Numbered from the stretch's first letter, positions 1-64,000 are shown. The stretch: DNA of 64,000 bases from a bacterium (GCA_035528375.1 DATKYS010000031.1:31034-95033); one strand, 5' to 3'. A program made the numbers and translations. The notes: a model not told the origin generated them from the sequence alone.

Positions 1-1
1 G

Positions 2-829
2 TGGGTGTACGAGACCCACCCCGGCGGCGGCGATTACCAGGACGTCCCCGCCTGGATCGAGCTCTCCCGGGACGGCGAGTGGATCGTCGTCGGTTACTGG
101 GGCGACCAAACCAAGGCCAACCCCGAGGTGCAGATTCTGCGGGATTCCAAGCCCGACGGCCTCTGGTTCGGCTTCTACACGCCGGGGTCCGTCTTCGGGG
201 TGGACATCTCCCCCGGGGGGGAGTACGTGGTCAGCGCCGGCAAGGGGGTGCACGCCAACCAGATGGGCTCGGGCGGGGACATCTTCGCCGGGTACGTGGA
301 CCCCGAGGCCGGCGTAGCGGTCGTCTCCTTCGAGGCTGAGCCTGCGGCGGACGGGGTTCTCGTGCGCTGGTGCGTAGAGGGGGCCGTCGAGGTTGATATT
401 CAGCGGGACGGAGAGCCGCTCTCGGACTCGCCGCTCCCGGCCGCGGGCGCTTATTTGGATCCGGGATTGGCCTCTGGGACCTACGCCTATACTCTGCGCG
501 CCTACGACGACACGGGGGGGTACGTCGAGGCGGGTCCGATCGAGGTGGAGTACGTCCGGGACGGGGATGGGCTTTGGCTCTCGACGCCCTACCCCAACCC
601 GGCGGGCGCGGGGGCGGTTCTCGCCTTCAACCTGCCGGAGGAGGCCCGGGTGACCGTCGCGCTTTACGACGTGGCGGGGCGCCGGGTGGCGACGCCGGTG
701 GACGCGTTCCTGCCGCGGGGTCGTCATTCTTTCGGGTTGGACACGGCCGAGTTACCGCCGGGCGTGTACCTGGTGCGCCTGAGCGCCGACGGTGAAACGG
801 TGACCACACGCCTGGCCGTGGTCCGCTGA
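2..829 (+). CDS. Secreted protein with C-terminal Por/FlgD-type sorting domain (3' part only)
   Basis: The reading frame is open to the window edge, so the start lies upstream. The visible 275 residues begin with propeller-like blades (LSRDGEWIVVGY and ISPGGEYVVSAG resemble PD40/WD-type repeats). A fibronectin-like beta region follows, and the last 85 or so residues match a C-terminal sorting/FlgD-Ig domain: PYPNPAGAG, then VTVALYDVAGRRV, then LPPGVYLVRL, ending TTRLAVVR. Such tails send proteins to the cell surface through type IX-like or related secretion in FCB bacteria. The family is known, but secretion of this protein is inferred. The substrate and function are unknown. Confidence 0.8.
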   Translation, partial: WVYETHPGGGDYQDVPAWIELSRDGEWIVVGYWGDQTKANPEVQILRDSKPDGLWFGFYTPGSVFGVDISPGGEYVVSAGKGVHANQMGSGGDIFAGYVDPEAGVAVVSFEAEPAADGVLVRWCVEGAVEVDIQRDGEPLSDSPLPAAGAYLDPGLASGTYAYTLRAYDDTGGYVEAGPIEVEYVRDGDGLWLSTPYPNPAGAGAVLAFNLPEEARVTVALYDVAGRRVATPVDAFLPRGRHSFGLDTAELPPGVYLVRLSADGETVTTRLAVVR

Positions 830-898
830 GGTCGCCCGGCCTTGGGGCTGACGGCGCCGGGTGTACTCACGATCCTGTGTTGAATAAAAAAGGACTCG

Positions 899-1831
899 AT
901 GGTCGAAGCATTCAACCCGCTCGATCCGGCCGCCGTGGCCGAAATCGGGGACCTCCGCCTCCGGGCGCGCCTGGTGGTGGAGGGCCTGCTGACCGGTCTG
1001 CACCGCTCGCCCCTGCGCGGCGTGGCCCAGGAGTTCGTCGAGCACCGCCCCTACCGGCCCGGTGACGAGCCGCGCCTGGTGGACTGGCGGGTCTGGGCCA
1101 AGACCGACCGGCTGTACGTGAAGAATTTCCGGCAGGAGGCCGATCTGCGCTGCTGGTTGGCGGTGGACACCTCGGCCTCGATGGATTACGCGGGAGGGCG
1201 TTCGCGCGGCGTGACGAAACTGGGCTACGCGGTGAGCCTGGCGGCCGCCCTGGCCTACATCGTCGTCCGTCAGGGGGACGGCCTGGCGCTGGCCGGCTTC
1301 GGCGAGGGGATAGAGCCCTACCTGCCGCCGCGGAGGGGGCCCCTGCAACTCTCCATCGTCCTCTCCGCGCTCGGCGGGCTGAAGACCGGAGGCCGGACGG
1401 ATTTCGCCGCCCTGGCCCGGGAGCTCGCCGCCCGGACCACCCGCCGCGGCCTGTTCGTCATCATCTCGGACCTCTGGGGCGACCCCGAAGCCCTCGGTAC
1501 GTCCCTGGCCGCCCTGGCCGCCCGCAAGCACGAGCTCCTCTGCCTGCACATCCTGGACCCCGACGAGCTGGAGCCCGATTTCAAGGGGGCCCTGCTGCTG
1601 GAGGACGCCGAGGATTCCAGCCGCCTGCCGGTGGATGGTGAGGCGCTCGCCCTGCGCTACCGCCGGCGCGCCCGGGAGCATTTCGAAAAAATCTCCGGTC
1701 GGCTACGCTCGGCGGGCATTGATTACCTCCGCCTGACCACCGACGAGCCCTTCACCGGCCCACTCCGCCGCTTCCTCTCCCGGAGGGCCGACCTCGTGGC
1801 CGCGGTGGGCCGTAGAACCCTGAGACGGTAG
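899..1831 (+). CDS. DUF58 / von Willebrand factor A-like protein
   Basis: This 310-residue protein has the DUF58 signature near residues 45-65 (EHRPYRPGDEPRLVDWRVWAK) and a vWA-like fold after it with a MIDAS-type DTSAS at about residues 89-93. DUF58 proteins are usually encoded beside MoxR AAA+ ATPases and BatA-like membrane proteins and are thought to act in chaperone or metal-insertion-like assembly at the membrane. No moxR lies directly upstream here. The next gene, a BatA-like protein, starts two bases after the stop, so the two are co-translated. AGGA at 891-894 precedes the ATG. The target complex cannot be told from sequence. Confidence 0.9.
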   Translation: MVEAFNPLDPAAVAEIGDLRLRARLVVEGLLTGLHRSPLRGVAQEFVEHRPYRPGDEPRLVDWRVWAKTDRLYVKNFRQEADLRCWLAVDTSASMDYAGGRSRGVTKLGYAVSLAAALAYIVVRQGDGLALAGFGEGIEPYLPPRRGPLQLSIVLSALGGLKTGGRTDFAALARELAARTTRRGLFVIISDLWGDPEALGTSLAALAARKHELLCLHILDPDELEPDFKGALLLEDAEDSSRLPVDGEALALRYRRRAREHFEKISGRLRSAGIDYLRLTTDEPFTGPLRRFLSRRADLVAAVGRRTLRR

Positions 1832-1833
1832 CC

Positions 1834-3717
1834 TTGCTGCAATTTTCCGCCCCCTGGCTGCTCTTCGCCCTGCCGGCGGCGCTCCTGCCGCTCCTGTTGT
1901 ACTGGTGGAAGCGCAGGCAGAGGCATCGGCGCCGCTTCCCCTCCCTACAGCTCGTCCGGCAGACGGCCGCGGAGCAGGCACGTCGTCTGCGGCTCCGGGA
2001 AATCCTGCTGCTGCTGTTGCGCATCCTGGCCCTGGCGTGCCTCGTTCTGGCGGCGGCGGGACCCGTCGTTCGCTCCGAGGGCATCCTGGGCGGCGTCCCC
2101 GAGAGGGTGGTGGTCCTGCTGGACCGCTCGCTCTCCATGACGGCCGTGGACTCGGGCGGGGAGCGGTTCGAGAGGGCCAAGAGCGCCTGCGCGCGGTACC
2201 TCAAGCTGCTGCCCGCCGGGACCCCGGTGGATTTAGTCGCCTTCGACGACCACCCGCGCCCCGCGGCCGAATCCGTGGAGCCTATCGAGGCGCTCGCGGC
2301 CCTGGGCGGCGTCGAGGCGGGGCTGGGGGGCACAGATCTCGCCTCGGCCCTGGAGTTCGCCGCCTCCAGGCTGGGCACCTCCGGGGGTAAAGGCGTCGCG
2401 GCGCTGTTCAGCGATCTCCCCGCCGCCTGCGTCACCGGGCCGCTCGCATTCCCCTACCCCCTCCTCGTCTACCCCGCCGGTATTTCAGCCCGGAACGGAG
2501 GCATCAAGGAGCTCGGAGCCCGGAATCCCCTGCCCCTGGCCGGGGCCGAGCTGGAACTGACCGCCTCGGTCACCGGCCCGCCCCGGGATTACCGGCTGTC
2601 CACCGGCGGCCAGGAGGCGTCGCTGCGGGAATCGGTCGGAGGCCGGTTCGACATGGGTGTCGTACCCGTCGATCCCGGCTGGACGGTCATCCAACTCACC
2701 GCCGAGCCGTCCGACGCCTTCGGGGTGGACGACGTCGCGCGGCTGGCGGTCCTCGTGCATCCGGCGCCGGCCGTCTTCACCCTCGGCGACGCGGGGCTTC
2801 TCGGGACGGCCCTGGACACCGCTCCCGGGCTGGCCGCCGGGACGACCGACGCCGCCGGGGCCGACGTGTTACTCTGGAACGCCCAGCGACCACTGAGCGC
2901 GGAGCAGGAAACGTTGGTGAAGACCCGGCTGGATGGGGGCGCCGGCCTGATGATCGCCGTACCGCCCGAGGACGGGCTCGCCTTCCCCCCCTGGACGGGT
3001 ATCGGGTCGGCGGTCCGCCGGGAGGCGGCGGCGGGGTACAGGCTGGGCCGGATTCCCGAGAACGAGGTCACCCGACCCCTCGCCGGTCCCCTCGGCGAGC
3101 TGACCCGGAGCACGGTCGCCGACCGCATCGCCGCTTGCGCCCTGAGCGACGAGTGGCGGGTTCTCCTCCGCTACTCGGGTGGTGAGCCGGCGCTGGCGTA
3201 CCGGGGATTTTCCACGGGAAGGCTGCTCCTCTGGCTGCTGCCATATCGGCTCCAGGACGGGACCTTCGCCGCCACGGAGGCCTTCCCCTCCCTTTTCAAC
3301 CAGGCGCTCCGGTTCTGCGCTTACGGTGAGGCCGAGTCGGCTGCGTACACCGCAGGGCGGGTCCTGACCGTTCCGACTTCGAGGGGTGGGAGGCTCACGG
3401 CGCCCGACGGCGGGGAGACGATCCTGGACGGGGACGGGCCCTGGAGCGTCGAGCTCGATCGTCTGGGGGTGTGGAGGCTGGAATCGGATGCGGGCGAACA
3501 GATGTTCGCCGTCAACGCCCCGACCGGCGAGGGCGACCTCACCGTTCTGGACCCCGGCGATTACGGGCTGCTCGGCCCCTCGATCGAGGTGCTGATGTCG
3601 GAGCGGCTGACCCCGGAGGCCGTCCCGGTCCCCTTCCCCCTGTGGCGCGTGCTGTTGGCGCTGACCGTCCTATTCCTCCTGGCGGAGCTGGCGCTGGCCG
3701 ACGCCCGTTGGCGTTAG
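1834..3717 (+). CDS. BatA-like membrane protein with vWA domain
   Basis: The 627-residue protein starts at a TTG two bases after the DUF58 gene. It has two N-terminal membrane segments (about residues 8-24 and 52-75) separated by a basic stretch, which is the aerotolerance/BatA N-terminal double-membrane layout. A vWA-like domain with a MIDAS-type LDRSLSM follows at about residue 97. A long extracytoplasmic beta-rich region comes next, and a last membrane helix lies at the C-terminus (VLLALTVLFLLAELALA). Pairing with DUF58 is typical. The role is likely in cell-envelope protein assembly, but the partner ATPase is missing from this locus. Confidence 0.85.
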   Translation: MLQFSAPWLLFALPAALLPLLLYWWKRRQRHRRRFPSLQLVRQTAAEQARRLRLREILLLLLRILALACLVLAAAGPVVRSEGILGGVPERVVVLLDRSLSMTAVDSGGERFERAKSACARYLKLLPAGTPVDLVAFDDHPRPAAESVEPIEALAALGGVEAGLGGTDLASALEFAASRLGTSGGKGVAALFSDLPAACVTGPLAFPYPLLVYPAGISARNGGIKELGARNPLPLAGAELELTASVTGPPRDYRLSTGGQEASLRESVGGRFDMGVVPVDPGWTVIQLTAEPSDAFGVDDVARLAVLVHPAPAVFTLGDAGLLGTALDTAPGLAAGTTDAAGADVLLWNAQRPLSAEQETLVKTRLDGGAGLMIAVPPEDGLAFPPWTGIGSAVRREAAAGYRLGRIPENEVTRPLAGPLGELTRSTVADRIAACALSDEWRVLLRYSGGEPALAYRGFSTGRLLLWLLPYRLQDGTFAATEAFPSLFNQALRFCAYGEAESAAYTAGRVLTVPTSRGGRLTAPDGGETILDGDGPWSVELDRLGVWRLESDAGEQMFAVNAPTGEGDLTVLDPGDYGLLGPSIEVLMSERLTPEAVPVPFPLWRVLLALTVLFLLAELALADARWR

Positions 3718-3737
3718 AGGGTGGAGGTCGGGATTTG

Positions 3738-3797
3738 CCGGGGGCATTACTTCGCTTCGCTTCGTTTTACCGGGGGCTTTACTTCCTTCGTTTCCGC
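3738..3797. repeat. Imperfect 32-bp direct repeat in the gap before the kinase operon
   Basis: Two copies begin CCGGGGGC(A/T)TTACTTC at 3738 and 3770, each followed by TTCG-rich sequence. A related stretch (GTTACTTCGTTTCC, then ACTTTTACTCCCCC) lies at about 23884-23917, ahead of another gene. The sequence has no coding potential, and its function is unknown. Confidence 0.5.
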
Positions 3798-3831
3798 GGA
3801 TAACGTGGTGCGGCCTCACCATCGCGGGTTG

Positions 3832-3840
3832 TGGTATTAT
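3832..3840 (+). promoter_or_regulatory. Extended -10 promoter for the kinase-GH57-deacetylase operon
   Basis: TGG followed by TATTAT (3835-3840) fits an extended -10. No good -35 is visible 17 bases upstream. Transcription would begin near 3847, giving a short leader before the ATG at 3876. Confidence 0.5.
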
Positions 3841-3875
3841 TCGGTTCTGATTCTAAACTGCGCCCGTTTAACTAC

Positions 3876-6800
3876 ATGCGGACAAAACTCTTCAAGTTCA
3901 GTTGGATCGTCCTCTCGCTGCTTCTGGTCGCGCTGACCACCCTGACCCTGTTGTTCGATATTGGGGCCGGGAGGGAGGCGGTGCAGAATTTCGCCGTGGA
4001 GCAGGAGGATCTCCTGCACTCGGCGGTGTACGGCATCACCGAGGCCTTCAACGACCTTTCCAATTCCATCTCGATTCTGGCCCACCCCGAGGTCGCGCGG
4101 GGAACGGCCGAGCTCCGAGCGGCCATGGCGGCCGTTTATGAGCATTCCCAGTTGCGCGGCTCCAAGAGCTTCCTCCACATCGCCTTCTACGACGAGGCCG
4201 GCGGCGCCGTCATCGTCTACCCGCCCGGTTCTTCCGCACCGTCCGTCCCGGCGGATAAACAACCCACAGAGGCAAGGGGTTTAAACCCCTTGTCTCCCGA
4301 CGGGGTGAGCGTGTCCGAGCCCTGCCTCACCGACGAGGGCTGCTTCGTAACCGTGAGCATCCCGGTGCGCAGCGGGGCCGTTCAGGGTCGAATCGTAGGC
4401 TATCTGGACCTCTCCCGCGCCTTCTCCGCGGGGCGGAACGATGGCGGTTACCTCTCCGGGGTCATCCACTCGGGCGCGACCTGTTACGTCCTCAACGGAT
4501 CGGGCATGATCCTCCAGGGTCTCGACCACTCGCCCGGCTGGAAAGGTGCGGCCTACGGCGCGACCTACGGCGCTTTGGCTCAGCCCGCCGGAGAGGCGGG
4601 CCCCGCGCAGGCGTCCGGGAGGCGCGGCCTACGGAGTTTGAGCAGCGTAGCGGAAGCGGAGGATCCGCGGTCGGCGCTCGCTTCCATCTTCGTAACCAAC
4701 GGCTACGGCGGTCCCGTCCGGCTGACCCTGGCCGACACGCACCGCGAGGCGGTGGGCGTCCTGCGCCCCTTCGAGCTCGGTGGGCACCGCTTTGAGCTCC
4801 TGAGCCTCAAAGACTCCGAAGGGGTTATCGCGCCGGCGAAGAACGCCCAGAGGCGGTACTTTTTCACGTTCGTAGGATTCTTCCTCCTCTTGGTGGCGGG
4901 CGGCGTCATCTACTGGCGCCACAATCTGATCCGCCTGAAAAAAGAGCGGGAGGAGGGTGATCGCGAGGCGCGGGAACTCGAAATGGTCGGCATAACGAGC
5001 ATAAGGGAGATAAGCCAGTCCCTCACCCGGGAACTCGAGCTGTCGCAGCTCCTGGACCTCCTTTGCGGGAAGATCTCCGAGGCTCTCGGGCTGGCCGGTC
5101 TGCAGGTTCTCGCGCCGGTGGAACGGCGCGCCGAAGGGCGGGAAGTGTCGTACCGCCTGCTGGCGAACCACTTCTCGGACGAGCTCAAGCGGGCTTTGAA
5201 CCGGCGGAAAGGCGGGGGCGTCGAGTCCCGCGGCAACCCCCTCTTCACTGCCGAATCGCTCCCGCGGGTGATGGACGACATTGTGGAGCGGATGAAGACG
5301 ACGGGGTGTTCTCTGCGTATGGGTCACGAAACCCGGGAGGCAGGGGAGAACGGGGGGGGTGCACAGATCCTCGGTGAACTCAAACTCCTGTGGGACGATG
5401 CCCTCAAGTCGGCCCGGGGGGTCGGGATAGCGGAGCTCATCGTCTCCCCCTTGGTGTCGAAGGACCACTTCGAGGGGGTGGCGGTGTTCCTGCCGTCCAG
5501 GGGAGGGATTCCCCTGGAGCTCTACGAGACCTTCGCCGCGAACCTTGCCCAGGCAATACAGGGCGCGCGCGACATCGAGCACCAGAAGAAAACGCTCGAG
5601 GAGCTGGACCAGGCGTATGGTCGGTTGAGGGCCTTCTCGCGCATCGGCGCCGAGATCATCCTCCAGAAGAATTTTTACAAGATAGGGCAGACGATTGTGG
5701 ACGCTATCACCACTTACTCGACATTCTCGCGGGCGGTTCTGTCCCTCGTCGAGGGGGAGGGGATGAGGAGGGTGGCGTTCTCGAAGCTGACGCAGGAGGA
5801 AATCGCCGAGCTTCTGGACAGGCGGCCGTTCAGCCTGGAGGACCTGGAGAGGATTAAGGCGAACGCCAATAAAATCAGCCGCTCGTACTACCTGCCCGCG
5901 GCGCTGGTCCGGGGGACCATCGGAGAGCAGGGGCTGGCCTCGATGCGCGCTCGGGAGGAGTTCATAGACTGGGACCCCAACGACTTCTTCTTCGTGCCTC
6001 TCGAAGGGCCCACGGGGATGTTGGGGGTCATATCGTTGGACGACCCCCGGGACGGGCTCGCGCCCACCGAGGCGACGATACAGCCGCTGGAATCCTTCGC
6101 CCACCTGGCGGCCCAGGCGATTACCACGTCAAAGCTGCGTTGGGAATTGGAGCGCTCGCAGAACGATTACCGCAACCTCTTCCGCGACGCCACCGACGCG
6201 CTCTTCGTCCTCGACGAGGAGCTGGAGGTCATGACCTTCAACCGCCAGTTCTCCACCCTGGTCGGCGAGCCGGGGGGGGACTTCGCCGGGACGAGCTTTC
6301 TGGACCTCGTGATGCCCGACTGGCGGGCCGCGGTGACGCGCGCCTTTGAAAGGGTGAGGTCGGGCCTGGGGCGTCAGGAGCTGGAGTTCCACCTGCAATC
6401 GCGCTCCAGACCATCGCGCATCGTCGCCATGAGCGTCGAGGCCAAGGCCTTCCCCCGCCACATGACCGGCGAGGAGCTGGGGTTTTCATCCATCCACGAC
6501 GGGGGCAACGGTGATCTGCGGGAGGTGATGGACCCCAAGACGGACCTCGACCTGGCGGTGGACGGGGGGTACATCCGCTACCAGGGGTCTCTCCGCGACA
6601 TCACCTCCGCGAAGGAGGCCGAGCGTGAGCTCCTGCGGCGACAGGAGCAGCTGAAAATCATCAACACCCTCGGACGGCTGGCGCTGTCCTCCTTCGATTT
6701 GGAACCCCTGTTCCGTAAAACCGTGAACGCCATCCACCAGTCCCTGGGTTACGACAACGTCGCCCTCTTCATACTGGACGCCGAGGCGGGCGATCTCGTC

Positions 6801-7910
6801 CTGGAGGCCCAATCGGGCATCTTCGACGTGCTGGTCGGTCGGGGTTACCGGGCCCCCGCCACCGAAGGCGTCGTGGGGTGGACGGCACGGTCCGGCGTCA
6901 CCCGCTACGTCCCCGACACCTCGAAGGATCCCCACTACATCATGCCCGCCGGCATTTTCGAAATCGGGGCGGAGCTCGCGATCCCCCTCCTCGTCGAGGG
7001 GGAGGTCAAGGGGGTGCTCGACCTCGAAACGACGCAAACCGAAGCCTTCGATCCGGCGGATATCTCGGCCCTGGAGACGGTCGCCGATCAGCTCTCCCAG
7101 GCGATACACAACATCAACCTCTACCAGGAGCTGCGCGAGCGCGCCCTGGCACTCGCCCTGGCCAACGAGGAGCTCCTGAAGGTAGACAAGATGAAGTCAG
7201 ACTTCGTCTCCATGGTTTCCCACGAGCTCAACACCCCGGTCACCGTCATCAAAGGCTACGCCCAGCTCATGGCCGGTCGCGTCATCGGCGAGATCAACGA
7301 GAAGCAGCAGGACATCCTGGAAACCATCATCGAAAAATCCGACCACCTGAGCCACCTCATCATCGAGCTCCTGGACCTCTTGAAAATCGAAACCGGTCAG
7401 TACACCCCGGAGCTCATAACCGCCAACCTGACCAAAATGTTGGAGGAGTTCTTCGTAGAGCAATCGGCGTACCTCGCCACCCCGCGGATGAGCCTGGTCC
7501 TCGAGCTCCCCAAACAGCCCATCATCGCCGATGTTGACCTTCCCAAAATACGGACCGTCTTCACCCATCTTCTCTCGAACGCCAACAAGTTCACCATCGG
7601 CGAGGGCACGGTGACCGTCTCCTGCGTCGAGACCGTGGACCACTACCGCTTCACGATCGCCGACACCGGCATCGGCATCCCCGAGATCGAGTTCGAGCGC
7701 ATCTTCGAGCGTCTTTACCAGGTTGATTCGACGCTCACCCGCCACTACGGCGGAACGGGCCTTGGCCTCGCGGTGACCCGCGCCATCATCGAACGCCACC
7801 ACGGCCGCATCTGGGTCGAGTCGGAGCTCGGCGAGGGCAGCCGCTTCATCTTCACCCTGCCCAAGAGCCCCGGCGAAAGACCTCCGGAGCCCCCCGGCGG
7901 TTCCGTCTGA
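3876..7910 (+). CDS. Membrane-bound hybrid-sensing histidine kinase (multi-GAF, PAS)
   Basis: The protein has 1344 residues. ATG 3876 is chosen because it directly precedes a basic residue cluster and a membrane helix (about 9-28); GTG 3831 would add 15 unlikely residues and overlaps the promoter. Order: TM1, extracytoplasmic sensor region (30-325), TM2 (328-348), linker helix, two GAF-like regions (about 385-560 and 590-750), a PAS domain (about 763-910, interrupted by a variable loop), a third GAF (about 924-1075), then HisKA with phospho-acceptor His1116 in SHELNTP. The HATPase_c follows with N-box NANKF, G1 DTGIGIP and G2 GGTGLGL. There is no receiver domain, and no response regulator is encoded next to it. 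Two palindromic repeats are embedded in frame in the sensor region. The stop overlaps the GH57 start. Confidence 0.93.
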   Translation: MRTKLFKFSWIVLSLLLVALTTLTLLFDIGAGREAVQNFAVEQEDLLHSAVYGITEAFNDLSNSISILAHPEVARGTAELRAAMAAVYEHSQLRGSKSFLHIAFYDEAGGAVIVYPPGSSAPSVPADKQPTEARGLNPLSPDGVSVSEPCLTDEGCFVTVSIPVRSGAVQGRIVGYLDLSRAFSAGRNDGGYLSGVIHSGATCYVLNGSGMILQGLDHSPGWKGAAYGATYGALAQPAGEAGPAQASGRRGLRSLSSVAEAEDPRSALASIFVTNGYGGPVRLTLADTHREAVGVLRPFELGGHRFELLSLKDSEGVIAPAKNAQRRYFFTFVGFFLLLVAGGVIYWRHNLIRLKKEREEGDREARELEMVGITSIREISQSLTRELELSQLLDLLCGKISEALGLAGLQVLAPVERRAEGREVSYRLLANHFSDELKRALNRRKGGGVESRGNPLFTAESLPRVMDDIVERMKTTGCSLRMGHETREAGENGGGAQILGELKLLWDDALKSARGVGIAELIVSPLVSKDHFEGVAVFLPSRGGIPLELYETFAANLAQAIQGARDIEHQKKTLEELDQAYGRLRAFSRIGAEIILQKNFYKIGQTIVDAITTYSTFSRAVLSLVEGEGMRRVAFSKLTQEEIAELLDRRPFSLEDLERIKANANKISRSYYLPAALVRGTIGEQGLASMRAREEFIDWDPNDFFFVPLEGPTGMLGVISLDDPRDGLAPTEATIQPLESFAHLAAQAITTSKLRWELERSQNDYRNLFRDATDALFVLDEELEVMTFNRQFSTLVGEPGGDFAGTSFLDLVMPDWRAAVTRAFERVRSGLGRQELEFHLQSRSRPSRIVAMSVEAKAFPRHMTGEELGFSSIHDGGNGDLREVMDPKTDLDLAVDGGYIRYQGSLRDITSAKEAERELLRRQEQLKIINTLGRLALSSFDLEPLFRKTVNAIHQSLGYDNVALFILDAEAGDLVLEAQSGIFDVLVGRGYRAPATEGVVGWTARSGVTRYVPDTSKDPHYIMPAGIFEIGAELAIPLLVEGEVKGVLDLETTQTEAFDPADISALETVADQLSQAIHNINLYQELRERALALALANEELLKVDKMKSDFVSMVSHELNTPVTVIKGYAQLMAGRVIGEINEKQQDILETIIEKSDHLSHLIIELLDLLKIETGQYTPELITANLTKMLEEFFVEQSAYLATPRMSLVLELPKQPIIADVDLPKIRTVFTHLLSNANKFTIGEGTVTVSCVETVDHYRFTIADTGIGIPEIEFERIFERLYQVDSTLTRHYGGTGLGLAVTRAIIERHHGRIWVESELGEGSRFIFTLPKSPGERPPEPPGGSV
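4265..4298. repeat. In-frame palindromic repeat inside the kinase sensor domain
   Basis: The perfect palindrome AAGGGGTTTAAACCCCTT (4274-4291), flanked by GAGGC and GTCTCC, lies in coding sequence and is translated as part of the periplasmic loop. The same flank-plus-arm design recurs between genes at 56038-56098, and a shorter cousin (GGGGCTTAAGCCCC) lies at 7953-7966. Confidence 0.7.
4545..4672. repeat. Second in-frame repeat-like insert in the kinase
   Basis: The stretch has GCGGCCTACGG near both edges (4549 and 4624) and a central hairpin GCCCGCC (4583-4589) / GGCGGGC (4595-4601). It encodes a low-complexity Ala/Gly/Ser/Arg segment unlike the flanking sensor sequence. It looks like a mobile repeat absorbed into the reading frame. 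Confidence 0.5.
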
Positions 7911-10009
7911 TGCCCGACCACCGGAGAGCCTTCGCGCGCGAGTCCCCGGCACGGGGCTTAAGCCCCTCGTCCGGCCGGTTGTTGGTGCCGGTCCTTTTTC
8001 ACCTGCACCAGCCCGCCGGTAATTTTCCAGGAACCTTCGAGCACGCCTTCGACCGGAGCTACTCACCGCTCGTCGGTGCGCTCAGGGCGAGCGGGTTGAA
8101 GTTCAACCTCCACATCTCCGGGGCGCTCCTGGAGTGGCTGCTATCGGCCCGGCGCCCATTCATCGAGCTTCTGCGCTCGCTCGTCGCCGCCGGTCGGTTG
8201 GAGATTCTGGGGGGAGGCTACTACGAGCCGATTCTGCCCATGATCCCCTCCGGAGACCGCCACCGGCAGCTCACCCGCCTGGCCGCCCGCGTGGAGGAAG
8301 TCTTCGGCCGCCGGCCTCTGGGTGCCTGGCTGGCCGAGCGGGTCTGGGAGCCGGAACTGGCCGCCGACCTGGCCCACGCCGGGTACCGCTACACGCTGTT
8401 GGACGACCGGCACTTCCTCGATTTGGGCTGGCGACGGGAGGAGGCGCACGCCCTCTTCTCCACGGAGCACGACGGGGAGGCCCTGGCGGTCTTTCCCATA
8501 GACGAGCCCATCCGGTACCTCATCCCGTGGGAGAAGCCGGAGCGGACCGTGGAGTACCTGGCGGGTTGCCGTCGAAACGAGGCCGACGGGCGCGCCGTCG
8601 TGGTCGTGATGAGCGACGCCGAGAAGATGGGCCTCTGGCCCGCCCGCCGGGGCACGACCTACGACCTGTGCTACCGCGAGGGGTGGATGGCCCGTTTCCT
8701 GGATGGTCTCTCGGCCCCGCCCTGGCTCGATACGGCGCTCCTTTCGGATATTCTTGAGCTGGAGCCGCCTCGCCGCCTCGTCTACCTCCCCACGGCCTCC
8801 TACGACCGGATGGGGGTCTGGGCGCTCCCCACCGAGGCCCGGTCCCGTCTGGAGTCGCTTCCCGGGCGGCTCGAAGAGGCCGGCCTGGCCCCCGAGCTCC
8901 GGCTCGAGGTGGAACGGTTTGCCCGGGGAACCCACTGGCGCAACTTTCTGGTGAAGTACCCCGCGGCCGGCCGCCTGCACCTGGCTTACCTCTACACCCG
9001 TGACCGCCTCGCCGACTCGGAAGATACCCTGGAGCCCGCCGAGGCGGACCGCCTGCTGGACCTCCTCGACGCCGCCGCCGTGAACGACGTCTACTGGCAC
9101 GGCCTCTTCGGAGGGGTGTACTACCACTTCCTCCGCCACCACTGCTACCGTTGCCTGGCCGGGGTGCTGGCCCGGCTGGACCGCGGCTCCCGCCGCCGGG
9201 TCGCCCTGTGCGACTACGAGAGGCTCGGCCGGCCCGGGGTTGTAATTTCCGACTCGGCGCAGACGGTGGTTCTGGATCACGGTGGGGCGGTGCTGGACTG
9301 GCTGTCCAAGGCCCCGCCCGCCGGTCTGGCCGGGGGATTCACCCGCATCGCCGAGCCGTACCACCGGGGGGGCGAGCGCGGTTTCACCGTGGACCGGGCC
9401 CGACGCGGATTCTGCCGGCTGGTCGTCATGCCCGGCAACGCCGCGAAGGAGCGCCTGCTGGCCGGGACCGGGGAGGCCCTCTTCCCCGAGCTCACGGGCC
9501 CCGAGGTGCACGGGGGATGGATCGGCTATACCGGGTCGGTTCCCCTCGGGCGGGGAAAGGTCGAGGTCGAGCTCGTGTACTCACCGGTCCGTGGCGGGTG
9601 GAGTTGCGAGGTGCGTATCTCCAACCCCGGGCCGAGGCCGGTCGCCCTGACCCTGGCGTTGGATTCCTCCCCCTCGCCGCCCAGCGGTCCCCGTGATCTC
9701 AAGTTGACCCTCCGTTGCGCGGGGGGTTCGGGGCCGGTTCCGCAAAAAATCACCCGGCGCGACGGGCGCGGGTCCGTCGCTTCCTGGTCGCTGGCCGACC
9801 GCCGGGCGGGCCTCGTCGTTAAAAGCGAGGCGGAGCCGGTCGCGGACCTCTGGTCATCTCCCTTAATCACCGTCGAGGGCACCGAGGGGGGGATAAAGAG
9901 GAGCTGGCAGGGGCTGCAGCTCGTCTGGGCCTGGTCGGTGCGGCTGGCGCCGGGCGAGGAGAGGCGGATGGGGGCGCGCTTCACCCTATCCCGCGGCGGT
10001 GCGCCGTGA
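7910..10009 (+). CDS. GH57 family 4-alpha-glucanotransferase / alpha-amylase-like protein
   Basis: This 699-residue protein shows the GH57 motifs in order: HLHQP at 31-35, the GGGYYEP region near 104, WLAERVWEP with likely nucleophile Glu143, and VVMSDAEKM with likely acid/base Asp236. The C-terminal half resembles the DUF1925/DUF1926 beta domains of GH57 glucanotransferases. It acts on alpha-glucans such as glycogen or maltodextrin; the exact specificity cannot be told. No signal peptide is seen, so it is probably cytoplasmic. ATG 7910 overlaps the kinase stop by one base. The first 25 or so residues are unlike the family and contain the GGGGCTTAAGCCCC palindrome, so the N-terminus may be a repeat-derived extension. 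Confidence 0.92.
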   Translation: MPDHRRAFARESPARGLSPSSGRLLVPVLFHLHQPAGNFPGTFEHAFDRSYSPLVGALRASGLKFNLHISGALLEWLLSARRPFIELLRSLVAAGRLEILGGGYYEPILPMIPSGDRHRQLTRLAARVEEVFGRRPLGAWLAERVWEPELAADLAHAGYRYTLLDDRHFLDLGWRREEAHALFSTEHDGEALAVFPIDEPIRYLIPWEKPERTVEYLAGCRRNEADGRAVVVVMSDAEKMGLWPARRGTTYDLCYREGWMARFLDGLSAPPWLDTALLSDILELEPPRRLVYLPTASYDRMGVWALPTEARSRLESLPGRLEEAGLAPELRLEVERFARGTHWRNFLVKYPAAGRLHLAYLYTRDRLADSEDTLEPAEADRLLDLLDAAAVNDVYWHGLFGGVYYHFLRHHCYRCLAGVLARLDRGSRRRVALCDYERLGRPGVVISDSAQTVVLDHGGAVLDWLSKAPPAGLAGGFTRIAEPYHRGGERGFTVDRARRGFCRLVVMPGNAAKERLLAGTGEALFPELTGPEVHGGWIGYTGSVPLGRGKVEVELVYSPVRGGWSCEVRISNPGPRPVALTLALDSSPSPPSGPRDLKLTLRCAGGSGPVPQKITRRDGRGSVASWSLADRRAGLVVKSEAEPVADLWSSPLITVEGTEGGIKRSWQGLQLVWAWSVRLAPGEERRMGARFTLSRGGAP
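7953..7966. repeat. Palindrome GGGGCTTAAGCCCC within the GH57 N-terminus
   Basis: This 14-base perfect palindrome, followed by TCGTCC, is translated as part of the non-conserved N-terminal tail. It matches the palindrome class seen at 4274-4291 and 56044-56094. Confidence 0.6.
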
Positions 10010-10908
10010 CGACCCCCGATTGGCTTATCCTCTCCTTCGGGGCGGGGCTTCTTTTACTCGTCGTTTTTCTGCGTTTTTACCACCGGCGGCGCTACGGGAC
10101 GGTGCGCCCCGAGCCGGTCGTCATCCTGACCTACCACAAGGTGCAGAACCGCCCCGAGCTCGGAGGGACCTGGCTCACCGTGGGAGCCTTCCGGCGGCAG
10201 ATGGAGTTCGTCCGTTCCTCCGGGCTCCCGTTCCTCCACCTCACGGATTACCTGGACACCCTCGGGCGTGGCGGTGACGCGGGGAGGGGGGTTGTGCTCA
10301 CCTTCGACGACGGCTACGAATCGGTGTACACGGGGGCGTGGCCCGTGTTGCGGAAATTGGGGCTGCCGGCCACCGTTTTTCTGGTGACCGGTTACATGGG
10401 GCGGGCGAACGACTGGGACCAGCCCCTGGCTCGCGGCGCCTTCCGCCACCTGAGTTGGGAACAGGCGCGGGAGATGGCCGCCGACGGCCTCGTCCGTTTC
10501 GCAAGCCACGGCGTCACCCACCGGGACCTCACCGCGTTGGACGACGCCGCGCTAGAGAGGGAGTTCTACGAGTCCCGGGCGGCGATAACCGGGGAGCTGG
10601 GTCGGGTCCCGGAGGCCTTCAGCTACCCCTTCGGCCGCTTCGACGCCCGGGTCGTGACCGCCCTCCGGGAGGCCGGTTACACCTACGGAATCGCCGTGAC
10701 ATCGTCGCCGGGGGGGAGCCGTCGAAATCCCCTGGCCGTGGCCCGGACGGGCATGTACCTCACCGACGGCGTGAACGCCCTGGCGGTCAGATTGGGCCTG
10801 CGTTCGCCGGGGCGCTACTGGGCCGAGGACTTGAACAACCGGATGATCAACCGTTTCACCCTTCTGACCGCCTCCTTGCAGAGAGGGCGGCGTTCCCGGC
10901 GCGGTTGA
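10006..10908 (+). CDS. Membrane-anchored polysaccharide deacetylase (NodB homology)
   Basis: The 300-residue protein starts at a GTG that overlaps the GH57 stop (GTGA), so translation is coupled. An N-terminal membrane helix (about 7-24) is followed by a NodB domain with TFDDGY (metal/catalytic Asp101-Asp102), SHGVTH metal-binding histidines near residues 166-170, and SYPFGRFD near 206. Family members remove N- or O-acetyl groups from peptidoglycan, chitin-like or exopolysaccharide chains. With the anchor it should act at the outer face of the cytoplasmic membrane. The position after GH57 and a sensor kinase suggests polysaccharide or envelope remodelling, which is inference. Confidence 0.92.
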   Translation: MTTPDWLILSFGAGLLLLVVFLRFYHRRRYGTVRPEPVVILTYHKVQNRPELGGTWLTVGAFRRQMEFVRSSGLPFLHLTDYLDTLGRGGDAGRGVVLTFDDGYESVYTGAWPVLRKLGLPATVFLVTGYMGRANDWDQPLARGAFRHLSWEQAREMAADGLVRFASHGVTHRDLTALDDAALEREFYESRAAITGELGRVPEAFSYPFGRFDARVVTALREAGYTYGIAVTSSPGGSRRNPLAVARTGMYLTDGVNALAVRLGLRSPGRYWAEDLNNRMINRFTLLTASLQRGRRSRRG

Positions 10909-10974
10909 ATAAATGCGCCGGCGAAGCCGGAAAACCCTTGACACCCCTCGGGGGCCGTGGTAAGGTTTCCAAGG

Positions 10975-10980
10975 TATAAT
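10975..10980 (+). promoter_or_regulatory. -10 element TATAAT for the secreted protein gene at 11068
   Basis: A consensus TATAAT with no matching -35 at 17 bases. A perfect TTGACA at 10938-10943 is 31 bases away, too far to pair. Transcription from about 10987 would give an 80-base leader. Confidence 0.5.
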
Positions 10981-11067
10981 AGCTCTTCAGCACACCCTTA
11001 CGGTGCAAAGGGTCACGCTCTTGTGCACTTATAAGGATTAACTTTCAGCCATACATGGAGGAGACTC

Positions 11068-12486
11068 ATGCGGAAACTCCTGCTGGTTCTCTCTTTGTTG
11101 GTCTTGGTGTGCATGGTGCACGCCGAAACCCCCTTCGCCATCTGCGCCGATAAGACGTTGTGTGTTTCGACCCACCTCCCCGATTTCATCGGTCTGAATC
11201 TGGACCGCTTCCTGGAACGGCCCGATGAGGTACAGGGCGGGGACGATATCGGCTCCGAGCACGACGGCGACTGGGATTCAGATAGCCTCGAGACGATGAG
11301 AAATCCCGAGTACTACGCATACATAGACAACGCCCCCGACCAGAGCGGTGGTCCGTCCTACAACTGGTACGACATCAGCGACGGTGAAGAGATCGACTTC
11401 GACGGCGCCGACGACAGCGCGGCCTCGGTGCCCCTGCCCGGCAATTTTGAGTTCTACAACAACGCTAAGTTCGGCAGCGGCGGCGCATACAGCCGCGTGT
11501 ACGTCAGCACGAACTTCCTCATCGGTTTCGAGAGCACGTATTACGACGACGGCTCATACGACGATTACGCGAACCGTCCCCTACCCTCGGAGGGTTCCCC
11601 CTACTACCCCCACGCGTTCTTCGCCCCCTTCTGGGACGACGGGGTGAAGCTCGAGAACAGCCATTGCTACTACAAATCGGTGGGCAACCTCTTCATCATC
11701 TCCTGGAACGACTGGGGCATCCGGGGATACGAGGACCTGGTGGACGGCACGGTCAGCCTCCAGGTCGTCCTCGATATGACCACCTACGAGATAAGGGTCA
11801 ACTACGATGACACCGAGGTGCCGGGAACGGCGCATGACAACGGCGGCAGCGCGACCGTCGGCGCCGAGGACAAGCGGGGGCTCCTCGGGTTCATGTACTC
11901 CTACATGGACGACGTGAACCTGTCCGCGGCCGACGAGATGGCGCTGGCGGTTTTCGTGTACGCCCAGCCCGACAACTTCGACTTCCCCGATCCGGGCGGA
12001 AGCGACCCCGACTCAGACGGCGCCTACGAGGTCGAGCAGGGTGATCCCTACGGGCCCTTCTCCTGGTCCGCCAGCTCCCAGAACAACCCCTACGGATCTT
12101 CGCAGATCGCCTATTCGGTCGAGCTTTGGGAAGACTTGCGCGATGCCGACCGGCTGATTTACCCCGATGTGGTGGTGGGCTGGGAGGAGTTTCTCAAGCT
12201 AGAGAACCTGACGACCAGCACCAGCCATACAATAGACACCTCCACTCTCGAAGTCGTTCCGTACGAGAGAACTTCTGCCGAAGACTCGAGATATACGGTT
12301 TGGTGCGACCACTACCAGATAGCGGTCTTCGCCACCGACGGTTGGGGCTACACCGAGTCCACGAACACCGCCGCCCCCGGCGGCACCGACCACCACTACT
12401 GGCTGGACGTGATCGAGCCGACGAGGCTCCCCGACGCTAATACTCTGGAAACGACCTGGGGTGCCATCAAGGCTACCTCGTTCTAA
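11068..12486 (+). CDS. Secreted protein of unknown function with TWGAIKA C-terminal tail
   Basis: The 472-residue protein has a clear signal peptide (basic start, hydrophobic core at 4-17, VHA cleavage site near residue 20). GGAGGAG at 11057-11062 sets the ATG. The middle (about 130-290) has a pattern seen in extracellular beta domains: a Pro-Phe-Trp-Asp-Asp turn, then VGNLFIISWNDW, then a strand ending TYEIRVNY. An acidic linker (GGSDPDSDGAYE) leads to a final beta region. The last residues TTWGAIKATSF match the tails of the two lipoproteins at 58.6-59.7 kb. No enzymatic motif is seen. A terminator follows directly. Confidence 0.75.
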   Translation: MRKLLLVLSLLVLVCMVHAETPFAICADKTLCVSTHLPDFIGLNLDRFLERPDEVQGGDDIGSEHDGDWDSDSLETMRNPEYYAYIDNAPDQSGGPSYNWYDISDGEEIDFDGADDSAASVPLPGNFEFYNNAKFGSGGAYSRVYVSTNFLIGFESTYYDDGSYDDYANRPLPSEGSPYYPHAFFAPFWDDGVKLENSHCYYKSVGNLFIISWNDWGIRGYEDLVDGTVSLQVVLDMTTYEIRVNYDDTEVPGTAHDNGGSATVGAEDKRGLLGFMYSYMDDVNLSAADEMALAVFVYAQPDNFDFPDPGGSDPDSDGAYEVEQGDPYGPFSWSASSQNNPYGSSQIAYSVELWEDLRDADRLIYPDVVVGWEEFLKLENLTTSTSHTIDTSTLEVVPYERTSAEDSRYTVWCDHYQIAVFATDGWGYTESTNTAAPGGTDHHYWLDVIEPTRLPDANTLETTWGAIKATSF

Positions 12487-12500
12487 CCGATTCATTCCCG

Positions 12501-12531
12501 AAAAAGGGCGTCCAAGGGGGCGCCCTTTTGA
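12501..12531 (+). terminator. Rho-independent terminator
   Basis: AAAAGGGCG pairs with CGCCCTTTT around a 10-base loop, just after the stop at 12486. The hairpin is also the first copy of the 79-bp tandem repeat. Confidence 0.85.
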
Positions 12532-12681
12532 TTAGGCGAGGGCCTTTCCGTCGGTCGAGTCGTAGCATTAAATATTCGTACCTGGGGCGTCCAAGGGGGC
12601 GCCCTTTTGATTAGGTGAGGGCCTTTCCGTCGGTCGAGTCGTAGCATTAAATATTCGTACCTGGGGCGTCCAAGGGGGCGC
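12506..12681. repeat. 79-bp tandem repeat carrying a duplicated terminator hairpin
   Basis: Units begin GGGCGTCCAAGGGGGCGC at 12506, 12585 and 12664 (the third is truncated). The first two full units are nearly identical, differing at GGCGAG versus GGTGAG, and include TAAATATTCGTA. Each unit repeats the terminator stem. I see no gene between here and uvrC at 12921. Confidence 0.9.
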
Positions 12682-12697
12682 GATTCACACCTTAGCC

Positions 12698-12751
12698 GTA
12701 GGGGCGGGTGTCCACACCCGCCCGCGGCCGACCGTGGACGGTCGCCCCTAC
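12698..12751. repeat. Dispersed palindromic repeat, type with CGACC arm
   Basis: GTAGGGG and CCCCTAC bracket two inner hairpins, GGGCGGGTGT/ACACCCGCCC and GCGACC-type arms. The same module is found at 16690-16743 and, with a different 3' half, at 41182-41247 and 49071-49135. Confidence 0.85.
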
Positions 12752-12904
12752 GGGGATACGCCGTTGCAGATTTACGAGTATCGCTTGCCGTAAGTGACTG
12801 GTGTTCGGGGGCGCCCCTTTATCGCTCCACAGCCCGCTAGAAGGCGGCGCGCACGTCCCGCTCGGCGCCTATGCGGCGTGTTTGTTTATCGGGCTCCCCG
12901 GGTC

Positions 12905-12913
12905 TGGTATAAT
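12905..12913 (+). promoter_or_regulatory. Extended -10 promoter placed 7 bases before the uvrC ATG
   Basis: TGG plus TATAAT (12908-12913) is followed by only seven bases before the ATG. Transcription would therefore begin at or next to the A of the start codon, giving a leaderless mRNA. No Shine-Dalgarno sequence is present. Confidence 0.75.
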
Positions 12914-12920
12914 TTCTCCC

Positions 12921-14852
12921 ATGGGTGGCTACGCGGCAGGGCTCGAGCTCAAGCTGAAGAACCTGACCCACGAGCCCGGCGTCTACCGCCTGCTGGGCGG
13001 CGGGAGCCGGGTGCTCTACGTGGGGAAGGCGAAGGACCTGGCGAATCGGGTCCGCTCATACTTCCAGCCGTCGGCCGACCATCCCCCCCGCATCCGCTCC
13101 CTCCTCAAACGGGTGGTGGACTTCGAGGTCACCATCACGGCCAATCCCGTCGAGGCGCTCCTGTTGGAGTCGTCCCTCATCAAGCTCCACAAGCCCGCCT
13201 ACAACGTCAACCTCAAAGACGACAAGCGCTACCCCTACGTGCGCGTGACCGCGGAGGAGGAGTTCCCCCGGCTCGTGGTCACCCGCGACACCCGGGCCAG
13301 GGGCAGCCTCTTCTTCGGTCCCTTCTCCAACGCCGGGGACATCCGGCGGACCATCCGGACGATCCAGCGGCTCTTCCGGCTGCGCGTCTGTCGTCGGGAA
13401 ATCCACGTCTGGCGGGAACAGGGCGGCACGGCGCCCATGCCCGACTGGCGGCCCTGCCTCCACTACAACATGGACCGCTGCAGCGCGCCCTGCGTCGGCT
13501 TTGTGAGCCTGGAGAATTACGCGGGTTACGTGCGGGCGGCCAGAGACTTCCTCCAGGGCCGCCGGGGCGACGTGGTCGAGACCCTCCGGTCCGAGATGCT
13601 CCAGGCGAGCCAGAAGCGGGAGTACGAGCGGGCGGCGAAGCTGCGCGATTCCCTGCGGGCCCTGGAATCGGTGATGACCAGGCAGCGCGTGGTCAGCCCC
13701 GGGAAGGAGGACCTGGACGTGCTGGCCCTGGCCCGCCGCCGCGGGGAGACGGTGGTGGAGCTTCTGAAAATCCGGGAGGGCTTTCTGCTCGCCGACGAGC
13801 ATTTCTCCCTGGAGCACACCCGGGGCTCCAGCGACGCCGACGTACTCTCCGCCTTCACCGTTCGGTACTACACCGGCGCCGACTGGGTGCCCCGGGTGGT
13901 GGTGCTGCCCGAGGAGCCCACAGACGGGGAAGATCTGGAACTTTTACTGTCCCGGCTTCGCTCGGAGAGCTCCCCGATGGTGGTGGCCCGGGCTCTGTTG
14001 CGCGCGTCGCCGTCCGAGGAGCCGGAGCAGAAGCCCGGCCGCGTCCGGGTCCGCCTCGCCGTTCCCCGCCGCGGGGCCCGGCGGGAGCTCCTGGAGCTGG
14101 CGCGTAAAAACGCGGAGAAGAACCTCGAGGAGGAGCTGCTGGCCGAACTCGGTCGGCACGGTCAGGCCGAGGCGGCCCTGGAGCTGGCCGAAAAGCTCCG
14201 GCTGCCCGTCATCCCCACCCTCATCGAGGGGCTCGACATCTCCAACCTCGGGGCGGAGCAGCCGGTGGCCGGGGTGGTAGGCTTCCGGGGCGGGCGGCCC
14301 GCCAAGAACCTCTACCGCCGCTACAAGCTGAAGACCCCCGGCCCGGACGACTGCGCCATGCTGGCCGAGGTCGCCCACCGGCGCTATCCCAAACTGGCCG
14401 AGAGTGGCGAGCTGCCGGACCTTATCCTGGTGGACGGGGGGAAGGGCCAGCTCGGCGCGGTGGTCGTCCAGTTGAAGGAAGACGGCCTGGCGGGCCGTTT
14501 TGCCGTGGCCGGGCTGGCGAAGAAGGAGGAACTGCTGTTCCTCCCGGGGCGCTCGACGCCGGTCCGCCTGCCCCCGGACTCGCCGGCGCTGCACCTGGTC
14601 CAGCGGGTCAGGGACGAGGCCCACCGCTTCGGCCTGCGCTACCACAGGCAACTGCGCCGCTCCGAGGGGTTGCAGTCCATACTGGAACGTATCCCCGGCA
14701 TCGGACCGAAGAGGAGGAGGGCGCTTTTGGACGCCTTCGGCTCGCTGAAAAAAATCCGGGCGGCGAGGCCGGAGCGGATAGCCGAGGTGAAGGGGATGAG
14801 CGAGAAGCTGGCCGCCGAGCTCCTGCGGTACTTAAAGATCCACTACTACTAG
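12921..14852 (+). CDS. uvrC: UvrABC excinuclease subunit C
   Basis: UvrC makes both incisions around DNA lesions in nucleotide excision repair. The 643-residue protein is of usual length and has the GIY-YIG domain at the N-terminus (PGVYRLL then LYVGKAKDLANRVRSYF), the conserved NVNLKDDKRYPY segment, a UVR motif near 230-250 (EYERAAKLRDSLRALE), the RNase H-like 5'-incision domain (GLDISNL, DLILVDGGKGQL) and C-terminal helix-hairpin-helix repeats (LERIPGIGPKRRRALLDAFGS). ATG 12921 matches the family start; upstream ORF extension is not conserved-like and would run through the promoter. It stands alone, with no uvrA or uvrB nearby. Confidence 0.97.
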   Translation: MGGYAAGLELKLKNLTHEPGVYRLLGGGSRVLYVGKAKDLANRVRSYFQPSADHPPRIRSLLKRVVDFEVTITANPVEALLLESSLIKLHKPAYNVNLKDDKRYPYVRVTAEEEFPRLVVTRDTRARGSLFFGPFSNAGDIRRTIRTIQRLFRLRVCRREIHVWREQGGTAPMPDWRPCLHYNMDRCSAPCVGFVSLENYAGYVRAARDFLQGRRGDVVETLRSEMLQASQKREYERAAKLRDSLRALESVMTRQRVVSPGKEDLDVLALARRRGETVVELLKIREGFLLADEHFSLEHTRGSSDADVLSAFTVRYYTGADWVPRVVVLPEEPTDGEDLELLLSRLRSESSPMVVARALLRASPSEEPEQKPGRVRVRLAVPRRGARRELLELARKNAEKNLEEELLAELGRHGQAEAALELAEKLRLPVIPTLIEGLDISNLGAEQPVAGVVGFRGGRPAKNLYRRYKLKTPGPDDCAMLAEVAHRRYPKLAESGELPDLILVDGGKGQLGAVVVQLKEDGLAGRFAVAGLAKKEELLFLPGRSTPVRLPPDSPALHLVQRVRDEAHRFGLRYHRQLRRSEGLQSILERIPGIGPKRRRALLDAFGSLKKIRAARPERIAEVKGMSEKLAAELLRYLKIHYY

Positions 14853-14869
14853 GGCCTGCCCCGCGGCTG

Positions 14870-14892
14870 AAAAAAAGGACCCCTTAGGGTCC
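14870..14892 (-). terminator. Minus-strand intrinsic terminator of the ncRNA
   Basis: GGACCC (14877-14882) pairs with GGGTCC (14887-14892). The U-tract falls on the minus strand (seven As at 14870-14876 on the plus strand), so it serves the ncRNA and not uvrC. Confidence 0.8.
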
Positions 14893-15097
14893 TGGTCTCG
14901 ATAGTGGCGGCCGGCGTACCGCGTGGTCGTAAGTTTCGCTTTAACAGAACCTTTGCACCAAGTGGGTGCCTTGGGATCGTCGTCAGCCGTAGGCCGCGAA
15001 GGCCCGAGCCGCGTTCGATCCAGCCAGGGTCCCGTTCATACAATTGTTGGTTCTTTTTTACGCTCTGCTTACGGGCCCCGCAGAGGGCGCCGGCCAC
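14870..15097 (-). ncRNA. Candidate structured non-coding RNA (possible 6S-like RNA)
   Basis: Read on the minus strand, a promoter (15102-15130) places the start at about 15095-15097. The 5' end GTGGCCGGCG pairs with the 3' CGCCGG-CCG-CCAC at 14904-14916, closing the molecule. Inside are CTCTGC/GCAGAG, AGAACC/GGTTCT, GGATCG/CGATCC and a GCACC/GGTGC hairpin on the 3' side of an A/T-rich internal bubble. A terminator hairpin with seven Us ends it. The closed rod, central bubble and 3'-side hairpin recall 6S RNA, but no family signature is certain. I found no tmRNA, RNase P or SRP hallmarks and no convincing ORF. Confidence 0.6.
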
Positions 15098-15101
15098 GAA
15101 A

Positions 15102-15130
15102 AGGGTACACCAACGGGGGCACCTTGACAA
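15102..15130 (-). promoter_or_regulatory. Promoter of the candidate ncRNA
   Basis: On the minus strand TTGTCA (15130-15125) is separated by exactly 17 bases from TACCCT (15107-15102). The expected start coincides with the 5' strand of the ncRNA closing stem. Confidence 0.65.
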
Positions 15131-15190
15131 GCCTGAATTCCCTCCATGCCTTATTTTACTGGAATTGCGAAGCTTGCACGGACTCCCATC

Positions 15191-15219
15191 TTGGTTTTTC
15201 CGCCCCGTATGTGTATGAT
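15191..15219 (+). promoter_or_regulatory. Promoter of the ClC-family gene
   Basis: TTGGTT (15191-15196), 17-base spacer, TATGAT (15214-15219). The start would be near 15226, with GAAGG at 15246-15250 ahead of GTG 15254. Confidence 0.65.
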
Positions 15220-15253
15220 GGCCCGCCTGGACCGTAACCGTGCGTGAAGGCTC

Positions 15254-16531
15254 GTGCGCAGGATTAAAAATTTCACCGTCTGGCTGCTCGTGGGCGCCCT
15301 GGGCGGAATCGCCGCAATCGGCGCCCGGGAGTTCATCGTCTGGTTCGGCGCGGTGATTCACGGCGGCGTGCCGCCGGCGGATTGGGGGACCCTCGCCTGG
15401 TGGCGGATTCTCGTTCCCCTCACGCTGGGCGGCCTCGCCGTCGGTCTCATCGGGAAGTACGACTGGGAGATGATTTCCGGCGCCGGACTGGACGACACGC
15501 TCCAGTGCTACCACCAACACGGGGCCCGCCAGAAACCGCTCGATACGCCGGCCAAGCTCTCCGCGAGCCTGGTGGGCCTGGGGTGCGGCATCTCCGGGGG
15601 GCTGATGGGCCCCATGACCTACGTCGGGATGGGTGTGGGCGGCTGGATCGGACGCGCCTTCCGTTTCGACGCCGACGGTGTGAGGACGGCCGGCCTTTGC
15701 GGCATGGCGGCCACCCTGGCGGCCATCCTCGGGGCTCCGCTGGGGGCGGCCATCTTCACCTGCGAGGTGCTCTACCACGAGCACATCGAATACCGCCGTT
15801 TCTTCCCCGTTCTCCTGGCCGCTCTGACGGCGCACCTGTTGACCCGGCTCACCGGTTTCTACAAGCCGCTCTTCTCCTTCAACCCCACCGGGACGCCCAC
15901 GGTCAGCCTGGAGCTGGTCGGGTCGGTCCTGTCGGTCGTCGCCGTGGGCCTGGCCGTGGCCGCGGGATTCTTCTACCTCTACCGCCTGCTCGAGCGTCTC
16001 CGCGAGCGATCCGGGCTGCCCCGGTGGCTCTCGCCGGCCCTGGGCGCCCTGGCGAGCGCCCTCCTCATCGTCCTGGTCGCCCCGGAGGCGGCGGGCAAGG
16101 TGCTGTCGGTGGGGGCGACGACGATTCGAACCGTGAGCGTGTCGGCGCCGGTCACCTGGACCGACGCCCTTGTCCTGACGGTGCTCAAGGCGACCCTGGT
16201 GGCCCTCGCCGTGGGGAGCGGCGCCAGCGTCGGCCTCCTGGCCCCGGCGCTCATGTTGGGCAGCCTGGTCGGGGCCGGGGTGGCCGATCTGATTCCGGTT
16301 CAGCAGACCATCCTCGTGGCCACCGGCATCACCGTGGTCCTGGTCACCCTGACCAACTCGCCCGTCGGGACTATCGTGATGATGCTGGAGATATTCGGGC
16401 CCGAGGTGCTCATCCCGGTCACCCTGGCCGGGCTGGTGGCCAACCTGGCGAGCCGGAAGCTGGTCATCTACCGGGACGTCCTGCCCTGGCGGTCGGAGGT
16501 GCGGGTCGTGGACAGGGGGCCGGGGGATTGA
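15254..16531 (+). CDS. ClC-family chloride channel / anion transporter
   Basis: The 425-residue integral membrane protein has about ten to twelve hydrophobic segments and the three ClC signature regions in order: GAGLDDT (in place of GSGIPEV), GGLMGP near 117-121 (in place of GREGP), and GASVGLLAPALMLGS near 325 (GxFxP region). In ClC proteins the Glu of GREGP gates the pore and couples protons. Here Met occupies that place, which suggests an uncoupled or constitutively open anion pathway. No CBS domains follow. It is transcribed alone and ends in a repeat-rich gap. Confidence 0.88.
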   Translation: MRRIKNFTVWLLVGALGGIAAIGAREFIVWFGAVIHGGVPPADWGTLAWWRILVPLTLGGLAVGLIGKYDWEMISGAGLDDTLQCYHQHGARQKPLDTPAKLSASLVGLGCGISGGLMGPMTYVGMGVGGWIGRAFRFDADGVRTAGLCGMAATLAAILGAPLGAAIFTCEVLYHEHIEYRRFFPVLLAALTAHLLTRLTGFYKPLFSFNPTGTPTVSLELVGSVLSVVAVGLAVAAGFFYLYRLLERLRERSGLPRWLSPALGALASALLIVLVAPEAAGKVLSVGATTIRTVSVSAPVTWTDALVLTVLKATLVALAVGSGASVGLLAPALMLGSLVGAGVADLIPVQQTILVATGITVVLVTLTNSPVGTIVMMLEIFGPEVLIPVTLAGLVANLASRKLVIYRDVLPWRSEVRVVDRGPGD

Positions 16532-16536
16532 TCCGA

Positions 16537-16800
16537 GGCGGCGGGTGTCCACACCCGCCCGTTGGGTTATTCAACTCCGTACCCAAAATGTAGGGCGGGG
16601 ACTTTAGTCCCCGCCGCAATCTACACCTCTCCCTAGCCCTCCCCCCAAAGGGGGGAGGGGACATGCCTTCACCTCCGCGATGCGATGATGTAGGGGCGGA
16701 CCTTTAGGTCCGCCCGCGGGCGACCGTGGGCGGTCGCCCCTACGGATTGGATTTGCAACTTGCCGCCGTAGGGGCGGGTGTCCACACCCGCCCGTTTTTT
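16537..16800. repeat. Cluster of dispersed palindromic repeats between convergent clc and queA genes
   Basis: Five modules can be seen: a GGGTGTCCACACCC hairpin (16541-16562), GGCGGGGACTTTAGTCCCCGCC (16594-16615, broken here as GGCGGGGAC / GTCCCCGCC), a CCCTAGCCCTCCCCCC/GGGGGGAGGGG element (16625-16662), a full GTAGGGG...CCCCTAC element (16690-16743), and a last GGGCGGGTGT/ACACCCGCCC hairpin (16773-16794) followed by seven Ts. The last is terminator-like for the clc transcript. No ORF is credible here. Confidence 0.85.
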
Positions 16801-17847
16801 TCATCCCGTGGGCAGGAGGAGGGTGGCGTCGCCGTAGGAGTAGAAGCGATAACCCTCCACCATCGCCTCCCGGTAGGCGTCGAGAATCCGCTCCCTCCCG
16901 GCGAGGGCCGCGACCAGCATCAGGAGGCTGGAGCGGGGGAGGTGAAAATTGGTGAGGAGCCCGTCCACGGCGCGGAACCTGTGGGGTGGGTGGATGAAGA
17001 TGTCCGTCTCGCCGGAGGACGCCGAAACGATGCCGGTCTCGTCGGCCGACGCCTCCAGGACCCGGGCGGTCGTGGTGCCGACGGCTATCACCCGGCGCCC
17101 CTCGAGCCGGGCCCGGTTGACGGCGCGCGCCGTGGATTTACCCAGAGAGAAGCTCTCGGTGTGGAGCCGGTGGTCGGTCAGGTCCCCATCGGGGAGCGGG
17201 GCGAAGGTGCCGTAGCCCACGTGGAGGGTTAGGGTGAGCCACTCGATCCCCCGCGCCCGGAGCCGTTCCAGGAGGTCGGGTGTGAAATGCAAACCGGCGG
17301 TGGGCGCCGCGATGGAGCCGGGTCGGCGCGAGTAGACCGTCTGGTAGCGGCGCGAATCGCGGGAATCGGCTCCGGTCGGTCTTTCGATGTACGGCGGCAG
17401 GGGGGCCTCGCCGAACTCGTCAAGAATCTCTCCGATGGGCCGCGCCCCCGCCAGTCCCAGGACCACGAGCCCCCCCTCCAGCTTGGCCAGCACCTCCCCG
17501 GCCAGCTCCCCGCGGAAATCAATCCTCGTCCCCAGCTTCAGCCGCTTGCCCGGCTTGGCCAGGGCGGTCCAGCGGCCGTCGCCCAGGTCCCGCAGGAGGA
17601 GGGCCTCGACCTCGGCCCCGCCCTCCCGCTTGACCCCCCGGATGCGCGCCGGGATGACCCGGCTGTCGTTGGCCACCAGCACGTCCCCCTCCCGCAGCAT
17701 CTTCGGCAGGTCGGTGAAGGGACGGTGCTCCGGCGGCCGGTTGCCCACCAGGACCATCAGGCGGGACCCGTCGCGCCGCTCGGTCGGGCGCTGGGCGATG
17801 AGCTCCCGGGGCAGCTCGTAGTCGTAATCCGCGGCGAAGAGGGGCAT
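16801..17847 (-). CDS. queA: S-adenosylmethionine:tRNA ribosyltransferase-isomerase
   Basis: QueA transfers the ribosyl part of SAM to 7-aminomethyl-7-deazaguanine in tRNA, making epoxyqueuosine. The 348 residues match the family length. The start MPLFAADYDYELP and following LIAQRPTERRDGSRLM are the family N-terminus, so the longer in-frame extension is rejected. Other marks are VANDSRVIPARI, GLHFTPDLLERL, LHVGYGTFAPL and the C-terminal NFHLPRSSLLMLVAA. It is the last gene of a minus operon, two bases after the GNAT gene. No tgt is nearby. Confidence 0.97.
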   Translation of the reverse strand: MPLFAADYDYELPRELIAQRPTERRDGSRLMVLVGNRPPEHRPFTDLPKMLREGDVLVANDSRVIPARIRGVKREGGAEVEALLLRDLGDGRWTALAKPGKRLKLGTRIDFRGELAGEVLAKLEGGLVVLGLAGARPIGEILDEFGEAPLPPYIERPTGADSRDSRRYQTVYSRRPGSIAAPTAGLHFTPDLLERLRARGIEWLTLTLHVGYGTFAPLPDGDLTDHRLHTESFSLGKSTARAVNRARLEGRRVIAVGTTTARVLEASADETGIVSASSGETDIFIHPPHRFRAVDGLLTNFHLPRSSLLMLVAALAGRERILDAYREAMVEGYRFYSYGDATLLLPTG

Positions 17848-17849
17848 AA

Positions 17850-18362
17850 TTACAGCTTTTTCACGAAAAAGGCGCCCGGAACCCATTTTCCGAGCCGGGC
17901 CACGTAGTCGTGACCCGGGTGGACGGCGAAACCGAGGGCGAGCTTGAGGGCGTAGTTGGCGGGCTTGTCGAGGGACGACCAGGACCGCATCTGGTAAAAA
18001 CCGCGGCGGCGGCATTCCCCGAGCGCCGCCAGTTGCAGACGCCGGCCGAGCCCCCGCCGCCGGTGGGCCTCCTCCACCGCGAAGCTCTGGACGAAACCCT
18101 CGAGGAGGTCGCGCCCCGCCGCCTCGCTGAAAGTTTTTTGCGGCAGCTCCAGGACGGGCACCGGGATGCCCGGCGGAACTGCGACGGGCTGCACCTTCAC
18201 CGAGATGTCGCCGACCAGTTTAGCCCCGTCGAAGGCGCCGAAGGCGAAAACACCCTCCCCCCGCAGGTCCGGGAAATCCCTCTCCTGCCCGGTTTTGGCG
18301 AGGTGAGCCCGTAGCTCCTCATCGCCGGGACGGTCGGGGGTGATGGGCCTTATTCTGTACAA
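17850..18362 (-). CDS. GNAT-family N-acetyltransferase
   Basis: This 170-residue single-domain GNAT has the acetyl-CoA-binding motif at about residues 92-107 (AVEEAHRRRGLGRRLQ), followed by the helix LAALGECRRRG and a C-terminal strand region typical of the fold. It starts at a TTG three bases from the aminotransferase stop, with GGAG inside the end of that gene. The substrate is unknown. Its place between an aminotransferase and queA gives no clear clue. Confidence 0.85.
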   Translation of the reverse strand: MYRIRPITPDRPGDEELRAHLAKTGQERDFPDLRGEGVFAFGAFDGAKLVGDISVKVQPVAVPPGIPVPVLELPQKTFSEAAGRDLLEGFVQSFAVEEAHRRRGLGRRLQLAALGECRRRGFYQMRSWSSLDKPANYALKLALGFAVHPGHDYVARLGKWVPGAFFVKKL

Positions 18363-18365
18363 ACT

Positions 18366-19547
18366 CTAAAGCTCCGCCAGCAGGCGGTCCACGTCGTCCT
18401 CGTCGTTGTAGAAATGGATGCCCGCCCGGACGTTCCCCTCGCGCGCCGAGACGATGACGTCCCTCTCGATGAGCCTCTCGGCGAGGTTCACCGCATCCTC
18501 GACCCCGAAGCAGACGATTCCCGACCGGCGCCCCTCCACCAGCGGGGTGACGATGGGGCGGCCCTTTCTCCGGAGCCCCTCGATGAGGTAGTCGGCGAGT
18601 GCGATTATCCGTTCCTCGACGGCCGCCGGCCCCAGCTCTTTTAAATAGCGGCAGCTCTCCCCCAGGGCGGTCTGGGTGAGGAGGGAGTTGCTGCCGGTCT
18701 CTACGCGCCGGGCGTCGCCGACGAGCTCGAACCGGTACGCCGTCAGGGCGTTCAAGTCGTCTAGCTCCGCCAGGCCGGCGATGGAGAGCCAGCCCACCCG
18801 GTCGGGGTGGAGCTTCTCCACCAGGGAGGGGCGGATATAAACGAAGCCGGAGCCCTGGGGGGCCAGGGTCCACTTCCCGCCGCCCGATACCAGGATGTCC
18901 ATCCCCTCGAGGTCCACCCGGAGCGCGCCGACCCCCTGGATGGCGTCCACGACGAAGAAAATCCCCCGCTCGGCGCACAGGGCCCCCACGGCCGCGGTGT
19001 CAATCCTCGTCCCGTCGGAGAAGCCGACCCAGGAGAGGGCGACGACCCGGGTCCGCCCGTCCACCGCCTCCCGGACCTGGTCCACGGTGACCCCGCCGGG
19101 CCGGCTTTCCAGAAAGCGGACCTCCACCCCGCGCCGGGTGAGGTTCAGCCAGGGGTACACGTTGGCCGGGAACTCCCCCCGGGCGCAGATGACGTTGTCG
19201 CCCGACTGGATGGGCAGCGAGCCGGCGGCCATGGCTATTCCCGAGGAGGTGTTGGGGACCAGGCCGATGGAGGTAGACGGAGCACCGATCAGTTCCGCGA
19301 TGGCGCTCCGGGTGCGGCGTAAGTCCTCGATCATCCCGGGGAGCTGGTCCGGGTGGACGTAGAGCATCTCCTCGGTGATGCGTCCCATGACCGCGTGCGC
19401 GGGAGGCGAGAGGGGGCCGCGCCCGGCGTGGTTCAGGTAGGCGTACCGCCGGGTGATGGGGAATTTTAGCCGTTCCTCTCGGAATCTCGTCAGGGTGTCG
19501 TTCAAGGTCGCTCCCGGTGTGGTGTGGGGTCCGGCTGGGTCTGACAT
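18366..19547 (-). CDS. Class V PLP-dependent aminotransferase (cysteine desulfurase-like)
   Basis: The 393-residue protein fits fold-type I class V enzymes. Marks include the N-terminal YLNHAGRGPLSP, the SSGIAMAAGSLP helix after VPNTS, the cofactor Asp in FFVVDAIQGVGALRVD, and the Schiff-base Lys in SGGGKWTLAPQGSGF. The C-terminal domain carries the small FYNDEDDVDRLLAEL tail seen in this class. No conserved desulfurase Cys loop is evident, so an aminotransferase or epimerase role is more likely than NifS/IscS activity. The first 15 residues are not conserved-like, and a TTG start 15 codons downstream is possible. Confidence 0.88.
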   Translation of the reverse strand: MSDPAGPHTTPGATLNDTLTRFREERLKFPITRRYAYLNHAGRGPLSPPAHAVMGRITEEMLYVHPDQLPGMIEDLRRTRSAIAELIGAPSTSIGLVPNTSSGIAMAAGSLPIQSGDNVICARGEFPANVYPWLNLTRRGVEVRFLESRPGGVTVDQVREAVDGRTRVVALSWVGFSDGTRIDTAAVGALCAERGIFFVVDAIQGVGALRVDLEGMDILVSGGGKWTLAPQGSGFVYIRPSLVEKLHPDRVGWLSIAGLAELDDLNALTAYRFELVGDARRVETGSNSLLTQTALGESCRYLKELGPAAVEERIIALADYLIEGLRRKGRPIVTPLVEGRRSGIVCFGVEDAVNLAERLIERDVIVSAREGNVRAGIHFYNDEDDVDRLLAEL

Positions 19548-19646
19548 GTCTCGGCTTTACCTTCCGTTACGCAGCGACGGCTCCCCCGGTTGCGCGCCGC
19601 GTGAGCACTTCGGTGGTTGACTCGGATTGAATTGATTAACCTCTTT

Positions 19647-19655
19647 ATTATACCA
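19647..19655 (-). promoter_or_regulatory. Extended -10 promoter of the aminotransferase operon
   Basis: On the minus strand TGG precedes TATAAT (19652-19647). A good -35 is not visible. The start would be near 19640, giving a leader of about 90 bases. Confidence 0.6.
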
Positions 19656-19931
19656 AAAGGCACCCTGTACATGCCACGTTAAAGTCATCGGTGCCGGGGG
19701 ATGACCTCTCGCACCTCTATCGGGCGACGGGGAAGGGGGGACCTCCGCGTCCGGGGACGGGGGCTGTGTCCATTTCTCGACGGGGGCCGGGGCGGATTTA
19801 CAGGGATTGAGCCGAGGAAAAACCCTCCGATTTAAGTCGCCGTAATTCATTGAATGCCCATGATATACGGTAGTCCACCCACCGCCAACCAAAACGAGGT
19901 GGAATATGGCGCAGTTGAATATTTGGCAATT
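19656..19931. other. Non-coding stretch with no recognised feature
   Basis: The only long frame here (minus strand) is Pro/Ser-rich, lacks any family features and overlaps the aminotransferase promoter, so I do not call a gene. No repeats of the dispersed family are present. Confidence 0.5.
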
Positions 19932-19960
19932 AAAAAAAGGGACCGGACGGGCGCCGGTCC
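19932..19960 (-). terminator. Intrinsic terminator of the phosphodiesterase operon
   Basis: GGACCGG (19940-19946) pairs with CCGGTCC (19954-19960). Seven As at 19932-19938 give the U-tract on the minus strand, just past the stop of the gene ending at 19982. Confidence 0.85.
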
Positions 19961-19981
19961 TCCAGGTTCAGCCTGTTCTCT

Positions 19982-21814
19982 TCACTGCAGGTAGCCGATG
20001 GCGCGGAGGCGTTCCAACTCGGTCTCGGAGAGCTCCGGCGAGAGCTCCGGCCCCCCGATTTTTTCTCGGCCGTAGGTCGGGACGATGTTGGACAGTGGGC
20101 CATTCTCCAGCGACTCCGCCAGGGCCGGCTCCAGGTTACCGGTGAGCGCCCGGCCGGGCATGTCCCCCGCGGGTGAAAGCCCCAGGAGGGCCAGGAAGGT
20201 GGGGCAGACGTCGTACACGCTGGCCTCGGGACCCCTCTCGCCCTGCCTGACGCCCATCCCGTAGAGAATCAGCACCCCGGTCGGGTCGTGCCAGTAGGAC
20301 ATGCGCTGGACGGCGCCGCCGCCGACGGGGATGTCCGCCGGAGGGTAGACGCTGGCGAAGCCGTGATCGGAGAGGACTATCAGGATGTCGCCCGGTTCGA
20401 GCCGCTCCAGGACCGTGCCGACGAATTTATCCGCCCAGACGTAGAAATCCCGGATGACGGTGCCCCAGCCGTTCGCCTCCGCCTTTTCCATGTACTCGGG
20501 GGTCCGTGGTGGTACGAGGGCCGGGTCCCCGCTCAGGCGCTCCCACCACAGGGCGTGGGCGGGCCACAGGAGGTGACAGGACACGTCGCCCGCCTCGATG
20601 TAGCAGGCCGCCACCCGCCAGTCCCGCGTGTCCATCAGGTACTCCAGGGCGTTGGCGGCGAGCGCGTCCCGGGTGAGGTAGTGGACCAGGGGGTTGCCCT
20701 GCTGGCGCTCCACGGTTTCCAGGCGCCGGACGTCGGGGTAGTCGTCCTCGCCGATGTACGGCCGACGAGCGATGGCCGGGTCCACCTCCTCCATGATCCC
20801 CTCGGGCCAGGTCCGCCGGGGTAGCTGCGCGAAATCGTCGTTCGGCGTGTAAACCCGCGTGAAGCGAGGCTCCCAGGCGTAGCTGGTCAGCGTCACCCCG
20901 ACCGGAATTTCCCGGGCCGGCCAGGTGGCGTACCAGTTGACCGTTATCGGGGGCAGCCCCCCGGCGGCGGCTATCTCCCAGAACGTCGGCGCCCGACGGT
21001 CACCGGCGGTGATCGGGCGGCGGCCTCCGTCACCCGTCGGGAAAGTGAAGTCCGTCAGCCCGTGCTCCGCGGGCGGCAGCCCCGTGGCGATGGTGGTCCA
21101 GATTACGGGGGAGAAGTAGGGCGCCTCGGAGCGCAAAACGGAGAAACATCCGCCGTCGAGGAGGCGGGAGAAGTTCGGCAGCCAGCCACGGGCGGTGAAG
21201 TCGGCGAGCAGTTTGTCGTCCAGGGCGTCCACGCCCAGAATGACCAGCCGGCGTTCGGCTGGGGGATCCGGGGCCCCGTCGAGAATCGCCGGGAAAAAGA
21301 CCCGGTGAACCGCCAGCCCCGGCACCGCGTCGGTCAGTGTTTCTCGGAGGAGGCCTTCGGCGGCGGCCCGGAACTCGCCGCGTCGGCCCCACCAGAGCTC
21401 ACCGGTCGTGAACCCGCCCGCCGTGTCGGCCAGGAGTCGTCCGGCCAGCCCGCCGAGTCCAGATTCCGGGTCCCCATCCACGAGGTCGTAGAAACCGGGC
21501 GCGACGGTCGGGTCCAGGTCCAGCTCCGTTTCCAGCTCCAGGGTGAGCGGGCCGTCGGCGGCCTCGAGCTCTACCGGGCTGCGCAGGACGTTTTTCCCCA
21601 GTCGGTAGGATTTGATCTCCCCGAAGAGGGGGAAGACCCAGACCGTCTCTCCGGCGCCCACCGCCCGGTACTCCCCCGAGACGCCGCGGACGAGGTAGCC
21701 GCATCCGGGCTCCGACGGCGCCTCGGTGTAGCCGGTGAGCCAGACCGCCAGGGCGATGACGACGACGGCCCCGCCCGCAATCAGTACGGTTTTGACGCTT
21801 TTCTTCAGGGTCAC
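19982..21814 (-). CDS. Membrane-anchored SPFH-like + alkaline-phosphatase-superfamily phosphodiesterase (paralogue 2)
   Basis: This 610-residue protein has an N-terminal membrane helix (about 8-27). A beta-rich region to about 190 resembles an SPFH/Band-7 domain: a PLFGEIKSY strand, then ADGPLTLELETELDLDP, then a GELWWGRRGEFR helix. From about residue 195 it is a type I phosphodiesterase of the alkaline phosphatase superfamily, with metal Asp in LGVDALDD, the nucleophile region SPVIWTTIATG, and the metal ligands in SDHGF. It ends ELERLRAIGYLQ, as does its paralogue. GTG 21814 overlaps the upstream stop (GTGA). The substrate is unknown: a nucleotide, phospholipid or polysaccharide phosphate is possible. 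Confidence 0.85.
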   Translation of the reverse strand: MTLKKSVKTVLIAGGAVVVIALAVWLTGYTEAPSEPGCGYLVRGVSGEYRAVGAGETVWVFPLFGEIKSYRLGKNVLRSPVELEAADGPLTLELETELDLDPTVAPGFYDLVDGDPESGLGGLAGRLLADTAGGFTTGELWWGRRGEFRAAAEGLLRETLTDAVPGLAVHRVFFPAILDGAPDPPAERRLVILGVDALDDKLLADFTARGWLPNFSRLLDGGCFSVLRSEAPYFSPVIWTTIATGLPPAEHGLTDFTFPTGDGGRRPITAGDRRAPTFWEIAAAGGLPPITVNWYATWPAREIPVGVTLTSYAWEPRFTRVYTPNDDFAQLPRRTWPEGIMEEVDPAIARRPYIGEDDYPDVRRLETVERQQGNPLVHYLTRDALAANALEYLMDTRDWRVAACYIEAGDVSCHLLWPAHALWWERLSGDPALVPPRTPEYMEKAEANGWGTVIRDFYVWADKFVGTVLERLEPGDILIVLSDHGFASVYPPADIPVGGGAVQRMSYWHDPTGVLILYGMGVRQGERGPEASVYDVCPTFLALLGLSPAGDMPGRALTGNLEPALAESLENGPLSNIVPTYGREKIGGPELSPELSETELERLRAIGYLQ

Positions 21815-23679
21815 TGGAGGTACCCCAGCGCGCGCAGTCGCTCAAGCTCCGCCTCGCCCACGACGTTGACGATGTCGCGGTCCACCTCGCGCTCATGTGG
21901 GTCGTAGGTCGCCGGCCTTTCGGCCAGCGGGCCGGCCTTCATCCGGTCGAGGAACTCCGGCTCGAGGGCCTCCTCCACCACCCGCCCCGGCATGTCCTGC
22001 GCCGCCGGTACGCCGAGGAGGGCCAGGACTGTGGGGAGGAAGTCGTAGATGGTTATCTCGCCCGACACCCCCTGCTGGACGTGGCGGCCCCAGAGCCCGA
22101 AGACGCCGGTGGGGTCGTGCCAGTACATCATCGTCTGCATCTGGTCGTCGCCGATGAGAATGGTCTTCGGCGGGTAGATGGTGTTGAAGCCGTGGTCGCT
22201 CACCACCACGATGACCGCCTCGTCGCCCCAGCGGTCCATGGCCACGCCCAGGAGTTTGTCCTCGAAGCGGTACGCCTCGATGATGGTGTCGCCGGCTTCC
22301 TCGGACAGCTCCCGGCGGTAGGGCGGGATGGGCGGCAGGTTGGCCGGTTTGCCGGTCAGCTTTTCCCACCGGTAGGCGTGGGCCGGCCAGATGAGATGGC
22401 AGAGCACGTCCGGGAATTCCTGGTACACCGCCGCGATGTTCCAGTCCTCGTGGTCCATGAGCCAGAAGCAGGCATTGGCGGCCAGGACGTCCCGCTCCAG
22501 GTAGTGGGGCAGGGGCGGCCCCCCTTTCAGCGGCGTCCCGTCGGTGGTGGCCGCCGGGATGTACGGTAGGACCCAGGCCAGCGCGTAGTCGTCCTCGGAG
22601 ATGTAGGGTCGGTCGGCGATGGCCTCGTTCACCGTTTCCGTGACGCCCTCGGGCCAGTCCTTGCCCGGGAGCTCGTCGTAGTGGGGGATGCCGATGAAGC
22701 CCTTGCCGAACTTGGGTTTCCAGGCATAGTTGGTCAGGTTGAAGCCCTTAATCTCCCCCGTGGGCCAGGAGTAGTACCAGTTGGTGACGATGCTGGAGAG
22801 GCCGCATCCGCCCAAAAATTCCCAGAAGGTCGAAACCTTGCGGTCCATCGCCGACAGGGGTTCCAGCCGGCCGGTCTCGGGGTTGGTCCGGGTGAAGGCG
22901 GTTATGCCGTGCTCCTGCGCCGGTTTGCCGGTGGCGAAGGTGGTCCAGATCATGGGGGAGAAGTAGGGCGCCTCGGATTGCAGGGTCCCCAGGTAGCCCT
23001 CGTCGCGCATTTTCGCGAAGTGCGGCAGCTCGCCCATGTCTATGAGGTCGTTCAGGAGGGTGTCCTCCAGGGCGTCCATCCCCAGCACGACCACCTTCAC
23101 CGGCTTGAAAACCCCAGGGTCTTCGGCCGGTGCGGCGGTGAGGCGGACCGAGGGGAGCGCGATGCGCCCCACCCGCAGGGCCGGCGCCCTTTCGTTCAGG
23201 TGATTCCGCAACTCCGGTTCGAGTTCTCGGAGCAGCTCCCCCCGGCGGGTGGTGTAGAGCTCCGCGGTCGTCCCGTCGAAGGTCCTCTCCCCGACGACGT
23301 CGTCCAGGATCTCCCGGATGAGCCCCCCGCCCCAGTCGGCGCCCCACGCATCCACGACCTGCACCGCGCCGGCGGGGTCGAGGTCCAGCTCGAGGCGGAC
23401 CTCCACCTCCAGTCCGCCGTCAGAGGTTACGATTGGTGCGAAACCGGACGGCTCGTACAGCCCCGCGGGAACCGGGACCAGCGAGTCCACCAGGGGGAAG
23501 AGCCAAACCGTCGAGCCCAGCATGAGCGTTTCCGCCCCGCCGAGGCCCCTTTGGGCGACGTAGATGTAAGCCGGGTCGGAATCCACTTCGGTGTAGCCCA
23601 GAATCCAGACCAGCACCGCCAGGGCGGCGACGGCGGAGACGGTAATAATCCAAGCGGTGCGGCCCTTTATCTCCATCAT
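21811..23679 (-). CDS. Membrane-anchored SPFH-like + alkaline-phosphatase-superfamily phosphodiesterase (paralogue 1)
   Basis: The 622-residue protein starts at ATG 23679, which has AAAGG at a suitable distance; the longer frame to 23745 lacks one. Order: membrane helix (about 9-28); SPFH-like region (about 35-185) with DGGLEVEVRLELDLDP and a long helix around ELYTTRRGELLRELEPEL leading to a short strand LRVGRIALPS; phosphodiesterase domain from about 200 with GMDALED, SPMIWTTFATG, VVVSDHGFN and HDPTG. It keeps the ELERLRALGYLQ tail. Metal-binding residues look intact in both paralogues, so both may be active. It is first in a two-gene operon and probably faces the outside of the cytoplasmic membrane. 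Confidence 0.85.
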   Translation of the reverse strand: MMEIKGRTAWIITVSAVAALAVLVWILGYTEVDSDPAYIYVAQRGLGGAETLMLGSTVWLFPLVDSLVPVPAGLYEPSGFAPIVTSDGGLEVEVRLELDLDPAGAVQVVDAWGADWGGGLIREILDDVVGERTFDGTTAELYTTRRGELLRELEPELRNHLNERAPALRVGRIALPSVRLTAAPAEDPGVFKPVKVVVLGMDALEDTLLNDLIDMGELPHFAKMRDEGYLGTLQSEAPYFSPMIWTTFATGKPAQEHGITAFTRTNPETGRLEPLSAMDRKVSTFWEFLGGCGLSSIVTNWYYSWPTGEIKGFNLTNYAWKPKFGKGFIGIPHYDELPGKDWPEGVTETVNEAIADRPYISEDDYALAWVLPYIPAATTDGTPLKGGPPLPHYLERDVLAANACFWLMDHEDWNIAAVYQEFPDVLCHLIWPAHAYRWEKLTGKPANLPPIPPYRRELSEEAGDTIIEAYRFEDKLLGVAMDRWGDEAVIVVVSDHGFNTIYPPKTILIGDDQMQTMMYWHDPTGVFGLWGRHVQQGVSGEITIYDFLPTVLALLGVPAAQDMPGRVVEEALEPEFLDRMKAGPLAERPATYDPHEREVDRDIVNVVGEAELERLRALGYLQ

Positions 23680-23793
23680 AACCGACCTTTTTTCGAAGTA
23701 TTCACAACTCATTATAAACGAAGGGTCCGCGCACCGACAACACAAATCCGAACTCCCCCCGTTATTCGGGTACGAACGGGAAAAAATTGAACC

Positions 23794-23823
23794 TTGACAC
23801 GTCGTCGTTCTTAGTGTTAGCCT
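23794..23823 (+). promoter_or_regulatory. Promoter of the haem-binding-like lipoprotein gene
   Basis: A perfect TTGACA (23794-23799) lies 18 bases from TAGCCT (23818-23823). A start near 23830 leaves a leader of about 110 bases with TTACTTCGTTTCC-type sequence also seen near 3750. Confidence 0.5.
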
Positions 23824-23941
23824 CTAACCGATTAAGGTACTCAATTAGGATTCACCGGAGCGGCTACCGCGTTTCGCCAGAAGCGTTACTTCGTTTCCCT
23901 GAAACTTTTACTCCCCCACTCTTTAGAAGGAGGGGTTGAAA

Positions 23942-25351
23942 GTGCGTAACCTATTCTTATGCGCGCTCATTGGGGCGCTCTTCTGTCTTGTTTCCTGCGC
24001 CCCCGAGGAACAGGAGACCACCTTCCCCATCGCCGAGTACATGGATCAGGCCTTCAGCGTGTTCGTCACCGACGACTCGTACGACAACTGGTGCGGCACC
24101 CAACTAATCCTCGACTTCAACGGCGGTCAGAGCGCTGACAACGCCATCATTCCCGAGTACATCACCAACCTGCCGACCATTGACGGTGTGCTGTCGCCCG
24201 ACGAGGTCTGGAATCCCGAGCTGGGCACGGTCACGTGGCACACCTTCGACCTGGAGCACAAGGAATACGCCTCGGGCTACGGCGACGACCTCGACTCGGA
24301 AGGTTTCAACGTGAATGCGCCGTCCTCGGGCGTGGTGGACGAGATCAATGTCGCGGCGTGCTTCAACGTGGCCGCCGGCGTCGGCACACTCTACATGGCC
24401 TTCCAGTGGACCGACCCCTACGGCAGCGACGACCGCTACTACAAGCGCTGGCGCTTCTATCGGGATATCCACGGTGAAGTGGATTTGATCAATTATATGC
24501 GCCAGGTGTCGAACGGCTGGGATCCGATCGTTGATCATGGAGGCCCCGGCGGCACGCCCGTGGATCCGGATTTCTGGGGCGACAAGCTTTACAACCACGG
24601 CTTCTCCTCCGATACACTGCTCCTGGTCTGGGACTGCTGGCAGGACCCCGACGGATCCTACAACCCCGACGTTGACCCGCCGGAGGGCGAACTGCCGCCC
24701 GTCCCCTCGATCCCCGATTTCTGGGAGAACGGCTGGGACGTGTGCTGGCAACAGGACGGCAACGACTGGACCTGCAAGCTCACCCCCGACATGGGTAACG
24801 AGGATTTCGATCTCGCGCCCCAGTTGGACCTCTGGTGGTGGAAGTCCGCCCAGACCAACAACTGGTGGCCCACCGAGGTGCAGGAGTACGGCTACGCCGA
24901 CGACTACTGGCAGACCTCCGACTCCCTGTACAACGACCACGGCCCCATCATTGACGCCGGCTTCCCCTGCTACCGGTACAACTGGAACGTTTTTCACATG
25001 GCCCCGAGGTTGTACTACGAGCGCCCGCTCTTCAAGCACCAGGAACAGCCCAAGTACATGTACTACCCCGAGAATCCCGAGTGGATTTACATGGGCTACA
25101 TCCACTGGGGTGCCCAGCAGCCCGATAAGTTCGGTTGGTTATGGACCGAAGATCCCGATATGTTCTGGCATCAGGGCGACGAGATTCCGGCGTTCGCCTC
25201 CCTCGCCAGTACCCTGGGCTCCACCGGCGACGTATTGGCCAAGGGGAACCTGGACGAGAACACCTGCGTCTGGTCGGTCGAGCTCAAGCGCCTGTTCGAC
25301 CCCGGCAACGACGACGACGCCAACCTGGCCCAGTTCGACTATCTGAAGTAA
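23942..25351 (+). CDS. Lipoprotein with ethylbenzene-dehydrogenase-type haem-binding-like domain
   Basis: AGGAGG at 23929-23934 has ideal spacing to GTG 23942, not to the TTG at 23936, so the GTG is taken as start (469 residues). A lipoprotein signal ends in LVSC (lipid Cys at about residue 19). The mature part has TIDGVLSPDEVW followed by LYMAFQWTDPYGSDDRYYKRWRF, a DLWWWKS segment, and near the end GDEIPAF with LGSTGDVLAKG and WSVELKRLF. This order is that of the EB_dh/DOMON-like haem-binding family (gamma subunit of ethylbenzene dehydrogenase and periplasmic cytochromes). It may bind b-type haem in the periplasm. It is monocistronic, with promoter and terminator. Confidence 0.75.
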   Translation: MRNLFLCALIGALFCLVSCAPEEQETTFPIAEYMDQAFSVFVTDDSYDNWCGTQLILDFNGGQSADNAIIPEYITNLPTIDGVLSPDEVWNPELGTVTWHTFDLEHKEYASGYGDDLDSEGFNVNAPSSGVVDEINVAACFNVAAGVGTLYMAFQWTDPYGSDDRYYKRWRFYRDIHGEVDLINYMRQVSNGWDPIVDHGGPGGTPVDPDFWGDKLYNHGFSSDTLLLVWDCWQDPDGSYNPDVDPPEGELPPVPSIPDFWENGWDVCWQQDGNDWTCKLTPDMGNEDFDLAPQLDLWWWKSAQTNNWWPTEVQEYGYADDYWQTSDSLYNDHGPIIDAGFPCYRYNWNVFHMAPRLYYERPLFKHQEQPKYMYYPENPEWIYMGYIHWGAQQPDKFGWLWTEDPDMFWHQGDEIPAFASLASTLGSTGDVLAKGNLDENTCVWSVELKRLFDPGNDDDANLAQFDYLK

Positions 25352-25371
25352 GACGGACAGAGTTGAAACGA

Positions 25372-25397
25372 CCGGCGCCCGCGGGCGCCGGTTTTTT
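25372..25397 (+). terminator. Intrinsic terminator
   Basis: CCGGCGCCCGCGGGCGCCGG is a perfect palindrome followed by six Ts, right after the lipoprotein gene. Confidence 0.9.
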
Positions 25398-25506
25398 ATC
25401 GGGGACGCCCGAGCCAAGGCCGTCAGATCGGAAAATACGGGCCTACCTGGGAAAAACGGCCCACTCCGGGTAGAATATATTCAGTAGCAGCAACGGAAGG
25501 TCGAAG

Positions 25507-26181
25507 ATGACGCCCCCGTTCAGTCTGAAGCGGATTCCACTGTTCAGCGAGCTGTCGGAGTCTGAATTGGAGCGGATTTACCCGCTCCTCAAACGCCGCC
25601 GATACCCCAAAGGCCACGCCGTCATCAAGGAGGGCGAACGGGGCGACGTCATCTACCTCATCGAGAGCGGGCAGGTCAAGGTCACCCGCCAGAGCCTGGA
25701 CGGGAGGGAGAAAATCCTCGACATCCTCTCCGACGGGTCCTTCTTCGGCGAGCTCAGTGTCCTGGACGAGATGCCGCGCAGCGCCACCGTGGAGACGATG
25801 GGCGAGGTCTCCATCCTCACCCTGCACAAGAACGACTTCCTGCGGCTGTTGGAGGAGATACCGCCGATAGCGGTCAAGATAATCCGCGTCCTCTCCCGGC
25901 GCCTGCGGGCGGCCGATTCACAGATCGAAGACCTCACGTTCAAATCCAGCCGGGAGAAAATCGAGTCCATGTTCATCAAATTGCGCGACGCCCACGGGGT
26001 TGCCGACCACCGCGGCGTCCGTCTCGCCGTGTCCCTCACCCACCAGGAACTGGCGGATATGGCCGGGTGCAGCCGGGAGACCGTCTGTCGGTACGTCAAG
26101 GAGCTCAAGGACAAGGGCTGCATCACCGTGGACGACGCCAAGCGCTACATTTTCCTGAAATCTGCGACGGCGAAGCCGTAA
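25507..26181 (+). CDS. Crp/Fnr-family transcription regulator
   Basis: The 224-residue protein has an N-terminal cyclic-nucleotide-binding-like beta barrel (GDVIYLIESGQVKV, then FFGELSVLDEMPRSATVE at about 79-96), the long dimer helix (about 115-142), and a C-terminal winged helix with a Crp-type recognition segment (LTHQELADMAGCSRETVCRYVKEL, split here across positions 178-201). The GELSVLD-PRSATV phosphate-binding cassette resembles that of cAMP-binding members, but no ligand can be assigned. The N-terminal Cys cluster of Fnr is absent. A weak TAGAAT at 25471-25476 may be its -10. The final six or so codons arise from a 22-bp duplication. Confidence 0.93.
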   Translation: MTPPFSLKRIPLFSELSESELERIYPLLKRRRYPKGHAVIKEGERGDVIYLIESGQVKVTRQSLDGREKILDILSDGSFFGELSVLDEMPRSATVETMGEVSILTLHKNDFLRLLEEIPPIAVKIIRVLSRRLRAADSQIEDLTFKSSREKIESMFIKLRDAHGVADHRGVRLAVSLTHQELADMAGCSRETVCRYVKELKDKGCITVDDAKRYIFLKSATAKP

Positions 26182-26201
26182 ATCTGCGACGGCGAAGCCG
26201 T
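26158..26201. repeat. 22-bp tandem duplication spanning the crp-like stop codon
   Basis: The unit AAATCTGCGACGGCGAAGCCGT occurs at 26158 and again at 26180 (described by its ends AAATCTGCG and GAAGCCGT). The first copy supplies the last codons and the TAA, and the second lies in the gap with TGA after it. Confidence 0.85.
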
Positions 26202-26228
26202 GACCCGTGAGCACAAGGTCGGTTTCCG

Positions 26229-26678
26229 ATGCCCTCACCGACGGATCGGGTGATACTCGAGAGGCTCGAGGCGGCCGATCACGACCGCCTCGTTTCCCTG
26301 TGGACCGCGGCCGGTCTCGAGCACAAGCCCCGCGGACGTGACTCTCGCCCCGCCTTCGAGCGGCAGCTGGGGCTGGGCATGGTCGCCTACTTCGGTCTGT
26401 TCCGGGACGGGGAGCTCCTGGGGAGCGTTCTGGCCAGTCACGACGGGCGGAAGGGCTGGATCAACCGGCTGGCCGTGGCCCCGGCCCACAGGCGAAAGGG
26501 GCTGGCGCGCAGGCTCATCGTCGCGGCCGAGGAGTGGCTCGCCTCGCAGGGGTTGGAAATTTACGCCTGCCTCGTCGAGGGGTGGAACAGGGGATCCCGG
26601 GACGCCTTCGCCGCTTGCGGCTATGAGCCGTACCCCGGGGTGGTCTACCTGACGAAGCGGAGGCACCCGGAGGTCTGA
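26229..26678 (+). CDS. GNAT-family N-acetyltransferase
   Basis: This 149-residue protein has the core GNAT motif at about residues 78-96 (NRLAVAPAHRRKGLARRLI) after a GWINRL strand, then EEWLASQGLEIYACLV and a final AFAACGYEP segment. The layout resembles the ribosomal-protein/small-molecule acetyltransferase type. The substrate is unknown. It follows the Crp-like gene on the same strand and may be co-transcribed. A shared terminator separates it from a converging methyltransferase gene. Confidence 0.88.
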   Translation: MPSPTDRVILERLEAADHDRLVSLWTAAGLEHKPRGRDSRPAFERQLGLGMVAYFGLFRDGELLGSVLASHDGRKGWINRLAVAPAHRRKGLARRLIVAAEEWLASQGLEIYACLVEGWNRGSRDAFAACGYEPYPGVVYLTKRRHPEV

Positions 26679-26682
26679 TGAA

Positions 26683-26712
26683 AAAAAGCGGGTCCCGGCC
26701 CGCTTTCGTTAT
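26683..26712. terminator. Bidirectional intrinsic terminator
   Basis: AGCGGG and CCCGCT form the stem. A run of seven As precedes it, giving a strong U-tract for the minus gene, and a shorter TTTCGTT follows for the plus gene. Confidence 0.75.
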
Positions 26713-26730
26713 CCCGCTCGTGGGTGGGGG

Positions 26731-27477
26731 TCATCGCTTGACCGCCAGGAGGTAGAACACGGGGAGGAACTCGACGTAGGAGCCGTGCCTGGCCGCCCGG
26801 CGGGCGTTCGTCCACCAGACGCCGCCCGAACGGGGGTGAATCTCCCGGCGGAATCCGAACACCCGGTCCAGCTCCTCCAGGTCTTCCCGGCCGTACCGCC
26901 AGGGCCGGGAGGCGAGGCCGTACTCGAGAATTTTCAGCCCTGCGGAGTCCACCAGGACGGGTAGCCGCCTCCCGATGTAGGGGTCGCCGCCGGCGCGCTG
27001 GATGCCCCGGGCCAACTTCTCGGCCATGGGCGTCCGACCGTCGGGTTCCGGATGGATGAGCATCCCGGCGTAATCCGGCTCGGCGGCCAGAATCAGATGC
27101 CCCCCCCTTTTCAGGACCCGCTCGGCCTCGGCGAGCGCCTCGGCGGGCCTGACCCACATGAGGCCGAGGTGGAAGATGACCGCCGCGGCGCACCCGTCGG
27201 CGAAGGGCAGCGCTTCAGCCAAACCCGCCACCCGGGAAATTTCGGGGTCGGCCTCGCGCAGAATCAGCGGGTCAACATCCAGCCCGACGGCCTTCAGCCC
27301 CGGTCGGGTGGACTTGAGCTCCGAGAGAACCAGGCCGGTGCCGCAGGCGACCTCGACGGCCAGCCCCTCGCGCAACGCGGCGCGGCGGGCCAGGTAGCGC
27401 CTCGTCCTTTTGGTCTGGTCCGCCTGCCAGGCGAGGAAGTCCAGCCAGAACCGGGGGGGCTGTTCGGGTCGGGTCAT
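26731..27477 (-). CDS. SAM-dependent methyltransferase (class I)
   Basis: The 248-residue protein begins MTRPEQPP; an in-frame start 14 codons upstream would overlap the divergent promoter. Motif I is VEVACGTGLVLSEL (about 39-52), followed by the acidic GLDVDPLIL and the motif IV region FADGCAAAVIFHLGLMWV. ILAAEPDY fits the post-motif strand. These are typical of UbiE-like Rossmann methyltransferases. The acceptor is unknown. It diverges from the carbamate kinase gene, and the two share a promoter region. Confidence 0.87.
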   Translation of the reverse strand: MTRPEQPPRFWLDFLAWQADQTKRTRRYLARRAALREGLAVEVACGTGLVLSELKSTRPGLKAVGLDVDPLILREADPEISRVAGLAEALPFADGCAAAVIFHLGLMWVRPAEALAEAERVLKRGGHLILAAEPDYAGMLIHPEPDGRTPMAEKLARGIQRAGGDPYIGRRLPVLVDSAGLKILEYGLASRPWRYGREDLEELDRVFGFRREIHPRSGGVWWTNARRAARHGSYVEFLPVFYLLAVKR

Positions 27478-27511
27478 GGCGGTTGACCGGTAAGCTCCGG
27501 GCCGTGCGGTT

Positions 27512-27540
27512 TTGCACAAACAAGGGCATTTTAGTATAAT
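27512..27540 (+). promoter_or_regulatory. Overlapping divergent promoters for carbamate kinase and methyltransferase
   Basis: TTGCAC (27512-27517), 17-base spacer, TATAAT (27535-27540) serve the plus strand. The same TAGTATAAT reads TATACT on the minus strand (27538-27533), a likely -10 for the methyltransferase, so the two start sites would compete. Confidence 0.6.
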
Positions 27541-27605
27541 CCGTCCCGTAAAGAAACCGGCTCCGGCCGGTGATTTTCGCTTTAAAAACGGAGGCCGATC
27601 ACCCG

Positions 27606-28544
27606 ATGCGCATCGTCGTCGCCGTGGGGGGGAATTCGCTCATCCGCGCCGGGCAGCGCGGCACGATGGCCGAGCAGTGGAAGAACGTGTTGTCCACCGC
27701 GGTGGCCATCTCCGACCTGGTCCGGGCCGGCCACCGGATTTTAGTCACCCACGGGAACGGACCCCAGGTCGGCAACCTGCTCCTGATGGCCGAGAACACG
27801 AAAGACGTCCTGCCCGAGCTGCGCCTGGACTACTGGGGGGCCAACACCCAGGGCGGCATAGGCTACCTCCTGCAGAGCTCGGTGACCAACGAGCTCAGCC
27901 GCCGGGACATCGCCGGCCGTGTGATAACCCTGGCCACGATGGTGGTGGTGGACCTCGAAGACCCGGCCTTCCAAAATCCCACCAAGCCGGTGGGGCCGTT
28001 CTTCTCCGAAGAGGACGCGCTCGGTTACGCCCGCGAGAGAGACTGGTGCGTGGCCGAAGATTCGGGTCGCGGCTGGCGGCGGCGGGTGCCGAGCCCGCAC
28101 CCGGTGGACATCGTCGAGATCGGCGCCATCCGCGACCTTCTGGAGAGGGGCTACGTGGTGGTCGGGGTCGGCGGCGGCGGGATACCGGTCGTCCGCCGGG
28201 CCGACGGCACCTACCACGGGATCGAGGCGGTCATTGACAAGGACCTGGCCAGCGCCCTGGCGGCCCGCCTCCTGGATGCCGAAATAATGGCCCTCTCCAC
28301 CGACGTCAGTCACGCGGTCCTCCACTATGGGCGGACGGAGCAGCGCGACATCGGTCAGGTCACCGCGGCGGAGATGGCCCGGTACGCTAGCGAGGGCCAC
28401 TTCCCCCCCGGCAGCATGGGGCCCAAGGTGGAGGCGGCCCTCGAGTTCTTGAAAAACGACGGGAAGAGGGCCATCATCACCGACCCGGCGCATCTGGCCG
28501 CGGCGGTGGACGACCCCCGGATCGGCACGAGCATAACCCCCTAA
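27606..28544 (+). CDS. arcC: Carbamate kinase
   Basis: Carbamate kinase makes ATP from carbamoyl phosphate and ADP. The 312 residues fit the family. Family marks are VVAVGGNSLIRAGQ at the start, VTHGNGPQVGNLLL (about 57-70), LDYWGANTQGGIGYLLQ, the VVGVGGGGIPVV loop, and near the C-terminus FPPGSMGPKVEAALEFL with AIITDPAHL. The longer frame from 27570 has no family match. An ornithine carbamoyltransferase gene is present at 52.6 kb, so the two ends of arginine/citrulline fermentation exist in the window but not in one operon. It overlaps recF by four bases, tail to tail. Confidence 0.95.
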   Translation: MRIVVAVGGNSLIRAGQRGTMAEQWKNVLSTAVAISDLVRAGHRILVTHGNGPQVGNLLLMAENTKDVLPELRLDYWGANTQGGIGYLLQSSVTNELSRRDIAGRVITLATMVVVDLEDPAFQNPTKPVGPFFSEEDALGYARERDWCVAEDSGRGWRRRVPSPHPVDIVEIGAIRDLLERGYVVVGVGGGGIPVVRRADGTYHGIEAVIDKDLASALAARLLDAEIMALSTDVSHAVLHYGRTEQRDIGQVTAAEMARYASEGHFPPGSMGPKVEAALEFLKNDGKRAIITDPAHLAAAVDDPRIGTSITP

Positions 28545-29650
28545 TCCCCCGCGCCGGCGGGACGAATCTCGCCGCCCTCCAGCTCGTACACCTCCCCCTC
28601 GATTCCCAGATGCTCCACGTCCTGGGGCAGGGCCGTCACGATTAGCTGCCCCACGCGCCGCCTCAGGACGGGCAGCAGGCGGCGGTTCGTCAGCTCGTCC
28701 AGCTCCGAGGCCGCGTCGTCCAACAGGAAGACCGGCCGGGTGGCGGTATGACGGGTGAGGAATTCCGCTTCGGCCAGGCGCAGGGCCAGCGTGGAGAGCC
28801 GCAACTGCCCCCGGCTGGCGAACCGTCGGAGGTCCACGCCGTCCAGGCTCAGCCGGAGGTCGTCCCGGTGGGGACCCGCCGTGGTGTGGCCGCGCCGCCT
28901 GTCCCTCTCCCGGTGCCGTTCGAAAATGGCCATGAATAGCTCGACGAGCCGCTCTGCGTCCAGGCGGGCCTCGGCCAGGCTGGATTCGTAGCCCAGACGC
29001 AGGTCGTGCTCCCGCTCGGTGAGCTCGGCGAAGACGGGTCGGAGGAAGCCGGTCAGCTCGTCGGCGGCGCTCTGCCGGAGGGCCGTAATCCGGGCGGCCG
29101 AGGCGGCCAGGGGCGTCTCCCAGGCCCGGACCTCGGCGGGGTCGTACTGTTCGGCCCGCAGCGAGGCGTTCCGCTGGCGAAGGGCTTTTACGAACTCGCC
29201 CGAGGCGGCGGTGTACGATGGGGAGACCTGGCCCAGGAGGAGGTCCAGGAAGCGTCGCCGGCGGCCTGCGCTGCCCCGGACGGTGTCCAGGTCCTCCACG
29301 GTGAAGCAGCAGACGACCAGCCGGCCCAGAAGCTCCGACAGCCGTTTACACCGCTCGCCGTCCACGGCCGCGGACTTCCCCTCGGGTTCGAGGAGGAGGG
29401 CCAGCTCGTTGTTCTCCCCCTCCCGCTCCAGCCGGGCGCGGATGGAGAAATGCCCGGCCCCGTGACGGACCAGGTCCCGGTCGTCGGCGAAGCGGAAGCT
29501 CCGCGCCGTGCCCAAATAATAAACGGCCTCCAGGAGGCTGGTCTTTCCGCTGGCGTTGGGACCGACCAGGGCCAGCTCGCGGGCCTCGGTCGCAAAGCGG
29601 AGACGCTCGTAAAGGCGGAAGTGGTCCAGTTCCAAGCCGACGAGGCGCAT
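28541..29650 (-). CDS. recF: DNA replication and repair protein RecF
   Basis: RecF loads RecA at single-strand gaps with RecO and RecR. The 369-residue protein has the Walker A GPNASGKTS at about 31-39, the family segments FRLYERLRF, LVVCCFTVEDLDTVRGSAGRRRRFLD (given here as landmarks near 103-128), a signature-like SRGQLRLSTLALRLAE and Walker B PVFLLDDAASELD. It lies away from dnaA-dnaN-gyrB, its usual neighbours, and stands alone. The ATG sits six bases after a -10 box. Confidence 0.95.
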   Translation of the reverse strand: MRLVGLELDHFRLYERLRFATEARELALVGPNASGKTSLLEAVYYLGTARSFRFADDRDLVRHGAGHFSIRARLEREGENNELALLLEPEGKSAAVDGERCKRLSELLGRLVVCCFTVEDLDTVRGSAGRRRRFLDLLLGQVSPSYTAASGEFVKALRQRNASLRAEQYDPAEVRAWETPLAASAARITALRQSAADELTGFLRPVFAELTEREHDLRLGYESSLAEARLDAERLVELFMAIFERHRERDRRRGHTTAGPHRDDLRLSLDGVDLRRFASRGQLRLSTLALRLAEAEFLTRHTATRPVFLLDDAASELDELTNRRLLPVLRRRVGQLIVTALPQDVEHLGIEGEVYELEGGEIRPAGAGD

Positions 29651-29656
29651 GCCCGG

Positions 29657-29665
29657 AGTATAGCA
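29657..29665 (-). promoter_or_regulatory. Extended -10 promoter six bases before the recF ATG
   Basis: On the minus strand TGC precedes TATACT (29662-29657). CCGGGC and then the ATG follow. The expected start site coincides with the ATG, giving a leaderless recF mRNA. Confidence 0.7.
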
Positions 29666-29699
29666 CACCGGGCGGTGGAGGCCCGACCGTGTAATGCGC

Positions 29700-29705
29700 T
29701 ATAAT
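29700..29705 (+). promoter_or_regulatory. -10 element for the hsp20-lon genes
   Basis: Consensus TATAAT. No good -35 and no CIRCE-type inverted repeat is visible. A start near 29712 gives a leader of about 50 bases. Confidence 0.5.
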
Positions 29706-29760
29706 TCACCGGAGACATGACCTCGTTTTCCGGCGGTGAACCAACCAAAGGCGGGTGAGC

Positions 29761-30135
29761 ATGACGCCGCGGATCTCTTTCTACACCGAGGGGCGCTGGT
29801 CCGAGTACCACCCCTTCCCCTACCTCGACGTGATCGAGCTGGCCGACGGCTACCTGGTCCAGGTGGAGCTCGCCGGGGTGGACCCCGCGGCGGTCAACGT
29901 GAGGGTGGTGGGCGACGCCCTGGTCATCGAGGGCTCGAGGACCCCCGGCTACCCGCCTGGGGCGCAGAAGGTCCTCCGCATGGAGCTCGTTTACGGCCGG
30001 TTCCACCGCGAGCTGTTGATGCCCTTCGACGCGGACCCAACCCGGATAACCGCCCAGTGGACCAAGGGGATGCTATCGGTCATGGTTCCGCGGCAGACCG
30101 AGAGTTTCAAAATAGACATCGAGGTGGAGGATTGA
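29761..30135 (+). CDS. Small heat shock protein (Hsp20/alpha-crystallin)
   Basis: This small chaperone binds unfolding proteins without ATP. From ATG 29761 it has 124 residues; GTG 29755 would add two. The alpha-crystallin domain runs from about 20 to 110: YLDVIELADGYLVQVELAGV, then NVRVVGDALVIEG, then GRFHRELLMPFDAD and the closing KGMLSVMVPR. The A-x-x-x-n-GvL box is present as WTKGMLSVMVP. An I-x-I-type tail (FKIDIEVED) follows, which in the family docks onto neighbouring subunits. The gene lies just upstream of lon, a natural protein-quality-control pair. Confidence 0.94.
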   Translation: MTPRISFYTEGRWSEYHPFPYLDVIELADGYLVQVELAGVDPAAVNVRVVGDALVIEGSRTPGYPPGAQKVLRMELVYGRFHRELLMPFDADPTRITAQWTKGMLSVMVPRQTESFKIDIEVED

Positions 30136-30194
30136 CCCGGTCGCCCGGCCGGTCCGGGGGACGAACGGTTTTCATCCTTAAAAGGACTTAGGTG

Positions 30195-32555
30195 ATGGCG
30201 CGAGAAAGGTTTAAAAGCTCCGAGGGGGACGTTCAGCTCGAGCCGGGTGAGGAGAAGGTTTTCCCGGTTCTCCCCCTGACGAACCTGGTCTGCTTCCCCT
30301 ACATGCTCCTGCCCATCGGGGTGGAGGGCGCCCGGGACACGAGGCTGGTGGACCGGGTGATGCTGGGCGACCGTCTCGTCACCCTCTTCACCGTCAAGAA
30401 TCCCAAAACGGGGGAGCTTTTCAAGGTCGGCGTACTGGCCATCATCCTGAAGATGCTCCGCATGCCCGACGACTCCATGCGGCTGATGGTCCAGGGGGTG
30501 CAGCGGATCAGACGGGGCGAGGTGCTCACCGACGGGGAGTTTCTCCGGGCGAAGGTCGCGCCCCTGGAGGAGCGGGAACCGGACACGGTCAGGGTCAAGG
30601 CGCTGCGGTCGAGCATCCTGGACGTTTTCGGTAACCTGGTGAAGCTCTCGGGGCGCGCGGAGGAGCTCACGGTGGCCGCCCTCAACCTCGAGGAAAACTC
30701 CCGCCTGGCCGACTTCGTCGCCACCAATCTCAACCTCGAGGTCCCGGAACGGCAGGGCATCCTCGCCACCCCCAACGTGGAGAAGCGCCTGGACGCCGTC
30801 TTGAAGCAGGCGGGCAGGGAGCTGGAGGTGCTCCGCATCGGCCAGTCCATCCAGCAGGAAATCTCCGAGGAGATGACCAAGGCGCAGCGCGAGTTTTACC
30901 TGCGCCAGCAGCTACAGGCCATCCAGCGCGAGCTGGGCGAGGGGGAGGAATCGTCCGTCGAGCTGGACGAGCTCGCCGAACGTATCACCGCCAAGGCCTG
31001 GCCCGAGGAGATACGGACGAAGGCCGAGCGTGAGCTCGGGCGGCTGCGCCAGATGAGCGCCGGCTCGGCGGAGTACGTCGTTTCCCACACTTATCTGACC
31101 TGGCTCCTGGACCTGCCCTGGGGCCACTACTCCCAGGACAAGCTGGAAGTGAAGCGGGCCGCCCGCATCCTCGACGAGGACCACTACGGCCTCGTCCAGA
31201 TAAAGGACCGCATCCTGGAGTTCCTGGCGGTGCGGAGCCTGGTCCCCGACGGGAAGGGGCCTATCCTGTGCCTGGTCGGTCCCCCGGGGACGGGAAAGAC
31301 CTCCCTGGGCCGCAGCATCGCCCGGGCGCTCTCACGGGAGTTCGTGCGCGTCTCCCTGGGCGGCGTCCACGACGAGGCCGAGATTCGGGGCCACCGCCGG
31401 ACCTACGTCGGCGCCCTCCCGGGCCGGATCATCCAGGGGATAAAGACCGCCGGCACCTCCAATCCCGTCTTCATGCTCGACGAGGTGGACAAGCTGGCCA
31501 GCGACTTCCGCGGCGACCCCAGCTCGGCGCTCCTGGAGGTCCTCGACCCCGAGCAGAACTGGAGTTTTCGGGACAACTACATCGAGGAGGCCTACGACCT
31601 GTCCAAGGTGTTTTTCATCACCACGGCCAACACCGCCACCACCATCCCGCGGCCGCTTTTGGACCGGATGGAGACCCTGAACCTCGCCGGGTACACCCTC
31701 GAGGAGAAGGTGCAGATTGCCCGGCGCTACCTGCTGCCGCGTCAGCTCGAGTCCAACGGCCTGACGAGGAAAAAACTCTCCATCCCCGCGGGGACCTTGC
31801 GCGTCATCGCCGACCGCTACACCCGCGAGGCCGGCGTGCGCAACCTGGAGCGCGCCATCGGAGGCGTCTGCCGCAAGGTGGCCCGGAAGGTGGCCACCGG
31901 AGAGGAGAGCGGGAAGGTCACCGTCAAGGTCACAGACCTGGTGGATTACCTCGGTTCCACCGTTTTCGAGCGCGAGCGGCGGAAGCGGACCGACATGGTG
32001 GGAGTGGCCACGGGGCTCGTCTGGACGCCCTTCGGCGGCGACATCATCTTCATCGAGGCGGCCCGGATGGAGGGCAAGGGCGGTCTGGTGCTCACCGGCC
32101 AGCTCGGCGAGGTGATGCAGGAGAGCGCCCGGATCGCGGTCAGCTTCGTCCGCAGCCGGGCGAAGCGGTTCAAGATTCCCCCCGACTTCAACGCCGACTC
32201 CGACATCCACATCCACGTGCCGGCGGGCGCCGTGCCCAAGGACGGTCCCTCGGCCGGGGTGACGATGGCCACGGCGCTGGTGAGCCTCCTCTCCGGACGA
32301 CCGGTCAAAAACGACCTGGCGATGACCGGGGAACTGAGCCTGCGGGGCGACGTGCTCCCCGTGGGCGGGCTGAAGGAGAAGCTGCTGGCCGCGCGGCGGG
32401 CCGGGATCAAAACCGTCGTCCTCCCCGAGAGAAACCGGACGATGGTCCAGGACGCCTTCCGGGACGAGCCGACCGAGACCCTGGAGGGCCTGGAGCTACT
32501 CTACGTCAGCCGCGCCGAGGAGGCGGTGAGACTGGCGCTGGAGAGCCCGGGTTAG
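30195..32555 (+). CDS. lon: ATP-dependent Lon protease
   Basis: Lon unfolds and degrades damaged or regulatory proteins. The 786 residues match full-length LonA. Order: N-terminal substrate domain (about 20-215), helical linker with the EFYLRQQLQAIQRELGE signature, AAA+ domain with Walker A GPPGTGKTS (about 362-370) and Walker B VFMLDEVDKL, then the peptidase with Ser686 in KDGPSAGV and Lys729 in GGLKEK; the 43-residue Ser-Lys spacing equals that of the E. coli enzyme. ATG 30195 is preferred over GTG 30192; AGGA lies at 30183. It is 60 bases after hsp20 and followed by a terminator. Confidence 0.97.
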   Translation: MARERFKSSEGDVQLEPGEEKVFPVLPLTNLVCFPYMLLPIGVEGARDTRLVDRVMLGDRLVTLFTVKNPKTGELFKVGVLAIILKMLRMPDDSMRLMVQGVQRIRRGEVLTDGEFLRAKVAPLEEREPDTVRVKALRSSILDVFGNLVKLSGRAEELTVAALNLEENSRLADFVATNLNLEVPERQGILATPNVEKRLDAVLKQAGRELEVLRIGQSIQQEISEEMTKAQREFYLRQQLQAIQRELGEGEESSVELDELAERITAKAWPEEIRTKAERELGRLRQMSAGSAEYVVSHTYLTWLLDLPWGHYSQDKLEVKRAARILDEDHYGLVQIKDRILEFLAVRSLVPDGKGPILCLVGPPGTGKTSLGRSIARALSREFVRVSLGGVHDEAEIRGHRRTYVGALPGRIIQGIKTAGTSNPVFMLDEVDKLASDFRGDPSSALLEVLDPEQNWSFRDNYIEEAYDLSKVFFITTANTATTIPRPLLDRMETLNLAGYTLEEKVQIARRYLLPRQLESNGLTRKKLSIPAGTLRVIADRYTREAGVRNLERAIGGVCRKVARKVATGEESGKVTVKVTDLVDYLGSTVFERERRKRTDMVGVATGLVWTPFGGDIIFIEAARMEGKGGLVLTGQLGEVMQESARIAVSFVRSRAKRFKIPPDFNADSDIHIHVPAGAVPKDGPSAGVTMATALVSLLSGRPVKNDLAMTGELSLRGDVLPVGGLKEKLLAARRAGIKTVVLPERNRTMVQDAFRDEPTETLEGLELLYVSRAEEAVRLALESPG

Positions 32556-32577
32556 TCCCCTCACATTTATTATCTTG

Positions 32578-32601
32578 GGCGGGACCGATCCCGCCTTTTT
32601 T
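32578..32601 (+). terminator. Intrinsic terminator after lon
   Basis: GGCGGG (32578-32583) pairs with CCCGCC (32590-32595), followed by six Ts. Confidence 0.9.
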
Positions 32602-32677
32602 GCGGGCTGTGATAACATCGGGGCGATTTACGTCGTCCGGGTCGGCCTTCCGGCGACGTTCTGAACGGGACGAGGCC

Positions 32678-33616
32678 ATGCCCTTCTGGCTGAATATCCT
32701 CGTTGGCTTCGCCGCCCTGGTGGTGGGCGCTGACCTCCTGGTCCGGGGCTCGTCTAAAATCGCCGCCGGATTCGGTGTGCCGCCCGTGGTCATCGGGCTG
32801 ACACTGGTGGCCTACGGGACGTCGGCGCCGGAGTTCGCCGTCAGCACCGCGGCCTCCCTCAGGGGCGCGGGAGCCATCGCCCTGGGCAACGTCACCGGCT
32901 CCAACATCGCCAACATCGGGTTGATCCTGGGCCTGGCGTCCCTGGTGCGTCCCCTGGAGGTGGAAAGCACCCTCGTTAAACGTGAGGCGCCGCTGCTGAT
33001 TCTCCTGTCACTCGGCGTCCCCCTCCTCTTTCTCGGGGGAGTCCTGGAGCGGTGGGCGGGGATACTGCTCTTCGCCGGCGGGATCGGGTTCACCTGGTGG
33101 AGCCTGGCCTCCGCCCGCTCGGGCGCCGACCGACCGGTCCGGGAGAAACTCGTCGCGCGGGACTGGCTTTTGAACCTGCTTTTCGTGGGAGCCGGGTTGG
33201 CGGGTCTGTTTTTCGGTGGTCGGTGGCTGGTCTCCGGGGCGGTGGAGATGGCGGGGCGCCTGGGCGTCAGCGAGCGGGTGATAGGTCTGACCATCGTCGC
33301 CGTGGGGACCTCCCTGCCGGAGCTGGCCACCTCCATGGTGGCGGCGGTGAAGGGGGAGTCGGACATCGCCGTGGGCAACATCGTGGGCTCCAACATTTTC
33401 AACCTTCTGTTCGTGCTGGGCGGGGCGGCGACCCTGGCGCCCTTCGCCGCCGACGTCCGCTGGCCGGGCGTCTGGCCCGATTTTCTCGTCGCCCTGGTCT
33501 TCGCCGCGATTCTCTGGCCCTTCGCCCGATCGGGTCGCCGGCTGGAACGCTGGGAGGGCGGCGTGCTCATAGCGCTCTACGCCGCCTTTGTTGCCTTTAC
33601 CGTCCTGAACGGGTAG
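32678..33616 (+). CDS. CaCA-family calcium/sodium antiporter (YrbG-like), copy 1
   Basis: The 312-residue integral membrane protein has ten or so helices in two inverted halves, each with an alpha repeat: GTSAPEFAVS with GNVTGSNIANI in the first half, and GTSLPELATS with GNIVGSNIFNL in the second. The acidic residues in the two PE motifs bind the cation in this superfamily. It exchanges Ca2+ or a similar ion for Na+ or K+ across the cytoplasmic membrane. The start MPFWLNILVGFAALVVGADLL is set by similarity to the next gene. Very long frames reaching back into lon are chance. Confidence 0.93.
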   Translation: MPFWLNILVGFAALVVGADLLVRGSSKIAAGFGVPPVVIGLTLVAYGTSAPEFAVSTAASLRGAGAIALGNVTGSNIANIGLILGLASLVRPLEVESTLVKREAPLLILLSLGVPLLFLGGVLERWAGILLFAGGIGFTWWSLASARSGADRPVREKLVARDWLLNLLFVGAGLAGLFFGGRWLVSGAVEMAGRLGVSERVIGLTIVAVGTSLPELATSMVAAVKGESDIAVGNIVGSNIFNLLFVLGGAATLAPFAADVRWPGVWPDFLVALVFAAILWPFARSGRRLERWEGGVLIALYAAFVAFTVLNG

Positions 33617-33626
33617 AATCACCCGG

Positions 33627-34565
33627 ATGCCTTTCTGGTTGGAAATCCTCGTCGGTTTCGCCGCCCTCGTCGTCGGGGCCGATTTTTTGGTGCGGGGCGC
33701 GTCGAAAATCGCCAAGGGCTTCGGGGTGCCGCCCTTCGTCATCGGGCTGACCCTGGTGGCCTACGGAACCTCGGCGCCGGAGTTCGCCGTCAGCGCCACC
33801 GCCGCAATCCGGGGCGTGGGCGCCTTTTCCCTGGGCAACGCCTTCGGCTCCAACGTGGCCAACATCGGCCTCGTGCTCGGCCTCTCGGCGCTCATCCGGC
33901 CCATCGAGGTCGAGGGCACCGTGGTGAAGCGCGAGGCCCCGCTCCTCATCGGCGTCGCCCTCCTCTTCCCCCTCTTCTTTCTGGACGGCGTACTGGCCCG
34001 CTGGGAGGGTCTTTTGGCCGTAGCCGGCGGAATCGCCTTCACCGTCTGGAGCCTGAAAACGGCCCGGCGGCGCGAGAACGCCCCGGAAAAAATCAAGCTC
34101 GGTCCAGGCGTCTGGCTCCTTTCCATCGGTTTTTGCGGAGCCGGAATCGCCGGGCTCCTCTACGGCGCCGACTGGCTCATCTCCGGCTCGAAGGAGCTGG
34201 CGCGCATCCTGGGGATGAGCGAGCGGGTCATCGGCCTGACCGTCGTCGCCGTGGGGACTTCCCTGCCCGAGCTGGCCACCAGCGTGATGGCGATGATCCG
34301 GGGCCACTCGGACATCGCCGTGGGGAACGTCATCGGCTCCAACATCTTCAACCTGCTCTTCGCCCTGGGCGGGGCGGTGAGCCTGGCGCCGATTTCCCTG
34401 GCCGGGATGGGGTACGGCATCTGGGTGGACGCCGGCGTGGGGCTTCTACTGGCGCTCCTTCTACTGCCCTTCGCCCGGAGCGGGAAAATCATCGCGCGCT
34501 GGGAGGGGGCGGTTTTCCTCGCCGTCTACGCGGGGTTCGTGACCTACCTGGTGCTCGCCGGTTGA
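33627..34565 (+). CDS. CaCA-family calcium/sodium antiporter (YrbG-like), copy 2
   Basis: This protein is 312 residues, the same length as copy 1, which ends 10 bases upstream. The two begin with almost the same sequence (MPFWL-ILVGFAALVVGAD-LVRG) and share both alpha repeats (GTSAPEFAVS, GNAFGSNVANI; GTSLPELATS, GNVIGSNIFNL). The central cytoplasmic loop and helix 6 differ most. It is a tandem duplication old enough to have diverged, so copy 2 may differ in ion preference or the two may form a heterodimer. Confidence 0.93.
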   Translation: MPFWLEILVGFAALVVGADFLVRGASKIAKGFGVPPFVIGLTLVAYGTSAPEFAVSATAAIRGVGAFSLGNAFGSNVANIGLVLGLSALIRPIEVEGTVVKREAPLLIGVALLFPLFFLDGVLARWEGLLAVAGGIAFTVWSLKTARRRENAPEKIKLGPGVWLLSIGFCGAGIAGLLYGADWLISGSKELARILGMSERVIGLTVVAVGTSLPELATSVMAMIRGHSDIAVGNVIGSNIFNLLFALGGAVSLAPISLAGMGYGIWVDAGVGLLLALLLLPFARSGKIIARWEGAVFLAVYAGFVTYLVLAG

Positions 34566-34568
34566 AAT

Positions 34569-34597
34569 TTTACCCACTTTACGCTAGATTCTATAAA
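34569..34597 (+). promoter_or_regulatory. Promoter of the lipoprotein gene at 34625
   Basis: TTTACC (34569-34574), 17-base spacer, TATAAA (34592-34597). The short leader contains CTTTCAGCCATGGAGG, which is close to the leader of the gene at 11068. Confidence 0.6.
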
Positions 34598-34624
34598 TAC
34601 CCTTTCAGCCATGGAGGTGGCACG

Positions 34625-35257
34625 ATGAGGTTGGTTTACAGGCTGATTTTGGTTTTGGCGCTCGTCCTCGGAGTGGGGCTCCTGGGTTGCACCAGCAACA
34701 CAGACGGGGACGGCGACGGCGACGGAGACGGTGACGGCGACGACCACGGCCTCGGCTGGGCCATGGACATCGCCGACCCGGTCCGCGACGCCGAGCTCGC
34801 TGGCGGTTCCCTGATTGGCATCGCCAACGGGGACATCACCGACACGGGGGAGAATGATGAGAACGGCGTCTGGGAGCTGTTCTACGGTATGTTGGACGTG
34901 AGCTCGGCGGAGGAGAACCTCGTCGTTCAAGTCTCTTACGACGGCTCGACGGTCTTTTACGACGATAACAACATGAGGGATCATGGCTACGACCCCGACG
35001 TTTGGGACTATTCCCTGGAGATCCCCGGATACCGAGACGCCGAGCCTTGGGTGACGGCCGCCCAGGACGCCCTCGACGACGCGGGCGGCGCGGAATGGGT
35101 GCACCGCATCCTGGAGGTCTTCACCAACGACTCCGGGGATTACCCGGGGACGGAGAACATGGCCTACTTCATGTACGCGGACGAGAATTACTACCCGGTG
35201 GCCTTCGTTTTTGTGGACGCCGACACCAACGAGGTTCTGGGGGTGCTCATCGTCTGA
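34625..35257 (+). CDS. Lipoprotein of unknown function with Asp-Gly spacer
   Basis: The 210-residue protein has a lipoprotein signal ending GLLGC (lipid Cys at about residue 21) and then a TDGDGDGDGD-type spacer of Asp-Gly pairs coded by nearly perfect GACGGC/GACGGA repeats. The mature domain begins GWAMDIADPVRDAEL and contains AAQDALDDAGGAEWVHRILEV and a final FVFVDADTNEVLGVLIV. These segments match the converging lipoprotein at 35474-36055, so the two are homologues. Membrane anchoring on the periplasmic side is expected. No catalytic motif is seen. Confidence 0.8.
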   Translation: MRLVYRLILVLALVLGVGLLGCTSNTDGDGDGDGDGDGDDHGLGWAMDIADPVRDAELAGGSLIGIANGDITDTGENDENGVWELFYGMLDVSSAEENLVVQVSYDGSTVFYDDNNMRDHGYDPDVWDYSLEIPGYRDAEPWVTAAQDALDDAGGAEWVHRILEVFTNDSGDYPGTENMAYFMYADENYYPVAFVFVDADTNEVLGVLIV

Positions 35258-35283
35258 TTATCGCGGCGATGTCCCGATCTCGT

Positions 35284-35318
35284 AAAAAAGGGACGGCCCG
35301 GGGGTCGCCCTTTTTTAT
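35284..35318. terminator. Bidirectional intrinsic terminator
   Basis: AAAAAAGGG (35284-35292) pairs with CCCTTTTTT (35308-35316), so both strands have a U-tract between the converging lipoprotein genes. Confidence 0.85.
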
Positions 35319-35361
35319 ATCGTCAAGGTACGTCAACGATGGCTGGGTGTTTGAATAAACT

Positions 35362-35402
35362 GCGGGCCGACCTAAACGGCGCGCCGTCGGTCGGCCCCTA
35401 CG
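35362..35402. repeat. Partial dispersed repeat, 3' half with CCGACC arm
   Basis: GCGGGCCGACCT, CGGCGCGCCG, then GGTCGGCCCCTAC is the same 3' module as at 41210-41247 and 49090-49135. The 5' GTAGGGG half is missing. Confidence 0.75.
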
Positions 35403-35473
35403 AGGGCGGCGCGATATTTAACGACCATTAGCGGTGAATATCCTCTTTCAACCGCCGCTTGCCCCCAACGCCT

Positions 35474-36055
35474 CTAGCGGAAATCCTCCACGTGGATTAT
35501 CTCGCTCGTCTCGGCGTCGAGGATGACCTTTGCCTTGTGCTCGTCAGGCTCCAGCCAGTAGTCCACCTGGACGATGAAGGCGTCGGGGGGCTCGTACTCG
35601 TAGTGCCCCTCGCGGACCTCGTAGGTGCGGTGGGTGAACTCTACGCCGCCGATATCCTCGAGGGCGCCGTCCGCCGCCTCGATCCACGCAGCCGCGTCGG
35701 AGAATTTCGGCAGGGGCGTTTCGAATTCGCACCCGTCCGTCGCGTGCTCCGTGTCACCGGAGAAGTACACGGTAACCCACAGGCCGTCGGCGTCGGCGAG
35801 GACGCCGGGCTCGGCGAAGAAGAAGTGGTAGAGGGACTCGTCCCCGACGATGAGCCCGTCGGAATCCACGAAGCCGGCGAAGACGTAGGTCTGCTCCCCG
35901 CCGGGCAGCTCCGCGTCCCGGACCTCCTCGGCCAGGAGCCGGGCCCAGCCCAGGCTCAGCTCGGGGTAATCCTCGGGTCCGTCGCCGTCGTTCACGCCGC
36001 ACCCCGGAAGGACGACCAGGGCGCCGATTACGGCAATCGCAAGGACTTTCTTCAT
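35474..36055 (-). CDS. Lipoprotein homologous to the one at 34.6 kb
   Basis: The 193-residue protein has a lipoprotein signal ending VLPGC (about residue 19) and a short acidic spacer. GWARLLAEEVRDAELPGG, AAAWIEAADGALEDIGGVEFTHRTYEV and VILDAETSEIIHVED align in order with segments of the plus-strand lipoprotein facing it. This copy lacks the Asp-Gly repeat and has extra residues around GDTEHATDGCEFETP. AAGGAGG precedes the ATG. Function is unknown; it may be a PepSY-like small periplasmic domain, which I cannot confirm. Confidence 0.8.
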   Translation of the reverse strand: MKKVLAIAVIGALVVLPGCGVNDGDGPEDYPELSLGWARLLAEEVRDAELPGGEQTYVFAGFVDSDGLIVGDESLYHFFFAEPGVLADADGLWVTVYFSGDTEHATDGCEFETPLPKFSDAAAWIEAADGALEDIGGVEFTHRTYEVREGHYEYEPPDAFIVQVDYWLEPDEHKAKVILDAETSEIIHVEDFR

Positions 36056-36174
36056 TCCGCCTCCTTATCGTCCGTGGGCAACCTTACGCGACCCGGCGCC
36101 CCTTGTCAACGCCCCTTGCCCCGGGCGGGCCTTTGGGCTAAAATCACCTTTCCTACTCACGCGGGAGTTCCAAC

Positions 36175-37926
36175 GTGCGTCGCCCGTTCCTTTTCATCCT
36201 CGCCTTTCTCGCCGTACCGGCCGTTGCCCAGTACTCCTTCGAGCTGCCCCGGATGGAGGCCACGGTCGCCGTCAACCGCGACGGCACCTGCGACCTCTAC
36301 TACGCCGTCACCTTCGTCAACCTCTCCTGGGTGCAGCCCATAGACATCGTGGACATCGGGATGCCCCGGGACACCTATGACCTGGAGACGGCGGCGGCCT
36401 GGATAACACCGCCCGTCGCCTCCGATTCCATAAATTACCGGGACCCCGACGCCGTTAACGCCTACACCCAGTCCTGCACGACTCAGGGGACGCTCATCCC
36501 CCTCTCCGGCATCTACACGAGCGAGTACGTGGACCCCGGGGTGGAGGTACACCTGGACCCGTACATCTACGATGGCGAGCTGGCGACGCTCGTCTTCCAA
36601 ATAAGGCTATACCACCTCGTGTACCCCGATTCGGAAAAAGAGGACTACGCCTCGGTGGAGTTTGCCCCGACGTGGTACGGAGCCGACTTCGTCCAGGGCA
36701 CCGAGGACCTGACGCTGAAAATCGTCTTCCCGGCGGGGGTCACCCCCGAGGAGACGGTTTACCACCAGCGCGAGTTCGATTACACAGGCGTCCTGGGCGA
36801 GGGGGAGAGTCAGCAGCTCGTCTTCGTCTGGCACGACCCGGCGGCGCCGACCGGGTCGCAGCTCGAAAACGTGGGGGTCAGCTTCCCGCGCAAATACCTC
36901 GACGAGGACGCGGTGTACGAGACCAGCGCGCTCGAGGAATTCTTCAAGTGGCTGTGGGGATTCATCATCGGCATCTTCAGCACTCTGGGCTGGTGCCTGG
37001 TACCCATCGCCTTCTTCGTCCTCTCCGCTATATTCTCCTTTACCGGCCGTCGCCGTCGGCGGTTCAAGTACCTGCCCCCCACGGCCTCGGTGGAGGGGGT
37101 GGGTATCAAGCGCGGCCTGACCGCCGTCGAGGCGGGAATCGTGCTGGAGCTCAAGCTCGACCGCGTCCTGAACCTCATCATCTTCGGCCTGTTGAAGAAG
37201 GGGAGGCTGGAGGTCACCAGTCGCGATCCCCTGCGACTCAAGGCTCTCCCCGCGCCCCGGCCGCTGGGCGCCGACGCCGAGCCGGAGAAGCTCCGCCCCT
37301 ACGAGGTGGAATTCCTCGCCGGCATTGACGACATCGGCACCCTGAAGCAGGCCGAGGTCCGCAAGGTGTTCATAAACCTCATCAACGGCGTGAACAAAAA
37401 GATGAAGGGCTTCTCGCGGCGTGAGACCCGGGACTACTACCGCGCGATAATCGCCAAGGCCTGGCGGCAGGTGGAGGAGGCCGGCGACGATAATCTCAAG
37501 GTGGAGAACTGGGACCGGGACCTGGAGTGGGTGATGATGGACGATGATTTCGACGGGCGGACCCGCCGCGTCTTCGACGACGTGGTCATCGTGCACACCC
37601 CGTACTGGTGGGGTCGGTACGGGGGTTACTCGGGCGCGCCGTCCACGGGCGGGGCGGGCGGTGTACCGAGCGGCGCCCCGGATCGGCTCCCGACCCTCCC
37701 CGGTTCCCATTTCGCCAACGAGATGGCCAAGGGGGCGACCGGTTTCGCCGGGTCCATCATGGGCGACGTGGGCTCCTTCACCGGCAATATAACCTCGGTG
37801 ACCAACCCCGTTCCGGTGAGCACCTCGTCGGGGCACTGGTCCGGCGGCGGGGGCGGGGGTGGCGGATGCGCCTGCGCGTGCGCCTGCGCCGGGTGCGCCT
37901 GCGCCTGCGCCGGCGGGGGGCGGTAG
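36175..37926 (+). CDS. Membrane protein with Gly-rich, Cys-Ala-repeat C-terminus (DUF2207/TPM-like neighbourhood)
   Basis: The 583-residue protein has a signal peptide (cut near VAQ, residue 19), a periplasmic beta domain to about 255, then two membrane helices in the span about 260-290 followed by a basic RRRRRFKYLPP stop. A cytoplasmic winged-helix-like region follows (AGIVLELKLDRVLNLIIFGLLKKGRLEV). The tail has a Gly run and then eight Cys, mostly alternating with Ala (CACACACAGCACACA), ending GGGR. The layout resembles DUF2207-type proteins. Alternating Cys tails suggest metal binding, or modification of the tail; neither is proven. GTG start. It is followed eight bases later by a broken cyclotransferase gene. 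Confidence 0.75.
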   Translation: MRRPFLFILAFLAVPAVAQYSFELPRMEATVAVNRDGTCDLYYAVTFVNLSWVQPIDIVDIGMPRDTYDLETAAAWITPPVASDSINYRDPDAVNAYTQSCTTQGTLIPLSGIYTSEYVDPGVEVHLDPYIYDGELATLVFQIRLYHLVYPDSEKEDYASVEFAPTWYGADFVQGTEDLTLKIVFPAGVTPEETVYHQREFDYTGVLGEGESQQLVFVWHDPAAPTGSQLENVGVSFPRKYLDEDAVYETSALEEFFKWLWGFIIGIFSTLGWCLVPIAFFVLSAIFSFTGRRRRRFKYLPPTASVEGVGIKRGLTAVEAGIVLELKLDRVLNLIIFGLLKKGRLEVTSRDPLRLKALPAPRPLGADAEPEKLRPYEVEFLAGIDDIGTLKQAEVRKVFINLINGVNKKMKGFSRRETRDYYRAIIAKAWRQVEEAGDDNLKVENWDRDLEWVMMDDDFDGRTRRVFDDVVIVHTPYWWGRYGGYSGAPSTGGAGGVPSGAPDRLPTLPGSHFANEMAKGATGFAGSIMGDVGSFTGNITSVTNPVPVSTSSGHWSGGGGGGGGCACACACAGCACACAGGGR

Positions 37927-37933
37927 CGGGCGG

Positions 37934-38339
37934 ATGACCGATCCCGACGGCGTTTTCGTTTGGCGAACGCAACGCCGCTTCAATCGTGCCGGTCTTCCGC
38001 GGGCCGGCCGTTTTATTAGAGGGACGCCTTTATCACCTACCGATACCGGCGGGATACCCCGTCCTCTACCTGGACGGACCGGGGCCGGTCCACGGCGAGC
38101 TTTTACGCTTCGCCGATCCGCGCGCGGCCCTGGGGGAGATGGACCGGCTCGAGGGCTGCCCCGGCCTCTTCGAACGCTCCGCGGTCGAGGTCGTCTGTGG
38201 TGGAGATACCGTTCCAGTCTGGATCTACCGCTTCCCCTCGGATCGCCCCATCCCGCCCGACGCCTTGCCGGTGACCGGCGGCGACTGGCGCTCGGCCGAT
38301 TTTCCCGACTCACCCGTCGTTGCGCGTCATCAGCAGTAA
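37934..38339 (+). pseudogene. Gamma-glutamylcyclotransferase-like (AIG2) gene, probably frameshifted
   Basis: From ATG 37934 the frame reads DPDGVFVWRTQRRFNR, which aligns with the family start VFVYGTLRRG but with WR in place of the key YG. The rest of the family sequence continues in another frame from about 37986: FRGPAVLLEGRLYHL, AGYPVLYLD, GELLRF, and DRLEGCPGLFERSAVEV with the catalytic-type Glu. No single frame covers both, and the join is too short, so a deletion with a frameshift is likely. A sequencing error or an N-terminally reduced protein from GTG 37986 is possible. Confidence 0.5.
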
Positions 38340-38561
38340 CGCGGCCAGGATGGCCAGGAGGCCGGCCCACCCCACGTAGACCGAGATGCCGTAGAGGGTG
38401 GGGCTGGTGAGATCGAAGAGGGGCAGGAGCTCCGAAAGGAACCAGGCCGCGCAGCCGGCGGCCAGGACCAGGAACGGCGGTTCCCGCCTCCTGGACCACA
38501 CCAGCGCCGCGGCCACGGCGATGAGGAAGGTGAGGATTTTCGGCAGGTACTGGATGAGCAC
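38310..38561 (-). CDS. Small membrane protein of unknown function
   Basis: This 83-residue protein starts at a GTG with GGAGGA five bases upstream; the longer frame to 38597 would begin inside a -10-like TATAAT. It has three hydrophobic segments (about 8-22, 28-46, 58-78) with RRRE between the first two. Its 3' end overlaps the end of the plus-strand cyclotransferase relic by 30 bases. No family is recognised. The minus-strand TATAAT at 38601-38596 is its likely -10. Confidence 0.65.
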   Translation of the reverse strand: MLIQYLPKILTFLIAVAAALVWSRRREPPFLVLAAGCAAWFLSELLPLFDLTSPTLYGISVYVGWAGLLAILAALLLMTRNDG

Positions 38562-38587
38562 GGGTCCTCCGGCGGCTGACACGTTGC

Positions 38588-38616
38588 TTGTCCCCATTAT
38601 AGCAATTTGCTATACT
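38588..38616. promoter_or_regulatory. Divergent promoter region with a perfect inverted repeat
   Basis: Plus strand: TTGTCC (38588-38593), 17-base spacer, TATACT (38611-38616). Minus strand: TATAAT at 38601-38596. The inverted repeat TATAGCAA-T-TTGCTATA (38598-38614) covers both -10 regions and could be an operator. Confidence 0.65.
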
Positions 38617-38684
38617 GCCCGCAGGGTACAGGTTTTATAAAAAACGACCTGGTGACCAAACTCACTACCGACGGGGAGGCGTAG

Positions 38685-38945
38685 ATGTTAATTATTAACT
38701 TGGCAGTCGTTCTACAGTGGGTGATAGCGATTCTTATCGGCGGGGCCGGTATCCTCGGCCTCATCGCCTGGCTCTCGACGGGTAAGCTCAACGTCGCCCT
38801 GTTAGGTATCGCGACGCTACTCTTGTCGGTTTATTTCATCCTGCCCATCTTCGGTGTCAACGTTGATATTCTCTACTACATCACCTTGATAGGTGCGCCG
38901 CTCCTCTACATCGTCGGCTTCATCCTGACGATGAAGGAAAAGTAG
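38685..38945 (+). CDS. Small membrane protein of unknown function
   Basis: The 86-residue protein is almost entirely hydrophobic, with three predicted helices (about 3-28, 35-54, 57-80) and a MKEK end. GGAGG at 38674-38678 precedes the ATG. It has its own good promoter and a following small membrane gene 11 bases on. It has a lower G+C start than its neighbours (TTAATTATTAAC). No family is recognised. Confidence 0.75.
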   Translation: MLIINLAVVLQWVIAILIGGAGILGLIAWLSTGKLNVALLGIATLLLSVYFILPIFGVNVDILYYITLIGAPLLYIVGFILTMKEK

Positions 38946-38956
38946 CCTCGGGTTCG

Positions 38957-39280
38957 ATGGTCTCCAGCGGATCGTTCAACTGGGTGCTGGTGGCGCTTTC
39001 CGCAGTCGCCGCGGCGGTGGGCATCGCCGCGTGGGTCCGCCACCGCGGCACGGTCCGCCTGTTCCTGGCCCTGACCGCCCTGCTGTTGACCGCCGTGTTC
39101 CTGGTTCCCACGCTCCTCTACGCCCCCTTCTCCGGGGAGCAGCGGGTTTTCGGCCCCGAGGCGGCGGCGGAGTTGGAGCGGGTCACCAGGACCGTGTACG
39201 AGATAGTGCCGGTTCTCCTGGTGCTCATCCTGGCGATGCTCCTCGTCGCGGTGGTGTTTCTCCTTCTGAAAAAGGAGTAA
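38957..39280 (+). CDS. Small membrane protein of unknown function
   Basis: The 107-residue protein has three hydrophobic helices (about 7-26, 32-52, 82-104), a periplasmic-type loop with EQRVFGPEAAAELERV, and a LLLKKE end. It follows the 86-residue membrane protein closely, and a terminator comes 20 bases after its stop, so the two form an operon. No family is recognised. Confidence 0.7.
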   Translation: MVSSGSFNWVLVALSAVAAAVGIAAWVRHRGTVRLFLALTALLLTAVFLVPTLLYAPFSGEQRVFGPEAAAELERVTRTVYEIVPVLLVLILAMLLVAVVFLLLKKE

Positions 39281-39300
39281 CACCCGGAAATATCGAAGAA

Positions 39301-39325
39301 AGGGCGGTTATTACCGCCCTTTTTT
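39301..39325 (+). terminator. Intrinsic terminator
   Basis: AGGGCGG pairs with CCGCCCT around TTATTA, with further Ts following. Confidence 0.9.
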
Positions 39326-39413
39326 ATATTTCATCGTAATATTTGGCGCTACTTCAATGTGTTTTACCAGACGAGGGGTTGTATTGCACCGGTTTCTCGG
39401 TTTCCCACCCGGC

Positions 39414-39442
39414 TTGGAATCGGGCTCAAAGCCTGCTATACT
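39414..39442 (+). promoter_or_regulatory. Promoter of the zinc-ribbon protein gene
   Basis: TTGGAA (39414-39419), 17-base spacer, TATACT (39437-39442) with an extended TGC. The start would be near 39449, and AAGGAG lies at 39461-39466. Confidence 0.7.
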
Positions 39443-39471
39443 GCCGTAATACGTTCGCCAAAGGAGCGCCC

Positions 39472-39735
39472 ATGAAACGCCTCATCCTCCTGGCCCTGCT
39501 CCTCGCCCTGGCCTTCGCCGCCGACGTTCTCAACGCCGCCGAGGAAATCTGGGAGTGCCCCAACTGCGGCGCGAACATCCCCGCGTCGGCGGACGACGTG
39601 GAGATTACCTGCCCCAACTGCGGGCACCACCTCCAGTGGTACATGTGCGACGCCTGCATGGGTGAGTTCGTGATTGACTCCGCCTGGACCACCGTCGAGT
39701 GCCCCTTCTGCGGGGCGGTACACGACCTGGATTAA
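39472..39735 (+). CDS. Exported double-zinc-ribbon protein
   Basis: The 87-residue protein has a signal peptide-like start (KRLILLALLLALAFAADVLNA) and then four CxxC pairs: CPNCGANI, CPNCGHHL, CDACMGEF and CPFCGAVHD. These should form two zinc ribbons. AAGGAG fixes the ATG; upstream frame extension runs through the promoter. Zinc ribbons on exported proteins are uncommon, so the hydrophobic start may instead be a membrane anchor with the ribbons inside. Its function is unknown. Confidence 0.75.
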   Translation: MKRLILLALLLALAFAADVLNAAEEIWECPNCGANIPASADDVEITCPNCGHHLQWYMCDACMGEFVIDSAWTTVECPFCGAVHDLD

Positions 39736-39757
39736 TGACGTTGCCAAATCAGCCGCG

Positions 39758-39786
39758 GGGGTGGCCGGAAAGGTCACCCCTTTTTT
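39758..39786 (+). terminator. Intrinsic terminator overlapping the end of the MFS gene
   Basis: GGGGTG (39758-39763) pairs with CACCCC (39775-39780), then six Ts. The last codons of the minus-strand transporter lie in the hairpin. Confidence 0.75.
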
Positions 39787-41042
39787 CGGGCCCTCTCCAC
39801 GCCGAGGAAGACGACCAGCCCCGCGGTCACGAGAAGCCCCATGGCCGCCAGGGCCAGGCGGTAGTTCAAGGGGGCGATTCCCCGCCCCAGAAGGGTTATC
39901 CCGCCCCAGATGAGCGGACCGACGACGGCCGCCGCCTTGCCCGCCAAAGCCATGAGGCCGAAGAACTCCCCCGCCTTCTCCTCCGGCACGAGCCGTAGGA
40001 GCATCGGTCGAATCGCCGTCCACACGCCCGCCATCAGGAACCCGGTCAGCGCCCCCACCCCGTAGAACAGGGTCAGGTTAGCCGCGAAGGCCCCGATTCC
40101 GATCGCCGCAATCCAGCCCACGAGCGTGAGGATTATCACCCGCCGGGGTCCGAACCGGTCGGTCAGCAACCCCCACACGAGCCCCCCCGCGATGGCCGCC
40201 AGAATCCCCGCCACCAGAATCGGCTTCTTCTCCTCGTCGGGCAGGCCCAGCACCATCTGGATGTAGACCATCATCATGCTGATGACCGTGTGGACCGCCT
40301 CGAGGAAAAGAAACGCCGCCAGCAGGTATCGCCGGAGGCCGGGGTAATCCGCCGTATCTTTGAAGACCTGGACGTAGCGCCTCCAGACGCCCTCCCTCGG
40401 TCGCGGCTTGGGCTTGCTCCGATCCTTGACCCATAAAAGACAGGGAATAGCCAGGACCCCGAAGAGTAACGCGGTGGGGATGAAGGCGGCGGTGCGCCCG
40501 GTGAACCCGGGGATGACCTCGCTCTGCGTCAGCGGGAAGATGGACAAAAAGGCGACGATGGAGCCCAGATAGCCCAGCGCCACCCCGAAGCCGGAGATTT
40601 TCCCCTGGAGCTCCCTCGGCGCCAGGGAGGGCAGCAGGCTGTTGTAAAAGACCTGGGCCGCCTGGAAGCCGTAGTTGGCCGGGATCAAAAGAAGCATCAC
40701 CAGCCCCACCCGCGCCCAGAGCGCCAGCCCCAGATTGACCGCCACGCCCATCAAGGCCGTGGCCGAAACGGAAAGAATCGTCAGCCAGCGCAGGGGCCGC
40801 AGGTGGTCCCCCCGCTCGTCGGCTAACGCCCCCAGGTACGGCGTGGTCAGGCCGACCAGGAGCATGGAGAGCGAGAAGGGGATCTGAAAGGCGAGGTCGG
40901 GCAGGCCCTGGTCGCTGATGAGCCACTGGGGCAGGAAGAAGGTGATGATGGACATACTGAAAATCGTGTTAGCGAGGTCGTACAGGCCCCAGGAACACAA
41001 TTCCCAGCAAGGAGCCCGGCGGGCGCTCGTTTCAGCCTTCAC
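39774..41042 (-). CDS. MFS transporter, UMF1/Atg22-like family
   Basis: The 422-residue protein has about twelve helices in two halves. The start ELCSWGLYDLANTIFSMSI carries the W-x-x-YDxANS hallmark of UMF1 permeases, and the helix 2-3 loop has GALADERGDHLRP in the MFS motif A position. The second half repeats it (GLLTDRFGPRRVI). The family is related to vacuolar amino-acid effluxers, but bacterial substrates are mostly unknown. It stands alone, divergent from the Hdr operon across a repeat-rich gap. Confidence 0.9.
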   Translation of the reverse strand: MKAETSARRAPCWELCSWGLYDLANTIFSMSIITFFLPQWLISDQGLPDLAFQIPFSLSMLLVGLTTPYLGALADERGDHLRPLRWLTILSVSATALMGVAVNLGLALWARVGLVMLLLIPANYGFQAAQVFYNSLLPSLAPRELQGKISGFGVALGYLGSIVAFLSIFPLTQSEVIPGFTGRTAAFIPTALLFGVLAIPCLLWVKDRSKPKPRPREGVWRRYVQVFKDTADYPGLRRYLLAAFLFLEAVHTVISMMMVYIQMVLGLPDEEKKPILVAGILAAIAGGLVWGLLTDRFGPRRVIILTLVGWIAAIGIGAFAANLTLFYGVGALTGFLMAGVWTAIRPMLLRLVPEEKAGEFFGLMALAGKAAAVVGPLIWGGITLLGRGIAPLNYRLALAAMGLLVTAGLVVFLGVERARKKG

Positions 41043-41159
41043 GCTTACTCCTCGCCCTTTCGGATTTTCGCCGCCATTACCCTCCCGTTTTCCTGGTATT
41101 TTACATGAAATCGGTTTTCGTCGGTCGGAGGGCGGGGAGTACCATCTTTAAAGGTGACT

Positions 41160-41350
41160 TTCGCCCCTACGTTGCGATGATGTAGGGGCGGGTCTTTAGA
41201 CCCGCCCGCGGGCCGACCTGAACGGCGCGCCGTCGGTCGGCCCCTACGTCTGGTGTTCGTTGGGCGTAGTGGCGTGTGTCCACACCTGCCCGTTTATTTG
41301 CCCCTCACCCCGGCCCCTCACCCTAGCCCGTCGGCGCGCCGCTCCCACGG
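41160..41350. repeat. Dispersed repeat cluster upstream of the Hdr operon
   Basis: A full element GTAGGGGCGGGT ... ACCCGCCCGCGGG with the CCGACC-type 3' half ends CCCCTAC at 41247. A TGGTGTTCGTTGGGCGTAG tail and a GTGTCCACAC hairpin (41273-41286) follow, then a CCCTCACCC/GGGAGAGGG element (41300-41350). The rest of the 546-base gap (41043-41588) holds only the operon promoter and its leader. Confidence 0.8.
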
Positions 41351-41421
41351 GGAGAGGGAAATCCACGCGGCGCCGCGCGGGGGGTAGTGTTTGAAAAAAC
41401 CTGTTTCCGGGTTGGTATTTC

Positions 41422-41450
41422 TTTACATACGAATATGGGCATGGTACAAT
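41422..41450 (+). promoter_or_regulatory. Promoter of the DsrE-TusA-Hdr operon
   Basis: TTTACA (41422-41427), 17-base spacer, TACAAT (41445-41450) with an extended TGG: the best promoter in the window. A start near 41457 leaves a leader of about 130 bases with no obvious riboswitch. Confidence 0.8.
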
Positions 41451-41588
41451 GAACCTGCTGACGAGAGTTAATCCCGTTAGTCTTTCCAAATTTCGTTCTC
41501 CTTAATACAGCGGGTTTATCTTTTGTCCGGGTACGTGCGCAATCACGTGTTCCTTTGTCGTATGCCGTCAACTCACGGGAGGTTGTGA

Positions 41589-41945
41589 ATGGCTAAGATG
41601 CTGATTTTTTGCGGGTCCGACGACCCCCAGAAGGCGTTCCCCCCGTTCATGCTGGGCTCGGGCGCCCTGGCCATGGAGATGGAACTGACCCTGTTCTTCA
41701 CCATGAGCGGCCTGAACATCATCCGTAAGGGCGGTGCGGAGAAGATCAAGCTCTCGGGTGCGCCCAAGACGCTGCTCGAGTTCATCAAGGTGCTGCAGGA
41801 CGGCGGCGCCAAGTTCATCGCCTGCTCGGCGGCCTTCCCCATCGTCGGCGTCACCAAAGACGACTTCATCGAAGGCGTCGAGTTCGGCGGCGTGGCGACC
41901 TTCGTCAGCGATGCCGAGGAAGCGGACGTCGTCCTCACGTTCTAA
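41589..41945 (+). CDS. DsrE/DsrE2-family sulfur-relay protein
   Basis: The 118-residue protein is of the DsrE-like fold: LIFCGSDDPQKAFPPFMLG at the start, METELTLFFTM-type strand near 30-38, and KFIACSAAFPIVGV with the conserved Cys at about residue 78. The C-terminal GVEFGGVATFVSDAEEADVVLTF is typical. DsrE-type proteins carry sulfane sulfur on Cys and hand it to TusA or take it from rhodanese. It is first in the operon, 46 bases before tusA. GGGAGG precedes the ATG. Confidence 0.9.
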   Translation: MAKMLIFCGSDDPQKAFPPFMLGSGALAMEMELTLFFTMSGLNIIRKGGAEKIKLSGAPKTLLEFIKVLQDGGAKFIACSAAFPIVGVTKDDFIEGVEFGGVATFVSDAEEADVVLTF

Positions 41946-41991
41946 ACCCCACTACCCGAGGTCGGCGATTCACCCTTTGGCAAGGAGATTT

Positions 41992-42246
41992 ATGGATACC
42001 GGCGAGCTCAAGAACCTGAAAGTTGATAAAGAGGTTGACGCGCGCGGAACCGCGTGCCCGGGGCCGCTTTTAGAAGCCAAGCGGGCCATCCCCTCGGTGC
42101 CCATGGGGGGCGTGATGGAGGTTCTTTCGTCCGATGAGAGCACCAATAGTGACCTCCCGCTCTGGGCAAAGAAAGTAGGTCACGAGTACCTGGGGACCGT
42201 TGAGGATGCCGGTTTCTGGCGCATCTTCGTCCGTCGGGGTAAGTAG
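41992..42246 (+). CDS. TusA/SirA-family sulfur carrier
   Basis: This 84-residue protein has the family core VDARGTACPGPLLEAKRAI with the sulfur-carrying Cys in the CPxP motif (about residue 24), followed by the VLSSDESTNSDLPLWAKKVGHE segment of the two-layer fold. AAGGAG sets the ATG. TusA moves persulfide sulfur for tRNA thiolation, molybdopterin, or, in sulfur oxidisers, to Dsr or Hdr-like complexes. The operon points to the last use. The stop overlaps the next start by one base. Confidence 0.93.
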   Translation: MDTGELKNLKVDKEVDARGTACPGPLLEAKRAIPSVPMGGVMEVLSSDESTNSDLPLWAKKVGHEYLGTVEDAGFWRIFVRRGK

Positions 42247-42662
42247 TGACCGCTGAGGAAGCTAAAAACGGCGCAGGACCGCGGATTCTGGTCTTCTCCA
42301 CCGTCAACATCTCCGACCCGGGAATAGACCTGGCGGGCGGCTCCCACATGCACTACCCCGCCGAGGTGGCGGTGCTCAACGTCCCCTGCTCCAGCGGCAT
42401 CCGGCCGGACTGGGTGCTTTTCGCCGTCGAGACGGGTTTCGACGGCGTTTTCATCGCCGCCGACGGGACGGACTGCACCTTCGTCGCCGATTGCACCAAC
42501 CGCACGGCCAAGGTCTTTACCGAGGCCCAGGAGCTCCTCAAGGGGAAGGGGTACGACCCCCGGCGCCTGAAGATGGCGGCTATCTGTAGTGTCTGCGCCG
42601 AGTCCTTCGTCTCGCACATCGAGAACTTTTCCAAGACCCTGAACGCCCTGGAAAGCGGATAG
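42246..42662 (+). CDS. MvhD-like hydrogenase/Hdr iron-sulfur subunit with altered Cys set
   Basis: The 138-residue protein aligns with MvhD, the [2Fe-2S] subunit that links hydrogenase or dehydrogenase to HdrA: ISDPGIDLAGGSHMHYPAEVAVLNVPCSSGIRPDWVLFAVETGFDGVFIAA (cited by landmarks at about 22-72), then AKVFTEAQELLKGKGYDPRRLKMAAICSVCAESFVSHIENF. The usual N-terminal Cys pair is missing (FSTVNISD). Cys remain at VPCSS, DGTDC, ADC, and AICSVC. The cluster may be ligated differently or lost. GTG start overlaps the tusA stop, so translation is coupled. Confidence 0.8.
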   Translation: MTAEEAKNGAGPRILVFSTVNISDPGIDLAGGSHMHYPAEVAVLNVPCSSGIRPDWVLFAVETGFDGVFIAADGTDCTFVADCTNRTAKVFTEAQELLKGKGYDPRRLKMAAICSVCAESFVSHIENFSKTLNALESG

Positions 42663-42670
42663 AAAATCTG

Positions 42671-45388
42671 ATGGATTACGACGTTCTAATCGTCGGCGCG
42701 GGTATCGCCGGGATGGAATCCGCCTTGACCCTGGGGGATATGGGCTACCGGGTGCTCGTGGTGGAGAAGGAGTCCAGCATCGGCGGGAAGATGGTCCTTC
42801 TCAGCAAGGTTTTCCCCACCCTGGACTGCGCGAGTTGTATCTCCACGCCCAAGATGGCCGCCACGGCGCACCACCCCAACGTCACCCTGGCCACGTACAG
42901 CCGGGTCGAGGAGATAGTTCCCTCCGGCGACGGTCGCTTCCTGGCCCGTCTCTACCACAAGTCCACCTTCGTGGACCAGGACGCCTGCACCGGTTGCGGT
43001 GAATGCGCGTCGGTTTGTACGGTTTCCATTTCGGACGAGTTCAACTTCGGCCTGGCGCCCCGGCGGGCGGCCTACATCCCCTATCCCCAGGCGGTGCCGA
43101 AGAAGGCCGTCATAGACCGCCGCGGGCTCTCGCCGTGCACCTACATCTGCCCCGCGGGGGTCAAGGCACACGGCTACGTTTCGCTGGTCCGTGCCGGGAG
43201 ATACGACGAAGCCTTCCATCTGCACATGGAGGACGCTCCGCTGCCGGGAAGCCTTTCCCGCGCCTGCTACTCGCCCTGTGAGACCGCGTGCTCCCGCGGC
43301 GGGTACGAGGGCCCGGTCCCCATCCGGGCCATCAAGCGCTTCATGGTGGACCGCTATTACGCCGCCCACCCGGAGCCGGAGTACGGGCCGCCGGAGGAGA
43401 TGCGGAAGGAAAAGGTGGCGGTTATCGGTTCCGGTCCGGCCGGGCTCACCGCGGCGTACCACCTGGCACGGGCCGGGTTCCGCGTCACCATCTTCGAGGC
43501 CGAGGAGCAGACCGGCGGGATGCTCCGTTACGCCATCCCCACCTACCGGCTGTCCAAGGAGGTGCTGGACCGGGACATCAAGAACATCACCGCCCTGGGT
43601 GTGGAAATTCTGACCGACCACCGCGTGGATTCCCCGGTGTCCTTGAAGAACGAGGGGTACGACGCCGTGTTCGTAGCCGTGGGTGCCGGTACGCCGCAGA
43701 TGATAGGCATCGAGGGGGAGGAGTTCATCAATGTCCTGGACTGCATGACGTTCCTGCGCCAGGCGGCCTCCGGCGAACGTCCGGAGGTGGGGCGTCAGGT
43801 CGTCGTCGTCGGCGGCGGCAATGTGGCGATGGACGTGGCCCGGACGGCGCTGCGTCTGGGGGCGGTCCAGGTGTCCACGGTCTGCCTGGAGCCCCGCGAG
43901 AAGATGCCGGCCCACTCCTGGGAGGTTTCCGAGGCGGAGGCCGACGGCGTCAAGGTCTACCATTCCACGGCGATCAACCGCGTCGTCACCCTGGAAAAAG
44001 GCGGCCTGGGGCTGGAATGCCTCAAGGTGGACTCCATCCAGTTCAATCCCCGGGGGGGCGTGGCCGGGTACACCACCGACGAAAATCAAAAAACCGTGAT
44101 CCCCACAGACATGGCGGTGCTGGCGGTCCTTTCCGTCGGGCTGCTCCCGAACACGACGCCCTTCGCTGGGGAGCTGGTTCTGAACCCCGACAAGACGGTC
44201 CGGGTGAACCGCCGCACCCTCCAGACGGGCGAGCCCTGTATCTTCGCCGGCGGCGACGCGGTCACCGGCCCCTCCATGATCAACGAGGCGATGGGGCAGG
44301 GCAGGAGGGCGGCCTTCTACATCGCCCGCTACCTGCGCGGGGAGTCCCTGGACGTGCCCTTCGACACCCGGCTACCGGTGGTGGAGAGCTCCGTGGTGAT
44401 GCGCCGCACGGCGGGCGTCTCCCGGCGGGACCCGGTTCTCGATCCCGAGCTGGACGCCCGAGAACGCATCAGGAGTTTCGACGAGTTCCAGTTTACCTTC
44501 ACCGAGGAGCAGGCCCGGTACAGCGCCAACCGTTGTCTGGACTGCGGCGGTTGCAGCGAGTGCCGGGAGTGCGTCGAGGCCTGCCCCGCCGACGCCGTGG
44601 ACCTGTCCCGTCAGGGAAGGCTGGAGACCCTCGAGGTGGGCTCGGTCATCGTTTCCACCGGCTTTAACCTCTACGACCCCCATCGTAAGCTCACCTACGG
44701 CTTCGGGAAACACCCGAACGTCATCACCGCCATGCAGATGGACCGCCTGCTTTCACCCACCCGCCCCTACAACCACGTGATCCGACCCTCCGACGGCAAG
44801 CAGCCCGACAACATCGCCTTCGTGATGTGCACCGGCTCGCGGGACCGCCAGGATGGCACGCCGCTGTGCTCCCGTGTCTGCTGCATGTACTCGCTCAAGC
44901 AGGCCCAGCTCATCATGGGAGCCATCCCCCTGGCCGACGTTACCATCTATTACATAGACATCCGCGCCTTCGGGAAGGGGTACGACGAGTTCTACGAGCA
45001 GGCGCGGGGGATGGGGGTGTACTTCGTCAAGGGCAAGGTCGGTCGCATCGAGCCCCTGGATGGCGGAAACCTGAAGCTTTTCTACGAGGATTTCGCCGGC
45101 GCCGGGGGTACGAAAACGGCGGAGCACGATCTCGTCGTTCTCTCGGTGGGGCTGCTGCCCAACCCCGAGGCGCTGTCCATCTTCAAGGAGGGGAGCCTGG
45201 AGACGGACGACTTCGCCTTCGTCCGGGAGGTGGAGGCGGAGCTGGAGCCCGGTCGAACCAGCATCGAGGGCGTGTATGTGGCCGGCGCCGCTTCGGCGCC
45301 GCGCGACATACCCGACAGCATACTCCACGCCGGCGCGGCATCGGCCCTGGCCGCCGCCCACGTGGAACGGATACGGAAGAAACGATGA
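42671..45388 (+). CDS. HdrA-like flavoprotein with inserted GltD-like module (HdrA1)
   Basis: The 905-residue protein starts with an HdrA FAD site (IVGAGIAGMES, about 7-17) and the DCASCISTPKM Cys segment, then a ferredoxin site CTGCGECASVC at 106-116. Residues about 155-570 are inserted and resemble glutamate synthase small chain/NfnB: CTYICPAGVKAH, CYSPCETAC, a second FAD site (VIGSGPAGLTAAYHL) and an NADPH-type site (VVVGGGNVAMDVARTALRLG). A second Fe-S site follows (CLDCGGCSECRECVEACPADAV), and the HdrA C-terminal half resumes (GFGKHPNVITAMQMDRLL, CTGSRDRQ). It could join NAD(P)H oxidation to Hdr electron flow. Confidence 0.9.
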   Translation: MDYDVLIVGAGIAGMESALTLGDMGYRVLVVEKESSIGGKMVLLSKVFPTLDCASCISTPKMAATAHHPNVTLATYSRVEEIVPSGDGRFLARLYHKSTFVDQDACTGCGECASVCTVSISDEFNFGLAPRRAAYIPYPQAVPKKAVIDRRGLSPCTYICPAGVKAHGYVSLVRAGRYDEAFHLHMEDAPLPGSLSRACYSPCETACSRGGYEGPVPIRAIKRFMVDRYYAAHPEPEYGPPEEMRKEKVAVIGSGPAGLTAAYHLARAGFRVTIFEAEEQTGGMLRYAIPTYRLSKEVLDRDIKNITALGVEILTDHRVDSPVSLKNEGYDAVFVAVGAGTPQMIGIEGEEFINVLDCMTFLRQAASGERPEVGRQVVVVGGGNVAMDVARTALRLGAVQVSTVCLEPREKMPAHSWEVSEAEADGVKVYHSTAINRVVTLEKGGLGLECLKVDSIQFNPRGGVAGYTTDENQKTVIPTDMAVLAVLSVGLLPNTTPFAGELVLNPDKTVRVNRRTLQTGEPCIFAGGDAVTGPSMINEAMGQGRRAAFYIARYLRGESLDVPFDTRLPVVESSVVMRRTAGVSRRDPVLDPELDARERIRSFDEFQFTFTEEQARYSANRCLDCGGCSECRECVEACPADAVDLSRQGRLETLEVGSVIVSTGFNLYDPHRKLTYGFGKHPNVITAMQMDRLLSPTRPYNHVIRPSDGKQPDNIAFVMCTGSRDRQDGTPLCSRVCCMYSLKQAQLIMGAIPLADVTIYYIDIRAFGKGYDEFYEQARGMGVYFVKGKVGRIEPLDGGNLKLFYEDFAGAGGTKTAEHDLVVLSVGLLPNPEALSIFKEGSLETDDFAFVREVEAELEPGRTSIEGVYVAGAASAPRDIPDSILHAGAASALAAAHVERIRKKR

Positions 45389-47106
45389 GCCCGAAAGAGA
45401 GAAGGATCGGCGTTTACGTCTGCTACTGCGGGGGCAACATCTCCGACTACGTGGACGTGGAGAAGGTCCGCCGGGCCGTGGAGGGTGAGCCCGGGGTTGC
45501 GGTCGCCCGAACCCACATGTTCACCTGCTCCGACGCCGCCCAACAGGAGATAATCGAGGATATAAAGAACGAGAAGCTCGACGGCCTGGTGATCGCCTCC
45601 TGCTCGCCCAAGTTGCACACCTACACCTTCCAGGGCATGGCCCGGCGCGCGGGGCTCAACCCCTACTGCTACACACAGGTCAACCTGCGGGAGCAGGACT
45701 CCTGGGTCCACCGCGGCGACCGCGAGGCGGCCACGGAAAAGGGCATCCGGCTGGTCCGCGCCGGAATCGCCCGCACCCTCCACAGCCGACCCCTGGAAAC
45801 CCTGCGCATCGTGACGCGGCCCCGAGTCCTGGTGGTAGGGGCCGGGGTGGCGGGTCTGCGCGCGGCGACGCTTCTGGCCGACCTGGGGCTCGAGGTGTTC
45901 CTCGTCGAGCGCGAGCGGGAGCCGGGGGGCTGGACCGCCCGCTGGGGGGTCATGTCCCCCAACGACCGGGACGGCCGAGAGCTCATCGCGGAGCTGGTGG
46001 ACGGCGTGAAAAAGCGGGAGAACGTGACCCTCTTCACCGACGCCGAGCTGATCGAGAAGGGCGGCACCCTGGGGGATTTCGCGGTCAAGGTGCGCGCCGG
46101 CGGGGAGACGTTGTCTCTCGAGGTCGGGGCCATCATCGTAACGACCGGGTTCGACCCCTACCCGCCGCGCGATGGCGAATTCGGGTACGGCTCGCCCGGG
46201 GTGGTCACCCTGCCGGAGCTGGAGGAGCGACTGGCCGATCCGACGGCGGAGATAACCGCCGGGGACGTCGTCTTCATCCACTGTGTCGGGAGTCGGCAGA
46301 AGGCCTCCGAGGACCTGCCGAACCCCCACACCTATTGCTCGCGTTATTGTTGCACCGCGGCGGTCCACACCTCGTTGAAACTGGCCGAGCGGAAGCCCGG
46401 AATCCACCGCTACCACCTCTTCCGCGACATGCGCACCTACGGTTGGTACGAGACCCTGTACGAAGAGGCCCGGCGGCAGGGGGTCGTCTTCCTCCGCTAC
46501 GACGACGCCGAGCCGCCGATGGTGGAGCCCGCCGGCGACCGGCTGCGGGTGAGGGTCCGGGACCAGCTCACCGGGAACGAGGAGCTCGAGTTGGGCGCCG
46601 ACCTGGTGGTGCTGGTCACCGGGATGGTACCGCGCGCCAACGACGGGCTGGTCGGTACACTCAAGCTCCCCGTGGGCCGCGAGGGCTTCTTCAACGAGAT
46701 ACACCCCAAACTGCGCCCGGTGGAGACGCTGGTGGACGGCGTCTTCATCGCCGGGACCGCGCAGGGGCCGAAGAATCTGCCGGAGAGCACCGCCTCCTCC
46801 CTGGCGGCGGTGTCCAAGGCCGGCGGATTGTTGATGAAGGGCTACGTGGACCTCGAGCCACTGGTGGCGGTGGTGGACGCCGAGAAGTGCACGTGGTGCG
46901 GCAAGTGCGCCGAGGTGTGTCCCTACGGGGCCATTGATCGGATAACCTGCGAGGGCCGTGAGGTCGCCCACGTCATCGCGGCGTTGTGCAAGGGCGGCGG
47001 TCCCTGCGTGCCCGTCTGCCCCGAGGGCGCCATAGACATCGAGGGCTTCACCGACCGCCAGATTCGGGCGTCCATCGAGGCTCTGGTCCGGGAGGTCGTC
47101 GGGTGA
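45385..47106 (+). CDS. HdrA-like iron-sulfur flavoprotein (HdrA2)
   Basis: The 573-residue protein is a more typical HdrA: N-terminal VYVCYCGGNISDYVDVEKV and ASCSPKLHTYTFQGM Cys region, NLREQDSWVH, an FAD site VLVVGAGVAGLRAATLLADLG (about 151-171, cited as landmark), FIHCVGSRQ with CSRYCC, and two C-terminal [4Fe-4S] motifs (CTWCGKCAEVCPYGAI and CKGGGPCVPVCPEGAI). HdrA bears the FAD that in methanogens bifurcates electrons. ATG overlaps the HdrA1 stop (ATGA), so the two HdrA proteins are made together and may pair. Confidence 0.93.
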   Translation: MSPKERRIGVYVCYCGGNISDYVDVEKVRRAVEGEPGVAVARTHMFTCSDAAQQEIIEDIKNEKLDGLVIASCSPKLHTYTFQGMARRAGLNPYCYTQVNLREQDSWVHRGDREAATEKGIRLVRAGIARTLHSRPLETLRIVTRPRVLVVGAGVAGLRAATLLADLGLEVFLVEREREPGGWTARWGVMSPNDRDGRELIAELVDGVKKRENVTLFTDAELIEKGGTLGDFAVKVRAGGETLSLEVGAIIVTTGFDPYPPRDGEFGYGSPGVVTLPELEERLADPTAEITAGDVVFIHCVGSRQKASEDLPNPHTYCSRYCCTAAVHTSLKLAERKPGIHRYHLFRDMRTYGWYETLYEEARRQGVVFLRYDDAEPPMVEPAGDRLRVRVRDQLTGNEELELGADLVVLVTGMVPRANDGLVGTLKLPVGREGFFNEIHPKLRPVETLVDGVFIAGTAQGPKNLPESTASSLAAVSKAGGLLMKGYVDLEPLVAVVDAEKCTWCGKCAEVCPYGAIDRITCEGREVAHVIAALCKGGGPCVPVCPEGAIDIEGFTDRQIRASIEALVREVVG

Positions 47107-47360
47107 GCGACCGTATCACGCGGAATCCAGCCGAGGTCATGCGCGACGAGATGGCCATCAGGGACCGCATCCTCGAGATACTCTCGGCGGAGCCGCTCAC
47201 CATCCCTGAAATCGCCGGTAAGCTGGGTTACCCAACCCATGAGGTGGTTCGCTGGGTGATGGCGATGTGGAGCTACAAGCTCGTCGAGGAGACCGGAAAG
47301 GCGGGCCAGGACGGTTATTACCGGTACCGGGTGAAGGTCAAGCCGGAGAGCGGGGGGTAG
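47103..47360 (+). CDS. Small winged-helix protein
   Basis: The 85-residue protein begins at a GTG overlapping the HdrA2 stop (GTGA). The middle reads RDRILEILSAEPLTIPEIAGKLGYPTHEVVRWV, an ArsR/MarR-like helix-turn-helix, with wing residues after it (YYRYRVKVK). Similar small winged-helix proteins occur inside hdr clusters of some anaerobes. It may be a regulator or a structural linker. No partner operator is recognised. Confidence 0.8.
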   Translation: MSDRITRNPAEVMRDEMAIRDRILEILSAEPLTIPEIAGKLGYPTHEVVRWVMAMWSYKLVEETGKAGQDGYYRYRVKVKPESGG

Positions 47361-47440
47361 CTCTCCACCGTGATTTTAGGGTGGGCGGGCCGCGGGGGCG
47401 GTTTACCGAGTTTCTCTGCGGTCGAAAGTGAGAGGGCGGC

Positions 47441-47749
47441 ATGGCAAGAGTCAGCGCGGAGTTCATCGAAGAGGTCCGGGCAGCCGACTTCAACGCCGGG
47501 GACTGCATGAACTGCGGGATCTGCACCTCGGTGTGTCCCATCGGCCTGGAGCTTCTCCCCCGTGCGATTTTCCGTTACGTCGTCGTCGGCCTCGAGTCCA
47601 AAGTGATCGAGAACGCCGAGACCATCTTTAGCTGCCTTCTGTGCCGGATGTGCGAGGAAAACTGCCCGGCCGAGGTCCACATCACCGAGAACGTCAAGAC
47701 CCTGCGCGCCTACATCAACCGGAAGGTCTTCAAGCTCACGAGGAACTGA
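47441..47749 (+). CDS. HdrC-like 4Fe-4S protein
   Basis: The 102-residue protein has two ferredoxin motifs, CMNCGICTSVCPIGLEL (about 22-38) and CLLCRMCEENCPAEV (about 65-79), joined by helices. This is the HdrC layout. In Hdr complexes HdrC carries electrons from HdrA to HdrB. A short gap of 80 bases separates it from the winged-helix gene, and it ends two bases before hdrB, so HdrC and HdrB are a unit. Confidence 0.92.
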   Translation: MARVSAEFIEEVRAADFNAGDCMNCGICTSVCPIGLELLPRAIFRYVVVGLESKVIENAETIFSCLLCRMCEENCPAEVHITENVKTLRAYINRKVFKLTRN

Positions 47750-47751
47750 CC

Positions 47752-48720
47752 ATGGCGCTGCCCACGGGTGCGATAATCGGTATTTTGGTGGACAACCTCC
47801 GCCTGAGGAAGAGCGTCATCCCGCTGTCGAAGCGGAAGATGACCGGTTGGGCGGAGGGTCTGGAGCTTCCCCGGGGCGGCGAGACGGTGCTCTACACCGG
47901 CCTGATGTACCAGCTCATGCCGTCCATCGTGGCCATGGCTAACCTGATGGGTCGGTTCGAAAACTCACCGATCCGCCACCTCATGGGCCTCGGTCGGTTG
48001 GCCAACAAGGTCGTCAACCTGTCCTTCTTCATGGCCCGCAGCCGACCCGAAATACGCCGGGCCTACGATGTGCGGTTGCGCGCGATTGCGGAGCTCCTGC
48101 TGGAATCGGGAGTCGAGTTCGGCTACCTCGCCGACGAGGAGCTCTACTCCGGGGCGCTCGTTTACGACAACGGCATGATGGAGGTCTTCCGGCGCCACGC
48201 CAGGCGCGTCCGCGACGCGCTCAAACGCCGCGGCGTCCGTCGGGTCATCACCGTGGACCCGCACACGCTGAACATGTTCCGTGACGTGTACCCGAAGCTC
48301 ATCGAGGGCTTCGACATCGGGGCCGAGAGCTACCTCGAGGTGCTCGCCCGGCGCGGGATGGAGACGAACGGGGCGACGGGCAAAACGGTCGTCATTCACG
48401 ACTCGTGCGTTTACGCCCGGTACGAGGACGTGCTCGAGCAGCCCCGGGCGCTGTTGAGGAGCACCGGCGCCGAAGTGCGCGAGCCGGATTATTCCCGCAC
48501 CATCACCCTCTGCTGCGGCGGGCCCATCGAATCCCTCTTCCCGTCGAGGTCCAAGGAGGTCGCCCGGGAGCGGATCGGTCAGTTGGCGGCGTGCGGGTCG
48601 GACGTGGCCGTCATGTGCCCGATCTGCCTCTTCAACCTCACCGAGGCCGCCGAGACCACCGGGGCCGACGTCCGCGTCCGCGACATCTGCGAGTACCTGA
48701 GCGAGGCCCGCCCGTCGTAA
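47752..48720 (+). CDS. HdrB-like protein with one CCG domain
   Basis: The 322-residue protein has the C-terminal CCG half of HdrB: HDSCVYARYEDVLEQPR, LCCGGPIESLFP, and AVMCPICLFNL. These Cys ligate the unusual cluster that in HdrB cleaves or forms disulfides. The N-terminal half lacks a matching first Cys-rich domain: it has a hydrophobic TGLMYQLMPSIVAMANLM instead. It may thus hold a single cluster. It closes the operon. No convincing terminator lies within 50 bases, but a hairpin-forming repeat at 48784 may serve. Confidence 0.88.
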   Translation: MALPTGAIIGILVDNLRLRKSVIPLSKRKMTGWAEGLELPRGGETVLYTGLMYQLMPSIVAMANLMGRFENSPIRHLMGLGRLANKVVNLSFFMARSRPEIRRAYDVRLRAIAELLLESGVEFGYLADEELYSGALVYDNGMMEVFRRHARRVRDALKRRGVRRVITVDPHTLNMFRDVYPKLIEGFDIGAESYLEVLARRGMETNGATGKTVVIHDSCVYARYEDVLEQPRALLRSTGAEVREPDYSRTITLCCGGPIESLFPSRSKEVARERIGQLAACGSDVAVMCPICLFNLTEAAETTGADVRVRDICEYLSEARPS

Positions 48721-48778
48721 CTGCCGGCGACGTCGGCGCCCGACGGGTGGTGGGTTGCGCGGTGATTGGTGATGTTCG

Positions 48779-49182
48779 TAGGGCGGGGATTCCAATCCCC
48801 GCCGCTTTTTTAATACAGCCCTCGTTCCCGAGCTGCAATGATGTAGGGCGGCCCCGTGGGATGAATCCCCTGCGGGTCGCCGCGTTTTCTGTATTCCCAA
48901 CCCCGACCCTCACCCTAGCCCTCTCCCTGGGAGGGAGAGGGGATAACTGCACCCCCCTCCCTAACCCGTAGGCGAGCCTCCCCCCAGAGGGGGGAGGGGA
49001 AACGCGGGCGACCGTGGAGGACTCGTCCTACCGGTCGCCCCTACGGGTCGGGTTTGCTGAATATTGACGTAGGGGCGGGTGTCCTGACCCGCCCGCGGGC
49101 CGACCTGAAAGACGCGCCGTCGGTCGGCCCCTACGTCCGGTGTTCGTTGGGCGTAGGGGTGTATCCACACCCGCACGTTTAT
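48779..49182. repeat. Large dispersed-repeat cluster between converging hdrB and ispH
   Basis: Members in order: GGCGGGGAT/ATCCCCGCC hairpin followed by six Ts (48784-48815, terminator-like for the Hdr operon); a GTAGGGCGGCCCC element (48842); CCCTCACCCTAGCCCTCTCCC with GGGAGAGGGG (48909-48941); a CCTCCCCCC/GGGGGGAGGGG element (48978-48999); a GGGCGACC/GGTCGCCCCTAC 3' half (49005-49045); a full GTAGGGG...CCCCTAC element (49071-49135); and a degenerate hairpin (49154-49178). No gene is seen in the 480-base gap. Confidence 0.85.
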
Positions 49183-49200
49183 TAATATAGCTCTTGCGGA

Positions 49201-50055
49201 TTAAAAACTCCGCAGGCGCTCGACGACCTCCTCGATTATCCAGTCCGGGGTGCTGGCGCCGGCGGTGACCCCGACCCGCTCCATCCCGGCGAACCACTCC
49301 GGCTCGAGCTCTTCCGCCGTCTCGATGTGCCACGCCTTGCTTCCCCTCTCGCGGCAGCGCTCGTAGAGGCGGGTGGTGTTGGCCGAGTTGCGTCCGCCGA
49401 TGACGACCATGCCGTCCACCGTGTCTAAAAGCTCGAGCATGGCGGCCTGGCGCCGGGCGGTGGCGTCGCAGATGGTGTTGTGGGCCTTCAGCTCGTCGGT
49501 AATCTTCAACAGCTCGCCCACGAGCCGGACGTAATCCTCCTCGAGTTGCGTGGTCTGGGCCACGACGCCTATTCTCTGCCCGCGCTTCAGCCGGGCCACG
49601 TCGGCGGTGGACTGGACCACCACGGCCCCCTCGGCGCCCTCGCGGCGTCCCGAGTCGGCCCAGGCGACGAGAGCGGCGACCTCGGGGTGCTCCGGCTCGC
49701 CGATGACGACCACCCGGTATCCCTCGGCGGCGAGGCCCTTCGCCAGTTTCTGCGCCCGCTGGACCAGGGGGCAGGTGGCGTCCACGACCTCGAATCCACG
49801 GTCCCGCAGTTTTTTTAAAACTTCGGGCGGGACGCCGTGGCTGCGGATGAGCACCGTCCCGACCCGTGCGGCGTCGAGGTCCTCGATGACCCCGAGTCCC
49901 GCTTCGGCCAGCCGGGCCACCATCTGCGGGTTGTGGATTATCGGTCCCAGGCTGGACACGCCTCCGGGGTGGGTCTGGGTGGCCTCGAAGGCCACCTGGC
50001 AGGCGCGCTTCACCCCGTAGCAGAATCCGGCGGCCCGGGCGAGGATGACCTCCAC
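49201..50055 (-). CDS. ispH: 4-hydroxy-3-methylbut-2-enyl diphosphate reductase
   Basis: IspH is the last enzyme of the MEP isoprenoid pathway. The 284-residue protein has its three cluster Cys in AAGFCYGVKRA, VVDATCPLV and NTICDATARRQ. Other marks are LGPIIHNPQMV, RSHGVPPEV, GEPEHPEVAAL, QTTQLEEDY and GVTAGASTPDWII. It begins at a GTG two bases after the radical SAM stop and is last in a four-gene minus operon. No other MEP gene is in the window. Confidence 0.97.
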   Translation of the reverse strand: MEVILARAAGFCYGVKRACQVAFEATQTHPGGVSSLGPIIHNPQMVARLAEAGLGVIEDLDAARVGTVLIRSHGVPPEVLKKLRDRGFEVVDATCPLVQRAQKLAKGLAAEGYRVVVIGEPEHPEVAALVAWADSGRREGAEGAVVVQSTADVARLKRGQRIGVVAQTTQLEEDYVRLVGELLKITDELKAHNTICDATARRQAAMLELLDTVDGMVVIGGRNSANTTRLYERCRERGSKAWHIETAEELEPEWFAGMERVGVTAGASTPDWIIEEVVERLRSF

Positions 50056-50056
50056 G

Positions 50057-51004
50057 CTAAACGATCCTTCGGAGGGGGTAGGTGTAGCCGTCGCGGAGCT
50101 TCTCGCGGGCGTCGAGGTGGCGCCGGAGGAGCTGGCCGCAGTTCGAGCCGATGCGGTCCTCCTCCCGCTCCCCGATGCTCAGAAGCACCCGGTAGCCGGC
50201 CTCCTCCAGGCGGTCGAGAATCTCGTACCGCTTCCCCGGCTCGTCCGGCTCGATGTAGGAGGCGAGGCCGTGCCGCCGCGCGCCGTAGGTCGGGTTGAGC
50301 GGCGTGAATTTTAAGAGGAAAAGCTCCGGGTCGAAGTGGTCCAGCATCACCGCGGGGTCCACGGGCGCGTCCCGGCCGAGGGCGAAGTTGAGGGTCACGC
50401 GGCGGTCGCCCTCCCGATGAAACCTTTCGGCGTACCGGGCGATTTCGGAGAACCCCCACTTTTTCACGGGAATCAGCCGGTCGCGCAACGCGGCGTCGGT
50501 GGTGTGGATGGAGAACTGGAGCTGGAAGCGGCCGCCGCCATAGTGCTCGTCCTTGATTTCGGCCAGCCGCTCGAAGAAGTCCCCCGTTCCCCGCGGGGCC
50601 ACGGTGGAGACCGATGGCAGGAGCCCCGGCGCCTCGTACCTCCCCGGCAGTCCGCGCAGCACGTCTAGCACGGCCGGGTTGAGCGCCGGCTCGCCCACGC
50701 GGGCGAACTGGACCTTGAACTTCTCCGCCGGGACCCGCCCGTCGGGAAAACGCCGGAGGACTAGAAAATCAATCTGCGAGAAAATCTCGTCGGCACAGAG
50801 CACCCCCCGGTAATCGCCCCCGGCGTCGCACATCGGGCAGCCCACCGGGCAACCCAGGAGGGTCGAGACCAAGAGAACCCACTTCTGTTCGCGGGGCAGC
50901 GGCGGCTGGACCGATTCCACGAATTCGACGAGCCTTCCTGAGCCCAGGTCCGCCAGAAAGACCCGGGCCACCTCGTCCGATCCGCTGGTGGCGATTATCC
51001 TCAT
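50057..51004 (-). CDS. RlmN-like radical SAM protein
   Basis: The 315-residue protein has the radical SAM site GCPVGCPMCDAG at about 49-60 and RlmN/Cfr-like landmarks in order: GDYRGVLCADEIFSQ, ARVGEPALNPAVL, STVAPRG, QFSIHTTDAALRDRLIPV, LKFTPLNP and IGSNCGQL. The last Cys matches the methyl-carrying Cys of RlmN. It is shorter than RlmN (about 350-380) and lacks its N-terminal helix-hairpin-helix-like domain, so it may modify something other than 23S rRNA A2503 or tRNA. ATG overlaps the FAD oxidoreductase stop (ATGA). Confidence 0.88.
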   Translation of the reverse strand: MRIIATSGSDEVARVFLADLGSGRLVEFVESVQPPLPREQKWVLLVSTLLGCPVGCPMCDAGGDYRGVLCADEIFSQIDFLVLRRFPDGRVPAEKFKVQFARVGEPALNPAVLDVLRGLPGRYEAPGLLPSVSTVAPRGTGDFFERLAEIKDEHYGGGRFQLQFSIHTTDAALRDRLIPVKKWGFSEIARYAERFHREGDRRVTLNFALGRDAPVDPAVMLDHFDPELFLLKFTPLNPTYGARRHGLASYIEPDEPGKRYEILDRLEEAGYRVLLSIGEREEDRIGSNCGQLLRRHLDAREKLRDGYTYPLRRIV

Positions 51005-51879
51005 CGCGATTCGTCCAAATCGAAGGCGATCGTCATCGCCGCCCGGACGCCGTCCCCCACGGCGATGGCCGCCTGGCGGCACCTTCCCCCCGCCGCGTCG
51101 CCGATAACGTGCAGCCCCGCGACCGGCCGCCCGTTTTCATCGGAAAGGTCCGGGGTCAGGAGGCCCAGGTCCGGCTCCCGACCGACGGCCAGGAGTAGGT
51201 GGTCGGCCTCGAGGTCCACCGTCGCGTCCCCCGCGGAGCATTGTACCAGAAGGCGGCCGTCGGCGAAGGCGAGCTTCACCGGGGAGGTTTGGGCGCGGTA
51301 GCTGATCCGGGGCTCCCGGGACGCCCGGCGCTCCAGCAGCGGGAGGCAGCGTGTCCGCTGGCCCCGGTTCAGAATCGTCACGTCGTTGGACTGCGCCAGG
51401 CCCAGGGCGTAATCGAAGGCGGCGTCGCCCGCGCCGATTATCAGAACCTTCCGCCCGGCGAGGCCGCGGAGGGGATAAACCTCGGTGTGGACCCGGTCGG
51501 CGCACTCCGGCGAGACCGGGGGGCCGTCCCAGGGCTTTGGGCGGGTGCCGGTCGCCAGCACCACGTGCGCCGCCTCGTACCCGCCGCCGGTCGTTCGGAG
51601 GCGGAAACCGCCGGCGCGCCTCTCCACCCCGGATACCTCCTCGGAAATCGGGACTATCCCGCCCTCCCCGAGCTGACACAGGAATTTTTCGGCGAGGTCC
51701 GGGCCGGGGATGCCCCCGGGGAAGCCGGCATAGTTCTCCACCCGGTGGGCGTTCCAGAGCAGGCCGCCCGGGCGCCCCCGTTCGAAGAGGAAAAATTCGA
51801 CGCCGTGCCGGGCCAGTTGAATCGCGGCGGCGATCCCCGCCGGCCCGCACCCCACGACGGCCGCCCGAGCGGTTCTCAC
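51001..51879 (-). CDS. Thioredoxin-reductase-like FAD/NAD(P) oxidoreductase lacking CxxC
   Basis: The 292-residue protein has a FAD site AAVVGCGPAGIAAAIQLARHG (landmark at about 6-26), PGGLLWNAHRVENYAGFPGG, a central NAD(P) site VLIIGAGDAAFDYALGLA, and a C-terminal GLHVIGDAAGGRCRQAAIAVGDG. This is the low-molecular-weight thioredoxin reductase fold. The active CxxC between the two sites is absent, so electrons may go to another partner, as in ferredoxin-NADP reductase-like members. GTG start overlaps the isochorismatase stop, and the stop overlaps the radical SAM start. Confidence 0.9.
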   Translation of the reverse strand: MRTARAAVVGCGPAGIAAAIQLARHGVEFFLFERGRPGGLLWNAHRVENYAGFPGGIPGPDLAEKFLCQLGEGGIVPISEEVSGVERRAGGFRLRTTGGGYEAAHVVLATGTRPKPWDGPPVSPECADRVHTEVYPLRGLAGRKVLIIGAGDAAFDYALGLAQSNDVTILNRGQRTRCLPLLERRASREPRISYRAQTSPVKLAFADGRLLVQCSAGDATVDLEADHLLLAVGREPDLGLLTPDLSDENGRPVAGLHVIGDAAGGRCRQAAIAVGDGVRAAMTIAFDLDESR

Positions 51880-52520
51880 GAATCAACCCCCGGCAGTCGA
51901 AGGAGGTCGCACGTCAGCAGCGGAACCGCGAAGCCGTGGGACAGCGTCAGGAGGCTGGCGCGGTGGAGCGCCTCGGTGTAGGTGGCGGTGGCGTCCACGG
52001 GGAGGTATACGTCGAAGCCCCTCACGAAGGCCGAGCGGGCGGTGGTCCCGCAACACAGGTGGGTCATCACCCCGGAGACGACGACGTTGCACACGCCCCG
52101 CTCCCGGAGAATTTTCTCCAGGTCCGTCCCGTAAAAGGCGTCGTACTGGGTTTTTACGATGACAAGTCCCCGCGCGTCCAGCCGGGGGTCCAGCTCACCC
52201 ATCGGGTCGCCGTCCTCGATGAGGTCCCGCCACCAGCGGCCCATCGCGCCCGCATTTTCCCGCGTGTTGGTGTGCCGGGTGAGGACGACGTTTTTGAATG
52301 CGGCGGCCAGGGCGTTTATTTGCGGAATGATGGCCGGGGCGCCGGGGACGAAGGCGTGGGAGCCCTCCTCCAGGAAACAGCGCTGCATGTCGAGAATCAA
52401 AAGGGCGGTCTCGTCGGCCGAAAGTTTTCGGGGGGGCTCCCGCCGGTATCCGTCGGCGGCCCGGAGAAGGGCGGCGGCCCTCTCGGCGATGTTTTTCGGG
52501 GTGAAGTACGGTTCCTTCAT
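51876..52520 (-). CDS. Isochorismatase-family cysteine hydrolase
   Basis: The 214-residue protein has the family catalytic triad: Asp in LLILDMQRCF (about 43), Lys in IVKTQYDAF (about 123), and Cys in GVMTHLCCGTTAR (about 157). Nicotinamidase, N-carbamoylsarcosine amidase and similar amide hydrolases share this fold. Metal-binding His of nicotinamidases is not clearly seen. The N-terminal 35 residues (PYFTPKNIAERAAALLRA) are extra. It heads the four-gene coupled operon leading to ispH. The substrate is unknown. Confidence 0.9.
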   Translation of the reverse strand: MKEPYFTPKNIAERAAALLRAADGYRREPPRKLSADETALLILDMQRCFLEEGSHAFVPGAPAIIPQINALAAAFKNVVLTRHTNTRENAGAMGRWWRDLIEDGDPMGELDPRLDARGLVIVKTQYDAFYGTDLEKILRERGVCNVVVSGVMTHLCCGTTARSAFVRGFDVYLPVDATATYTEALHRASLLTLSHGFAVPLLTCDLLRLPGVDS

Positions 52521-52530
52521 AGGTTTTTTT

Positions 52531-52561
52531 AAAAAACAAGGGGAACGGCGGCACCGTCCCC
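52531..52561 (-). terminator. Intrinsic terminator after argF
   Basis: On the minus strand GGGGACGG pairs with CCGTTCCCC, followed by TTGTTTTTT. It lies between argF and the isochorismatase gene. Confidence 0.7.
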
Positions 52562-52581
52562 CCTCCCGCCGTCCGGTCGTC

Positions 52582-53529
52582 CTATCGCATCGTCATCGCC
52601 AGCACGGCCTTCTGGGCGTGTAACCGGTTCTCCGCCTGGTCGAAGATGGCCGAGTTGGGCAGGCGGCTCACGTCGTAGGTGAGCTCCTCGTCATAGACGG
52701 CCGGCAGGCAGTGCAGGATGACGGCGTCGGGCTTGGCCAGGTGGAAGAGGTCGGCGTTCAACTGGAAGGGGCGGAAGAGGTCCTTCGTCTTCGTGCCCTT
52801 CTCGCCCATGGACTCCCAGACGTCGGTGTAGACCACGTCGGCGTCCTGGACGGCGTCCCGGGGCCGGTTGCAGATGGTCAGCACGGCGCCGTGCCTGGGG
52901 CCGTTCTCCATCGCCCACTCGATGACCTCGTCGTACTCGTCTGGCGGCTTTTCGTCCAGAATCTCCGAGGGGCAGGCGATTTGGACGTTCACCCCGAGCT
53001 GCAGGCCGCCGAAAATCAGGCTGCGGGCCACGTTGTTGAAGTCGCCCAGGAAGACGAACTTCAACCCCGCGAAGCGCCGCTTCTTCTCCCAGACTGTCAG
53101 GAAATCTCCCAGCACCTGGCAGGGATGGGCCCACTGCGAGAGGCCGTTGATAACGGGGACCTGGGCGTGCAGGGCCAGGCCGGTCACGATCTCGTGGCCG
53201 AAGACGCGGGCCATGATGCCGTCCACATACCGGGAGAGGACCAGGGCAATGTCCTCGGTGGTCTCCCTCTTCCCCAACTGGATGTCGTCGGGACCGAGGT
53301 AGATGGCCCGGCCGCCGAGCTGGGCCATGCCGACCTCGAAGCTGACCCGGGTCCGCAGCGACGGCTTCTGGAAAATCATGGCCAGGGTCTTGCCGGCGAG
53401 GAGCGGGTGGGGTTGCCCCCGGTGATGCTCCAGCTTGAGCTGGTAGCCGGTCTCCACGAGCTGGAAAATCTCCTCGGGGGTGAGGTCCCTCAGGGAGAGG
53501 ATGTGTCGCCCGCGCAGGTCTACGGCCAA
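52582..53529 (-). CDS. argF: Ornithine carbamoyltransferase
   Basis: This enzyme makes citrulline from ornithine and carbamoyl phosphate. The start is TTG 53529 because GGGAGG lies six bases upstream and MAVDLRGRHILSL fits the family; the longer frame to 53595 spans the promoter. The 315 residues carry the carbamoyl-phosphate loop as KPSLRTRVSFE (usual S-T-R-T-R, here S-L-R-T-R), the HPCQVLGDFLTVWE segment, and the ornithine-binding HCLPA. It is monocistronic with a near-consensus promoter. With carbamate kinase at 27.6 kb it could serve either arginine synthesis or citrulline fermentation. Confidence 0.95.
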   Translation of the reverse strand: MAVDLRGRHILSLRDLTPEEIFQLVETGYQLKLEHHRGQPHPLLAGKTLAMIFQKPSLRTRVSFEVGMAQLGGRAIYLGPDDIQLGKRETTEDIALVLSRYVDGIMARVFGHEIVTGLALHAQVPVINGLSQWAHPCQVLGDFLTVWEKKRRFAGLKFVFLGDFNNVARSLIFGGLQLGVNVQIACPSEILDEKPPDEYDEVIEWAMENGPRHGAVLTICNRPRDAVQDADVVYTDVWESMGEKGTKTKDLFRPFQLNADLFHLAKPDAVILHCLPAVYDEELTYDVSRLPNSAIFDQAENRLHAQKAVLAMTMR

Positions 53530-53563
53530 GATGAACCTCCCGTGACTCTCCGGCGTCGAGGGC

Positions 53564-53592
53564 AGTATAGAGAGGGGAACCCGGACTGTCAA
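53564..53592 (-). promoter_or_regulatory. Consensus promoter of argF
   Basis: On the minus strand a perfect TTGACA (53592-53587), a 17-base spacer, and TATACT (53569-53564). The start would be near 53557, and no clear ARG-box palindrome is evident. Confidence 0.85.
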
Positions 53593-53627
53593 CACCGCGG
53601 TGCGGCGTGGAAAGCGGACCGATTCTC

Positions 53628-53636
53628 TGGTACACT
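53628..53636 (+). promoter_or_regulatory. Extended -10 promoter of the pcm gene
   Basis: TGG followed by TACACT (53631-53636). The start would be near 53643, about 40 bases ahead of GTG 53685. Confidence 0.55.
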
Positions 53637-53684
53637 AAAATTCGGTACGGTGTACGACGGCCCTCTCAACGATTCGGGGTAGGG

Positions 53685-54344
53685 GTGGAGCGACGGAACT
53701 CCCTCGCCGCCGCTCGGAGCCGCATGGTCGAGCGGCAGCTCCGCGTCCGGGGCATTCGGGATGAGCGGGTTCTCGCCGCGATGGGCGAGGTGCCCCGGGA
53801 GCTCTTCGTCCCGAAATCGGAGGTCTGGGCGGCTTACGACGACCGCCCCCTGAGCATCGGCCACGGCCAGACCATCAGCCAGCCCTACATCGTGGCGCTG
53901 ATGACCGAGCTCGTGGAGCCGGGGCCGGGGAAGCGGGTCCTGGAGATTGGCACTGGCTCAGGCTATCAGGCGGCCATTCTGGCGGAGTGCGGGGCGGAGG
54001 TGTTCTCCATCGAGTTGGTCCCCCAGCTCCACCGCTGGTCCCGGGTGAACCTGGAGACCGCCGGATACGCCGATGCGGTTCACCAGAGGCTGGGAAACGG
54101 CTATTCCGGCTGGCCCGAGGAGGCTCCCTTCGACGCGGCCCTTCTCACCTGCTCCCCCCAGGAACTGCCCCCGGCCATCGGCGGTCAGGTCGCCCCGGGC
54201 GGGAGCATCGCGGCGCCCATCGGCGGTTACCCTTTTCAGGAACTCGTCCTTTTTAAAGTCACCGGGAGTGGACTGTCCGAAAGTCGGGTCACCGGCGTCC
54301 TCTTCGTGCCTATGGTGGATGCCGATCCGAACATGGAAAGCTGA
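53685..54344 (+). CDS. pcm: Protein-L-isoaspartate O-methyltransferase
   Basis: PCMT repairs isoaspartyl damage in ageing proteins using SAM. The 219-residue protein begins at a GTG that leads straight into the family N-terminus (RSRMVERQLRVRGIRDERVLAAMGEVPRELFVP, cited by landmark); the longer frame is not conserved-like. Marks are AYDDRPLSIGHGQTISQPYIVALM, motif I VLEIGTGSGYQAAIL, SIELVPQL, and the C-terminal GGYPFQELVLF. The gene is followed by a universal stress protein eight bases on, a stress-related pairing. Confidence 0.96.
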   Translation: MERRNSLAAARSRMVERQLRVRGIRDERVLAAMGEVPRELFVPKSEVWAAYDDRPLSIGHGQTISQPYIVALMTELVEPGPGKRVLEIGTGSGYQAAILAECGAEVFSIELVPQLHRWSRVNLETAGYADAVHQRLGNGYSGWPEEAPFDAALLTCSPQELPPAIGGQVAPGGSIAAPIGGYPFQELVLFKVTGSGLSESRVTGVLFVPMVDADPNMES

Positions 54345-54352
54345 GGTGGGGT

Positions 54353-54784
54353 TTGTTCAAGAAAATCCTCATCGCGACGGACGGCAGCGAGTATTCCGTC
54401 CGCGCCGCCGAGGTCGCCTTCGACCTGGCGAAGAAGACCGACGCCCGGGTCCTCGTGCTCTCGGTGATAGACGCGGGCGTCCTGGGCGATTTCAGCGGCG
54501 AGTCGGAGAAGGAGCGCGCGCGGGTGGAGCGGGACATGCGCCTGGCCGCCGAGGGGAACGTGGAGTACGTCCTCAGGCTCGGGGCGGAGGTCGGCGTGGG
54601 GACGACGGGCCACGTGCTCACCGGCAGGCCCAACATCGAGATCGTCAACCTGACCAACAACGAGGCGGTGGACCTCATCGTCCTCGGAAGGCACCGGCGG
54701 CGGAGCATCGGCCGCATCATGAAGAGCGACCTGGCCGTCCGGCTCATGGAGGACCTGGACTGCTCCGTGCTGGTGGTGGTCTGA
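54353..54784 (+). CDS. Universal stress protein (UspA family)
   Basis: The 143-residue single-domain Usp starts at a TTG after GAGGTGGGG. It has the opening KKILIATDGSEYSVRAAEVAFDLA and ends with SVLVVV. The ATP-binding motif G-x2-G-x9-G-S/T is only partly kept: VLGRHRRRSIGRIMKSDLAVRLM has R-H after the first Gly and K-S near the end, so nucleotide binding is uncertain. The loop at 50-75 is charged (SGESEKERARVERDMRL). It is co-transcribed with pcm and its stop overlaps the next start. Confidence 0.92.
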   Translation: MFKKILIATDGSEYSVRAAEVAFDLAKKTDARVLVLSVIDAGVLGDFSGESEKERARVERDMRLAAEGNVEYVLRLGAEVGVGTTGHVLTGRPNIEIVNLTNNEAVDLIVLGRHRRRSIGRIMKSDLAVRLMEDLDCSVLVVV

Positions 54785-56022
54785 TGCGGTCGGTCGGGTT
54801 GGTCATTCTCGTTTTCTCCCTCGCTGCGGCCGCGAACCCCCTCCCCGTGCCGGATGAGTTCAAGGACCCCGAGCCGCCGCCCCCGGAAACCTCCACCTTC
54901 GAGACGGACACCGTCTTCGAGGACTGCGGCTATTACCGCGTGGACGCCGTCCGGGAAGCCTCCGATCCCCTCAACCGCTTCGACGCCCTGGAGCTCCACT
55001 ACATAGACGACAGCCTCTCCCCGGGAGTGGACTGGCACCTGCAGGACACCTACGGGGTGTGGGTCTACGACCCCGCGGGGTACTCAGAGCCGCTGGGCTA
55101 TGACGCCCGCTTCGAGGACGTTGACGGGGACGACCGGCCGGAGTGCGTCGTCACCCTCCGGCGGGTCGAGACCGCCGGCAACGACGAGGTCGTCCTGGGA
55201 TTCGGCCTCGACGGCTTCACCGTGGTCCGGGGGCTCGACGAGGACCTCGTCTCCCTTCCCCTGGAGCTGGACGGCGACGGGTATACAGTCGAGGCGCTGC
55301 GGCGCAGGTTCGGCTGGTTCGATCCCTTCGGGGAGGTCCGCCTCTACCGGCTGGAAGGGAGCACACGGGAAGGGCGCGTGCCGGTGGACGTCTACCCCGA
55401 CTCCGACGAGACCGACTTTTACGGGGAGAGCCTGAGCCTGGAGGACTACACCGGCGACGGCCGCCCCGAGGTGGTCATCCCCACCAACACCGGCGGGAAC
55501 GACGCGCTCATCTGTTTCGGTCTCGTCGTCCTGGAGCCCACGCCCGGGGGACTGACGGAGCTCTACTACGAGCCGATGCTGGCCCCCCTCGCCCTGGACG
55601 CCGACTCCGACGGCGTCACCGAAATCTTCTCCTTCACCGCCTACGCGCCCGACTTCGTCGTCGGACGGGCCTACCGGGCGAGCTTCATTGACCGGGTCTT
55701 CGTCTATGACGGCGGGCGCTACGTTCCCGGCGAGCTCGCCGATTACCGGGACTACCTCCTGGGGCGCGTGACCGAAGAAGAGGGTTACTACGGTAAAAGC
55801 CTGCTCGGCGACTACCCCGAGGCGGTCCTGTGCAGCGGCCAGTCCGTGCTGGCCCAACTGGCGGCGGCCGGGCTGGACGCCGAGTACGCCCGCTGGTGGG
55901 AGGGGCACCGGGAGGAACTGCGCGAGGCGACCCGAAAAATCCAGGACGGCGACTGGGCCGAGGTGGAGCGGGTCTTCTCCTCGCCGGAGGCCCTCCGCGC
56001 CGAGTGGGCCGGGGCGCGTTGA
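54784..56022 (+). CDS. Secreted VCBS/FG-GAP-like protein of unknown function
   Basis: The 412-residue protein has a signal peptide (VILVFSLAAAANP, cut near residue 17) and at least three calcium-loop-like repeats of the FG-GAP/VCBS type: EDVDGDDRPECVV, EDYTGDGRPEVVI and LDADSDGVTEIFS. These suggest a beta-propeller with bound Ca2+. The C-terminus is helical (EYARWWEGHREELREATRKIQ). It has no sorting domain or lipobox. ATG overlaps the Usp stop by one base. Confidence 0.8.
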   Translation: MRSVGLVILVFSLAAAANPLPVPDEFKDPEPPPPETSTFETDTVFEDCGYYRVDAVREASDPLNRFDALELHYIDDSLSPGVDWHLQDTYGVWVYDPAGYSEPLGYDARFEDVDGDDRPECVVTLRRVETAGNDEVVLGFGLDGFTVVRGLDEDLVSLPLELDGDGYTVEALRRRFGWFDPFGEVRLYRLEGSTREGRVPVDVYPDSDETDFYGESLSLEDYTGDGRPEVVIPTNTGGNDALICFGLVVLEPTPGGLTELYYEPMLAPLALDADSDGVTEIFSFTAYAPDFVVGRAYRASFIDRVFVYDGGRYVPGELADYRDYLLGRVTEEEGYYGKSLLGDYPEAVLCSGQSVLAQLAAAGLDAEYARWWEGHREELREATRKIQDGDWAEVERVFSSPEALRAEWAGAR

Positions 56023-56037
56023 ACGAACCACAACGTT

Positions 56038-56098
56038 TAGAGGCAAGGGGTTTAACCGAGCGAAGCGAGCTATGCCTCTGGCAAAACCCCTCGTCTCC
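56038..56098. repeat. Palindromic repeat of the GGGGTTTAA class with inserted loop
   Basis: TAGAGGCAAGGGGTTTAA (56038-56055) and AAAACCCCTCGTCTCC (56083-56098) are the same arms as at 4265-4298, here separated by a 27-base loop containing CGAGCGAAGCGAGC and GCCTC. It lies between genes. Confidence 0.75.
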
Positions 56099-56124
56099 AT
56101 TTCAACTCCGACGACGGAGGATTG

Positions 56125-57954
56125 ATGACCAAAAGCGCCTGCACGCCGGACCTTCTGGCTTACCCCGCCACGGTGGCCGAGCTGGTTGACCGTCGCGGGG
56201 AGAGCTATCCCGACGCGGATTTCCTCCTGGGCTACTTCGCCGGCGGGCTCAAATCCGTCGGCGGTCGCGAGTTTGTCCGGCGGGTCCTGGCGGCCAACGC
56301 CCACCTGCGGGGGCTGGGAGTGGAGAAGAGTACCCGCGTCGCGCTTCTCTCCTCCAACAAACCGGGCTGGGGCGTCGCTTTCTGCGGCGTGGTTTACTCG
56401 GGCGCCGTGGTCGTGCCCATAGACCCGCTCCTGACCCCCTCGGAGTACGGCCACATCCTGCGCGCCAGCCGGGCCCGGGTCCTGGTCGCCGAACAGAAGG
56501 TCTGCCTCGACGTGGACGAGCAGCGGGACCACTACCCCGACCTGGAGCACGTCATCGTCCTCGACGCGTGGGACCCGGCGGTTCCGGGCCGGCCGGTCCC
56601 CGACGTCGAATCCCCTACCACACGCCCTTCTCCGACCGACACCTGCTCCATCCTCTACACCTCAGGCACCACGGGCAAGAGCAAGGCGGTGCGCCTGGAG
56701 CACCGCAACGTCGTCGCCAACATCAAGCAGCTTTACCAGCGTGTCCACACAGGCCCCGGGGACACCTTCGTCAGCGTGCTGCCGCTTTTTCACACCTTCG
56801 AGAGCACCTGCGGCTTCCTGATGCCGCTCTATTCCGGCGCCCGGGTCATTTACGCCGCCAGCCTCAAGAGCCGCGACATCATCGCCGCGGTTCGCGACGG
56901 GGAGGGCACCCTCATCCTCGGCGTGCCGCTTCTTTACGAAAAGCTGCTGGCCGGAATCCACGACGCCGTTAAAAAGCAGCCGGCGCTCAAGCGGGCGGCC
57001 TTCTCCGCAAGCCTGGGGGTGGTAAAGGCCGGGCGGGCGGTGCTCAAAGTGAATTGGGGCCGGGGCATCTTCCGGGGCCTGCGCGAGAAGGCGGGTTTTG
57101 GCAAGATGCGGATCATGATGTCCGGCGCCTCCGCCCTGGATCCCGACGTCGCCCGCGGCTTCAGCCACCTGGGGTTCCCGCTCTGCCAGGGCTACGGCCT
57201 CACCGAGACCAGCCCCGTGGACGCGGTGGATTTCGCCGGGACACCGGACCTCCGGCCCGCCTCCGTGGGGCCGTGCCTGTGGGGCACGGAGGCGATGGTC
57301 CTGGAGCCCGACGAGGAGGGGCGGGGGGAGCTCTGTTTCCGCGGGCCCCAGATCATGCCCGGCTATCTGGACAATCCCGAGGCCGACGCGGCGGTCTTCT
57401 TCGAGGCCGACCCGCCGGCGGTGAAGATTTTACGCGACCGCCTCCTCTACGCCGCCGGGCCGGGGGTGGACCTGGTTCCCCCCGAGCATCGGAAATACTG
57501 GTTCCGCACCGGGGACATCGGCTGGCTGGACGCCGACGGCTACGTTTACATCGCCGGGCGGAAGAAGAACGTCATCGTCACCGCCGCCGGCAAGAACGTC
57601 TACCCGGAGGAGATCGAGGAGAAGCTGTCGCGCAGCCCCTTCGTCGCCGAGTGCGTGGTCCTGGGCCGCCGGAACGAAAAGACCGGCCGCGAGGACGTGT
57701 CGGTCGTCATCGTGCCCGACTACGAGCACTTCGAGCTGGGCGCCCGGGAGAAGGGCTACACGCTGGACCAGCACAAAATCCGCGAGACCCTGCGTCGCGA
57801 GGTGGGGCGCGTCAACGAGCAGCTCGCCTCCTTCAAGCGCATCAAGGACTTGGTGCTTCGCGACGAGGAGCTGCCCAAAACCTCGACCAAGAAGGTCAAG
57901 CGCTACCTCCTGGAGTGTGAGGCGGTTTCGGCGCCGCCGTCGAAGGCGGATTGA
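56125..57954 (+). CDS. AMP-forming long-chain acyl-CoA synthetase-like protein
   Basis: The 609-residue protein belongs to the adenylate-forming superfamily. A3 is YTSGTTGKSKAV (about 178-189), A5 GYGLTETSPVD, A7 YWFRTGDIGWLDADGY, A8 RKKNVIVTAAGKNVYPEEIE, and the A10 Lys lies in LPKTSTKKVKRY. The pattern of a long insertion between A3 and A5 and the closing KTSTKKVKR fits fatty acyl-CoA ligases. It activates a carboxylic acid with ATP and loads it on CoA; chain length is unknown. GGAGG precedes ATG 56125. A C-terminal Ala/Pro tail is extra. Confidence 0.92.
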   Translation: MTKSACTPDLLAYPATVAELVDRRGESYPDADFLLGYFAGGLKSVGGREFVRRVLAANAHLRGLGVEKSTRVALLSSNKPGWGVAFCGVVYSGAVVVPIDPLLTPSEYGHILRASRARVLVAEQKVCLDVDEQRDHYPDLEHVIVLDAWDPAVPGRPVPDVESPTTRPSPTDTCSILYTSGTTGKSKAVRLEHRNVVANIKQLYQRVHTGPGDTFVSVLPLFHTFESTCGFLMPLYSGARVIYAASLKSRDIIAAVRDGEGTLILGVPLLYEKLLAGIHDAVKKQPALKRAAFSASLGVVKAGRAVLKVNWGRGIFRGLREKAGFGKMRIMMSGASALDPDVARGFSHLGFPLCQGYGLTETSPVDAVDFAGTPDLRPASVGPCLWGTEAMVLEPDEEGRGELCFRGPQIMPGYLDNPEADAAVFFEADPPAVKILRDRLLYAAGPGVDLVPPEHRKYWFRTGDIGWLDADGYVYIAGRKKNVIVTAAGKNVYPEEIEEKLSRSPFVAECVVLGRRNEKTGREDVSVVIVPDYEHFELGAREKGYTLDQHKIRETLRREVGRVNEQLASFKRIKDLVLRDEELPKTSTKKVKRYLLECEAVSAPPSKAD

Positions 57955-58005
57955 CTTTCTGTTATACTGAAATCGGGAGATGCATCTTTTTCACGGGAGG
58001 GCGGC

Positions 58006-58569
58006 ATGAAGTTGCGCTACCTTTTCCCCATCCTCTGTCTGGCGGTCATCCTCGCCGGCTGCGGGGGGGAGACCGAGCTCGACGACCAAACCTACGCCAA
58101 GTTGACCGTGGACCTCATGAAGGCCGGTTTCAAGGGCGCCGACGCCGACAAGGTTTTTCAGGACTACGGCGTCAGCCCCGAGCAGTTCGAGGACTACGGC
58201 AAGGCGCTTGAGAAGGACGCCGACCGCCAGCGGGCCGTGGCAGGTTACCTCAAGGACGAGCTGGGCGAGGATTGGGCCCAGTGGGGCGAGGCTCTCGGCC
58301 GGGGGATGGCGGAGATGGGCCTCCAGATGGCCGTGCTGGCCGCGGAGTTCGGCACGGTCTGCGTCAAGGCCATGACCGAGCTCATACCCGCCCTCCAGGA
58401 GGGAATCGGCGAGCTCACCACCGGCCTGGCGGAGAAGCTCGGCGAGCTCCAGGAGACCATTGACGAGAACCTGGAGAAGGTCGGCGAGAAGGTGGACAAG
58501 GTGAACGAGGCTCTGGCGGGCGATTCGGAGAAACCCGCGCCGGAGGGGGAGACCGAGGCGCCCCAGTAG
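58006..58569 (+). CDS. Helical lipoprotein of unknown function
   Basis: The 187-residue protein has a lipoprotein signal ending ILAGC (about residue 19). The mature part is almost all helix: an acidic region resembling small helical repeats (FKGADADKVFQDYGVSPEQFEDYGKAL), a central hydrophobic stretch (MGLQMAVLAAEFGTVCVKAM), then a coiled coil (EKLGELQETIDENLEKVGEKVDKV) and a Pro/Glu tail. CGGGAGGGCGGC precedes the ATG. A TATACT at 57963-57968 may be its -10. The first of three lipoprotein genes in line. Confidence 0.75.
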   Translation: MKLRYLFPILCLAVILAGCGGETELDDQTYAKLTVDLMKAGFKGADADKVFQDYGVSPEQFEDYGKALEKDADRQRAVAGYLKDELGEDWAQWGEALGRGMAEMGLQMAVLAAEFGTVCVKAMTELIPALQEGIGELTTGLAEKLGELQETIDENLEKVGEKVDKVNEALAGDSEKPAPEGETEAPQ

Positions 58570-58580
58570 TGGAGGTATAA

Positions 58581-59144
58581 ATGCGCGCGTCTGTTTTCGC
58601 GGCGCTGGCCGCCGTGGTGTTTCTGGTATCCTGTTCCACCGGGACGGGTGGCGAAGAGGGCGTCCCGCACGACCAGACCACGGTCCTCGGGACGCTGAAC
58701 CTTTTCCTGGATGTTTGGAACGACTGCGACATTGATACTTACAAGGGCCTGCTGGACGAGGACACCTTCACCTTCTACTTCGATCCCTCGGACATGGGGG
58801 GGGAACATGATATACCGCCCTCCTGGGGTTATACGGAGGAGATAACGGCGGTCACTAATTTATTCGAATACGTCGGAGCGGAGAACATAGACGTGGAGCT
58901 GGACCTCGAAGGCGTCACCGAGCCCGAGGAGGATGTGGTTACATACACGGCTAGGGATATTCCTTACCATGTTCGTGTGTATGTGGAGGCTGAGGAACAC
59001 ATTATTTACCTGGCCGTGGGTCTGCTCGACATGGAGCTCATGTATGCGGACGGCGGGTGGGTCATCACCGACTGGTGGGATAAGGTTCCTTATAGATTGT
59101 TGGTGGCGGAGACGACCTGGGGCGCGATAAAGGCCTGTTTCTAA
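58581..59144 (+). CDS. NTF2/SnoaL-like lipoprotein with TWGAIKA tail, copy 1
   Basis: The 187-residue protein has a lipoprotein signal ending FLVSC (about residue 15), then a short Gly/Thr/Glu linker and a domain starting TTVLGTLNLFLDVWNDCDIDTYKGLLDED. That start, and the late GGWVITDWWDKV, resemble SnoaL/NTF2-like folds with cone-shaped ligand pockets. It ends ETTWGAIKACF, matching the secreted protein at 11068. It is 11 bases after the helical lipoprotein and 10 before its paralogue. The ligand is unknown. Confidence 0.75.
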   Translation: MRASVFAALAAVVFLVSCSTGTGGEEGVPHDQTTVLGTLNLFLDVWNDCDIDTYKGLLDEDTFTFYFDPSDMGGEHDIPPSWGYTEEITAVTNLFEYVGAENIDVELDLEGVTEPEEDVVTYTARDIPYHVRVYVEAEEHIIYLAVGLLDMELMYADGGWVITDWWDKVPYRLLVAETTWGAIKACF

Positions 59145-59154
59145 GGAGTGGGAA

Positions 59155-59721
59155 ATGGGCAAGTACGTTTCGATAGCCGCCGCGGCTCTGCTCATCTGCC
59201 TTTCTTGCACCACCAGCACGGACGGCGACGGCGACGGTTACGACACGACAACGGTCCTCGGGGTGTTGAATTTGTTCGTGGACGTGTGGAATGACGGGGA
59301 CATGGACACTTATAGAGTCCTGCTGGACGAGGATGAGTTTACCTTCTACTTCGACCCTCAGGACGTGGGTGGGGGACATGATATACCGCCATCCTGGGGT
59401 TATACGGAGGAGATAACGGCGGTGACCAACCTTTTCAACGCCGTCGGGGCGGAGAACGTGGACGTGCAACTGGACCTCTCCGAGGTTACCGAGCCCGAAG
59501 AAGGGGTGGAGACCTATAAGGTCGAGAATATTGAGTACGAAGTCCGCGTGCACGTCGAGGAAGAAGACATAATCTACCCGGCCAATGCTTACCTCGACAT
59601 GGAGTTCACGAAGGTGGACGGTCGGTGGGTCATCACCGAGTGGTGGGACAAGGCGAACATGCGCCTTCCTGGTATTGAAGAATGCACCTGGGGCGAGATA
59701 AAGGCTCTCTACGAGAAGTAA
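59155..59721 (+). CDS. NTF2/SnoaL-like lipoprotein with TWGEIKA tail, copy 2
   Basis: The 188-residue protein is a tandem paralogue of the preceding one: both share TTVLG-LNLF-DVWND, EF/TFTFYFDP, HDIPPSWGYTEEITAVTNLF, VTEPEE and GRWVIT-WWDK. The lipobox is LISC-like (ICLSC, about residue 16) and the linker is TDGDGDGYD, like that of the 34.6 kb lipoprotein. It ends CTWGEIKALYEK. GGAGTGGG precedes the ATG. A terminator follows, closing the lipoprotein operon. Confidence 0.75.
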   Translation: MGKYVSIAAAALLICLSCTTSTDGDGDGYDTTTVLGVLNLFVDVWNDGDMDTYRVLLDEDEFTFYFDPQDVGGGHDIPPSWGYTEEITAVTNLFNAVGAENVDVQLDLSEVTEPEEGVETYKVENIEYEVRVHVEEEDIIYPANAYLDMEFTKVDGRWVITEWWDKANMRLPGIEECTWGEIKALYEK

Positions 59722-59753
59722 TAGGCCGGTTCAGGTCTTTGTCACGGCACAGC

Positions 59754-59777
59754 GGGGCGGGTTCACCGCCCCTTTTT
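59754..59777 (+). terminator. Intrinsic terminator of the lipoprotein operon
   Basis: GGGGCGG (59754-59760) pairs with CCGCCCC (59766-59772), then five Ts. Confidence 0.9.
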
Positions 59778-59782
59778 CATGG

Positions 59783-59811
59783 TTGCCGGGTTGAGAAACC
59801 CGTGCTAATAT
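59783..59811 (+). promoter_or_regulatory. Promoter of the dehydrogenase gene at 59855
   Basis: TTGCCG (59783-59788), 17-base spacer, TAATAT (59806-59811) with an extended TGC. Confidence 0.55.
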
Positions 59812-59854
59812 CCGCGCGTTCTCGAACGACCCCCCTTCACCCAAGGAGCTTTCA

Positions 59855-60922
59855 GTGGGCCACAAAATATGCCGCATACCGGGCGACGACACCGGCCACG
59901 ACGTGATGCGGGCCGCCATGATAGTCTTCGACGCCCTGGACCTGGACATCGAGTGGGTGGACGCGGACGCCGGCTGGTGCATGTGGGAGGCCAAGGGGAA
60001 CACGGTGCCGCCGGAGACCTGGGAAGCGCTGGAGTCCACCGACGCCTGCTACTTCGGCGCCATCACCTCGAAGCCCGGCGTCAAGGGCTTCAAGAGCGCC
60101 ATCCTCCAGATTCGCCAACGCCTGGACCTCTACGCCAACATGCGCCCGGTCAAGGCCATCCCCGGCGTTCCGCTGAACTACCGCGACGACATAGACATGG
60201 TCATCTTCCGCGAGAACACGGAGGGGCTTTACTCTGCGGTCGAGGCGCGGCCCATGCCGAAAGAATTGGTGGGCATCCTGCCGAACCTGGAACGCTTCGC
60301 GGACCTGGACGACGTGGCGATTTCCTGCCGGGTGTTCAGCCGCCGGGGGTGCGAGCGGATCGTCCGCGCCGCCTTCGAGCACGCCCGGAAGTTCGGCCGC
60401 AAGCTCGTCACCGCCGTCCACAAGGCCAACGTCATCCGCGCCACCGACGGGCTCTTCCTGGAGGTCTTCCGGGAGGTGGCCGAGGAGTACCCGGAGATTA
60501 AGACGAGCGAGGAGAACGTGGACGCCACGGCGATGTGGTTCATCAAGAACCCGCAGTTCTACGAGGTCATCGTCACGACGAACATGTTCGGGGACATCAT
60601 CTCCGACGAGGGGTGCCAGCTCGTGGGGGGGCTGGGCTTCGGGGCCAGCGCGAACGTCGGCGACTCCTACGGCGTTTTCGAGCCGAACCACGGCTCGGCG
60701 CCCAAGTACGCGGGCCGGTACGTGGTCAACCCCACGGCGACGATTCTGGCCGGGCGGTTGATGCTCCAGTGGCTGGGCGAGGAGCGGGCGGCGGAGCGCA
60801 TCTGGAACGCGGTCCTCGCGCTCTACGCCGACCCCGGTGCGCCCAAGACCTACGACGTCGTGGGTCGGGATAGGGCCGCGGGCTCGTTGGAAGTGGCCGA
60901 GGCCGTCGCCGCGCGGCTTTAG
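59855..60922 (+). CDS. Isocitrate/isopropylmalate dehydrogenase family protein
   Basis: The 355-residue protein is of the beta-decarboxylating dehydrogenase family. RENTEGLYSAVE (about 118-129) is the NxTxGxY-type substrate site of NAD-dependent isocitrate dehydrogenases. Arg residues in RQRLDLYANMRPV bind the carboxylates. AVHKANVIRATDGLF carries the catalytic Lys, and NMFGDIISDEGCQLVGGLG the metal Asp. EPNHGSAPKYAG matches the cofactor loop. Isocitrate, isopropylmalate or homoisocitrate are all possible. AAGGAG lies six bases from the GTG. A LeuC/aconitase-like gene lies 1.4 kb downstream. Confidence 0.92.
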   Translation: MGHKICRIPGDDTGHDVMRAAMIVFDALDLDIEWVDADAGWCMWEAKGNTVPPETWEALESTDACYFGAITSKPGVKGFKSAILQIRQRLDLYANMRPVKAIPGVPLNYRDDIDMVIFRENTEGLYSAVEARPMPKELVGILPNLERFADLDDVAISCRVFSRRGCERIVRAAFEHARKFGRKLVTAVHKANVIRATDGLFLEVFREVAEEYPEIKTSEENVDATAMWFIKNPQFYEVIVTTNMFGDIISDEGCQLVGGLGFGASANVGDSYGVFEPNHGSAPKYAGRYVVNPTATILAGRLMLQWLGEERAAERIWNAVLALYADPGAPKTYDVVGRDRAAGSLEVAEAVAARL

Positions 60923-60949
60923 CCGGTTTTTTTAAAAAAAGACGGGCAT

Positions 60950-60973
60950 GGGGCGGGCTGACCCGCCCCTTTT
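60950..60973 (+). terminator. Intrinsic terminator
   Basis: GGGGCGGG (60950-60957) pairs with CCCGCCCC (60962-60969), then four Ts. Confidence 0.8.
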
Positions 60974-60988
60974 CCGTGAATATTGTGG

Positions 60989-61017
60989 TTGATAATTACT
61001 GTAAGATTTGGTACTTT
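60989..61017 (+). promoter_or_regulatory. Promoter of the V4R gene
   Basis: TTGATA (60989-60994), 17-base spacer, TACTTT (61012-61017). The start would be near 61024 with a leader of about 110 bases. Confidence 0.55.
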
Positions 61018-61133
61018 CTACCATGATTTAGGGACGAGGCCAACCGCGGCGGGTCCCGATGATGATTTTTCGGGGCACCCCCGGGCCGACCCTTTGACTG
61101 AACCACACCTTCTGCGTGAAAGGACGCCCGCGC

Positions 61134-61799
61134 ATGGCCGAGCTGAAGTACGTCATCACGCCCGACGAGTACGCGCCTCTGTTCGCGAAGGCCGAGCGGA
61201 TGATGGAGGAGTACTTCGCCACGCTGAAGCTCGACCCGGAGCGGAGCACCATCACGCTCAAGGGCACCGACCGGTACTCCCTCATCTTCGCCGCCGATTT
61301 CAGCTTCTACCTCCAAAAGAGCTTCAAGGACAAGTTCGGCGGCGCGGCCCAGTTCATCCTCTACGAGCTGGCCTACCAGATGGGGCGACAGGACTGCATC
61401 CGCTTCTGCGAGAACACCGGCGCCAAGGACCCCATTGACCGCCTGGCCGCCGGACCCGTGTACTTCGCCTTCACCGGCATGGCCAAGGTGGAGATTCTGC
61501 CCATCTCCAGACCCACCCCCGACGAGAACTACACCCTGGTCTACTACCACCACTACTCCTTCGAGGCCGAGAGCTACCTGGCCCACGGCCAAAGGACGAA
61601 CCACCCGGTCTGCTTCATGAGCGCCGGATACTCGACGGGGTGGTGCTCCGTGGCCTTCGGACTGGACCTCAAGGCGGAGGAGCTCTCCTGCCGGGCGATG
61701 GGCGGCGAGCGGTGCCTCTTCGTGATGGCGCCGCCGCGGCACCTGGTCCAGCGGATAGCCGAGCTGCGTTCTCCGGGCGGTGTGGGTCTGCGGGTGTAG
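61134..61799 (+). CDS. V4R-domain (XylR-N-like) protein
   Basis: The 221-residue protein ends in a V4R domain: YLAHGQRTNHPVCFMSAGYSTGWCSVAFG, then LKAEELSCRAMGGERCLFVMAPP (landmarks near 140-205). V4R domains bind hydrocarbons or other small hydrophobic ligands, often via Cys/His-held zinc; the pattern C...E..C-7-C is present. The first half is helical with DFSFYLQKSFKDKFGGAAQFILYELAYQMG, as in XylR-N-like sensors. No DNA-binding or enzymatic domain is attached, so it may act as a stand-alone ligand binder. AAAGGA precedes ATG 61134. Confidence 0.85.
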   Translation: MAELKYVITPDEYAPLFAKAERMMEEYFATLKLDPERSTITLKGTDRYSLIFAADFSFYLQKSFKDKFGGAAQFILYELAYQMGRQDCIRFCENTGAKDPIDRLAAGPVYFAFTGMAKVEILPISRPTPDENYTLVYYHHYSFEAESYLAHGQRTNHPVCFMSAGYSTGWCSVAFGLDLKAEELSCRAMGGERCLFVMAPPRHLVQRIAELRSPGGVGLRV

Positions 61800-61828
61800 A
61801 GTCGCGCCTTCGGTGGGTTTTATCGCAA

Positions 61829-61854
61829 GGGGGTCCGCCGCGGACCCCCCTTTA
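61829..61854 (+). terminator. Probable intrinsic terminator after the V4R gene
   Basis: GGGGGTCCG (61829-61837) pairs with CGGACCCCC (61841-61849), but only three Ts follow. Confidence 0.55.
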
Positions 61855-61978
61855 GCGGTTTACCTTGAAACCGGGGGTCCAACTACCGCGGCGTTAACCG
61901 AACGATTCCCAGCGGCTTGCCTTGCGCCCGGGGTTTTGCTACGCTGGCGCCGAACCGAGCGAAAAGGGAGGCCCGAAG

Positions 61979-62308
61979 ATGCAGGAAGGACCGGAAAAGC
62001 CGAAGAAGGTCCAGATTGACCTTCCCCCGGAGGTGGCCGCCGGGAAGTACGCCAACGCCGTCCACATCTCCGTCACGCCGGGTGAGTTCGTGATTGACTT
62101 CGCCCGGGCGCTGCCGGGGATGGGCAAGGTGCTGGTCCACAGCCGGATAATCCTCCCGCCCATCGCCGCCAAGGCCCTGCGCTTGCGGCTCGAGCAGGCG
62201 GTGAACGGTTTTGAGGAAAAATTCGGGGAGATCAAGCTCCCCGGGAACAAGAAGGGCAAACCGCCCTTCGATTACGGCGCCTTCGACGGCGACCCTACGG
62301 GAAACTGA
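61979..62308 (+). CDS. DUF3467 protein
   Basis: The 109-residue protein matches DUF3467: IDLPPEVAAGKYANAVHISVTPGEFVIDFARALPG (landmarks near 15-49), then VHSRIILPPIAAKALRLRLEQAVNGFEEKFG. These small proteins are widespread and of unknown role. GGGAGG sets ATG 61979; the frame further upstream is not conserved-like. The LeuC-like gene begins one base after its stop, so the two are coupled. Confidence 0.93.
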   Translation: MQEGPEKPKKVQIDLPPEVAAGKYANAVHISVTPGEFVIDFARALPGMGKVLVHSRIILPPIAAKALRLRLEQAVNGFEEKFGEIKLPGNKKGKPPFDYGAFDGDPTGN

Positions 62309-62309
62309 C

Positions 62310-63584
62310 TTGGGTGTTCTGACCTTCGCCGAGAAGTTTTTCTCGCGTCGGCTGGGGCGGGAGGTTTCTGGCGGGGAAATCGTCACCGCCTCGCCGGATG
62401 TGGTCCTCTCCCACGACAACACGGCGGCCATCATCGCCAACTTCCGGGCCATCGCCGGCGAGGAGGCCCGCGTCCACCGGCCGGAGCGCATCGTCGTCGT
62501 CCTGGACCACACCGTGCCGGCGCCGGGGGAGAAGGAGGCGTCGAACCACGACAAAATCCGCCGCTTCGTCGCGGAGCAGGGTATCGCCGCCTTCTTCGAC
62601 ATCGGCCGGGGCGGCGTCTGCCACCAGGTGCTCCCCGAGCTGGGGTTCGCCAGGCCGGGCCGGCTCATCGTGGGCAGCGATTCCCACACCCCGACCCACG
62701 GGGCGCTGGGCGCCTTCGCCTGCGGGATTGACCGCACGGAGACGGCGGGGCTGTGGATCGCCGACGAGACCTGGTTCAAGGTGCCGGCGAGCATCCGCTT
62801 CGACCTCGCGGGTACGCTCCCCGAGGGCGTTTACGCCAAGGATTTAATCCTGACCCTCATCGGGCGGATCGGGGCCGCCGGGGCGAATTACATCTCGGTG
62901 GAGTTCGACGGACCGGGGCTCACGGGCCTGACCGTGGACGACCGGCTGACCGTCTGCAACCTGGCGGCGGAGATGGGGGCCAAGAACGCCGCCTTCCCCG
63001 TGGACGGCGTCGCGCGGGCCTGGATGGCGGAGAACGGCGTTTCCTGGAGGGAGGAGGACGCCCTGTGGGCCGACGAGGGGGCGCAGTACCACTCGCGGCA
63101 CGGGGTGGACCTCGGCGCTCTCGTGCCCGTAGTCGCCCTGCCCCACCAAGTTGACAACGTCCACCCGGTGGCTGAAATCGCGGGCCGGCCCTTCAACCAG
63201 GGGCTCATCGGCACCTGCACCAACGGGCGCCTCTCGGACCTGCGCGAGGCGGCGCGGATTCTCCGGGGGAAACAGGTGGCTCCGGGGATACGGCTCCTCG
63301 TCCTGCCCGCCAGCGAGCGGGTCTACGCGGCTGCGCTGGCCGACGGGACGCTTGCCGCGCTCCACGACGCCGGTGCGGTGATTCTCAACCCCGGCTGCGG
63401 GCCGTGCCTGGGGGCCCACGAGGGGGCCCTGGCGCCCGGCGAGGTCTGCCTCTCCACCGCCAACCGCAACTTCAAGGGGCGCATGGGCTGCAAGGAGGCC
63501 CAGATAATCCTGGCCTCGCCCGCCACCGTGGCCGCCTCGGCCGTGGCCGGCGTGGTCACCGACCCACGGGAGACGTTTAACTAA
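62310..63584 (+). CDS. LeuC/aconitase-family large subunit (isopropylmalate or homoaconitate dehydratase)
   Basis: The 424-residue protein begins at a TTG one base after the DUF3467 stop; that length fits the short, thermophile/archaeal-type LeuC. Marks are VVLDHTVPAP, the HD...N-type SHDNTAAI segment, IVGSDSHTPTHGALGAFACGI, and the three [4Fe-4S] Cys in GTCTNGRLSDL and NPGCGPCLGAHEG. It ends NFKGRMG...ATVAASAVAGVVTDPRE. It isomerises a hydroxy acid such as 2-isopropylmalate, homocitrate or citramalate together with a small subunit that is not in the window. It could supply the dehydrogenase at 59.9 kb. Confidence 0.93.
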   Translation: MGVLTFAEKFFSRRLGREVSGGEIVTASPDVVLSHDNTAAIIANFRAIAGEEARVHRPERIVVVLDHTVPAPGEKEASNHDKIRRFVAEQGIAAFFDIGRGGVCHQVLPELGFARPGRLIVGSDSHTPTHGALGAFACGIDRTETAGLWIADETWFKVPASIRFDLAGTLPEGVYAKDLILTLIGRIGAAGANYISVEFDGPGLTGLTVDDRLTVCNLAAEMGAKNAAFPVDGVARAWMAENGVSWREEDALWADEGAQYHSRHGVDLGALVPVVALPHQVDNVHPVAEIAGRPFNQGLIGTCTNGRLSDLREAARILRGKQVAPGIRLLVLPASERVYAAALADGTLAALHDAGAVILNPGCGPCLGAHEGALAPGEVCLSTANRNFKGRMGCKEAQIILASPATVAASAVAGVVTDPRETFN

Positions 63585-63594
63585 GGGGGATAAG

Positions 63595-63888
63595 ATGGGC
63601 TGGACCTTTTCGCCGGTGAACGGCAAAGTGTGCCGTTTCCAATGGAACGGTGCGCCAACGGATGTGATCGCCGACGGCGACAAAGTTACCTGGAATTGCC
63701 CCAACTGCGGTCTTCCACTTCTCTTTGTATACCAAAAAGGACGTCTTGGATCACATTATGAAAGCCCTGTCTTATGCAATCAATGCAAGCGTGATTTCTA
63801 CCTGGAACCATCATATGGTTCTACTCCCGAGCCGCCGATAGATGAGGATCGTCATCCGGCGCCGATTATGACATTCCATCGAAGATGA
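63595..63888 (+). CDS. Lower-G+C zinc-ribbon-like protein
   Basis: The 97-residue protein has two CxxC pairs (WNCPNCGLPL near 34-43 and VLCNQCKRDFY near 59-69) that should hold one zinc. The gene is clearly less G+C-rich than all neighbours, especially after position 63720 (GTATACCAAAAAGG, TCACATTATGAAAG). It uses codons rare elsewhere here. It lies between the intact 3' end of the LeuC-like gene and a decayed copy of the same 3' end, so it looks acquired. GGGGG precedes the ATG. No family is recognised. Confidence 0.7.
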   Translation: MGWTFSPVNGKVCRFQWNGAPTDVIADGDKVTWNCPNCGLPLLFVYQKGRLGSHYESPVLCNQCKRDFYLEPSYGSTPEPPIDEDRHPAPIMTFHRR

Positions 63889-63903
63889 GTACCGGACACC
63901 CGG

Positions 63904-64000
63904 AACTTCAAGGGGCGGATGGGCTGCAAGGAGGCCCAGATAATCCTGGCTTAGCCCGCCACCGTGGCCGCCTCGGCCGTGGCGGGCGTGGTCACCGACC
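63904..64000 (+). pseudogene. Duplicate fragment of the LeuC-like gene 3' end
   Basis: These 97 bases match 63468-63564 with about four differences. In frame they encode NFKGRMGCKEAQIILA, then a TAG in place of TCG, then PATVAASAVAGVVTD, running to the window edge. It is a decayed copy of the LeuC C-terminus; the 5' part of the gene is not repeated. Confidence 0.9.

Follow-up and report, generated by a model that had tools for sequence, protein, structure and literature searches.

An eight-gene operon in a Coatesbacteria genome

We analyzed a 64,000-nucleotide stretch of DNA (the window) from a Coatesbacteria MAG of 2.63 Mb (144 contigs, 100% complete). Direct reading of the window showed eight genes on the + strand at 41589-48720, separated in gene order by 46, -1, 8, -4, -4, 80 and 2 bases. 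This agrees with the initial annotation, which had described eight consecutive same-strand genes, some of them overlapping, and Pfam names most of their products. The features of the region are as follows.

41422..41450, + strand: promoter-like TTTACA-17-TACAAT, TG-extended (10/12 consensus matches)
41589..41945, + strand: DsrE-family sulfurtransferase, 118 aa, Coates type, with the FIACSA cysteine (Pfam DrsE_2 1e-23, DsrE 3e-12; PDB 3mc3, E 2e-9; alignment)
41992..42246, + strand: TusA sulfur carrier, 84 aa, CPGP motif (Pfam TusA, E 1.7e-19)
42246..42662, + strand: MvhD/FlpD-like protein, 138 aa, remodelled cysteine set (Pfam FlpD 1.6e-25; compared with 5odc_D and 7bkb_F)
42671..45388, + strand: HdrA1, 905 aa, HdrA FAD domain with an inserted ferredoxin and an NfnB/GltD-like module (Pfam; clade support 100; structure model of middling quality, pLDDT 73)
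45385..47106, + strand: HdrA2, 573 aa, HdrA N-terminal cluster domain, FAD domain and C-terminal ferredoxin (Pfam/NCBIfam; clade support 100)
47103..47360, + strand: wHTH, small winged-helix-like protein, 85 aa (Pfam PF0610-like_N below cut-off; alignment of 26)
47441..47749, + strand: HdrC-like dicluster ferredoxin, 102 aa (TIGR03290 2e-14, below cut-off)
47752..48720, + strand: HdrB-like CCG protein, 322 aa, with one motif, C219-C254C255-C289xxC292 (Pfam CCG 7e-11)
48782..48803, + strand: terminator-like hairpin, then GCTTTTTT

A near-consensus promoter had also been proposed. The 10/12 match at 41422-41450 is present, but chance alone would put roughly one site of this quality in the region, making it weak evidence. 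An Rfam scan of the whole window gave no match at gathering scores. The operon itself is real and not a chance arrangement, because about 20 loci from at least three phyla carry this gene set.

The operon family spans several phyla

Scanning with the HdrB alignment showed that this block is shared by Coatesbacteria, members of the LCP-89/Hatepunaea phylum and Desulfobacterota, NaphS2 among them. In a profile search at E <= 1e-40, matches were found in 6 of 39 genomes of the LCP-89 phylum and in 23 of 297 sampled genomes of the NaphS2 phylum, 15 of these 23 at E <= 1e-100; the sample of the window genome's own phylum comprised 14 genomes. In the retrieved neighborhoods the order TusA-MvhD-HdrA1-HdrA2-wHTH-HdrC-HdrB is conserved, with DsrE at the 3' end of the block, or at its 5' end in Coatesbacteria and L086. 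The gene-neighborhood search proposed in the initial annotation thus uncovered a conserved operon family that is not unique to the window genome. Pairwise distances among the seven shared subunits were correlated (rho 0.71-0.87, with 0/999 permutations as high), a result to which species relatedness also contributes. A plasmid search for HdrA relatives returned two remote matches only.

HdrB-like matches at L044-L046 and L082-L084 (Thermoplasmata and some Desulfobacterota) had no surrounding Hdr operon and were set aside. At L044 and L081, judged by eye from sequence starts, a FAD-linked-oxidase-like gene adjoins the CCG gene.

One member of the family, L067, appears to be the locus of Dissulfurimicrobium hydrothermale Sh68 (genome G124), a cultured obligate sulfur disproportionator. 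The paper on this strain gives a DsrE (LGS26_05760) and a TusA (LGS26_05795) as being of unknown function. If locus tags step by five, these two genes would be the two ends of an eight-gene block, fitting the operon. Our search of the literature, covering papers outside subscription, found no description of the operon.

TusA and DsrE are tied to the operon

TusA and DsrE lie in the block at nearly every locus whose contig extends far enough, with their reactive-cysteine motifs kept; CPGP is invariant in the alignment of operon TusA proteins (22/22). The operon TusA is the sole TusA of the window genome. Within the window's family, the operon is present in 4 of 7 genomes (G000, the window genome, and G008, G009 and G011). 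TusA occurs in three of these four carriers, always inside the operon, the G011 contig ending before the TusA position, and was not found in the three operon-free genomes, which are 96-99% complete.

TusA of E. coli is best known for tRNA thiolation, and Hdr complexes that contain MvhD are able to act on other thiols. Both points would suit an electron-bifurcating Hdr complex with another thiol substrate, in which TusA and DsrE served tRNA or cofactor thiolation. However, a TusA that within the window's family is found only alongside the operon, near-complete relatives having none, would be odd for a housekeeping function, the DsrE linkage is also kept, and the operon contains no hydrogenase or formate dehydrogenase. 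We therefore consider such a complex improbable.

Two unlike HdrA proteins, one with an NAD(P)H module

The initial annotation had recognized two unlike HdrA proteins, and both Pfam, which identifies two different HdrA-type flavoproteins, and phylogeny bore this out. When HdrA flavin domains were placed in a maximum-likelihood tree, HdrA1 (n=23) and HdrA2 (n=25) of the operons were each monophyletic with support of 100, and QmoA (n=4, support 100) and QmoB (n=4, support 99), named by their position near AprA, were placed apart from the operon HdrA1 and HdrA2 of the same genomes; the tree did not include type II Qmo or sHdrA. The initial annotation had named placement of every gene within a known operon type of the same gene order as evidence against its proposal, and for the HdrA proteins no placement in the QmoA or QmoB clades was seen. 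In pairwise comparisons, sHdrA (6tjr) gave E values of 3.5e-38 and 4.5e-28 and methanogen HdrA gave approximately 1e-104 to 1e-112, but methanogen HdrA is longer.

This tree also bears on whether the operon could serve APS reductase as an electron module of the Qmo or QmoAB-HdrBC type. In Desulfobacterota, a QmoA-sized HdrA1 (~433 aa) and a second HdrA with HdrC and HdrB resemble the QmoAB-HdrBC layout (PMC10504309). Nonetheless, operon HdrA1 and HdrA2 group separately from the QmoA and QmoB that these genomes also encode (type II Qmo being outside the tree), no AprA was found above cut-off in the Coatesbacteria genomes, and TusA and DsrE are constant, all of which makes such a module very improbable.

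The NfnB/GltD-like module of HdrA1 consists of Fer4_20 and Pyr_redox_2 (~residues 150-560) and sits between the two [4Fe-4S] motifs of the inserted ferredoxin. HdrA2 has no inserted ferredoxin, and its last cluster has Gly at one ligand. Coatesbacteria and LCP-89 have the complete module. In L067, L070, L075 and L078 most of its pyridine-nucleotide half is gone, and the short HdrA1 forms of Desulfobacterota do not have the module at all. Three loci of the LCP-89 phylum (L036, L085 and L086) have a HycB-like ferredoxin fused to the second half of HdrA1, with a NuoG-like gene in front (called by Pfam for L036 and L085 and by eye for L086); L036 also carries a NuoF-like gene, with an FMN/NADH-binding domain, ahead of the HdrA1 second half. 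Because most Desulfobacterota HdrA1 proteins lack the insert and four have lost the NAD(P) half, NAD(P)H does not serve as the partner throughout the family. In DsrL and NfnB, a YRR motif marks NADP(H) use (PMC7596348). The pyridine-nucleotide site reads YRR in L035, L037, L038 and L039 and CLE in the window's genus, which points to NAD(H) as the likely partner of the window's HdrA1.

The MvhD-like and HdrB-like proteins depart from the classical forms

All eight cluster cysteines of HdrC are kept in the 18 aligned members, and the wHTH protein is recognized mainly by its conserved place in the operon family (26 loci). Two other subunits departed from the classical roles that the initial annotation had given them. 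The MvhD-like family has an invariant IC[ST]VC and is missing part of the cysteine set of MvhD structures, arguing against a classical MvhD role. Likewise, a classical HdrB is not supported: the HdrB-like protein has a single, invariant CCG motif (26/26 sequences), and it is nearer to LdhH/EtfD/LutA-type CCG proteins than to methanogen HdrB, the closest sequences being of lactate-dehydrogenase and EtfD type. The nearest folds to its predicted structure (pLDDT 84) are EtfD, LutA and HdrB.

Sulfur metabolism of the hosts

Of the 26 operon genomes outside Coatesbacteria, 22 have DsrA, and most of those checked for DsrC and YedE have these as well. Operon neighbors in Desulfobacterota include a sigma-54 activator, rhodaneses, a second TusA and YedE, and a YedE gene lies near the operon at L043. 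In the Coatesbacteria genomes G000, G008 and G011 (100%, 70% and 88% complete), we found no DsrA, DsrC, YedE or AprA above cut-off and no Sulf_transp match indicating a YedE-type sulfur importer; among sulfur enzymes and transporters, the search covered these four. The window genome has no LbpA, as its only GCV_H protein is GcvH, encoded beside gcvT. The initial annotation had stated that, compared with sHdr, a lipoate-binding protein and a second HdrB/HdrC are missing; this held for the operon, and its relatives likewise have a single HdrC and a single HdrB.

An LbpA-free analogue of sHdr would oxidize TusA-bound sulfur to sulfite, pass the electrons to NAD+ or another acceptor, and provide the missing first oxidative step in disproportionators. 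TusA and DsrE accompany an Hdr core here as in sHdr, the obligate disproportionator D. hydrothermale appears to have the operon, and with DsrA in most operon genomes outside Coatesbacteria, sulfite could be used there; the NAD(H)-type motif of the window is one that in DsrL accompanies oxidation (PMC7596348). However, the second HdrC and HdrB and LbpA are missing, Coatesbacteria have no AprA, DsrA or DsrC to take up sulfite (within the enzymes covered by our search), and most hosts are sulfate reducers or uncultured. On balance, we view this analogue as a possibility worth keeping in mind, though an unlikely one.

A model for NAD(P)H-linked chemistry on TusA-bound sulfur

In our preferred reading, the operon probably encodes a soluble cytoplasmic NAD(P)H-linked Hdr-type oxidoreductase that acts on TusA-bound sulfane sulfur. 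The predicted complex would comprise an HdrA1/HdrA2 heterodimer, HdrC, the one-cluster HdrB-like CCG subunit and the MvhD-like subunit, with TusA and DsrE feeding or draining it. DsrE and TusA would deliver sulfane sulfur as a protein persulfide, the presumed substrate, and the CCG cluster of HdrB would make or break the S-S bond. Electrons may then travel by way of both clusters of HdrC and the flavins of HdrA to the inserted module of HdrA1, where they would be exchanged with NAD(P)H. Complex formation, the persulfide substrate and this electron path are all inferred.

Several observations argue for this oxidoreductase: operons of the same content across phyla, correlated subunit distances, HdrA1 and HdrA2 clades at 100, the TusA/DsrE linkage with TusA only in operon carriers of the window's family, and sulfur-trafficking neighbors (rhodanese, YedE, second TusA) in Desulfobacterota. 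The NAD(P)H link draws on the NfnB/GltD-like insert of HdrA1 and on the NuoF-, NuoG- and HycB-like genes found at the same point in L036, L085 and L086. Against it stand the nearest sequence relatives of the CCG subunit, which are not HdrB, the absence of the NAD(P)H insert from most Desulfobacterota, and the failure to find a YedE-type importer in Coatesbacteria. The initial proposal is thus supported in part: gene linkage, the trees, the lack of LbpA and AprA and the NAD(P)H modules at HdrA1 favor a sulfur-relay-coupled Hdr complex that differs from sHdr and Qmo and exchanges electrons with NAD(P)H, although most Desulfobacterota members lack the insert.

As for direction, because no Apr or Dsr onward route was found in Coatesbacteria, partial evidence leads us to lean toward reduction there, of TusA-persulfide to sulfide with re-oxidation of NADH, over oxidation to sulfite. 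The work on DsrL, which ties NAD(H)-type enzymes to oxidation (PMC7596348), speaks against this lean. Oxidation is just as likely in disproportionators and in hosts that carry Dsr.

To put the operon in a broader frame, known routes linking a sulfur carrier to Hdr-type enzymes involve, to our knowledge, either sHdr and LbpA or DsrC and DsrAB. We tentatively suggest, with distinctly less confidence than for the oxidoreductase itself, that the operon represents a third kind of Hdr-based sulfur pathway, one that is LbpA-free, Dsr-independent and NAD(P)H-linked, that oxidizes or reduces TusA-bound sulfane sulfur in several anaerobic phyla, and that performs the first step of sulfur disproportionation in disproportionators. 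If so, anaerobes would have a further way of handling sulfane sulfur in the cytoplasm, one that brings its own TusA and DsrE, works without LbpA and, in Coatesbacteria, also lacks Dsr. There would be a named candidate, in the culturable D. hydrothermale, for the missing step that begins sulfur disproportionation, and the uncultured Coatesbacteria would gain a testable sulfur metabolism.

Comparison with known systems

The sHdr gene set, hdrC1B1A-hyp-hdrC2B2, has two HdrC and two HdrB proteins (PMC6067878). As in sHdr, genes for TusA and DsrE carriers accompany those for a core of Hdr-type flavoprotein and CCG protein, but the operon is not sHdr, since it and its relatives have one HdrC and one HdrB, and it has no LbpA; the operon also differs in its two unlike HdrA proteins, MvhD-like subunit, wHTH and the NAD(P)H module in HdrA1. 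With Qmo, and with QmoAB-HdrBC of sulfate reducers (PMC10504309), it has in common two HdrA-type flavoproteins with HdrC/HdrB-like partners and, in Desulfobacterota, a short HdrA1 of QmoA size. Its own pair lies outside the QmoA and QmoB clades, the window genome has no AprA, and TusA and DsrE are constant; the four separate clades (support 99-100, with type II Qmo outside the tree) and the lack of AprA above cut-off in G000, G008 and G011 argue against Qmo membership.

The YTD cluster and DsrEFH type II resemble the operon in TusA and DsrE sulfur trafficking in disproportionators and sulfate reducers, but Coatesbacteria have no YedE, and Hdr subunits take the place of DsrEFH. Compared with MvhADG-HdrABC of methanogens (5odc, 9sfi), the operon is without hydrogenase, has one CCG motif rather than two and has changed MvhD cysteines, but HdrA, HdrC and MvhD are homologous, and the domains of methanogen HdrA are recognizable, split over HdrA1 and HdrA2. 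Finally, HdrL (an HdrA/glutamate-synthase fusion of Desulfobacterium autotrophicum) and DsrL/NfnB have a GltD/NfnB-like NAD(P)H module joined to HdrA or to a sulfite reductase system. In the operon this module lies inside the ferredoxin domain of HdrA1, and Coatesbacteria have no DsrAB partner for it, but HdrA1, like HdrL, joins HdrA to a GltD-like NAD(P)H module, a likeness that lies in the joined domains.

Genes related to and flanking the operon

At two other loci (L044:56-2627 and L081:4985-7729), relatives of the operon's HdrB that belong to the CCG proteins adjoin FAD-linked-oxidase-like genes (assigned by eye), an arrangement that suggests where the operon HdrB originated. More large HdrA-type proteins are encoded on contig C77 of the window's genome (L128:5332-11220), and the N-terminal start of one resembles the NuoG [2Fe-2S] domain. 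In LCP-89-phylum operons, HdrA1 is split (L036:239-4272, L085:2-2059 and L086:3444-7695), with NuoF/NuoG-like and HycB-like electron modules adjoining its second half.

Downstream of the operon, the window's minus strand (49201-52520) carries genes that, judged by eye, are IspH-like, radical-SAM-like, thioredoxin-reductase-like (a flavoprotein) and isochorismatase-like; none showed a sulfur link.

We also located the operon in a genome that we infer to be Dissulfurimicrobium hydrothermale Sh68:

L067:6910-13639, operon

The function of the DsrE and TusA of this operon in Sh68 is given as unknown in the publication.

Two short ORFs lie 5' of the NaphS2 operon (L041:1809-2483). Neither matched Pfam; by eye, both look like small DsrE-like proteins, for example those of the DsrEFH type II/YTD cluster.
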